Shown: positions 1 to 35,287 of the stretch, in pieces
How the letters are laid out: each line of letters opens with the position of its first letter
How positions within the stretch are numbered: position 1 is the first letter of the stretch
IMG/VR virus record: IMGVR_UViG_3300023087_000058
Span: 1-35,287 of that record
Length of the DNA stretch: 35,287 nucleotides
From: a virus
Strand: one strand, 5' to 3'
Position numbers and translations under genes: made by a program
The notes under the pieces: generated by a model
Told to the model about the DNA's origin: nothing
Databases searched by the model: none
What the model saw: only the letters and a program-made list of their open reading frames with translations

Positions 1-1
1 A

Positions 2-2143
2 GGAGTTAAAATAGTTTCTATGAAAGGTAAACTAGAAGTAGTAAAATCTGATGTGACTATTGTAGTGGGTGGAGATGCTACATTAGAATATCAAGGCAAT
101 TTAGATATGAAAGTTGCTGGTGAATTTAATATTGATTGTTTGGACTTTAACCTTACAACACGTGGTAATAAATCTGAAAAGATTATTGGATCTGAAGATA
201 AAATTATTGGAAGAGGATCCTCAACTCAAATCACTGGTAATAAAGCAACTTATGTGACTGAAAGCGTAGTTGAAACTTATCTTGGAGGACATGAGCATAA
301 TGTTAAGGGCGAGTTTAATCATAACATTGATGGTGCTGCCGGATTTTTTGCAAGCGGTGACGTAGACATTACTTCTGAAACTGATGTTAATGTGTCATCG
401 CCCAACACAACTGTATCAGGTGACAAACTTTCGGTAATGGGTGGTACTGGACAAATTGGTGGCCAAGCAATAAATTATACTGGTAATGGAGCAGTATTCC
501 AAAAAGGTGTTACAGCACCAACATTTCACGGTGATTTAGATGGTACCGCTACAACATCTACAGTAACTCAATCCCAAACATATGGAGAAGCATCTCAAGG
601 ATCTGCTGGTTCTATTACGAATACTGCAACTCCAACCTTCCCACAAATTAATGCAGATATGGTAACTGCTTATAATGGATCTGAATATGGGATAAAAGAA
701 GTTACTATTGATGAAGATGACGATATGAAAAAATTTATCGATCAATCTTCCACATATCAAGGTGTACATCATACAAAGCCAACTGTGAGAATGGCTAGAT
801 CTGCAATGAGAGATCCAGCAAATAGAAACAATAAAGCTTTGACAAATGCTTATATTGCAAACAATGTGATTGATGAAAGCTATAGTAATCCAACACCACC
901 TGAGATTGGAAGAATTGTTACAGAGAAATCCACACCAATTCTTGCAGCAAAATCTCCAGATATTTTCCGTAATGATGCGTATGCTACATATGTAGCCAAA
1001 CGCAAATTTGCAAATATTACTCCTGAGGATAAGTATAATCCTTTCCTAAAAGAAGAGATTACTGCAAAAACAAAATTAAATGATAGCGTTTCAATTGCTA
1101 AGTTTCTAGGTACTGAAGATCCTACAAATTTAAAATTCTTAAGAGACTTAGAAGCCAAACAACAACTTGCAAAATATTTGTACGTACATGGAACTGCAGT
1201 CCAACGAATTTTAGATAACAATCTAGATTTTAAAGGCATTTCATTTGTAGTATCCGAAGGTGTATATAGACCAGGGCCTACAGAAACTCCAGCTGGCCTG
1301 AATGATTTAAAATTAAAAGGTCAAGCAATAGTTTTCAAAGCGGTGAATTCTTCTGGTAAAGAATCAAATAGTGCTTTATTTGATATTGCAGTTTATTTGA
1401 AAGACAATGCATACTTCAAAGAAATGATATTATCATATGATACGCTAGAAGGCTATAACAATATAGCTTCTAGATTGATTATGATTCTTCCAGATATTGA
1501 CGATGATTGGTATGGTATTTTTGATAGAAAGGTAACTACTGAATTTAATGGCCAAAAACTATCACAAGGCGAATTAGTTGAAGTACTTCCATATAAGACA
1601 GAATATATTTCAGAAGGTTTCACAGGAAAAGAAAATACTCCAGATGGTTATCCACATCATGGACTAGATCAAACTTTAAATCCACCATCTATTGGTTATG
1701 ATGGTATTTCTAATGGTAAATTAGATCCAGCAAAACTAATTGAAATTGCTCCAGCTTCTTCTAGAAAATATGGAACTGGACCATTAATGCTTCAACCCCA
1801 AACGGCAAGAGCTTGGTTTGATATGAAAGCTGCAGCAGCTGAAGATGGAATTGAATTGATACCAACAAGTGCATACAGATCTTATTATTATCAGAAACGA
1901 GCTCGCATTGAACATAGAGCAAAAGATCCTAATTATACAATTGCAACCGAAGGTAGATCAAATCATGGACTTGGCCTTGCTGTAGATATTGCAATTCCTG
2001 GTTGGTCACGTAATGTAGATCCATCTAATCTTCCAGTATGGAAATGGTTAAATGAAAATGCTGGACGTTATGGATTTAAACAAAAAGCATCTCTGAAATT
2101 TAAAGATGCTGTTCACTGGTCTCGTACACCAACTGGCGGATAA
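2..2143 (+). CDS. 5: gp5-like baseplate hub/tail spike with C-terminal M15 peptidase domain (5' truncated)
   Basis: Central spike of the baseplate that pierces the outer membrane and opens the cell wall. The frame is open to the window edge, and the first Met (position 20) falls in the middle of a recognisable gp5 beta-helix region (GGDATLEYQGNLDMKVAGEF, then TRGNKSEKIIGSEDK), so the true start lies upstream and the OB-fold N-terminus is missing. Counting from Met20, residues 1-160 are beta-helix-like, 160-220 are a Thr/Ser/Gly-rich linker (FHGDLDGTATTST), and 220-580 are of unclear fold. Residues about 590-707 are a D-Ala-D-Ala carboxypeptidase/VanY-type M15 domain: SNHGLGLAVD carries His649 and Asp656, and AVHW carries His699, the expected zinc ligands. 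T4 gp5 instead has an internal lysozyme domain. A late promoter and gp25 follow directly. Family call is firm; substrate bond is inferred. Confidence 0.9.
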   Translation, partial: GVKIVSMKGKLEVVKSDVTIVVGGDATLEYQGNLDMKVAGEFNIDCLDFNLTTRGNKSEKIIGSEDKIIGRGSSTQITGNKATYVTESVVETYLGGHEHNVKGEFNHNIDGAAGFFASGDVDITSETDVNVSSPNTTVSGDKLSVMGGTGQIGGQAINYTGNGAVFQKGVTAPTFHGDLDGTATTSTVTQSQTYGEASQGSAGSITNTATPTFPQINADMVTAYNGSEYGIKEVTIDEDDDMKKFIDQSSTYQGVHHTKPTVRMARSAMRDPANRNNKALTNAYIANNVIDESYSNPTPPEIGRIVTEKSTPILAAKSPDIFRNDAYATYVAKRKFANITPEDKYNPFLKEEITAKTKLNDSVSIAKFLGTEDPTNLKFLRDLEAKQQLAKYLYVHGTAVQRILDNNLDFKGISFVVSEGVYRPGPTETPAGLNDLKLKGQAIVFKAVNSSGKESNSALFDIAVYLKDNAYFKEMILSYDTLEGYNNIASRLIMILPDIDDDWYGIFDRKVTTEFNGQKLSQGELVEVLPYKTEYISEGFTGKENTPDGYPHHGLDQTLNPPSIGYDGISNGKLDPAKLIEIAPASSRKYGTGPLMLQPQTARAWFDMKAAAAEDGIELIPTSAYRSYYYQKRARIEHRAKDPNYTIATEGRSNHGLGLAVDIAIPGWSRNVDPSNLPVWKWLNENAGRYGFKQKASLKFKDAVHWSRTPTGG

Positions 2144-2147
2144 GCCA

Positions 2148-2155
2148 TATAAATA
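2148..2155 (+). promoter_or_regulatory. T4-type late promoter octamer before gp25
   Basis: Exact TATAAATA in the short gap between the gp5 stop and the gp25 start, 26 nt before the ATG at 2174. This is the consensus read by T4 gp55-type late sigma factors. The position in a gap and the recurrence at six other gene fronts support it. Confidence 0.75.
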
Positions 2156-2173
2156 AACCAAAAAGAGTAGCAA

Positions 2174-2620
2174 ATGGCTGTAACAAAAGTATTATCAAAA
2201 GAGGATGGCAATTTATCGCAGTCATCTATTATCACGACAAGGAAAGTACCTTATCGTGATATTGACCTTACTTTTGCTGCGAAACCAAATGGCGAATTAT
2301 ATGTTAAGAAAGATGCATCTGCTGTACAGCAATCATTAAAGAATCTTATTTTAACTAACCATTTTGAAAAACCATTCTTACCTTTTTTTGGTGGCAATAT
2401 TAGAGCTTTATTATTTGAACTAGCTGATGATGAAGTAGATGAAGAAGTACGCGATAATATAATCCAAACGGTTCAGATTTATGAACCAAGAGCTTTAATA
2501 CAAGAAATAGACGTTAAGTCTGATCCAGATAGAAATTCAATTAGTGTTACTATTGAATATCAGATACTTAACTCCTCAGAAACTCTTACATTTACTACAT
2601 CAGTATCAAGGTTGAGATAA
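2174..2620 (+). CDS. 25: Baseplate wedge subunit gp25 (GPW/gp25 family)
   Basis: Small wedge protein that, with gp6 and gp53/gp7-type partners, forms the conserved inner baseplate and anchors the first sheath ring. The 148-residue length fits the family (T4 gp25 is 132). It has the family pattern: N-terminal RDIDLTF, a central helix (DASAVQQSLKNLILTNHFEK), the F-G-G-N-IRALLFE turn and the diagnostic IYEPRALI motif at about residues 108-115, then a terminal beta hairpin. The ATG lies downstream of a weak AAGAG-type ribosome site and of a late promoter. The stop is one base before the gp6 start region, so the two are likely translationally coupled. High certainty. Confidence 0.95.
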   Translation: MAVTKVLSKEDGNLSQSSIITTRKVPYRDIDLTFAAKPNGELYVKKDASAVQQSLKNLILTNHFEKPFLPFFGGNIRALLFELADDEVDEEVRDNIIQTVQIYEPRALIQEIDVKSDPDRNSISVTIEYQILNSSETLTFTTSVSRLR

Positions 2621-2621
2621 C

Positions 2622-4628
2622 ATGGTAACGACAATTAGATCAACAGCTTTAGACTTTAATAATATTAAAAACAATCTAAAGACGTTTCTTGCAAATAAAG
2701 AAGAATTTAAAGATTATAACTTTGAAGCTTCAGGTCTTTCAAATATTCTGGATGTGTTGGCACATAACACTCATATGAATGCTTTGATAGCAAACTTTGC
2801 TTTAAATGAATCTTACCTTGGAACTGCTCAATTAAGAAGTTCAGTTGTATCCTTGGCAGAAGGTGTTGGTTATATCCCTGATACTGATACAGCTTCTCAG
2901 GCAAAGGTGAGAATTACTTTTACAACCACCACTGAACCTAGAGATACAATTATTGAATTGCCTCCATATACTAAATTTAATACGACTGTTGATGATGTTA
3001 ATTATGTTTTCCAAACAGTAGAATCTTATTATGCTACTGATGATGGTACTGGTTTTTATGAATTTAAAACTGCTGATGGATTAAATCAAATTCCAATCTA
3101 TGAAGGCACATTTAAAACTAAAACTTTCTTTGTTGGTGAATACGAAGATAATCCAGTTTATGTAATTCCAGATGGAACTATTGATGCTGATACTGTAACA
3201 GTAAAAGTATTTCCAAGTGCTACAAGTTCAGACTTTACAGCATATCAAAATATTCTAAATGCAACATCGATTAGTTCTCAATCTACAGTTTATATTTTAA
3301 GAGAAGCTCCAAACGGAAATTTTGAGTTATCATTTGGTGATGGTTCTACTTTTGGTATTGCACCTGAAGCTGGTAATAGAATTGAAGTTGAATATCTATC
3401 AACAAAAGGTGCAGTAGCAAATGGTGCTACCACATTCACAGCTCAAAGTACTTTAACGGGCGGTGGAGTTACAGCAACATTAAGTTCAACAACTCTTGTA
3501 ATTTCTGTTGGAGGCGATACAAAAGAATCTATTGAATCGATCCGTAAGAATGCTCCATTCCAATATGCTACACAAAACCGAATGGTTACTGCAGAAGATT
3601 ATTCATCTCTTATTTTAAGAAACTATTCAACTCTTATCCGTGACATTGCTTCTTGGGGTGGCGAGGATGCTATTAATCCAGAATTTGGAGCAGTCAACGT
3701 AGCTATTGCTTTTGAAGATGATGTTAGTGCTGCTTCTATTACAACAACAAAACAAGGCATTAGAGATCTCGCAAATCAGCTTTCAATTACTTCATTTAAT
3801 CTTAGGTTTGTTGATCCAATTGAAACGTTTATTGAATTAGATTTATTCTTCCAGCTTAACCCGAAATTAACAGATCTTACGTTAAATGCTGTGACATCAA
3901 ATGTAAATAGCGAAGTTAGTAATTATTTTACAAATAACACTGGTAACTTTAAACAGGCATTTAGAAGATCTAATCTATTAACAGAAATTGATGAATCTAA
4001 TATAGCTATTCTTTCTTCCAGAGCTAATGTTAGAATGCAGCAACGTTTTACCCCATCGGCACCTGCTATTATTACTGCATTGAATACTATTTTCTCTGAT
4101 CCGGATAATACATCAAGCACAGATATTAATAAAATTGTTGAGTTTATATCTAATAAACAATATAATGAAGCAGCAAACTATATTATTAATAATGATTTAA
4201 GTGGAGAAAACTTTACTACAGTTCTTAACGTTGTATCAGGAACTGCTTCAAATGTACAACAACAAATTAGATTCCCAGCTGCAATTGCCACGCCGGATGA
4301 TGTAAATTATACTATAACCAGTAATGAATTTACGTTAAATGGTGTTACTTGTATATTAAGGAATCAATTAAGTTCTAATATAATCCAAGCAGTTAATGTT
4401 GCAGGTGGAGTTGTAGTTGTTGATAATATTGGTAATTATAATGCTGCAACAGGTATTGCAACAATTAGATATTTCAATCCAACTAATATTGCTGGTGGAC
4501 TAACTCAAATTAAACTTTCAGCAGTTCCAGCAAACCAAAGTGCTGTGGTTCCAGAAAGAAATGAATTTATTAGTTATGATCCAGATCGTTCAACTATTCA
4601 GGCAATCACCACAACGGCTACTAACTAA
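2622..4628 (+). CDS. 6: Baseplate wedge subunit gp6 (baseplate J-like)
   Basis: Core wedge protein; in T4 two gp6 chains wrap gp7 and make the inner ring that controls sheath contraction. The 668-residue length is close to T4 gp6 (660). The N-terminus has the typical pattern DFNNIKNNLKTFLANKEEFK followed by LSNILDVLAHNTHMNALIAN (residues about 10-60). A middle baseplate_J-like section contains ELSFGDGSTFGIAPEAGNRI and the conserved NAPFQYATQNRMVTAEDY segment (about 310-330). The C-terminal half carries the dimerisation/beta domains seen in marine T4-like gp6. It starts one base after the gp25 stop, and its stop overlaps the next start (TAATG), so it is part of one translational unit. High certainty. 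Confidence 0.94.
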   Translation: MVTTIRSTALDFNNIKNNLKTFLANKEEFKDYNFEASGLSNILDVLAHNTHMNALIANFALNESYLGTAQLRSSVVSLAEGVGYIPDTDTASQAKVRITFTTTTEPRDTIIELPPYTKFNTTVDDVNYVFQTVESYYATDDGTGFYEFKTADGLNQIPIYEGTFKTKTFFVGEYEDNPVYVIPDGTIDADTVTVKVFPSATSSDFTAYQNILNATSISSQSTVYILREAPNGNFELSFGDGSTFGIAPEAGNRIEVEYLSTKGAVANGATTFTAQSTLTGGGVTATLSSTTLVISVGGDTKESIESIRKNAPFQYATQNRMVTAEDYSSLILRNYSTLIRDIASWGGEDAINPEFGAVNVAIAFEDDVSAASITTTKQGIRDLANQLSITSFNLRFVDPIETFIELDLFFQLNPKLTDLTLNAVTSNVNSEVSNYFTNNTGNFKQAFRRSNLLTEIDESNIAILSSRANVRMQQRFTPSAPAIITALNTIFSDPDNTSSTDINKIVEFISNKQYNEAANYIINNDLSGENFTTVLNVVSGTASNVQQQIRFPAAIATPDDVNYTITSNEFTLNGVTCILRNQLSSNIIQAVNVAGGVVVVDNIGNYNAATGIATIRYFNPTNIAGGLTQIKLSAVPANQSAVVPERNEFISYDPDRSTIQAITTTATN

Positions 4629-5698
4629 TGTCTCAATATACTGATAAAACATTAAAAGATAATAACCGTAGACTTCTGAATTTAAACCGTTCAGAAATTG
4701 AAAAGGTATTACCTGAGTATTTTACTGAAGACTTTCCAGATCTTATTCAATTATTTGAAGCCTATTACGAATATTTAGATACAAATGAAAACTTTGGTAA
4801 TAAGATCCATGATCTAAATAGAAATAGAGATGCTACTCAAGTTTCTGATGATCTATTACAATATTTAGAAGATGAACTTCTTTTGGGTCAAGCTTATTTT
4901 GGTGGATTCTTAAATAAAAGAGAAGCCGTTAAATTCTCTAATTTATTATATAGATCAAAAGGTACTAAGTATTCTATTGAACAATTTTTTCGTGGTTTCT
5001 TTGGTGTTGACCCACAAGTAATATATCCAAAAGAAAATGTTTTTACAGTTGGTCCAGCAATTGATTACGATTTAAATGGAACAAATGATGGCGGTGAACA
5101 AGTTAAAATAGAAGCTTCTCAAATTGGTCCTGAATCACAAAGATTTATTACTGATGATAAATTATATCAAACTTTATCTGTACTAATTAGAGTTGGTATT
5201 CCAGTGAAAGACTGGATTGATGTTTATAAATTATTTGTCCATCCAGCTGGTTTTTATTTAGGATCTGAACTATTAATTGAAGCGGTGAATACAAATATTC
5301 TTACAACTATTCAAGATGCAGTTGGTGATCCAATTGAAGAAGGCGTAGCACAATTCGTTGATGCTCAAATTACGCCAGAAGCATTTGCAGAAGTTACATT
5401 CTTGAATTACACTAGTATCGATCATAACGAAATGCAGCGTCAGAGAATTGATCAGACATTTGATGATGTTGGAGATTATATTATTGATAGTGCTCAAGCT
5501 GGTTATGCGGATCAGTATGAGCTTCTATCTACATCATCGCCAACAATGGACGATTCAGATGGCATGGTAATGTCAATGGATTCAGATGGTGGATTCATTG
5601 CTCTGAAACCAACATTCGACCAACATAGATATGACACACTATTTGATTCAGCAGGTAACTCTGCAGATTCTGCGCATTATCCGCTTGAACACATATAA
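4628..5698 (+). CDS. Baseplate wedge protein, gp7 N-terminal/tail-protein-I-like (tentative)
   Basis: The protein has 356 residues and directly follows gp6, with a TAATG overlap. The N-terminal half is helical and contains a recognisable wedge signature: LPEYFTEDFPDLIQLFEAYY (residues about 26-45), then a Leu/Asp-rich helix and SKGTKYSIEQFFRGFFGVDP (about 113-132). This pattern is typical of proteins in this slot of marine T4-like phages and resembles P2 gpI-type tail proteins, which correspond to the gp6-binding part of T4 gp7. The second half (IPVKDWIDVYKLFVHPAGFY, about 195-214) is also conserved in type, while the tail after residue 290 is acidic, Ser/Asp/Met-rich and likely disordered. 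At 356 residues it is far shorter than T4 gp7 (1032), so other gp7 domains would have to be elsewhere or absent. Position gives the role; the numbering is inferred. Confidence 0.65.
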   Translation: MSQYTDKTLKDNNRRLLNLNRSEIEKVLPEYFTEDFPDLIQLFEAYYEYLDTNENFGNKIHDLNRNRDATQVSDDLLQYLEDELLLGQAYFGGFLNKREAVKFSNLLYRSKGTKYSIEQFFRGFFGVDPQVIYPKENVFTVGPAIDYDLNGTNDGGEQVKIEASQIGPESQRFITDDKLYQTLSVLIRVGIPVKDWIDVYKLFVHPAGFYLGSELLIEAVNTNILTTIQDAVGDPIEEGVAQFVDAQITPEAFAEVTFLNYTSIDHNEMQRQRIDQTFDDVGDYIIDSAQAGYADQYELLSTSSPTMDDSDGMVMSMDSDGGFIALKPTFDQHRYDTLFDSAGNSADSAHYPLEHI

Positions 5699-5701
5699 AT
5701 A
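5694..5701 (+). promoter_or_regulatory. T4-type late promoter octamer before the gp10-like gene
   Basis: Exact TATAAATA overlapping the last codons and stop of the preceding wedge gene, 33 nt before the ATG at 5727. It probably drives the gp10-like and gp8 genes. Confidence 0.72.
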
Positions 5702-5726
5702 ATCTAAATTAATCTAAGGTTTTAAA

Positions 5727-6695
5727 ATGGTAAAACAGGTTGTTAATACAGGCACATTAGCTAACGATGGAACAGGCGATACGCTGCGTACGGCTGCAAC
5801 CAAGATCAATAATAATTTTACAGAATTATATGACGTTCTTGGTGGAGATGGTATTGCAGTTGGTGGCGGTTCTGTTCTTACAGATAGTGGCTTTGATATT
5901 ATTGGAACAAGTTTTAGAACTAAAATTGGTGCCGTTGAACCAACTGCAGAAAGAAGTATTGATTTTCCAAACGCGTCTGGGCAGGTAACTGTTAATACAG
6001 CAACACAGACTCTTACTAATAAGACTATGGATTTAGACACTAATACATTTAGTGGATTTCAAGGCAGCAGTTTTTTACTATCAACTTCCGGTGGACTTCT
6101 TGATAGTGCTACTCATAAATCTATTCCAACGGGTAATGTTGTAGGCGATAGCGATACTCAAACACTTACCAATAAAACTCTTACAGATCCAACAATTAGC
6201 AGACCTAACATTCAAGAATGGCTAGCAGATTCTTTAGGAAATCCAGTTATTTCATTTACTGCTACTGGTAGCACAAGAAACAGAATCCAAGTATTATCAA
6301 GTGCTTCAGGTTCAGCTCCATCAATTAATACTCTAGGAAGTTCAGATACTAATATTAATTTAAGTATTAATTCAAAAGGAACTGGATCTGTTATTATTGA
6401 TAAAGCAGCATACGCAACAGCAACTGCGGCGAATGGAACGCAAGCCTCAGCTCAAGCTGGGGTTATTTTCTTAACAGGTACAACAACTGGTACAGTTACT
6501 TTTGCAGATGGAACAACTGCAGGAGAAACAGTAACATTTATTCGAAGAGGTGGTTCAGGTACAATTACTCTTACTCCTGCCACATTTGCTCAAGGTACAT
6601 CAATTGAATTGGAAGCCAATGAGACAGCTACACTAGTATACGATACGTCTACTGGATGGAATCTCGTTGGTGGTTATGGTTATAACGTAGTTTAA
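5727..6695 (+). CDS. gp10-like baseplate/fibre connector with T4 gp9/gp10 N-terminal motif
   Basis: The protein has 322 residues. The N-terminus (GTLANDGTGDTLRTAATKIN, then NNFTELYDVLGGDG) matches the short trimerising/attachment motif at the start of T4 gp10 (NDGTGD-like, KINxNFxELY), which fixes peripheral fibres to the wedge. Next come two copies of TQTLTNKT (about residues 95 and 150), a spacer motif common in phage fibres. A Gly/Ser/Thr beta-rich region with SINSKGTGSVIIDK follows. The C-terminal domain (residues about 235-322: GTVTFADGTTAGETVTFIRR, then ATLVYDTSTGWNLVGGYG) resembles the gp10/gp11-type beta domain ending in an aromatic W-strand. It lies between the wedge protein and gp8, so a baseplate-periphery role is likely. 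Whether it is the true gp10 counterpart or a small fibre is open. RBS is TAAGG at 5714-5718. Confidence 0.7.
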   Translation: MVKQVVNTGTLANDGTGDTLRTAATKINNNFTELYDVLGGDGIAVGGGSVLTDSGFDIIGTSFRTKIGAVEPTAERSIDFPNASGQVTVNTATQTLTNKTMDLDTNTFSGFQGSSFLLSTSGGLLDSATHKSIPTGNVVGDSDTQTLTNKTLTDPTISRPNIQEWLADSLGNPVISFTATGSTRNRIQVLSSASGSAPSINTLGSSDTNINLSINSKGTGSVIIDKAAYATATAANGTQASAQAGVIFLTGTTTGTVTFADGTTAGETVTFIRRGGSGTITLTPATFAQGTSIELEANETATLVYDTSTGWNLVGGYGYNVV

Positions 6696-6707
6696 TAGGA
6701 AACAGAT

Positions 6708-8096
6708 ATGACAGCAATTATTCTTAATCCGATTAAAGATATTTTTACACAGAAAATCTTTAATGAAAACCAAGGGACAACCATTGGTGATTCTGATAAC
6801 TATTACTACATTGGGGTTGGACATTCTCAGCAATGGCAGGCAGAAGACAATACAGATAATACTGTAATTCCTACTGATGCTGAAAGAACTGAAAAACTAT
6901 TTAGATATAACCTACAATCAATCAAAGCTGTTGAAGCGTTTTCCTATGTTGTTCCTTTATATGATTGGTCTGCAAATACCGTTTATTCAGCATACAATGA
7001 TAATACAGTTGGCCAACCGTCACAAAGTTATTATGTAAGAACTGATGATGGTAACGTATATGTTTGTATCCGTCAAGGTAAATCAGCTGCAGGTGTAGCT
7101 CAAGTCTCACAAAATAAACCGGATCATTCAGATACAAGTCTACCAATTGAAGCTGATGGATATATCTGGAAATACCTTTACACTATTTCAACAGGTGATA
7201 CAAACAGTTTCTTGACATCAAACTTTATGCCAGTAAAACTAGTTGATTCAGCTTCAGTTACTGATCCATATTATAGCCAATACTTAATTCAAAACGCTGC
7301 GACAAGTGGTGAAATTATTGGATATAGAGTTGTAAATGGAGGATCCGGGTACTCAACTCCTACACTTGAAGTAATAGGTGATGGAACTGGAGCCGCAGCC
7401 CATGCTATTGTTTCTTCTGGTGTTATTACTGCAGTAGAAGTTGGGGATAGTGCAAATGTTGGAACAACCGGTTATCCAACAATTCAATCCGCTCTAGGAT
7501 CAGGATATAATAAAGCAAACGTAAAAATTACTGGTGCTGGAACAGGAGCTAAGATTGTTCCAATTTTTGGACCTAAAAATGGTATGGGCGCTGATCCAAG
7601 ACAAGATCTAAGATCAACTTCAATCATGTTCAATATTAAACCTGAAGGTACAGTAAGTGATAAATGGGTAGTTGATAATGATTATAGACAAATTGGTCTT
7701 ATTAGAAATATTTTAGATAGTGCTGGTGATAAATTTACTGGAACACAAGCAACAGCTCTAAAGAAAATGTCTTTAACTAGTGTGATTACTGGTGGGCTTT
7801 CATGGGCGAATGATATTCAAATTGAAGGCGGCGATTCTGACGCCGCGGCATACATTGATTATTTTGATGATTCGTCTACACTTTGGTATCACCAAGACGA
7901 AGATACTGGATTTACTCCATTTAGAAATGGTGAAACTATTTCAATTGAAGGTAAAGCAGGTACCTTTACAATTGGATCATTAACTGATGCTGAAGTTGAT
8001 ATTTTCAGTGGTGATGTGCTGTTTATAAATAACACAGAATCTGTAACAAGAGATGCTGATCAGACTGAAGATATTAAGATCGTAGTAAAGCTTTAA
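6708..8096 (+). CDS. 8: Baseplate wedge subunit gp8
   Basis: Wedge subunit that in T4 dimerises and links gp7, gp10 and gp6. The N-terminal half has the family pattern: a short helix (NPIKDIFTQKIFNENQ), NYYYIGVGHSQQW (cf. the I-x-x-G-R/H-S-x-x-W motif of T4 gp8), FSYVVPLYDWSANTVYSAYN, YYVRTDDGNVYVCI and GYIWKYLYTI. It is 462 residues against 334 in T4. The extra length is largely a Gly-rich module at about residues 208-285 (VNGGSGYSTPTLEVIGDGTG ... GAGTGAKIVPIFGP), a type of beta repeat found in many marine phage structural proteins. The C-terminal part returns to gp8-like strands and ends EDIKIVVKL, as expected. The RBS AGGAA lies at 6697-6701. A late promoter for the next gene lies inside its 3' end. 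Confidence 0.9.
   Translation: MTAIILNPIKDIFTQKIFNENQGTTIGDSDNYYYIGVGHSQQWQAEDNTDNTVIPTDAERTEKLFRYNLQSIKAVEAFSYVVPLYDWSANTVYSAYNDNTVGQPSQSYYVRTDDGNVYVCIRQGKSAAGVAQVSQNKPDHSDTSLPIEADGYIWKYLYTISTGDTNSFLTSNFMPVKLVDSASVTDPYYSQYLIQNAATSGEIIGYRVVNGGSGYSTPTLEVIGDGTGAAAHAIVSSGVITAVEVGDSANVGTTGYPTIQSALGSGYNKANVKITGAGTGAKIVPIFGPKNGMGADPRQDLRSTSIMFNIKPEGTVSDKWVVDNDYRQIGLIRNILDSAGDKFTGTQATALKKMSLTSVITGGLSWANDIQIEGGDSDAAAYIDYFDDSSTLWYHQDEDTGFTPFRNGETISIEGKAGTFTIGSLTDAEVDIFSGDVLFINNTESVTRDADQTEDIKIVVKL
8024..8031 (+). promoter_or_regulatory. T4-type late promoter octamer inside the gp8 3' end
   Basis: Exact TATAAATA within the gp8 coding sequence, 85 nt before the ATG at 8109. It is embedded in codons, so selection for protein cannot be separated from promoter function. 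Its location just ahead of the largest virion ORF of this block supports it. Confidence 0.6.
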
Positions 8097-8108
8097 TAAG
8101 GGTACACA

Positions 8109-11084
8109 ATGGCAACGGAACTTACAAGTACAACGTTTTTAAGTGATTATAATGACGACTATAGAGATAGCGATCATTATCACCGTATCCTTTTTAACAG
8201 TGGTAGAGCTCTTCAAGCAAGAGAATTAACTCAATCACAAACAATTATTCAAGAAGAATTAGGAAGACTTGCGCAATTCATTGTAAATGAAGGCGCTATC
8301 TTTAACAATAATGGTAATCTAGCTTCTGGACCAAATGCTTTTGCTTACACCTATGTAAAAGTAAATTCACTTCCAACAGGTTATGCTTCTCTTGTCAATA
8401 CTACAATTAATGATGGTGATTTATCTGCTACTGTAAAAGCTATTATCCCAGCAACTGGTGGAGACCCTGACACTATCATGGTCAAAATGACATCAGGCCA
8501 AGCTGGTGGTTCAACACCTGGAGCAGATACTGCACAAGTAAAACTATTTACTGCTGGTTCTACACTCTCAACAGACCTTGGTAATATTACCGTTCAATCA
8601 GTAAGTGATGCCGTAGGTCGTGGTTCTGTAGTTCAAGTTCCTGCGTTTGACACATATGCAGGTGGACACCTAGTATCAGTTGAAGCGCAAACGCTTGTAA
8701 TTGATAAGTACGATCCAAAGCCATCAACGGTTATTGGTTTTGTATTATCTGAACAAATCATCACAACCGCAGACAACATTGCTTTATATGATAATTCAGG
8801 TTCAACACCTAACCTTACATCTCCTGGTGCTGATCGTTTAAAGATTACATTGACTTTAACAAAAGAAGAAGATGTTCCAGCCGGAAAAACTTTCTATGAA
8901 GTTTACAAAATTGTAAATGGTATAGCCACACTAATTAAAACACCTGATAAAGTTTTGTCTAGACTTGGTGATATTGTAGCAAATAGAACACAATCAATTA
9001 CAGGTAACTTTATTGAGTATGGCGGCAGTGGTAAAGGCAACTTTGGCGTAGCAGTTTATAAAGACAGTGCTGATGATGATTATTTAACATTAAGAGTTGA
9101 TGGTGGTGTTGCTTTCATAAGTGGACACAGAATTGAAAGAGACGCTATACCTCCTCGTAGAATTCAAAAACCAAGATCAGAAGCAAATTTTATAACTACA
9201 GAAACGAACGTGTTTGGTAATGCTAGATATGGTAACTATTTCTTAGCAGATAGCGCTAAAGGTTTGCTAGGATATATGAATGACTATACTGAAGTTGTTC
9301 TATGGAATGCTCTAGGATCTTCTGGCGATAGTGTAGGTAATGCTAGAATTCGCCATATTGATGAATTTGATAATGATTATAGAATCCATGTATTTGACGT
9401 AACATTAAGTGATAGTTATGGTTTAAATGATGTTAGAAGTATTGGTATTGATTCTGTAAATACGGCTGATTTGAAAGCAGTAAGTGGCAATTTTGAATTG
9501 TTTGATAGAGCTGGTAATACTCTATTATTTGATATTGGTGATAGAGAAAGAATCAACGAAATTTCTAATATCACTACTGTTGTAGGTAAAATTTTTACTG
9601 ATACAACAAATGCAGATGGTGATGGAACGATTTCAACTGGAAATCCTTCTGTAACTTTTGCTGATGTTGAACAATGGATTGTGCAAGTAGACAGTAGTGG
9701 TGAACTTTTAACAGAAGTATCTGTTTCTTCTGGTGGTTCTGGATCCGATGCAGCAACAATCGCTAATCTTCCTGCAACTTCGGCTGTGACAGTGCTAGCA
9801 TATGAAAATGCTACTCTCACTCGTAAGACTAAAACTCTAAAACCATCTGCAAGCACATGGGAAGAAGAGTCTGGTTTATCACTAACAAATAATGAATTTA
9901 CTCTATCCAAAGTAGACATTTATAAATTTAATTCTGTTGTTGATGACGATACTGGACAAGATATTACATACAAATTCTTGTTTGATAATGGACAAAGAGA
10001 TAACTTCTATCAGGCTGGCTCTGGTAAACTAAAATCTGGTGCTACTGCGCCATCTGGTACAGTGACTGTGCAGTATCAATATTTTCAACATAGCACCCCA
10101 GGATCTGGATCAACTGGTTACTTTGGTGGTAAAGCATCTTATCCTGATGTTGAATATGATAAAGTTCCATATTACAGAGCATCAACTGGTGAAGTTTATA
10201 GTCTAAATGATGTTATTGATATGAGACCAATTCAGAATCCATCGACTGGAGAATACTCTGGTGGAATATCTAGAATTGAAAGATTGCCGAGGAATGGTGA
10301 TACACTTACAATTGGAACATTAAAATCTTGGAATTATAGGACTGATCTTGTTACCTTAACTCAAAATGGTACAGTTGGATATTATGTTGGAACTGGATCA
10401 AAAAGTGGAGGTGTAGATGATGTTCCAGTCGTAAGTCCAACTGACATGCCCCTCGCAAAAATAATTCTAAATCCATATACTATAGATGAATATGATCTTA
10501 CGATTAGTATGTATAATAATCGCGGATATAAAATGTCTGATATCCGTAAACTGGATCAACGGATTGGAAACGTAGAAAGAATTTCAGCTTTAACATTGAC
10601 AGAAATGTCTTTGTCCGCATTAGAAGTATTTGATCCTGAAACTGGAACGACACTAAGACAGACACAAGGCGTAACAGGCGATGGATTTAGAGCTTACAAT
10701 CAAACATACATAGATGATCCGGATAATAGATCTAGAATTATTAGACTTGGTGGGGAAGATAATAGGCTTGGCCCTCTTACTTATGTTAAAGCTGTTGGGT
10801 TAACATACGATTCAGATTTATCAACAGGTACTGTTCTAAAAGGTAATACAATTTGGCCAGTATATACTGAAGTAGTATCTGTAAATCAAGACAAAGCAAC
10901 AAGAATTGAAAACGTTAATCAGTTTGAGATTGCTCAAAGTATTGGTTCTGGTGTTTTGATTCCAGAGCAAGATTTGTGGACTGAACGTAAGAAAGTATCT
11001 AAATCTTTCAACCCAGCAAGTAAAACTTCACTGATTGACGAAGGTGCTATTTTGAGCACTATGGCCGATCCAGAACCTAAGTGA
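8109..11084 (+). CDS. Large virion structural protein with DUF4815 domain
   Basis: The protein has 991 residues. The N-terminus shows the DUF4815 hallmark of marine T4-like phages: YNDDYRDSDHYHRILFNSGR, ALQARELTQSQTIIQEELGR and NEGAIF (residues about 14-65). Beta-rich domains follow (VDGGVAFISGHRIERDAIPP at about 330), as do Gly/Ser-rich segments. A helical stretch near residues 800-830 (MYNNRGYKMSDIRKLDQRIG, NVERISALTLTEMSLSAL) looks like a trimeric coiled coil. The C-terminus is charged and ends without an obvious domain. In relatives the equivalent protein often continues into the domains found here in the next two ORFs. It probably forms part of the outer baseplate or proximal fibre; a biochemical role is not established. 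RBS is weak (AAGGG at 8098-8102). Confidence 0.82.
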   Translation: MATELTSTTFLSDYNDDYRDSDHYHRILFNSGRALQARELTQSQTIIQEELGRLAQFIVNEGAIFNNNGNLASGPNAFAYTYVKVNSLPTGYASLVNTTINDGDLSATVKAIIPATGGDPDTIMVKMTSGQAGGSTPGADTAQVKLFTAGSTLSTDLGNITVQSVSDAVGRGSVVQVPAFDTYAGGHLVSVEAQTLVIDKYDPKPSTVIGFVLSEQIITTADNIALYDNSGSTPNLTSPGADRLKITLTLTKEEDVPAGKTFYEVYKIVNGIATLIKTPDKVLSRLGDIVANRTQSITGNFIEYGGSGKGNFGVAVYKDSADDDYLTLRVDGGVAFISGHRIERDAIPPRRIQKPRSEANFITTETNVFGNARYGNYFLADSAKGLLGYMNDYTEVVLWNALGSSGDSVGNARIRHIDEFDNDYRIHVFDVTLSDSYGLNDVRSIGIDSVNTADLKAVSGNFELFDRAGNTLLFDIGDRERINEISNITTVVGKIFTDTTNADGDGTISTGNPSVTFADVEQWIVQVDSSGELLTEVSVSSGGSGSDAATIANLPATSAVTVLAYENATLTRKTKTLKPSASTWEEESGLSLTNNEFTLSKVDIYKFNSVVDDDTGQDITYKFLFDNGQRDNFYQAGSGKLKSGATAPSGTVTVQYQYFQHSTPGSGSTGYFGGKASYPDVEYDKVPYYRASTGEVYSLNDVIDMRPIQNPSTGEYSGGISRIERLPRNGDTLTIGTLKSWNYRTDLVTLTQNGTVGYYVGTGSKSGGVDDVPVVSPTDMPLAKIILNPYTIDEYDLTISMYNNRGYKMSDIRKLDQRIGNVERISALTLTEMSLSALEVFDPETGTTLRQTQGVTGDGFRAYNQTYIDDPDNRSRIIRLGGEDNRLGPLTYVKAVGLTYDSDLSTGTVLKGNTIWPVYTEVVSVNQDKATRIENVNQFEIAQSIGSGVLIPEQDLWTERKKVSKSFNPASKTSLIDEGAILSTMADPEPK

Positions 11085-11104
11085 TGAGATTATAGAGGAA
11101 AAAC

Positions 11105-11902
11105 ATGGCACTAGTAGCAGTAACCACTTATGAAGACGTAGAAGTAGAAATTTCGGGGTCATACACAGGGACGAAGACCGCCTCCGCCACTGGTCAGAGA
11201 ACTTCTGGTTATGAGCTTATTACTGTTCAAAGACCAAAAATTATTTACTTTGAATTTGAAGGTTTAAGACCTAATATTGCTCATTGGATTTTCTTTGATT
11301 CAAGAGATGTAACTGGATATTGTAATACTTCATATAGTCTAGATGATTATAATACTTCCAGTAAAAATTCATCTTTTAGAGAACCTGGTGAAAGATATTT
11401 AAATGAAACTGGCTTTCCTACAGAGTTAGGTGGTCCAACTGGTACTCCTTTATATTCTGATTCAGAAGGTAAGTTAAATGGTTTCTTTTATATCCAAAGT
11501 AATGAAACATTAAATTTCCCAACATCAGCAAATGGATTAAATTTTATTGCAATTGATATATCTACTATCAATAGAGATGATGCATTGTCTTATGCTGCTA
11601 CAAAATTCTATAGTGCTGGGCAATTTGAATATTGGTATAGCTACACATATTACTATACTTATACATACACGTATCACTATAGCTATACTACAATTGAGCA
11701 AAAAGAATACACGTATTACGAAGAAGTTCCTGATGTTGTACCTACATCCTATAGTGGTGGTGGAGATGGTGGTGGTGACTTCTCAGCGACGCCTTATTCT
11801 TCGTATTCGTACTATAGCCCTGATAAAGGTTACACAGTTGTAAATTCATATGATCCGGGTGATGCACCATCCGACGCCAGCTGGGGTGGCTGGTGGTGGT
11901 AG
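11105..11902 (+). CDS. Small structural protein with Tyr-rich, Gly-rich and Trp-ended tail
   Basis: The protein has 265 residues and no full-length match that I recognise. Residues 40-160 contain a motif seen inside giant tail proteins of marine T4-like phages: RPKIIYFEFEGLRPNIAHWI, FFDSRDVTGYC, then SEGKLNGFFYIQSNETLNFP. This reads as a beta-sandwich adaptor. Residues about 176-212 are extremely aromatic, alternating Tyr with Ser/Thr (YWYSYTYYYTYTYTYHYSYT). A Gly-rich stretch (SGGGDGGGDF) and a second Ser/Tyr stretch follow, and the protein ends GGWWW at the stop. The RBS AGAGGA is well placed at 11092-11097. Between the DUF4815 ORF and the jelly-roll ORF it probably forms one assembly with them. 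The tail could be an adhesive or a self-associating element; this is inference. Confidence 0.7.
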   Translation: MALVAVTTYEDVEVEISGSYTGTKTASATGQRTSGYELITVQRPKIIYFEFEGLRPNIAHWIFFDSRDVTGYCNTSYSLDDYNTSSKNSSFREPGERYLNETGFPTELGGPTGTPLYSDSEGKLNGFFYIQSNETLNFPTSANGLNFIAIDISTINRDDALSYAATKFYSAGQFEYWYSYTYYYTYTYTYHYSYTTIEQKEYTYYEEVPDVVPTSYSGGGDGGGDFSATPYSSYSYYSPDKGYTVVNSYDPGDAPSDASWGGWWW

Positions 11903-11931
11903 AAACAGCTACGTATTAATAAGGAAAACTA

Positions 11932-13602
11932 ATGGCAAGTTTATTACAACTAACTGAACAACAAAATCCAGCGGCTCAAACATTTATTGTTGACCAAGAT
12001 CAGGTATTAACTGGTGTTGGATTGTACTTCGCCAAAGCCGAAGGCAATTTTCCTATTACAATAGAATTAAGACCGACTGGTGAATCTGGTGCTCCTTCAG
12101 CAAAAAGATTTATTCCTGGAACTCGTGTAACTGCTTCAGCTTCGGCAGTGGCAGCGGTAGCTGATCCAAATACATTTAGTTCGGCTAGAGAATATAAGTT
12201 TACATTCCGCGAACCAGTCTTTATCCCTGGAAATAGCTTACTTGCTGTTTGTATATACACCGCAGCACCAGTTGGAAATTATCAATTCTATACAGCAGTA
12301 AATGGAGATCTTGTTTGGGGAAATACAACTAAGAGATATTCAGCTCCAACAGAAACGGCTGATGGTGGTTTTTATTCTTCATCAAATGGTACAACTTGGC
12401 AAGCAGATAACAATAAAGACTTAGCATTTAAAATTTATAAGGCACAATTTACAAAAAATTATGTGCACAGAGCAAAAATTATTGCAAATAATCCGCCAAT
12501 GAAAGCTCTTACTGAGATCACGGAGTATGATGATCCAGCAAGATACACATTTGATCCTTTGGTGTTCACCTCTGGCGCAGATTCAATTGGAGTAATTCAC
12601 CCAGCTCATGGTTTCCAAGTAGGAGATAAAGTTGTACTTGAGCCAACTGGTACAGACTTTGACTCTTCATCTACGGCGTTTGGTGTGTCAGGTTCTAGTA
12701 TTTTTGGAACGCGTACAATTACAAAAGTAGATCCATTTGGCTACAATATTGCTATTGATTCAGCTTCCGATTCTACTGGTAGAGCTGGAGGCTTAAATCT
12801 AATTGCATCACAACAAATCAACTTAGATCAATATAAATTAGATATTCCTTATATTTCGCCACCTGACACAATTATTAGAGCAAAAGGTAATTTCACAACC
12901 ACAAAAGGTTATGCAGGATCCGAAACAGCATATAATTCTCAAAACGGTGTAAAGATGAAACTTAATCGTTTAACGAGACTTCCTGCTCCTATGATCGTTG
13001 CTTCAAAAGAACAGGAAACATTAAGACTTTCTGGTAATAACTCTACAGAATTTGAAGTTCAATTGGATACAAATAATGTTAACGTTGCTCCTCACTTTAA
13101 TATTAATAGCTCAAGACTAAGTGCCGAACATTACTTTGTTGATTATCAAGATTCAGCAAGTACGACAAATAGAAACTTAATTACAACTATCCCATTTGTT
13201 CCAGAAACATCTCCTGATGGTGGTACTACAGCAAGTAAACATATTACTGTACCATATTATCTATTCTATGCTTCAACATCAATCGTTGTTCTAGTTGATG
13301 CAATTAAACCAGCTGGAGCAGATTTCTCGGTCTGGTATAGAACAAAATCAGCTGATGATTCTACAAAATTAAGAGATAAAAATTGGGTTGAGTTTAGTAA
13401 AAATACAAGAAATTCGCTTGCTGGTGGTGGACTTTATTCAGAAATTGGATCTAATGAAGATGTGTTAAGTATGAGAGAATATGAATTCTCTGTATTTAAT
13501 CTTCCAGCATTTAATGAATATCAAATTAAAATTACATTCAACACAACTCGTCAGACATATCCTCCGGCGTTTGAAAACCTTAGAACAATTGCAACTGTAT
13601 AA
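11932..13602 (+). CDS. Virion structural protein, jelly-roll-like adhesin/fibre-base family
   Basis: The protein has 556 residues. The N-terminal domain (NPAAQTFIVDQDQVLTGVGL, YFAKAEGNFPITIELRPTGE ... FTFREPVFIPGNSLLAVCIY ... TTWQADNNKDLAFKIYKAQF, residues about 10-180) is a beta-sandwich known as the C-terminal part of giant structural proteins in cyanophages and pelagiphages. Around residues 215-290 sits an HG-x-x-x-G beta module (VIHPAHGFQVGDKVVLEPTG) also present three times in the 981-residue protein near the window end. The rest is beta-rich and ends with FNEYQIKITFNTTRQTYPPA. RBS AAGGA at 11921-11925. The three ORFs from 8109 are probably subunits of one structure; start choice is clear. 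Confidence 0.78.
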   Translation: MASLLQLTEQQNPAAQTFIVDQDQVLTGVGLYFAKAEGNFPITIELRPTGESGAPSAKRFIPGTRVTASASAVAAVADPNTFSSAREYKFTFREPVFIPGNSLLAVCIYTAAPVGNYQFYTAVNGDLVWGNTTKRYSAPTETADGGFYSSSNGTTWQADNNKDLAFKIYKAQFTKNYVHRAKIIANNPPMKALTEITEYDDPARYTFDPLVFTSGADSIGVIHPAHGFQVGDKVVLEPTGTDFDSSSTAFGVSGSSIFGTRTITKVDPFGYNIAIDSASDSTGRAGGLNLIASQQINLDQYKLDIPYISPPDTIIRAKGNFTTTKGYAGSETAYNSQNGVKMKLNRLTRLPAPMIVASKEQETLRLSGNNSTEFEVQLDTNNVNVAPHFNINSSRLSAEHYFVDYQDSASTTNRNLITTIPFVPETSPDGGTTASKHITVPYYLFYASTSIVVLVDAIKPAGADFSVWYRTKSADDSTKLRDKNWVEFSKNTRNSLAGGGLYSEIGSNEDVLSMREYEFSVFNLPAFNEYQIKITFNTTRQTYPPAFENLRTIATV

Positions 13603-13604
13603 AC

Positions 13605-13823
13605 ATGGACACTCGTTTTATACCCATAAAGGATCATCCAGACTTGGTGAGAGATACGAAAACTAACGCAGTTCTGAATATAAATAAGAATAAACATAGA
13701 ACTAACGTTAGAATGTTGGAAGCGAAAAGACAAGAACGTGAAGAGATTGAACAATTAAAATCTGATGTTAGTGATATAAAATTTATGTTGCAGAAATTAT
13801 TAGAGAACGGTACAAATGGCTAA
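13605..13823 (+). CDS. Small charged coiled-coil protein (unknown function)
   Basis: The protein has 72 residues and begins two bases after the preceding stop, without a strong ribosome site, so it is probably translationally coupled. The N-terminus KDHPDLVRDTKTNAVLNINK resembles short proteins of marine T4-like phages that start with HPDLVRD and a conserved Asn-Lys turn. The second half (EAKRQEREEIEQLKSDVSDI, then KFMLQKLL) is a heptad coiled coil. Its 3' end overlaps the following fibre gene by eight bases. The coding frame contains an exact late-promoter octamer. A role as an assembly factor or small connector is possible, but nothing in the sequence proves it. Confidence 0.75.
   Translation: MDTRFIPIKDHPDLVRDTKTNAVLNINKNKHRTNVRMLEAKRQEREEIEQLKSDVSDIKFMLQKLLENGTNG
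13679..13686 (+). promoter_or_regulatory. T4-type late promoter octamer before the S74 fibre gene
   Basis: Exact TATAAATA inside the 72-residue ORF, 137 nt before the ATG at 13816. It would give the 1121-residue fibre and the propeller genes their own late start point. Confidence 0.6.
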
Positions 13824-16800
13824 TTCGAAAATACCTAACGTTGATATAAACGATACCCTCAATACCCAACGATTGAGATTTAATCAATTGTTAGATTCGG
13901 TTGGAGATGTATCTACTCTCACAACAACTGGAACTGATGTTGCTTCTGCAATTAACGAAATGGATGCAGAACTTGGTACCATTACTGCTGTTGCTATGGG
14001 TACTTCGGCATCAACTGTAGGTGGAGCAATCGCAGAACTTGATGGTTTATTAGATTCCATAAGTGATACACAGCTTACGACTCCAATTATAAACACAACT
14101 ACTGCTGATGTTTCAGGTAGTTTAACTGTAGACGGTTTAATTACAGCCAGAGCAAATGTTGTAATCGGTAATTCTGCTGGAGATCAGCTATACCTGAATT
14201 CATCTATTAATACTAATGTTGTTCCATATACTGACAACGCGTTTGATCTTGGTAGCACATCAAAAGAGTGGAGAGATCTATATATTGATGGTACAGCATT
14301 TGTAGATAACCTTGAAGCAGATTCAGCTACTATTCTTGCTAATTTAGACGTTCAAGGAGTTACATCATTGGACTCAGCCATCATAGATGGCCCGCTGGAT
14401 GTCAATAATATTGCAACACTAGATTCTGCAAATATTACGACTTTGGATGTTTCTGGTGTCACTACGATGAACACAGTGACTGTTTCTGGCGCATCTACCT
14501 TTAACGAAGACGTAACAATATCAAAGAGTTTGACAGTTGATTCTGATTTTACAGTTTCAGGTACATTTATTGTTCAAGGTGAACAAAAGACCGAAGCTCA
14601 ATATATTTTCTTGCTAGATGGAACTGAAGGTTCTCCATCACAAAATGCTGGCCTTGTTGTAGATCGTGGGAGTGCTGATAGTGCTATTCTACAATGGAAT
14701 GAAACTGGAGACTATTGGGAAGCAGGTTCTGGTTCAGACTTTAAACAACTTGCAAGACAAGATGATTCAGCAACATTTACAAATGTTTATATTCCTACTG
14801 CTGATATTACAAACCTTGATGCAGACTCTGCAAGCATTACGACAGCAACAATCGTAACATCAAATGAGAATACTGCAAATATCCAAAACTTAGTTACATC
14901 TAACTCAGCAATATTCAACAATGATATTGTCATTAGAGATAGTGCTTATGTTACTGGTAATCTAGTTCTTGGATCAGCTCTTAAAGCTGATAATGTTGAG
15001 CCAGTTGGATCCACTGTACAATTTACTGGAACAACAGCATTTAAATCAGCCTCAGGCCATAATGGTTTACAAATCACTTCCAATGATTCCAATGCATTTG
15101 TAAGTCTTGTTGATACTAATGAAAAACTAAATATTCAAGCAGATAGTACATATATTTCTGGTGATGTGTTTGTTCAAGGCACAGGTCCAATTAGAACTGC
15201 TGGACACCAAATTATATTTGATGCTGATAATACTGGTTCTCCACCGACGACTATGAGAGCTGGTATTACAGTTGAAAGAGGATCAAGTGCAAATAAAAGT
15301 TTGGTTTGGGATGAACAAAATGATTATTGGGACTTTGGTACTGGAGATGATGTAAGAGCTGGAGAATTTAGATCTAATACTTTCAGAGGTATTTCTGGAA
15401 ATATGTCCATTATTTCAGAAACTTCTGGAGATATTACTCTAGACGCAGCGGATGATATTTTCTTAAAGCCAACTGGTGATAACGTATATATGCAAGGCGT
15501 AACCAGTGGAGAACAAATTACATTTACTTTAGACGCGTCAAGTCAAACTATTTCAGCAAGCGATAGATTAATTCTAGCTTCAGGAACGAGTGAAGTGCGA
15601 ATATCTGGCGCCGAGCTTAATATGAACAACAACGCGATTTCTAATCTTGCAACGCCAGATTCAGACAATGATGCTGCTACAAAAGCATATGTTGATACAA
15701 ATGTCGGTGCACTAGCAACTACAACTGATATTGCTGGTGATACGGGTACTGATACAATTACTATTGGAACTGATACACTTACATTTACTGGTGGATCAGG
15801 AATCACAACTGCAGTTACAGATAATACATTAACAATTAATGGCTTTGATTCTGCTGGTATTCAAGTTCTTCTTGATTCTGCTTTTGCAAATGCAGATACA
15901 ATCTCATCAGGTTATTCTCTTAATACAAGAACACCATCTGGTAAAACTAGTAATGATCTTGTACTTGACGCATATAGAGTATTGTTAAATCTTGATTCAA
16001 CCAATGGTCGTTTAGATTTTTATGCTGATGGCGAAATAGTTGGTGGAATCGAAACAGGCCCAGGTTCGACTGCTTTTAATTGGTATTCTGCAAATGGTGA
16101 TATACAATTGTTATCTTCTGATGGCATAATTGTGGATGCGTTTGGTGGAACAGTTGATATTACTTCTGGAAGCGGAGATATTACATTAACAGCCGATAGT
16201 GCTGTAAATCTTGTGCTACCTACCAATAACAATTCTCTTAATCTTTTGCGAAATACTACACAAAAGACAATGGAATTAATTCCAAATGTAGCGGCTAATC
16301 GATTCTTTTCTGGAATGGCCGGCAACTCCCCAGCCATCGCAGCTCACGGCGATTTTAAATTTTATGTAGATGATGGATATTCTGCGTTTGCTGGATTTAA
16401 TCTTTACTCTGAAGGCAGCATTTACTTTCAAGGTCTGGGCGGAAGCGCACTTGGCTCTGGGACCATGACATTCTCCCACCCTGGTCAAGTGAGCTTAACA
16501 TCATCTTCGAGTAAAGTTCAAATTACATCGGGCAGCACTTCTGATATAGATCTAGATGCTGGTGATGATATTATTCTAGATCATGGCGCTGGGCCCACAG
16601 ATGGTGTCTTGATACAATCTTCAGGATCTACGAACCTTGGAATATATTCTGATTTCGCCGGTGGTATTTTAATGCAAGGTGATCCCGATGTGGCGGGATC
16701 ACCGTTTATCATAGAAAACTCTACTGGCGAATTTCAATTTGTATCAGGCGAAAGTTTAATAGAATTTCAAGATTCCGCGCAGGCGACGGTGGCGAAATGG

Positions 16801-17181
16801 GATTATTCTAGTAGGGATCTAAAACTTTATGTTGGAGTACCACAAACCCTTAACTCTACATGGTCAGGCGATGACTTAACAGTTCAAGGTGATGTTACTT
16901 CTATCTCGGATGTACGTACAAAAGAAAATATCCAAGATATTGAAAATGGCCTATCTCTTGTTGAAACACTAAGAGGTGTATGGTATCATAAGATTGGTGA
17001 AGAAGATAGAAAAGTTGGTGTGATTGCTCAAGAGGTAGAGGAAGTTCTACCTGAAGTTGTAAAAACAGACGCAGAAGGAATGAAATCAGTTGATTACGGT
17101 AAAATGGTGGGTGTTTTGATTGAAGCGATTAAAGAACTTAAATCCGAAGTAGATGAGTTAAAAACAAGACTTGGAGACTAA
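13816..17181 (+). CDS. Tail fibre with C-terminal S74 intramolecular chaperone
   Basis: The protein has 1121 residues. The N-terminal 100 residues contain helical attachment repeats (TDVASAINEMDAELGTI, SASTVGGAIAELDGLLDSIS). A long beta shaft follows, with motifs common to marine phage fibres: DLGSTSKEWRDLYIDGT (about 143) and two copies of an x-V-x-RGS-x-x-WNE-x-x-D-Y-W module (about 275-300 and 490-515). SDNDAATKAYVDT occurs at about 615. Residues about 830-1000 are Gly/Ser-rich and probably the receptor-facing tip. Their DNA is visibly more GC-rich and includes a perfect hairpin. The end is a peptidase S74 chaperone: SDVRTKENIQDIENGLSLVE starts at Ser1031, the expected self-cleavage residue, then KVGVIAQEVEEVLPEVV and a terminal coiled coil. 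Cleavage would release about 91 residues after trimerisation. Three FG-GAP genes follow. Confidence 0.85.
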   Translation: MANSKIPNVDINDTLNTQRLRFNQLLDSVGDVSTLTTTGTDVASAINEMDAELGTITAVAMGTSASTVGGAIAELDGLLDSISDTQLTTPIINTTTADVSGSLTVDGLITARANVVIGNSAGDQLYLNSSINTNVVPYTDNAFDLGSTSKEWRDLYIDGTAFVDNLEADSATILANLDVQGVTSLDSAIIDGPLDVNNIATLDSANITTLDVSGVTTMNTVTVSGASTFNEDVTISKSLTVDSDFTVSGTFIVQGEQKTEAQYIFLLDGTEGSPSQNAGLVVDRGSADSAILQWNETGDYWEAGSGSDFKQLARQDDSATFTNVYIPTADITNLDADSASITTATIVTSNENTANIQNLVTSNSAIFNNDIVIRDSAYVTGNLVLGSALKADNVEPVGSTVQFTGTTAFKSASGHNGLQITSNDSNAFVSLVDTNEKLNIQADSTYISGDVFVQGTGPIRTAGHQIIFDADNTGSPPTTMRAGITVERGSSANKSLVWDEQNDYWDFGTGDDVRAGEFRSNTFRGISGNMSIISETSGDITLDAADDIFLKPTGDNVYMQGVTSGEQITFTLDASSQTISASDRLILASGTSEVRISGAELNMNNNAISNLATPDSDNDAATKAYVDTNVGALATTTDIAGDTGTDTITIGTDTLTFTGGSGITTAVTDNTLTINGFDSAGIQVLLDSAFANADTISSGYSLNTRTPSGKTSNDLVLDAYRVLLNLDSTNGRLDFYADGEIVGGIETGPGSTAFNWYSANGDIQLLSSDGIIVDAFGGTVDITSGSGDITLTADSAVNLVLPTNNNSLNLLRNTTQKTMELIPNVAANRFFSGMAGNSPAIAAHGDFKFYVDDGYSAFAGFNLYSEGSIYFQGLGGSALGSGTMTFSHPGQVSLTSSSSKVQITSGSTSDIDLDAGDDIILDHGAGPTDGVLIQSSGSTNLGIYSDFAGGILMQGDPDVAGSPFIIENSTGEFQFVSGESLIEFQDSAQATVAKWDYSSRDLKLYVGVPQTLNSTWSGDDLTVQGDVTSISDVRTKENIQDIENGLSLVETLRGVWYHKIGEEDRKVGVIAQEVEEVLPEVVKTDAEGMKSVDYGKMVGVLIEAIKELKSEVDELKTRLGD
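16678..16703 (+). other. Perfect GC-rich hairpin inside the fibre tip coding region
   Basis: A 10-base arm (GGTGATCCCG), a six-base loop (ATGTGG) and the exact complementary arm (CGGGATCACC) occur within codons for GDPDVAGSPF. It is not followed by a T-run, so it is not a standard terminator. Confidence 0.7.
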
Positions 17182-17183
17182 AC

Positions 17184-18782
17184 ATGGCCTTTAAGTTTGC
17201 GAATCAAGGAGATAAACCTCTATTTACGTCTAATGGTATTCCATTTATGTTTGGGACTGGAGATTTAACGACTCTTCCAGACAGTGATGGTGAAGCAACA
17301 TTCATCCAAGAAGATACAGACACTGATATTAATGGATCAAAATTTGGCAGGGCGATAGCTGTTGGATTTAATAGAATAGTTGTTGGAGCTCCAAAATATG
17401 ATACGCTTAATAGAAAAGGCGCTGTTTTCGTTTATAATTTAGATGGCGATTTTTTAACTAAGATAGAAGAATCGTTCGTTAGAGATGGTGGGCAGTTTGG
17501 TGATCAAGTAACACTTTTGAACGCTAGAAATAACATACCTCAGGGCGCTGGGAGCTTAGTTAATTTCTTTGATAAAAACCGACCAATTAGCGACTTTGAA
17601 GGTAACCAAAGTCAACAGCCCAACCACGGAGATCCAGTACTCTTAGTTTCAGCAACTAACGATGATGGGAGTAGTCTGAGCAATGGTGAGGGCTGGGCGT
17701 ACAAATATAAATTGAACGGCGAGCGGTATCAGAGTTCAGACTTCGATACTATGATTCCCCACGGGGCGGGATCAATAAGAAATTTCAGAAATGTAGGAGC
17801 ATACGATGGATACGTTGTTAATGGTTCTCACAGTGCTTTGCTGTTTCAAGGTGATACAGAACCTAGTTTCTACAATCGACTACAGATCCGTCAAATTAAT
17901 TTAAGAACTGGCTCATCTAGTAATGGAAGCGGAGGAACAAGCGATGTGACAGCCAACTTGTATCCCCCTGGAACCGGCGATGGTTTTTATGCCAATGATG
18001 CAGGTTATATGACAGAAGCAGAATTTGGCGGTGGTGGGGCAGGATATAATCCGAGTGATGAGGATACAGCGGATGCATATGGTTTTATAAAAGATCAATA
18101 TGGTTTTGATTTGGGCGGGCCTGAATGCGGATTAGCAATTGGGTATAATAAAGTATATGTCGGCGCGCCGAAAGCCACCGGTGGCGGAGCTGTATTTGTC
18201 TATGATTTAGATGGCAGGTATCAGACTATGATTAAGCCACAATCAACTAATCAGTTTACTCCTGTTGATTTTGGAACTCAAATAAAACTTCATGCTGGAA
18301 GAATTATCGTTTCCGCTCCAGGCACGAATGGGCCTAGTAAAACGGGTGCTACAAATAACGGAGCGTTTTATATTTTCGATTTGAATGGTAGAGAGCTTAA
18401 AGCAGTAAGGCCACCTCCTAGGGCCAACTCTAATTCGGCGTTTATAAGTGGAATGAAATTCGGCCAGCGTAACCAATTAGCAGCAGGGTGTGGGCGAATT
18501 GTAATCGCTGGATCAGATGGTGGTTCAGGAAATCCGGGAATTATTCATGTTTATAATATAGACGGTGAATATCTAACTACATATACTCGTCCGGTTGGGT
18601 TTAATAATGTTTCTGCTGGAGTAGCTGTTGCAATAGGATCTGGAAGATTAGTTATTGGTGATTATATAAAATCTGGCGATTTAGATGGTACTAGTGTTGA
18701 AATGGGAAGGATTTCAATTCATAAAACTCCAGACGTTATGACTGTATTTGAATATAGAGATAGAAAGTTAGGAAGGGCGTAA
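17184..18782 (+). CDS. FG-GAP-like beta-propeller virion protein 1 (putative receptor-binding)
   Basis: The protein has 532 residues. After a short N-terminal segment (FANQGDKPLFTSNGIPFMFG) comes a chain of blades with the FG-GAP/integrin-type pattern FG-x-x-(hydrophobic)-x-x-GNRIVVGAPx ... G-x-(V/I)-F-V-Y-(D/N)-L-D-G. Examples are SKFGRAIAVGFNRIVVGAPK with GAVFVYNLDGDFLTKI (residues about 50-95), LAIGYNKVYVGAPK with GGAVFVYDLDGRYQTM (about 313-350), FGTQIKLHAGRIIVSAPG with AFYIFDLNGRELKAV (about 360-410) and CGRIVIAGSDGG with IIHVYNIDGEYLTTY (about 430-475). About six blades are visible, plus one long insertion rich in Gly and Asn. FG-GAP propellers commonly bind ligands or surface polymers, so host recognition is plausible but not shown. 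It begins two bases after the S74 fibre stop and overlaps the next paralogue by one base (TAATG). Confidence 0.75.
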   Translation: MAFKFANQGDKPLFTSNGIPFMFGTGDLTTLPDSDGEATFIQEDTDTDINGSKFGRAIAVGFNRIVVGAPKYDTLNRKGAVFVYNLDGDFLTKIEESFVRDGGQFGDQVTLLNARNNIPQGAGSLVNFFDKNRPISDFEGNQSQQPNHGDPVLLVSATNDDGSSLSNGEGWAYKYKLNGERYQSSDFDTMIPHGAGSIRNFRNVGAYDGYVVNGSHSALLFQGDTEPSFYNRLQIRQINLRTGSSSNGSGGTSDVTANLYPPGTGDGFYANDAGYMTEAEFGGGGAGYNPSDEDTADAYGFIKDQYGFDLGGPECGLAIGYNKVYVGAPKATGGGAVFVYDLDGRYQTMIKPQSTNQFTPVDFGTQIKLHAGRIIVSAPGTNGPSKTGATNNGAFYIFDLNGRELKAVRPPPRANSNSAFISGMKFGQRNQLAAGCGRIVIAGSDGGSGNPGIIHVYNIDGEYLTTYTRPVGFNNVSAGVAVAIGSGRLVIGDYIKSGDLDGTSVEMGRISIHKTPDVMTVFEYRDRKLGRA

Positions 18783-20257
18783 TGTCATTTTTATTCGAAG
18801 GCGGCGAAAAAGCATTTGATAGTGATGGTCCAAGGTTTAGTTTTCTAGACTCTGATGGTGTTGAATTAGGCGAAAATATAGAGTCTAAATTTACTCTTAC
18901 CTTTGATTCCGATGCATTAACCAATACAGTGAATGGACCTGTTCTTCTAGGAGATACCTTTGGTGGCAGCATAGCTTATAGTAACGGACTATTTTTTGTC
19001 GCCGCCTCAAGCTCAGATGCAAACCCCGGCGCTAAGAGCGAATCTGGGAAGATCTTTACTTTCGAGCCTAGTGGTAGGCAATTAGGATCCGTGCCAATTG
19101 GTGAAGGGAATACTATAAACACTCGAGACGATGATAATATAGGAGACAGATCATCGTTGGCTGCTGGACAAGGATTCATTGCTTTCGGTCAAGATAATAT
19201 CATCGCGAATAGACCTACCGGGCGTTATGAGACAGTTTTTGCTGGTCCTTTGCATCATATAGAAGGTGACTTTAGATATACAGGAACCACCAGCGCCGAA
19301 TTTCGGAACAAAGCAGATATTGTAATAGGCCCTGAACATTATGATTTTGATGGCGCCAATTACCAAATAACCCCAGTGCGTGTGGACACCTATAGTAACA
19401 GAAGTGACGCGTCATTGTTGGACGGAGATAGAGAAAACGAGTTCGGTAGAAGAATTGCGATTGACCGAAAAAGAATAGCTATACTTGAACTTGGTGACAC
19501 TAATGGCGAAGGTGATCCAGATAATAATATAGTCTTTGGTAGAATCTGGATTGTTAATAATATGCTTCCTATTAAAAATACTACCTACATTACACCTGAG
19601 ATTATAGATACTGGTACTCTTGAACAATATACCACTGAATTAGTTCGTAATGGTACTAGTTTTAACATTCCGGCCTTTGCAATGGGCGATGGAGTGGTTA
19701 TATTAGTTTCATACTGGCGACAGTTCACTATACCTAACACTTACACGAGTTACATACACATTTTTTGTGTGTACACTGGCGAAAAACTCGTGAGAAAACA
19801 GATTAGCAGCGGCCTAACCAGCACGCCGTTCATTAGATCTGTGATAATCCATCATGGAAAAATATATATGGCGGGGACTTTTAAGGTTGATGGTTCATTT
19901 TATAATTTAATAAAGCTCGACATTAATGGAAACTTTGAAAAAGGAGTGAGCTCTGCAGATCTAGGAACACCTGGTGATATGTGTATAGCAGGAGATAGAA
20001 TTTGGGTTGCGAAAAGCGGCGCTTCTGAAGTGTTGTCAGAATATGATTTTGATTTAAATTTAATTAGCCGATCAGCAGTGGAATTCCCTGGTGTAAATAG
20101 GTACCCAACTGGACCAAACCAAATGGCCGGTGGATCTGGAGTTATTATGCAAGCAGCATCCGTTAATAATTCAGATAGCGCTAATGAGAACACACTTTTA
20201 TATAAATACGATGAAACTTATGGCGATTATATAGACGACGTATTACAGGGGTTTTAA
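18782..20257 (+). CDS. FG-GAP-like beta-propeller virion protein 2 (putative receptor-binding)
   Basis: The protein has 491 residues and is the second of three tandem paralogues. The N-terminus is MSFLFEGGEKAFDSDGPRFS. Blade motifs are weaker than in the first copy but in the same order: FGGSIAYSNGLFFVAASSSD with GKIFTFEPSGRQLG (residues about 60-105), LAAGQGFIAFGQDNI (about 122-136), FGRRIAIDRKRIAILELGDT with GRIWIVNNM (about 220-262), MGDGVVILVSY with YIHIFCVYTGEKLV (about 301-338), IIHHGKIYMAGTFKVDGSFY with LIKLDINGNFEKG (about 356-392) and MCIAGDRIWVAKSG. The divergence between copies, far beyond the shared blade scaffold, suggests old duplication and different ligands. No signal peptide or membrane segment. 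The stop abuts the next ATG directly. Confidence 0.7.
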   Translation: MSFLFEGGEKAFDSDGPRFSFLDSDGVELGENIESKFTLTFDSDALTNTVNGPVLLGDTFGGSIAYSNGLFFVAASSSDANPGAKSESGKIFTFEPSGRQLGSVPIGEGNTINTRDDDNIGDRSSLAAGQGFIAFGQDNIIANRPTGRYETVFAGPLHHIEGDFRYTGTTSAEFRNKADIVIGPEHYDFDGANYQITPVRVDTYSNRSDASLLDGDRENEFGRRIAIDRKRIAILELGDTNGEGDPDNNIVFGRIWIVNNMLPIKNTTYITPEIIDTGTLEQYTTELVRNGTSFNIPAFAMGDGVVILVSYWRQFTIPNTYTSYIHIFCVYTGEKLVRKQISSGLTSTPFIRSVIIHHGKIYMAGTFKVDGSFYNLIKLDINGNFEKGVSSADLGTPGDMCIAGDRIWVAKSGASEVLSEYDFDLNLISRSAVEFPGVNRYPTGPNQMAGGSGVIMQAASVNNSDSANENTLLYKYDETYGDYIDDVLQGF

Positions 20258-21805
20258 ATGGCATTTATCCAACAAAAAGATCTAGGATATGATTCTGGAG
20301 AAAGCGATCATTTTATAGAATCATATACTATGCCTAGTACTGGTAATGTCCAAAATAAAAATAATTTTACTGTCCGACCAAACGGTAATGTTGTAATTAA
20401 TTCTGGAGAAAAACCGAATACAGAATATTACGACGGGGCCCCTGCTAGAGTTCCTCTTACTGATTGGTGGTCGCAGGTTAATTCAGTGATGAATTATGAA
20501 CAAAAACAGATAGAAATATATAATGGTTTCTTATATATTGCAGGACCTAATGACCAGAATGCGGGTTCTGTAGAGTATGGACACATTCAAGTTTTTAACC
20601 TATTGATGAATGATGGCTTCGAAACTAAATCATCCGCTGCTGTACAAAATCGCCGGCGCATGGGGGGATCATCTACTGGTATATCATTAAGGTCAGCCAC
20701 TGGGCAGTCTTCTTCCTTAAATTTTGGCCAAAAATTTGCTATAGCCCATAATAGATTATTTGTTACGTGTGATGGTTTAAAATCAGTGGCATGTATAGAC
20801 TTAGCAAACCGGGTGTTCTCGTCAGGGGCGGAGGATAACGCTTATTTATGGGTAACGCGCTATTTTTTAAGAGAGTATACTTCTTCGGGGTATCCAAGCG
20901 CAGTCACTTGTGACATTGATGATCTTGCCGCAGGAGATGGCAGAGTTGTAGTTTCGGGACTAAACTGGGGAGATCGAATTGTAAGAAGTACTGGCATTGG
21001 CGCGTTTGGAATTTTAAGTTTAGATGGATATTTATTACGGAAAGTTGAAAATAGGCCAAGGGATGAAAGTGGTACAGGTTTTGATATGCCAATTCCTGGA
21101 TTAAGAGATTATTCTAGAATGGGTAGTAAAGTTAAAGTTGGCTGCGGGCGGATCGTTGTTAACTTAGAGATAGATGATGACTATAGCGATACAACTAACA
21201 ACGCTAATCCTAAAGCTTACATTTTTGATTTAAATGGAAATTATAAATCATATATAAATTCGTACACACCATGGGGGCCTATCGAGCACGATGTTGACGC
21301 TGATATCGCAATTGGACATGGCATGATAGCTCTCAGTTTCCCAGCCACTAAAAAAACTAGAGATAAAGATTTATTAGATCCAGATCCATATAACTCTGGT
21401 TTAGTTCAATTATATGATATGAATGGTAACTATTTAAGAACTATTTCTCCTCCTGATGAAAGTCAAAATGGTAACAACAATGCTTCTTTTGGCAGTCGAA
21501 TCCTCATAGAAGACAACAGGCTTTTTGTAGCTGATTCGCAATGGGGCGATAATGGCGGTGGGTATGGTAACGCGCTTGGTAAAATCTACATATATGATTT
21601 ATACACTGGAGATCTTTTAACTAGTTTTGGTGGAGCCGGCAACGACGACTCTTACTTTGGAAGTAGAATTGCAGTCGGTGATGGAATTTGGGCACAAAAT
21701 GGGAATTCTACAAGCTATACCGATGTTAATATAGATTTCAACTATTTTGATTATGATGCAATTGTTGGAACTGACGCTGTCACAGATCTTTTAAACAAAT
21801 ATTAA
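20258..21805 (+). CDS. FG-GAP-like beta-propeller virion protein 3 (putative receptor-binding)
   Basis: The protein has 515 residues and is the last of the three tandem propeller genes. The start directly follows the previous stop. The N-terminal 70 residues differ from the other two (QQKDLGYDSGESDHFIESYT) and could be the attachment segment. Blades visible: IEIYNGFLYIAGPND with GHIQVFNLL (about 85-120), FGQKFAIAHNRLFVTCDG (about 152-170), LAAGDGRVVVSGLNWGD with FGILSLDGYLLRKV, MGSKVKVGCGRIVVNLEID with AYIFDLNGNYKSYI, IAIGHGMIALSFPA with GLVQLYDMNGNYLRTI, FGSRILIEDNRLFVADSQWG with KIYIYDLYTGDLLTSF, and FGSRIAVGDGIWAQNG near the end. The seventh, incomplete element suggests a closed seven-blade ring with velcro closure; this is inference. 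A late promoter follows. Confidence 0.72.
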   Translation: MAFIQQKDLGYDSGESDHFIESYTMPSTGNVQNKNNFTVRPNGNVVINSGEKPNTEYYDGAPARVPLTDWWSQVNSVMNYEQKQIEIYNGFLYIAGPNDQNAGSVEYGHIQVFNLLMNDGFETKSSAAVQNRRRMGGSSTGISLRSATGQSSSLNFGQKFAIAHNRLFVTCDGLKSVACIDLANRVFSSGAEDNAYLWVTRYFLREYTSSGYPSAVTCDIDDLAAGDGRVVVSGLNWGDRIVRSTGIGAFGILSLDGYLLRKVENRPRDESGTGFDMPIPGLRDYSRMGSKVKVGCGRIVVNLEIDDDYSDTTNNANPKAYIFDLNGNYKSYINSYTPWGPIEHDVDADIAIGHGMIALSFPATKKTRDKDLLDPDPYNSGLVQLYDMNGNYLRTISPPDESQNGNNNASFGSRILIEDNRLFVADSQWGDNGGGYGNALGKIYIYDLYTGDLLTSFGGAGNDDSYFGSRIAVGDGIWAQNGNSTSYTDVNIDFNYFDYDAIVGTDAVTDLLNKY

Positions 21806-21809
21806 CCTA

Positions 21810-21817
21810 TATAAATA
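21810..21817 (+). promoter_or_regulatory. T4-type late promoter octamer before the Tyr-repeat gene
   Basis: Exact TATAAATA in the 45-base gap after the third propeller gene, 41 nt before the ATG at 21851. One of the clearest late promoters here because it is intergenic. Confidence 0.8.
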
Positions 21818-21850
21818 CCTTTGATCTATTAGTAATGTTTAAGGATAATT

Positions 21851-24361
21851 ATGGCAACTCCACTCAAGATAAAAGACGCCGGTGGTAATATTCAGGAGTT
21901 TACAACTTCTGAAGAAAACTATATTGCATATCAGATTGGAAAACATTTAGCAGCCTCAGGACCGAATGGTACTGGTAGTATTACAACTAATGCGTCCCAC
22001 ACTAATATTGGTTCTTTTGTAGATACATTTTTTAATGAACCAGTAGGAACGCATCCATCAACATCCATTACATCAGGTAGCACAACTACAAATGTATATC
22101 AAAGTCAAGGCACTGCGCCTGAAACAGATTCAGATGTTTATTCTCCTTTAATGTGGGTAGATTCAGCAGGATCTTCTGAAACTGGTTTTAAAATGATGCC
22201 AGATGTAGATCTAAATGAAGCAGTTGACCGTTATCTTGCAACAATATTTACAAATGATTATCCTGGAGTATTTAGATTAGCTTCTTCATCTCCAGGTGTA
22301 GATTATTCAGTTTGGCTATCATCAGTCTTTACAGATACAAGAACTGATGGTACGTCTATTGGTTATAACATTTACCGCAGAGATAATTATACAGCTCCAA
22401 CTACTGTGAGACCAATGTTTGTTGAAGATAGTGCTGGTGGTTCTGGTATAAAACTCAGAGCGATGACTGATCGCCAAATTCAATATTCATTTGGTCAAAG
22501 AGCAAAGACTCGTATTGGTGCTTCTAAAATTGGTACATATCAACTAAGAACTTCTGCCCAAGGCGCTCCAACAGACCCTGGAACTTGGGTATCAAAAGGT
22601 TCTGCCACTGATACAAAACAAACTACAAGTCAACAAATATTTACTCGAGATAGTACATCTACGTTCCAACAAAATTATACACGTGGATATACTAATGTCT
22701 ATACTTTACCATATGTAAAAGCCTATACAAATACTTATACTGGTACTTTTGATTCGACACCATATACAACGACATATTCTGGTCCTTTATATGCTAGAGC
22801 ATATGCAAATCAATATTTAGGTAATTATGTAAATAATTATGTTCCAAATTATATTAGAATATACACCGGTAACTATGTTGGTAATTATGAAAGACAATTT
22901 ACAGGTCAATATGCTGTAGAATATATTGGTAACTATACTCAAGACTATACAACAAATTATACTCTTATAGGTTTTAGCGCAAATTATACAACAAGGTACG
23001 ATACAAACTATACAGGAACTTATACTAGAGGGTTTGTAAATAATTATGCTGGTGATGCTTTTGTAATTAATAGACCTGTTAACTATACTGGTGCGATTTC
23101 ATATACTTCTAATTTTGCTGGGACGTATGACCGTGTTTATACTCGATTAGTAAACTATACAAGAAATCTTGTTTATACTGGCCAGTACACCGTAACCAAT
23201 TTCTATAGTAGACTTTATACTCCTAACTATATTAGGCTTGTATATTATCTAGGGCCGTCTAGATATTATGCTAGAGCCTATACAGGCCTCTCCGCCACTC
23301 CTCAACAGTATCTTGGTGCAGGAGGAACAACATATCTTGGAAATTACACAGCAAATGTCGCAAATAATACCTACTTTGCAGGATACTACGGTCGCAATTA
23401 TACAAGAAATGTTCCTTCTGCTTACTACGTAAGATCAAGTGGACCAGTTAGATATTATCAAGGATCCTCTTCGGGATCGTCATCTAGTTATTTAGGTGGG
23501 GGCTCACAATATTATCTAAGATATTACTCTGGCCCAACATATCTTGGCCCATCCTTGTCATATTATGGCAGGAATTACGGAAACTTAAATACTTATACAA
23601 GATTAGGGGCCGCGTATTACGCCAGAAACTATACAGTGTCTCAATATCTACGTAACACCGGTTACATAGGATTTATTAATCCAACAACTTATCAGCAAGA
23701 TAGTTTTTATGCCAGACAATTTATACTCACAAATATTTACTCAAGAAATTTAATTTATACCACGAGATATTCGAGGTTGTACACAAGCAACTATGTTCTT
23801 GATCCTCAATATAATATTGTATACCAAGGGAATTATGTACCAAACTATATTCGAAATTACGTTCGTAATTTCCAATCTACAGATTCTGTTCCTCAAGGTC
23901 CTCCCGGCGTATCATACGTAGCAGGATATAGTAATACCTATCTTAGAGTATATACTCTAGATTATACTGGTAATTATCAAACGAACTATATATCTGGAAG
24001 TTATATAACAAATTATGTGGCTCCTACGTATACTGGAAATTTTGCATCCCCTCTTTACGCTACAGATTATCTTGGAGATTTTACTGGACCTGCATTTGCT
24101 GCAGACTACACCAGCATAAACTATACAAAAGATTACACTATAGATTATGCTTCAACATATAATACTCAGTATGTTGGAACATATACAAGAGCTTTCAATT
24201 TTCCTTATTCCACTGATTACATTGCAGATTATGAAAACGTATATAATGCTGAATATTTAACGGATTATATTGGAAACTTTGTAGGTAATTTTGAAGGGGA
24301 AACGATTGATGCCACCAGTGGAACTGAGGAAACTTATACTTTATATGTAAGAATTGCATAA
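21851..24361 (+). CDS. Giant aromatic tetrapeptide-repeat virion protein (Tyr-rich)
   Basis: The protein has 836 residues and begins after an intergenic late promoter and an AAGGA ribosome site at 21841-21845. Residues 1-250 form a normal-looking head: a helical start (TSEENYIAYQIGKHLAASGP), a beta region, and FGQRAKTRIGASKIGTYQLR at about 215. From about residue 273 to 813 the protein is a degenerate four-residue repeat with Tyr or Phe at one position and mostly Thr/Val/Ile, Gly/Arg and Asn/Gln/Thr at the others, for example NYVGNYERQFTGQYAVEYIG. The centre (about 465-600) is less regular and Gly/Ser-rich (QGSSSGSSSSYLGGGSQYYL). The spacing suggests an aromatic ladder along a fibre or solenoid. 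Many N-Y-T triplets occur. The last 20 residues (TSGTEETYTLYVRIA) form a short cap. I know no experimentally defined function for this protein. Confidence 0.85.
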   Translation: MATPLKIKDAGGNIQEFTTSEENYIAYQIGKHLAASGPNGTGSITTNASHTNIGSFVDTFFNEPVGTHPSTSITSGSTTTNVYQSQGTAPETDSDVYSPLMWVDSAGSSETGFKMMPDVDLNEAVDRYLATIFTNDYPGVFRLASSSPGVDYSVWLSSVFTDTRTDGTSIGYNIYRRDNYTAPTTVRPMFVEDSAGGSGIKLRAMTDRQIQYSFGQRAKTRIGASKIGTYQLRTSAQGAPTDPGTWVSKGSATDTKQTTSQQIFTRDSTSTFQQNYTRGYTNVYTLPYVKAYTNTYTGTFDSTPYTTTYSGPLYARAYANQYLGNYVNNYVPNYIRIYTGNYVGNYERQFTGQYAVEYIGNYTQDYTTNYTLIGFSANYTTRYDTNYTGTYTRGFVNNYAGDAFVINRPVNYTGAISYTSNFAGTYDRVYTRLVNYTRNLVYTGQYTVTNFYSRLYTPNYIRLVYYLGPSRYYARAYTGLSATPQQYLGAGGTTYLGNYTANVANNTYFAGYYGRNYTRNVPSAYYVRSSGPVRYYQGSSSGSSSSYLGGGSQYYLRYYSGPTYLGPSLSYYGRNYGNLNTYTRLGAAYYARNYTVSQYLRNTGYIGFINPTTYQQDSFYARQFILTNIYSRNLIYTTRYSRLYTSNYVLDPQYNIVYQGNYVPNYIRNYVRNFQSTDSVPQGPPGVSYVAGYSNTYLRVYTLDYTGNYQTNYISGSYITNYVAPTYTGNFASPLYATDYLGDFTGPAFAADYTSINYTKDYTIDYASTYNTQYVGTYTRAFNFPYSTDYIADYENVYNAEYLTDYIGNFVGNFEGETIDATSGTEETYTLYVRIA
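22660..24295 (+). repeat. Degenerate [YF]-x-x-x protein repeat region
   Basis: The coding DNA shows a loose 12-base periodicity (TAT or TAC, less often TTT, recurring every four codons). Synonymous and non-synonymous drift between units is strong, so this is an old protein-level repeat and not a recent DNA tandem array. Confidence 0.8.
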
Positions 24362-24367
24362 TAACTA

Positions 24368-24395
24368 TTTACAATTCAGAAATATATGATATAAT
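24368..24395 (+). promoter_or_regulatory. Sigma70-like promoter with extended -10 before the enzyme island
   Basis: TTTACA at 24368-24373, a 16-base spacer, then TATAAT at 24390-24395, preceded by TG one base upstream (TGATATAAT), in an 86-base non-coding gap. This fits a host sigma70 early/middle promoter. A second TATAAT at 24420-24425 overlaps TATAATTA, one mismatch from the late octamer, and could be a weak late start 28 nt before the ATG at 24448. Confidence 0.6.
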
Positions 24396-24447
24396 AAAAG
24401 TAATGGTTTTTGTGGTAGATATATAATTACATAAAACGGAGATTAAA

Positions 24448-24906
24448 ATGAAAAAAGAATGGAAACATCCATTTTGGGAAACAGCTGCTAAGGACAGATT
24501 AACAGTTCGTCTGAATATTACGCACGATGATGGATCGTTTTCTACTACTGTGGCTCGTGTCTCAAAATATGATGATCGCGGTGATATTACTTCAGACTAT
24601 CAAGAAGTTCTAGAACAAAATACAATGGAATCTATTGACAAGTTTACAGAAGATAGACTTGAAAGACATAAGCAAGAACGTGAAGCAAAAATTAAAAAGC
24701 AAGAGGAAAAGAATGAAGCCAAACGGTTAGAAGATCTTTTTAATCATAAGTTGCAAACGTTTGAAATTCCAGAAATAAAAGAGTCAACAAACCGTAAGTT
24801 AAAATCTAAAATACGTAAAGCAAAAAATGTAGTTGAAATGAATGCTTACGCTACAATTTTATTAATGGAGATTATGAATGAACAAGAAACCGGAGAGTCC
24901 AACTAA
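24448..24906 (+). CDS. Charged coiled-coil protein of unknown function
   Basis: The protein has 152 residues and I do not assign it to a characterised family. Residues 1-55 look like a small beta domain (FWETAAKDRLTVRLNITHDD, then FSTTVARVSKYDDRGDITSD). Residues 60-105 are a highly charged helix (EDRLERHKQEREAKIKKQEE) and the end is a helical hairpin (KSKIRKAKNVVEMNAYATIL). It has a good ribosome site, CGGAG, seven bases before the ATG. It overlaps the glycosyltransferase gene by 29 bases. Its place directly after a fibre-like gene and before modification enzymes would suit a tail-fibre assembly factor or an adaptor for the enzymes, but neither can be read from the sequence. Confidence 0.75.
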   Translation: MKKEWKHPFWETAAKDRLTVRLNITHDDGSFSTTVARVSKYDDRGDITSDYQEVLEQNTMESIDKFTEDRLERHKQEREAKIKKQEEKNEAKRLEDLFNHKLQTFEIPEIKESTNRKLKSKIRKAKNVVEMNAYATILLMEIMNEQETGESN

Positions 24907-25717
24907 AGGCTATGTTACTGTAGCTACAAAACGGACTCAGTTTCTTATTGGTGCACAAAATTTAGCAGAATCTCTTTTAGATCACGATGAAGATGCTAAT
25001 ATAACGTTATTCACTGAACAACAATTTATTGATGACCCAAAATGTCAGCAGTATTTTTCTTCATTTGAAAAAGTAATTGCTACACCTTCTAATACAAATA
25101 GAGAAAAAATGTGGGGAATGGCTAATTCTCCATATGATTTAACTTTTTATCTAGATGCTGACATTGAAATTGTTCATGACGATATATCTAATGTTTTTGA
25201 TCTTTTAGATGGTCATGATATGGCTTATGTCAATTTGACTAAAGAAGGCGCTAGGCATTTTGCCGAATGGAATTGGGGTCCTAATTTATATGATGATGGA
25301 TGGACCGGAGTACCAGATCATTTAGCTCATTGTGGTGGTGTAGCTCTATATGATATGCGTAATCCATTAGTTAAAGAATTTATGTATGATTGGTATGAAC
25401 TATTTTTAAAACAAAGAGTAGGTCAATGGGATCCTATAGAATTTAAGTATATTCAAAAGGGAAACTTTAGACAATGGGATCAACTAACATTATGGTGGTT
25501 AATTTATCATTCACCAAAATATAAATCATTAAAGTGGAAATTCTTTGATGAAAACTATAGATGGAACTACTTTACATCATTTGGATTTAATAAAGATGGT
25601 ACTCATAATTGCCACATTGTAGATCCTAAAAGAGATTATTGGAAAACTAACCCGCATCCAGTTGTAATACATTATTCAAGTTGGATGGACAAATATGGCG
25701 AAAAAGGATTTTTATAA
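24878..25717 (+). CDS. GT-A fold glycosyltransferase (GT8-like)
   Basis: The protein has 279 residues. It likely transfers a sugar from a nucleotide-sugar donor to an unknown acceptor in the host cytoplasm. The N-terminus has the GT-A opening (GYVTVATKRTQFLIGAQNLA, residues 10-29), and then comes a Rossmann-like sheet leading to LTFYLDADIEIVHDD, where Asp93-Ala-Asp95 is the metal-binding DxD motif. Downstream elements are AHCGGVALYDM (about 149-159), QWDQLTLWWLIYH (about 201-213) and a late VVIHYSSWMDKYG, where the His is in the usual position for a metal-binding C-terminal His of GT8-type enzymes. GGAG lies seven bases before the ATG, within the upstream gene. The TAATG overlap with the oxygenase-like gene shows co-translation. 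Substrate is unknown; fold call is confident. Confidence 0.8.
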   Translation: MNKKPESPTKGYVTVATKRTQFLIGAQNLAESLLDHDEDANITLFTEQQFIDDPKCQQYFSSFEKVIATPSNTNREKMWGMANSPYDLTFYLDADIEIVHDDISNVFDLLDGHDMAYVNLTKEGARHFAEWNWGPNLYDDGWTGVPDHLAHCGGVALYDMRNPLVKEFMYDWYELFLKQRVGQWDPIEFKYIQKGNFRQWDQLTLWWLIYHSPKYKSLKWKFFDENYRWNYFTSFGFNKDGTHNCHIVDPKRDYWKTNPHPVVIHYSSWMDKYGEKGFL

Positions 25718-26391
25718 TGTCACAAGTGCCTGTCAGAGATATTGATTTACAAAATCAAGATTTTATTGATATTTTAAATGAATATAAAGATGTTCTTCTT
25801 CATAGAGAAAAACCAGACGATCCTCCTTTGATTGCAAAAGAAATTCCTATTCGCCATGAGAATGACAAAGCTGAAGATTGGATTTCAGATGAATACATGC
25901 ATAATGTTATAGGAATGGGAAGAGAACATGATGGTTTTCCAAGAGTGCTAAAGGGATTCTCTGGGTTAAAGCATGAAGATGATAGCACGCGTGGAAAGAT
26001 AATTAAAGATGCATCTAGAGTTTTAAATACTAAATTAATTGAATTTTTATCTTGCAAAAACAATGCATTGAATGCATGCTATCCTCCAGGAGGATTTATT
26101 TCTTGGCACAACAATGCAAATGCTCCTGGATATAATATCATTATTACATATTCAGAAACAGGTGATGGCTGGTTTGATTATTGGGATATAGAGAAAAAAG
26201 AAAGAATCCGTGTTCAAGATAAACCTGGATGGCAAGCAAAAATGACTTATTTCGGACCTTATGATTCTCCAGATAAATTATGTTATCATGCTGCATATAC
26301 AGATTGTTACCGTATTACAGTTGCATTTGTATTTGCTGAAGCAGACAATTTTTGGCAAGAGGTAATTGAAGATCTTGAAAACCCATGTTAA
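25717..26391 (+). CDS. Putative 2-oxoglutarate/Fe(II)-dependent oxygenase
   Basis: The protein has 224 residues from the ATG in the TAATG overlap with the glycosyltransferase. An in-frame ATG 36 bases upstream exists but lies inside that gene and lacks a good ribosome site. The C-terminal half resembles the double-stranded beta-helix of 2OG oxygenases seen in marine phages: ACYPPGGFISWHNNANAPGY gives His131-x-Asn133 at the HxD/E position, CYHAAYTDCYRITVAFVF gives His191 and Arg199 as distal Fe ligand and 2OG carboxylate anchor. Between them GDGWFDYWD and KPGWQAKMTYFG form core strands. Asn in place of Asp in the first motif is odd and may lower activity or be a family trait. Such enzymes hydroxylate proteins, nucleobases or small molecules; the substrate here is unknown. 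Both neighbours are glycosyltransferases, which suggests a hydroxylate-then-glycosylate pathway. Confidence 0.68.
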   Translation: MSQVPVRDIDLQNQDFIDILNEYKDVLLHREKPDDPPLIAKEIPIRHENDKAEDWISDEYMHNVIGMGREHDGFPRVLKGFSGLKHEDDSTRGKIIKDASRVLNTKLIEFLSCKNNALNACYPPGGFISWHNNANAPGYNIIITYSETGDGWFDYWDIEKKERIRVQDKPGWQAKMTYFGPYDSPDKLCYHAAYTDCYRITVAFVFAEADNFWQEVIEDLENPC

Positions 26392-27073
26392 CATAGTCTG
26401 TGTAAAATACGGAACTAAATATAATAGTGAACATGTAAAAAGACTTTATAGGATGGTAGAGAAAAACATTTCTTTACCATTTTATTTTTATTGCCTTTCT
26501 GATACAGACATTGAAGGCATTAACATAATTCCACTTGATACATCTTTAGATTTAGAATCTTATTGGTGGAAGATATGCTTATTTAATTTAAATTTATCTG
26601 GACCTGTTTTGTATTTTGATTTGGACGTTATAATTCAAAATAATTTTGACCACATTATAAATCAGATAAAACAAGAAAAAATATTAACAATCAATGGAAG
26701 ACACTATGGTGTTTACTATCCGTATGATGGAAACGAAGAAAATATACTAACAATACCAGAAGCAAAAATTAATTCTTCAATACTTGGTTTTTATTGTAAT
26801 CATAAAGACATTTATAATAAGTTCTTTGATGATTTAGATTTTAATATAGTCTTTTATTATGGTCTTGACAGGTTTTTGTCTGAATTATATTTTGATAAAT
26901 TTAATTGGATAGACTTTTCAAAAGATTATTACTTTCGCAACAAAGGTCTAGAATCTTACGATCCAAAGTATATCGAATCAGATGGATACATATACGATCC
27001 TAGTAAAACCTTTTGTGTAGTTTCCCAGGCTGATTCTTCTGTTTACATAAAAATGGAGAAATATTTTATATAA
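26366..27073 (+). CDS. Second GT-A glycosyltransferase-like protein, non-ATG start
   Basis: The frame has no usable ATG at its 5' end. The conserved-looking start HVNIVCVKYGTKYNSEHVKR lies just downstream of in-frame TTG codons at 26366 and 26375, so a TTG start overlapping the oxygenase gene by 17-26 bases is most likely (AGAGG at 26358-26362). The protein has up to 235 residues. VLYFDLDVIIQNN gives Asp85-Leu-Asp87, the DxD metal/nucleotide-sugar motif. ESYWWKICLFNLN before it and NSSILGFYCNHKDIYNKFFD after it fit small phage and bacterial GT-A enzymes. FSKDYYFRNKGL near residue 190 is the usual C-terminal acceptor-side segment. It is unrelated in detail to the first glycosyltransferase, so two successive transfers are possible. 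DNA is AT-richer than the propeller genes. Confidence 0.72.
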   Translation: MKILKTHVNIVCVKYGTKYNSEHVKRLYRMVEKNISLPFYFYCLSDTDIEGINIIPLDTSLDLESYWWKICLFNLNLSGPVLYFDLDVIIQNNFDHIINQIKQEKILTINGRHYGVYYPYDGNEENILTIPEAKINSSILGFYCNHKDIYNKFFDDLDFNIVFYYGLDRFLSELYFDKFNWIDFSKDYYFRNKGLESYDPKYIESDGYIYDPSKTFCVVSQADSSVYIKMEKYFI

Positions 27074-27076
27074 ATA
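27069..27076 (+). promoter_or_regulatory. T4-type late promoter octamer restarting virion genes
   Basis: Exact TATAAATA overlapping the stop codon of the second glycosyltransferase, 41 nt before the ATG at 27110. It separates late control of the fibre block from the enzyme island upstream. Confidence 0.75.
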
Positions 27077-27109
27077 AAGGTAAATTGTAATAAGAAGAGA
27101 ATTTATCAC

Positions 27110-27466
27110 ATGGCGCAGTATGAAGATTTTAATGTAGGTCAAGGCACTGACATCACGCTCCAATTAGAATTAGTAGATACAGCCGGTGCTAAGAAAGATT
27201 TAAATGGCTATACTGCCACAGCACAAATAAGAAAAACCTATGCATCAAGCGATTCTGATGCAGTAAGTTTTTCAACTCAGATTCCATCACCAGCTTCTAA
27301 TGGTTTAGTTAATTTGACTCTTACAAATAGTCAAACCACAGCGTTAAAATCTGGTAGATATGTATATGATGTAGAAATTTCTTTCCAAGATAGCGCTTCT
27401 AATACTATCATTGAAAGAGTTTTGGAAGGTCGCATAAACATTACACCTTCAGTGACCAGAGTTTAA
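27110..27466 (+). CDS. Small BppU_N/Ig-like virion protein
   Basis: The protein has 118 residues and reads as a single beta-sandwich. The pattern DITLQLELVDTAGAKKDLNG-YTATAQIRK, followed by GLVNLTLTNSQTTALKSGRY-VYDVEISF and a final strand VLEGRINITPSVTR, resembles the N-terminal domain of baseplate/fibre upper proteins (BppU_N type) that polymerise fibres onto the baseplate. Similar small ORFs precede long fibres in marine T4-like phages. The stop is ten bases before the start of the 1552-residue fibre, so it may be the connector for it. The function is inferred from fold pattern and position. Confidence 0.7.
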   Translation: MAQYEDFNVGQGTDITLQLELVDTAGAKKDLNGYTATAQIRKTYASSDSDAVSFSTQIPSPASNGLVNLTLTNSQTTALKSGRYVYDVEISFQDSASNTIIERVLEGRINITPSVTRV

Positions 27467-27476
27467 AGGGGGAATA

Positions 27477-30400
27477 ATGGTTATTCGCGTCGTATCAGAA
27501 GGAACTACAATAGTTAAAAGAATCACTGTTGGAACTCCTACAAAAATTGGAGAGCCTTCGGTTGGTAGTCTTGTTCGTCTTGATGATGTTGATGAAACAA
27601 ATCTCTCCTCTATTGAAAATATCTTAGTTTGGGATAGCGATCAACAAAAATTTATTTTTAGTAGTTTCGCTGCGCAAATTCAAGATCAAGTTACTACGCA
27701 AGTTCTTAGATTACAAGATTCAACAGGTGATGGCTATCTAAGAATTTTTGATCGTACATATCCAACTCCTCCAAATAACGATAATATAAGATATGCTCAA
27801 TTTCAAGTCGCTGACAGCGGTGGTGGTATTTTATTCGCTGCTAACACCTTTGGCATTATTGATAACGTTAGTAATAATACTTTATTAAGAACATACGCAG
27901 ACAGTGATAAAATTGAACTTTACTATAACGGCATCCATAGGTTAGAGACTGAAGATTATGGCATTAAAGTTATTGGGGATATTCTTCCAGACGAAGATAG
28001 TGCACATGATTTAGGCTCTCCACTAAAGAAATGGAAAGATCTTTATCTTTCAGGCGGATCACTCCATTTAGGTGGACTTGTTTTAAAAGATATTGGCAAT
28101 CAGCTAACTATAACAAGTGCAGGTGGCGCAGTTAGAGCTTTTGATTTGTCAGCAAATACGACTGATGATCTTTCTGAAGGCACAACAAATATTTACTATA
28201 CAAAAGCAAGATTTGATTCCGATTTTGCTAGATCATATGATTCTTCAACTGGTGCGACTTCGTCTGATGCTATTAGCGAAGGTTCTACGAATCTATATTA
28301 TACTGATGGTAGAGTTAGATCAGCGATTAGTTTAACTACTGATTCTGATCTTTTCGCTTATGATAGTACAACTGGTGTATTTACTTTCCAAGAATCAAAG
28401 ATCGCTCGTACTGACAGAGAAGAAATATTTGACGCTGGTATTAGATTGCCTGATAACCAGAAAATCACCTTCTGCGAAGGGATTGCCGACATTTTTGAAA
28501 ATGGCGGAGATTTCTTTATCAGAAGAACAAATGTAGATCTTCCTGGAGAATCAGGTGGTAACATTTATATCATGTCACGCGACAGTGGAACTATCCATCT
28601 TCAATCTTTTGATGGTGAAAGAGACCTAGCACACTTTAGAGATCATGGTGGTACTGAGCTTTATTGGGATAATAATTTAAGATTTGAAATCCTTGAAAAT
28701 CAAACTCGTATTAGAGATAATCTTCAAGTGGATAATGATCTTACTATTCTTGGCGATTTAAGAGTTGATGGTACAACCACTACAATTAATTCTACAACTT
28801 TATCTGTAAATGATAAAAACATTGTTCTAGCAGATTCTGCTCTAGATTCTGCAGCTGCCAACGGCGCTGGAATTACCGTAGCTGGAGCAAATGCTTCAAT
28901 CATATACGATCATTCAAATGCTACATGGGATTTGAATCGTCCCCTTGGTAGAGATATTAATGTCCTTTCTGAGCATAGTACTACTGATCTATCAGAAGGG
29001 GATAACCTTTATTATACTACAGCTCGAGCTGACAGCGCTGCTAAAAATGCATTAACTGGTGGGACAGGTATTACATACACCGCTTCTACTGGTACAATTG
29101 ATATTACAAACACAGGTGTTGTTGGTGGCATATATGGTTCAGCATCTTTAGTTCCAGTTGTTACTGTAAATGAACAAGGCCAAATAGATTCAATTGGTAC
29201 AGTATCAGTTGCTGGCGTAACATCCACCGCATTTGATTCGGCTACCGGTATCTTAACTATTAATACTGCAGATGGTGGCGTATTTAATGCGACTATCCTT
29301 GATTCTGATTTAACTAACTCTAGAACAAGAAGCGCTATTAGAGCTATTGATGCTGGTGGTGATGGTTCGTTCTCATATGATTCTGCAACAGGAACATTCA
29401 CTTACACCGGACCAAGTGCCGCTGAAGTAAGATCTCATTTCTCTGCTGCTGGAGACTTACAATATGATTCGAATACTGGTCAATTTAGTTTTGATGTAGA
29501 ATCAGTTTATACACAAACAAACTTTGATTCTGATTTTAATACATCTCTTGATGCTGCTGCATTAAATGGCACTGGACTGTCTTATGACTCTTCCACAAAT
29601 ACTCTAAGCATTACTAATACTGGTGTTAGTGCTAGCACATATGGATCTTCTACACAAATTCCAGTCTTTACTGTAAATGCTCAAGGACAACTAGATTCAG
29701 CTGGTGTTGTACCTGTTGCTGGAGTTTCTACCTTTACATTTGATTCGGCCAATGCTACATTAAATATTGGAACAGCGGATGGCGGATCCTTTAATGCTAG
29801 AATTGGATTAACTAACTTTAGTACGACTGATCTATCTGAAGGTGATAATCTTTATTATACTACATCCAGAGCTGATAGCGCATTTGATGTTAGATTAGCA
29901 ACTAAAACTACAGATAATCTGGCTGAAGGCGATAACCTTTATTATACTACTGCTAGATTTGATTCTGATTTTGGTGATAATACTACTGATGACCTAACCG
30001 AAGGTAGTACAAATTTATATTATACAACCGCAAGAGCTGACAGTGATGCTAAAAATGCATTAACTAACGGAACTGGATTAACATATACTCCAGCTACTGG
30101 CACGTTTAGTATTACAAACACTGGCGTTACTGCAGCAACTTATGGATCCTCAACTGAAATTCCAGTCTTTACAGTAAATGCTCAGGGTCAAATAGATTCT
30201 GCGGGCACAGTTCAAGTCGCTGGAGTTTCTTCGGTTAGCTTTGATTCTGCTTCTGGCATTCTTACAATTAGTACAGCCGATGGCGGGTCTTTTAATACCA
30301 CTATTATGGATTCTGATTATACTCTATCAAGAGCTCGTCAGGCTATCCAAGCAATAGATGCTGGCGGTGATGGAAGCTTTACATACGATTCAGCTACTGG

Positions 30401-32135
30401 AACTTTAACTTATACCGGTCCGAGTGCTTCTGAGGTTCGTGCGCACTTCTCAGCCGGTACTGGCGTTACACTGTCTAGTGGTCAAATCTCTATTGGTCAA
30501 GAAGTTGATTCACTGGCTGATGTAGACTTTAATAGTGTTACAATTAATGGAACAACTATCTTTGGAGATTCATATGGTAGTGTTTCAATTAATACTCAAC
30601 AATTCAAAGGTGATAATACTCAGACCGTATTTAATGTAGTTTCAAATGACTCTTCAAGAGATGCGGTTGTAGCTCTCGGTGTTGATAACCAATATGACCA
30701 TGCAATTGGTACAACAGGTAATGCGGCTGATAATGATTTTGTAATTGGATTCTCTGGAACAAATACTGACTTTATTATTAAGAATAATATTGGTGATACA
30801 CCATTTGATCTATCAGGTGGAACATCATTACTTACAGTAAATAGTTCTGGTCAAGTCATTACAACTAATACTACTGAAGCTACATCTAAAACAAATGCTT
30901 CTGTAGTAATTGCTGGTGGACTCGGTGTTGATAAAAATATTAGAGCTCAAGACATTATTGCAGCTGGAAACGTTACAGCAACAGGAACACTATTTGGTAC
31001 TTTATCAGCGGCTTCTCTCTCAGCAAGATCAACATCAGATCTAAGTGAAGGAACAAACCTTTACTATACAGATGCAAGAGTTGATTCATACATTAATGCA
31101 AGTATCTTAACAACTGATGTTTCAGAAGGCACTAACTTATATTATACTACTGCTCGAGCGGATTCAGATGCAAGAAATGCAATTGATGTAAATGATGGCG
31201 GAGGTGATGGGTCGCTTTCATATAATGCTTCAACAGGTCTTATTTCTTATGTTGGACCATCTGCTAACGAAGTAAGAGCCCACTTTACTGGTGGAACTGG
31301 TGTTACAATTACTGCTGGCGAGATTGCGATAGGCCAAGCAGTAAGTACGGCTGATTCTGTGGAATTTGCTGGCGGTTCATTTACTGGAAACGTTAATATC
31401 ACTGGAGATTTGGTTGTTGGTGGCGATTATATTCTAAATGAAACTACAGACCTTCGTGTTACAAATGCACTTATCAAACTGGCAGATTCGAATACAAATG
31501 ATGTTGTAGATATTGGTGTTGTTGGAAGATATTCTCAAGATGGTGGATCCACAATACGTAGAGCTGGTTTCTTTAGAGATGCAACTAATGGCGAATGGTA
31601 CACGTTCAATAATCTAGTTCAAGATGATTTAGACTCTAGCCCAGCAGCAACTACGATTGATCGCAATGATCCTTCATTTGAGCTTGGTACTTGGAACTTT
31701 GGAGCTCTTAGAGGTCGTTATCTTGGATTTGACTCAGACTTTAGAGTTTTCTCAACAGATTATACTGTATATGATTCTGACTTTACTGCAGTATCGGCTG
31801 GTAGATATGCTATCGATACAAGTGGTGGAGTTATTACAGTAACACTTCCGGGATCACCAACAACAGGTGATTATATCAAACTTATTGATGTTGGAGATTG
31901 GACAAATAATTCAGTAATTGTAGATAGAAATGGTGAAACAATTGAAGGTTATGCTGAAAACTTCGAGCTTGACCTTGGTCAATCAATCATCGAATTCATC
32001 TATATAAATAGTAACTGGCAATTGTACTCATCTATTGGACAACGTGGTGAACAAGGTCCAAAAGGTGATTCTGCTGATGCAGGTACATTTGCTTCGCAAT
32101 CGCAATCTATAGCATTCTCAGTGGCATTAGGATAG
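27477..32135 (+). CDS. Long repeat tail fibre with LSEGxNLYYT modules and gp10-like C-terminal domain
   Basis: The protein has 1552 residues. The start follows an AAGGGGG-rich ribosome site at 27466-27472. The first 60 residues are a beta attachment segment ending in ENILVWDSDQQKFIFSS. Then come fibre shaft motifs: HDLGSPLKKWKDLYLSGG (about 179), RVDGTTTTINSTTLSVNDKN with IIYDHSNATWDLNR (about 428-485), and eight copies of an LSEGxNLYYTxARxDS element spread over residues about 230-1235. Three longer cassettes share TGLTYxxxTGTxxITNTGV ... VAGVS ... TADGGSFN. Residues about 1435-1525 (AGRYAIDTSGGVITVTLPGS ... DYIKLIDVGDWTNNSVIVDR) resemble the beta domain of T4 gp10. A short collagen-like GEQGPKGDSADAG ends it. 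It is probably a trimeric side fibre. The host-binding site cannot be placed. Confidence 0.82.
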   Translation: MVIRVVSEGTTIVKRITVGTPTKIGEPSVGSLVRLDDVDETNLSSIENILVWDSDQQKFIFSSFAAQIQDQVTTQVLRLQDSTGDGYLRIFDRTYPTPPNNDNIRYAQFQVADSGGGILFAANTFGIIDNVSNNTLLRTYADSDKIELYYNGIHRLETEDYGIKVIGDILPDEDSAHDLGSPLKKWKDLYLSGGSLHLGGLVLKDIGNQLTITSAGGAVRAFDLSANTTDDLSEGTTNIYYTKARFDSDFARSYDSSTGATSSDAISEGSTNLYYTDGRVRSAISLTTDSDLFAYDSTTGVFTFQESKIARTDREEIFDAGIRLPDNQKITFCEGIADIFENGGDFFIRRTNVDLPGESGGNIYIMSRDSGTIHLQSFDGERDLAHFRDHGGTELYWDNNLRFEILENQTRIRDNLQVDNDLTILGDLRVDGTTTTINSTTLSVNDKNIVLADSALDSAAANGAGITVAGANASIIYDHSNATWDLNRPLGRDINVLSEHSTTDLSEGDNLYYTTARADSAAKNALTGGTGITYTASTGTIDITNTGVVGGIYGSASLVPVVTVNEQGQIDSIGTVSVAGVTSTAFDSATGILTINTADGGVFNATILDSDLTNSRTRSAIRAIDAGGDGSFSYDSATGTFTYTGPSAAEVRSHFSAAGDLQYDSNTGQFSFDVESVYTQTNFDSDFNTSLDAAALNGTGLSYDSSTNTLSITNTGVSASTYGSSTQIPVFTVNAQGQLDSAGVVPVAGVSTFTFDSANATLNIGTADGGSFNARIGLTNFSTTDLSEGDNLYYTTSRADSAFDVRLATKTTDNLAEGDNLYYTTARFDSDFGDNTTDDLTEGSTNLYYTTARADSDAKNALTNGTGLTYTPATGTFSITNTGVTAATYGSSTEIPVFTVNAQGQIDSAGTVQVAGVSSVSFDSASGILTISTADGGSFNTTIMDSDYTLSRARQAIQAIDAGGDGSFTYDSATGTLTYTGPSASEVRAHFSAGTGVTLSSGQISIGQEVDSLADVDFNSVTINGTTIFGDSYGSVSINTQQFKGDNTQTVFNVVSNDSSRDAVVALGVDNQYDHAIGTTGNAADNDFVIGFSGTNTDFIIKNNIGDTPFDLSGGTSLLTVNSSGQVITTNTTEATSKTNASVVIAGGLGVDKNIRAQDIIAAGNVTATGTLFGTLSAASLSARSTSDLSEGTNLYYTDARVDSYINASILTTDVSEGTNLYYTTARADSDARNAIDVNDGGGDGSLSYNASTGLISYVGPSANEVRAHFTGGTGVTITAGEIAIGQAVSTADSVEFAGGSFTGNVNITGDLVVGGDYILNETTDLRVTNALIKLADSNTNDVVDIGVVGRYSQDGGSTIRRAGFFRDATNGEWYTFNNLVQDDLDSSPAATTIDRNDPSFELGTWNFGALRGRYLGFDSDFRVFSTDYTVYDSDFTAVSAGRYAIDTSGGVITVTLPGSPTTGDYIKLIDVGDWTNNSVIVDRNGETIEGYAENFELDLGQSIIEFIYINSNWQLYSSIGQRGEQGPKGDSADAGTFASQSQSIAFSVALG
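28160..31180 (+). repeat. Intragenic fibre repeats (LSEG modules and about 400-bp cassettes)
   Basis: Eight LSEG-type units, some nearly identical in DNA (gataaccttTATTATACTAC-like), sit inside the fibre gene. Two cassettes, about 29040-29450 and 30048-30460, align over their whole length, with a shorter third copy at about 29565-29810. They mark internal duplication and possible recombination points. Confidence 0.8.
32003..32010 (+). promoter_or_regulatory. T4-type late promoter octamer before the 981-residue protein gene
   Basis: Exact TATAAATA within the 3' end of the long fibre gene (codons for FIYINSN), 140 nt before the ATG at 32143. Confidence 0.6.
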
Positions 32136-32142
32136 AAATAAT

Positions 32143-35088
32143 ATGGCAAAGCAATTAGTTAGAGAATACGTATTTACTCCTGGAATAGCTGGTTCAGGAA
32201 CCATTAAAATCCCAGGACGTTATACGCTTGATAAACTTCTTTTAGTTACTAACGTTACAGATAACGTTATCATTTATAATTTTGCAGATACTACATTTGC
32301 TGGTACAACTTGTGCATTTACATCTAAATCAAAAGATGATGCAGAAGATGCAGATTTTCCTACAATTTATATGGCTCATGATGGCTTCACAACTATTACT
32401 TTGCAATATAATACTTCTGGTATGAGTGCATCGGATGATTTGCAAATCTTTGTAGAAGGTACAGAAGAATATGGTCAGATGGTTAGACCTTGGCCATTTG
32501 GTACTGATGCAATTGAGCGTACAAGAGTTTCTAATCCACAATCAATGATCGATGCGGACTTTGAATACGGACTTCAGCCAACTAAATGGTCTGGCTATGG
32601 TACTGTAAAAGGTTATCCTTCAGCATATGAACTTCCAGGTGTCGATCTTTCTGTTTCAGGTATTGAAACAGATTATCAAACAACAAGTACTACAAATAGC
32701 TTAATTACTGTTACATTCGATTCTGCGCATGGGCAAAGTGTTGGAGATGTAATTAACGTTTCTGGGCTTGATGCTGGCACAGCTGGATTTTCTAGAGCAG
32801 ATGGTAACTTCTTAATTGAGTCTGTTCCATCTTCAACAACACTGAAATATTTTGCGCGGGGTACTGTTGGAACAAGTGATGGTGATACTTTAGAAACAGC
32901 TGAATCGATTGCTCGTAAGGGAAGACTATATGCTAATGCTGCTCTTCCTACACCTACTGCTACTTCTGATGGATCAGATCCTTCTGTAATTACTTTAACT
33001 TTTCCAACTCCACATGGCTTGATTCCAGGAACACCATTGCATGTTGAAATGGGATCTGGAACAAATGCTGATTTAGCATCTGGACCTTTTGTTCTTACAC
33101 AAACTCCGACTGCAAGTTCTATGAAATACACTGCTAGAGCTGGTGGTGCTGTAGCAAGCCCTGGTTCTCCTGTTGTTTATGCATTTTCTAACGCAACTAT
33201 TCTGCATAGACCATCAGATGGTGGTGTTATTCTTTCAACTAAAACACCAACATATGCTGCATCTGTTATAAGACAATCTAAGAGATTCTTCCGCTACCAA
33301 TCTGGTAAAGGCTTATTATTCTCATCTGGTACTTTGTTTGCGCCTAACTATGATGTGCAATCCGTATCTGCAAGTGGTACTGCATCTGGTTCTACTATTA
33401 CTATTAAAACAGACGATATCGATCATGGTCTACAAGCTGGAGCTACTATTAGACTAGAAGGCGTAACTACATCTGGTTATAATGGAACATATACTGTTAA
33501 TAGTATTACTGATGACTATACATTTACTGTTATCGCAACTCAAACTCTTGGTGATACAACTGCAGTATTAGATCTCCATTGTGATATTTACGTAACATCA
33601 TGGACTGGAGCTGCTGTTCGTGGTGGTGTGTTTGACGATCAAAACGGTGTGTTCTTTGAATTTGATGGACAACAAATGTTTGCAGTTAGACGTTCTGCTG
33701 TAGACAATATTGCTGGTACTTTGTCTGCTACTCAGAACAGTTCAACTATTACTGGTTCTAATACTAGATTTACAGAGCAGCTAAGAGCTGGTGATAGGAT
33801 TGTCATTCGAGGTATGACTCACTTTATTACATCTGTTCCAAGTAACACTCAAATTTATATTACACCAGACTATCGCGGAATTACTGCATCAGGTATTCGC
33901 TCACAAAAAATTGAAGAAGTTAGAGTTCCACAATCAAAATGGAATTTAGATAAGGCCGATGGTACTGGTCCTTCAGGTTATAACTGGGACTTTAATGAGA
34001 TGCAGATGATCGGCCTTGAATGGTCTTGGTATGGTGCTGGCTTTATTCACTTCATGGTTCGTGGATCTGATGGTAAGTGGGTATACTGTCATAGAATGAA
34101 GAACAACAACGTAAATGATGAAGCGTATATGCGTTCATCTAACCTACCTGTTCGTTACTCAATTGACAATGACTCGCCATTAACGTATCTAACAAATACT
34201 ATTGATAGTAACACTACTACAATCCCAGCGGCAGACTTACAAGAATTTGCAGATACTGGTATTTTGATGATTGATAACGAAATCATGACTTATACCGGTA
34301 GATCTGTAACAGATGGTCCTGGTAACTTTACTGGTGTGACTAGAGAAGCTACGTTCCAGCAGTTTTTGCAGGGTACTTTGAATACTCTATCTGCAGGTGG
34401 TAAAACAACACATAGTAGTAACACAGGTATTATTGAGATTTCAAACACTTGTTCACCAACACTATCTCACTGGGGTAGTTCTCTAATTATGGATGGTGGA
34501 TTTGAAAGAGACCGTGGTTATCTCTTTACATATTCTGAACAAGACGTTGCAGTAAGTACAACTCCACAAACAGCATTTGTTATCAGACTTGCACCTTCTG
34601 TATCTAACTCATCCGTAGGTAGACTTGGAGCGAAAGATCTACTCAATAGATCGCAAATGCTTTTGGATGAGATTATGATTAGTGTGGGTCGTTCAGGCGG
34701 ATTCTTCTCGAGTGTTGGCGAAATCCGCGTTGAAGGTATTATTAACCCAAGAAACTTCTCAGATGCAAACTGGAAAAGTTTGAACGGTGTTAATGAAGGT
34801 GGACAGCCATCGTTTTCTCAAGTAGCATCTGGTAGTGATGTGACTTGGTCTACTGGGTCATACGCTCTACCGGGTGAACAAATCTTCTCTTTCACCGGCG
34901 CGTCATCTAACTCAGGTTCAGAAGTTACTAGATCAGACCTATCAAAACTAAAAGAAATGTCAGGTGCGCCTTTAGGCGGCGACTATCAATATCCTGATGG
35001 TCCTGATGTTCTTGCTATTAATATTCGTATGGTTTTTGGTTCTACAAGAGCATCAGTATTTTTAAGATGGCAGGAAGCTCAAGCATAG
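32143..35088 (+). CDS. Large virion structural protein, ADFEYGLQPTKW family
   Basis: The protein has 981 residues. The N-terminal 120 residues form a beta domain (REYVFTPGIAGSGTIKIPGR, then YTLDKLLLVTNVTDNVIIYN). The hallmark SMIDADFEYGLQPTKWSGYG at about residues 134-153 is a segment I recognise from structural proteins of cyanophages and pelagiphages. Three HG-x-x-x-G beta modules follow (VTFDSAHGQSVGDVINVSGL; LTFPTPHGLIPGTPLHVEMG; KTDDIDHGLQAGATIRLEGV), at about residues 187, 285 and 425. Then come RFFRYQSGKGLLFSSGT (about 383) and WNFDFN-like and GLEWSWYGAGFIHFMVRGSD (about 625) strands. The C-terminus is compact (GSTRASVFLRWQEAQA). No enzyme motif is seen. It is probably a baseplate-periphery or proximal-fibre component; its precise place in the virion is unknown. 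Confidence 0.8.
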   Translation: MAKQLVREYVFTPGIAGSGTIKIPGRYTLDKLLLVTNVTDNVIIYNFADTTFAGTTCAFTSKSKDDAEDADFPTIYMAHDGFTTITLQYNTSGMSASDDLQIFVEGTEEYGQMVRPWPFGTDAIERTRVSNPQSMIDADFEYGLQPTKWSGYGTVKGYPSAYELPGVDLSVSGIETDYQTTSTTNSLITVTFDSAHGQSVGDVINVSGLDAGTAGFSRADGNFLIESVPSSTTLKYFARGTVGTSDGDTLETAESIARKGRLYANAALPTPTATSDGSDPSVITLTFPTPHGLIPGTPLHVEMGSGTNADLASGPFVLTQTPTASSMKYTARAGGAVASPGSPVVYAFSNATILHRPSDGGVILSTKTPTYAASVIRQSKRFFRYQSGKGLLFSSGTLFAPNYDVQSVSASGTASGSTITIKTDDIDHGLQAGATIRLEGVTTSGYNGTYTVNSITDDYTFTVIATQTLGDTTAVLDLHCDIYVTSWTGAAVRGGVFDDQNGVFFEFDGQQMFAVRRSAVDNIAGTLSATQNSSTITGSNTRFTEQLRAGDRIVIRGMTHFITSVPSNTQIYITPDYRGITASGIRSQKIEEVRVPQSKWNLDKADGTGPSGYNWDFNEMQMIGLEWSWYGAGFIHFMVRGSDGKWVYCHRMKNNNVNDEAYMRSSNLPVRYSIDNDSPLTYLTNTIDSNTTTIPAADLQEFADTGILMIDNEIMTYTGRSVTDGPGNFTGVTREATFQQFLQGTLNTLSAGGKTTHSSNTGIIEISNTCSPTLSHWGSSLIMDGGFERDRGYLFTYSEQDVAVSTTPQTAFVIRLAPSVSNSSVGRLGAKDLLNRSQMLLDEIMISVGRSGGFFSSVGEIRVEGIINPRNFSDANWKSLNGVNEGGQPSFSQVASGSDVTWSTGSYALPGEQIFSFTGASSNSGSEVTRSDLSKLKEMSGAPLGGDYQYPDGPDVLAINIRMVFGSTRASVFLRWQEAQA

Positions 35089-35099
35089 AAAGAAATTAA

Positions 35100-35287
35100 A
35101 TGGTACAAAAGCTTAGTGCATTTTTAGGAACATCATTCTCTGAAACTCCAGTCGATTCGGCTGGAGTGAGAGCAATTGTACAAAGTGAAACCATTAAATT
35201 AGATTCAGGAACCAGCGGAAACTATATAAGATCTCTTGCAGGCGGTCCTGGATTTAATCTACCTGCTCCAGCACATTCTCTTGATGG
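35100..35287 (+). CDS. Start of a further structural gene (3' truncated)
   Basis: An open frame begins with ATG 11 bases after the previous stop and runs to the window edge (62 codons). The N-terminus MVQKLSAFLGTSFSETPVDS, then GVRAIVQSETIKLDSGTSGN, with a Gly/Pro-rich GGPGFNLPAPAH, looks like the attachment end of a fibre or structural protein. The ribosome site is weak (GAAAGAAA). Family cannot be assigned from this fragment. Confidence 0.65.
   Translation, partial: MVQKLSAFLGTSFSETPVDSAGVRAIVQSETIKLDSGTSGNYIRSLAGGPGFNLPAPAHSLD

Follow-up and report, generated by a model that had tools for sequence, protein, structure and literature searches.

The stretch of DNA analysed here (the window; 35,287 nucleotides of IMG/VR virus record IMGVR_UViG_3300023087_000058) contains a short open reading frame, ORF B, which is the subject of this study and which stands between two longer reading frames, ORF A and ORF C. 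The genes and the parts of ORF B are as follows.

8109 to 11084, plus strand: ORF A, 991 aa, predicted N-terminal part of a VrlC/DUF4815 baseplate protein, here a separate gene.
11105 to 11902, plus strand: ORF B, 265 aa, predicted middle domain of that protein, again encoded separately.
11111 to 11218, plus strand: long N-terminal beta strand of ORF B, residues 3-38 (AF2 secondary structure).
11219 to 11620, plus strand: folded conserved core of ORF B, residues 39-172 (AF2; invariant columns among 28 homologues).
11621 to 11725, plus strand: Tyr-rich segment of ORF B, residues 173-207, modelled as one long beta strand (DSSP E173-207; alignments).
11726 to 11899, plus strand: low-complexity end of ORF B, residues 208-265 (GGGDGGGDF ... 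GGWWW), the variable C-terminal slot (AF2; relatives' tails).
11932 to 13602, plus strand: ORF C, 556 aa, predicted C-terminal part of the VrlC protein, a separate gene.

ORF B is preceded by a Shine-Dalgarno-like AGAGGAAA and ORF C by AAGGAAA. An earlier note on this DNA had drawn attention to Tyr alternation, GGGDGGGDF and a terminal GGWWW in ORF B, and all three are present: YSYTYYYTYTYTYHYSYT, in which Tyr alternates with Ser/Thr, occupies residues 178-195 (DNA 11636-11689), GGGDGGGDF residues 218-226, and GGWWW residues 261-265 at the C-terminal end. Residues 176-212 contain 14 Tyr in 37 positions; in the remaining ORFs of the window the share of Tyr is 4.1% (binomial P about 1e-10 for a stretch picked post hoc). 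The Tyr residues are spaced at a distance of 2 (period 2, ratio 1.94), like residues that share a face of a beta strand. A second IMG/VR contig from this species, L001, encodes an identical protein, so these letters are not an assembly slip. The DNA carries a 24-base repeat at 11636-11692 (2.4 copies, 80% match) and a GTG triplet run at 11754-11777, and local duplication has therefore contributed to the Tyr/Gly stretch. A GGT-run pattern sought in the window's own record gave no hit.

ORF A matched PF16075 (DUF4815) in Pfam with an E-value of 9.8e-41. ORF B alone gave no match in Pfam, in NCBIfam or in a sequence search of the PDB but did match the phrog_358 profile (E 6.5e-8). ORFs A, B and C matched this profile of 2056 columns in succession, at columns 577-1113, 1182-1381 and 1772-2054 respectively. 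The same order was found in the single chain of phage C48C1, where A matched residues 3-953, B residues 1000-1136 (E 1e-12) and C residues 1154-1660, with only 17 residues between the match to the B core and the match to C. A, B and C form one ORF of 1612-2534 aa in every one of the seven named phages examined (C48C1, Mosig, HTVC008M, Melnitz-3, pf16, P-SSM7 and Menlow), and in some of the seven this unsplit ORF is annotated as VrlC. The DUF4815 protein of Staphylococcus phage phi812 (ORF65, PDB 9euf) likewise has successive stretches that match A, the B core and C, though as a single chain of 1152 aa and with B matched by structure only. ORF A matched residues 105-256 of this chain (phmmer) and ORF C residues 792-946 by sequence (E 3.5e-8), and the predicted B core aligned with residues 681-772 of 9euf_0 over 86 residues at 2.2 A with a VIA-align Z of 6.8, in the range below 8 for which the tool warns of common arrangements. 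This was the top row for the B model, the next scoring 5.3; a Foldseek search of the model against the PDB gave no match at E 0.001.

Because A, B and C are collinear with the single-chain relatives and with the phi812 chain, ORF B is, as judged by homology, the putative middle domain of a baseplate protein cut into three genes and no stand-alone fibre. The claim of the earlier note that it is a virion protein is thereby backed by homology to a piece of a baseplate protein. That ORF B could be a tail fibre or receptor-binding protein in its own right, without kinship to its neighbours, might be argued from its own gene with its own ribosome-binding site and from the lack of a Pfam or NCBIfam match, but its collinearity with single-chain VrlC by PHROG, BLAST and structure makes this highly improbable. 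VrlC is a single polypeptide and the window has three ORFs with stops and Shine-Dalgarno-like motifs in between; since the ORFs are separate, ORF B has been filed as a piece of the VrlC protein and not as VrlC itself.

The VrlC/VriC proteins of the Kyanoviridae and Ackermannviridae (phrog_358, DUF4815) show the same A-B-C order as the window. Their genes, as in the window, adjoin gp8-like baseplate wedge genes and several precede a small gene resembling the 72-aa ORF of the window. The window differs from them in having three genes, a Tyr-rich strand and a C-terminal tail where they have one ORF. A review (PMC11721090) states that VriC may form prongs below the Ackermannviridae baseplate and likens it to the baseplate proteins of A511 and phi812.

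Two alignment-based scans returned 66 and 76 loci. A match to B was present at 122 loci, giving 66 distinct ORFs, of which 44 were whole and not joined to A or C. A Shine-Dalgarno-like motif preceded the start of B in 38 of these 44 and the start of C in 33. When more than 60% of A and more than 80% of C were required for a row in the trees and the layout count, 118 loci qualified and 69 distinct relatives were kept, Menlow (L009) dropping out. The layout was A|B|C in 38 of the 69, AB|C in 4 and a single ORF in 27. With the split identical in L001 and present in 38 of 69 distinct rows, an assembly or frameshift artefact was ruled out. Brief listings of the open-access literature, covering titles and the openings of abstracts, contained no report of Hint domains in, or of a split of, VrlC/DUF4815 proteins.

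The earlier note had also heard in ORF B an echo of a second Tyr-rich protein of this phage, encoded at 21851-24361 (836 aa). This protein, without a PHROG or Pfam match, has tetrapeptide-like Tyr repeats (NYTG) with a period of 4 (ratio 2.94). The echo holds for composition but not for pattern, and kinship of the two proteins was rejected on the period of 2 against 4. Relatives of the second protein were sought in 42 chosen records, which were searched whole but are themselves fragments, so that absences are soft. They were found in 13 of the 42, namely 7 of 32 with the A|B|C layout, 2 of 4 with AB|C and 4 of 6 unsplit; the unsplit phage C48C1 has one too, for which a single ORF of about 3347 aa is annotated. 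The second protein thus does not track the tail of ORF B and the proposed link between the two was not borne out.

The AF2 model of ORF B, built on 28 sequences, has block pLDDT values mostly of 79-95 between residues 41 and 170, middling values of 50-77 in the Tyr-rich strand (173-207) and values of 32-46 from residue 211, with less than 50 at 213-237 and 246-265. Strand 3-38, the other long one, would be the likely partner of the Tyr strand. A model of the B-C junction of an unsplit relative, weak with a mean pLDDT of 48, has strands 43-71 and 195-218 flanking the core. Of the 44 split homologues, many read like GQYENWYEY...SExYxYxExxYY just after the core, and others have a shorter version there. 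In the unsplit proteins the position of the Tyr stretch is taken by a segment running into C, for example AIFTAKGTLDTRQETIRSTRLTVTATRRW, which is soon followed by HDPLAQSF. The Tyr stretch thus lines up with the B-to-C connecting strand of the unsplit homologues, and would represent a conserved aromatic strand carried to an extreme.

Counts of aromatic residues were made after excluding B ORFs cut by contig ends (such as L040, L050, L052, L061, L074, L076 and L079) from the tail and strand counts. Over the 32 residues following the core, the 44 homologues have 76 pairs of aromatics at a distance of 2 against 57.3 after shuffling (P 0.0015, kinship ignored), and ORF B of the window alone gives P 0.011 against shuffles. 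The window has 14 Tyr among these 32 residues, followed by L041 with 10 and L016 with 9, an extreme value helped by the 24-base duplication.

Beyond the strand, the plain tails of the relatives are of low complexity. The Tyr fraction of the tail is 0.23 in the window and 0.03-0.16 in the relatives' plain tails, a comparison set that included four module-bearing tails (L081, L102, L104 and L106). Three distinct tails (L054, L068 and L069) end about 31 residues past the core. Aromatic residues are frequent at the very end, however the rest of the tail is made up: F, W or Y is found among the last three residues of 20 of 27 non-redundant plain tails against 8.2 expected from the same tails, and among the last five of 22 of 27 against 12.2 expected, with kinship ignored in both cases. 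The B of L056, frameshifted in its tail, was excluded from this count. In that genome (L056:7992-8750) B ends early and is followed by a 191-codon frame with a VLC-type domain (described below), apparently owing to a frameshift in the tail.

The earlier note found the Tyr/Gly/Trp tail reminiscent of adhesive or phase-separating sequence of low complexity; on this view it would have been selected to bind surfaces such as host polysaccharide. Low complexity and modelled disorder are confined to residues 208-265, most of which are disordered in the model; the Tyr stretch is modelled as a strand over residues 173-207. The extreme Tyr content, the GGGD and WWW runs, the aromatic ends frequent in relatives and the location on a protein that may form the prongs of the baseplate (PMC11721090) would all suit an adhesive. 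However, the Tyr part occupies a conserved strand position and is not disordered, the tails of homologues are far less Tyr-rich, those of L054, L068 and L069 stop about 31 residues past the core, and there is no association with the other Tyr-rich protein. A single adhesive segment selected for binding is thus quite unlikely.

The region after the strand varies greatly in length, letters and domains across the relatives of B. One to three Hint domains occupy it in relatives with B separate (L073, L076 and L077) and in relatives with A and B fused and C apart (L108, L110-L111 and L122-L124), and partial Hint domains are found in L038 and L101. The slot HMMs match their own source sequences by construction; the checks against Pfam and intein_Cterm are the independent ones. 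Among the 10 selected proteins given to each check, several Hint families exceeded the Pfam cut-offs in L108 and L122 and remained under them in L073, L077, L038 and L101, while intein_Cterm was above its cut-off in L073, L077 and L122. Cys1, a block B [TS]xxH and, at the C-terminal end, HN with Lys after it were recognised in L073, L076 (with the same segment in L077), L108 (two copies) and L110. In L123 and L124 copies one and two show them as well, whereas HN is missing from the third copy in each of L122-L124. A-type BIL domains have been described as having a conserved His-Asn end, as cleaving without ligation and as occurring in hypervariable regions (PMC7765530). The full-length Hint domains of the slot would fit this description in their Cys1, [TS]xxH, HN then Lys and variable surroundings, and because HN is followed by Lys, with no nucleophile, they are predicted to fit cleavage without ligation. 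They occur in the relatives only and are absent from ORF B of the window; the slot Hint model gave no match to the window in six frames. Hint is not special to the slot of B, since four virus contigs (L147, L148, L149 and L150), none of which matches A, B or C over the stretch examined, encode Hint domains in other proteins.

Other relatives have further domains at the C-terminus of B. A CFI-box-like domain ends the protein in L011, L049, L051, L053 and L074 and follows the Hint domain in L073 and L077. In L011 and L051 this CCFI... domain covers positions 1-65 and 1-64 of the 69 of the CFI-box-CTERM profile NF041770, with scores of 12.4 and 12.0 bits that lie far under the curated cut-off of 40; the relatives' domain is also longer, at about 109 aa against 69, and is not found in the window. 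Two more end domains, named VLC-type and CVIAT-type in this analysis, were found in L040, L041, L047 and L064, and behind Hint in L108 (VLC-type), and in L046, L061 and L063 (CVIAT-type). Relatives of the VLC-type domain occur in HMO-2011 and a cyanophage. The CFI-like domain recurs with 82-87% identity in the podophages CRP-345 and CRP-13. A pattern search of bacterial genomes for it gave 25 hits, none of which was confirmed. The domain is common to T4-like phages (B of L011, L051, L073 and L077) and HMO-2011-like phages (CRP-13, L143:2704-6330), and stands at the protein end behind a low-complexity linker, which in CRP-13 is poly-Ser.

The order of events was examined with two 'quick' trees, one of 69 rows, which comes with a warning of long branches, and one of 36 rows with a mixture model. 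The unsplit rows lie on one side of a branch in both trees (99* and 98*). Among the rows with B and C split, the Hint-bearing AB|C branch comes first in both trees, L073 (A|B-Hint-CFI|C) next and then the rest, and the fewest Hint changes on the 36-row tree number 3. With the root placed among the unsplit forms, this reads as a gain of Hint at the B/C border with loss of the B-C link, then the cut between A and B, then loss of Hint in most lines; the Hint-first order depends on the quick trees and on that root. Tail-only forms (L043, L045 and L100) nest among module-bearing rows, and slot gains and losses have therefore recurred.

The tail of the window might be a nearly neutral relic, in which after the cut a Hint or other domain was lost and the sequence drifted by microsatellite-like duplication. 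The 24-base repeat in 2.4 copies with the triplet run, the differing length and letters of tails among relatives and the presence of Hint in the deepest BC-split lineages point this way. Drift alone, however, would keep neither the C-terminal aromatics in 20 of 27 tails against 8.2 expected nor the aromatic pattern of the strand, and a nearly neutral origin is regarded as rather doubtful.

A split VrlC middle domain with an outgoing Tyr strand and a variable slot is probably the best explanation as a whole. A gene of the VrlC/DUF4815 type would have been cut at both ends of its middle domain so that A, B and C are made separately, presumably to assemble without covalent links. A long beta stalk of two strands would leave the domain, the Tyr stretch being its outgoing strand, which in unsplit relatives continues into C; the alternating Tyr residues would form one face of this strand. 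The cut would have turned the free end of B into a variable C-terminal slot, holding Hint domains with A-type BIL motifs in deep-branching relatives, and exchangeable C-terminal domains in others; what is left in the window would be no more than a flexible tail of Gly, Ser, Asp and Tyr, rich in Trp at its end. This tail most likely extends, exposed and flexible, from a baseplate prong and may dock on the virion or touch the host surface with its aromatic end; the function of the tail is the weakest step of the explanation.

A bolder form of the split-domain explanation would make the prong protein a carrier with a C-terminal part that can be exchanged and releases itself. Like polymorphic secreted proteins, it would be built in modules: the A and B core, one to three autocleaving Hint domains, and an interchangeable domain that is CFI-like, VLC-type or CVIAT-type. 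Cleavage by Hint would then have preceded the cutting of the gene, and the tail of the window would be a late form without a domain that kept its aromatic docking end. This seems unlikely at present; were it true, Hint cleavage at the B/C border would have made a break in the chain tolerable, with the gene cut afterwards.

If the split-domain explanation is right, an orphan low-complexity protein becomes a named piece of a widespread and poorly understood baseplate protein. The relatives would show a natural series that begins with a single chain, passes through intein-like domains placed where the break later comes, and ends in three genes, and it becomes possible to test whether Hint domains prepare a gene for fracture. 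What holds most interest is this series of Hint forms at the break, which is found in the relatives and not in the window. The comparison also marks a slot in phage baseplates in which C-terminal domains appear to be exchanged, even with unrelated podophages.

Elsewhere in the window, a gp5-like baseplate hub protein is encoded at positions 20-2143, and roughly its last 110 residues are matched by peptidase and endolysin PHROGs. Three consecutive proteins of 490-530 aa are encoded at 17184-21805, the first of which has an FG-GAP match and is similar to the third; they are probable duplicated fibre-like proteins.
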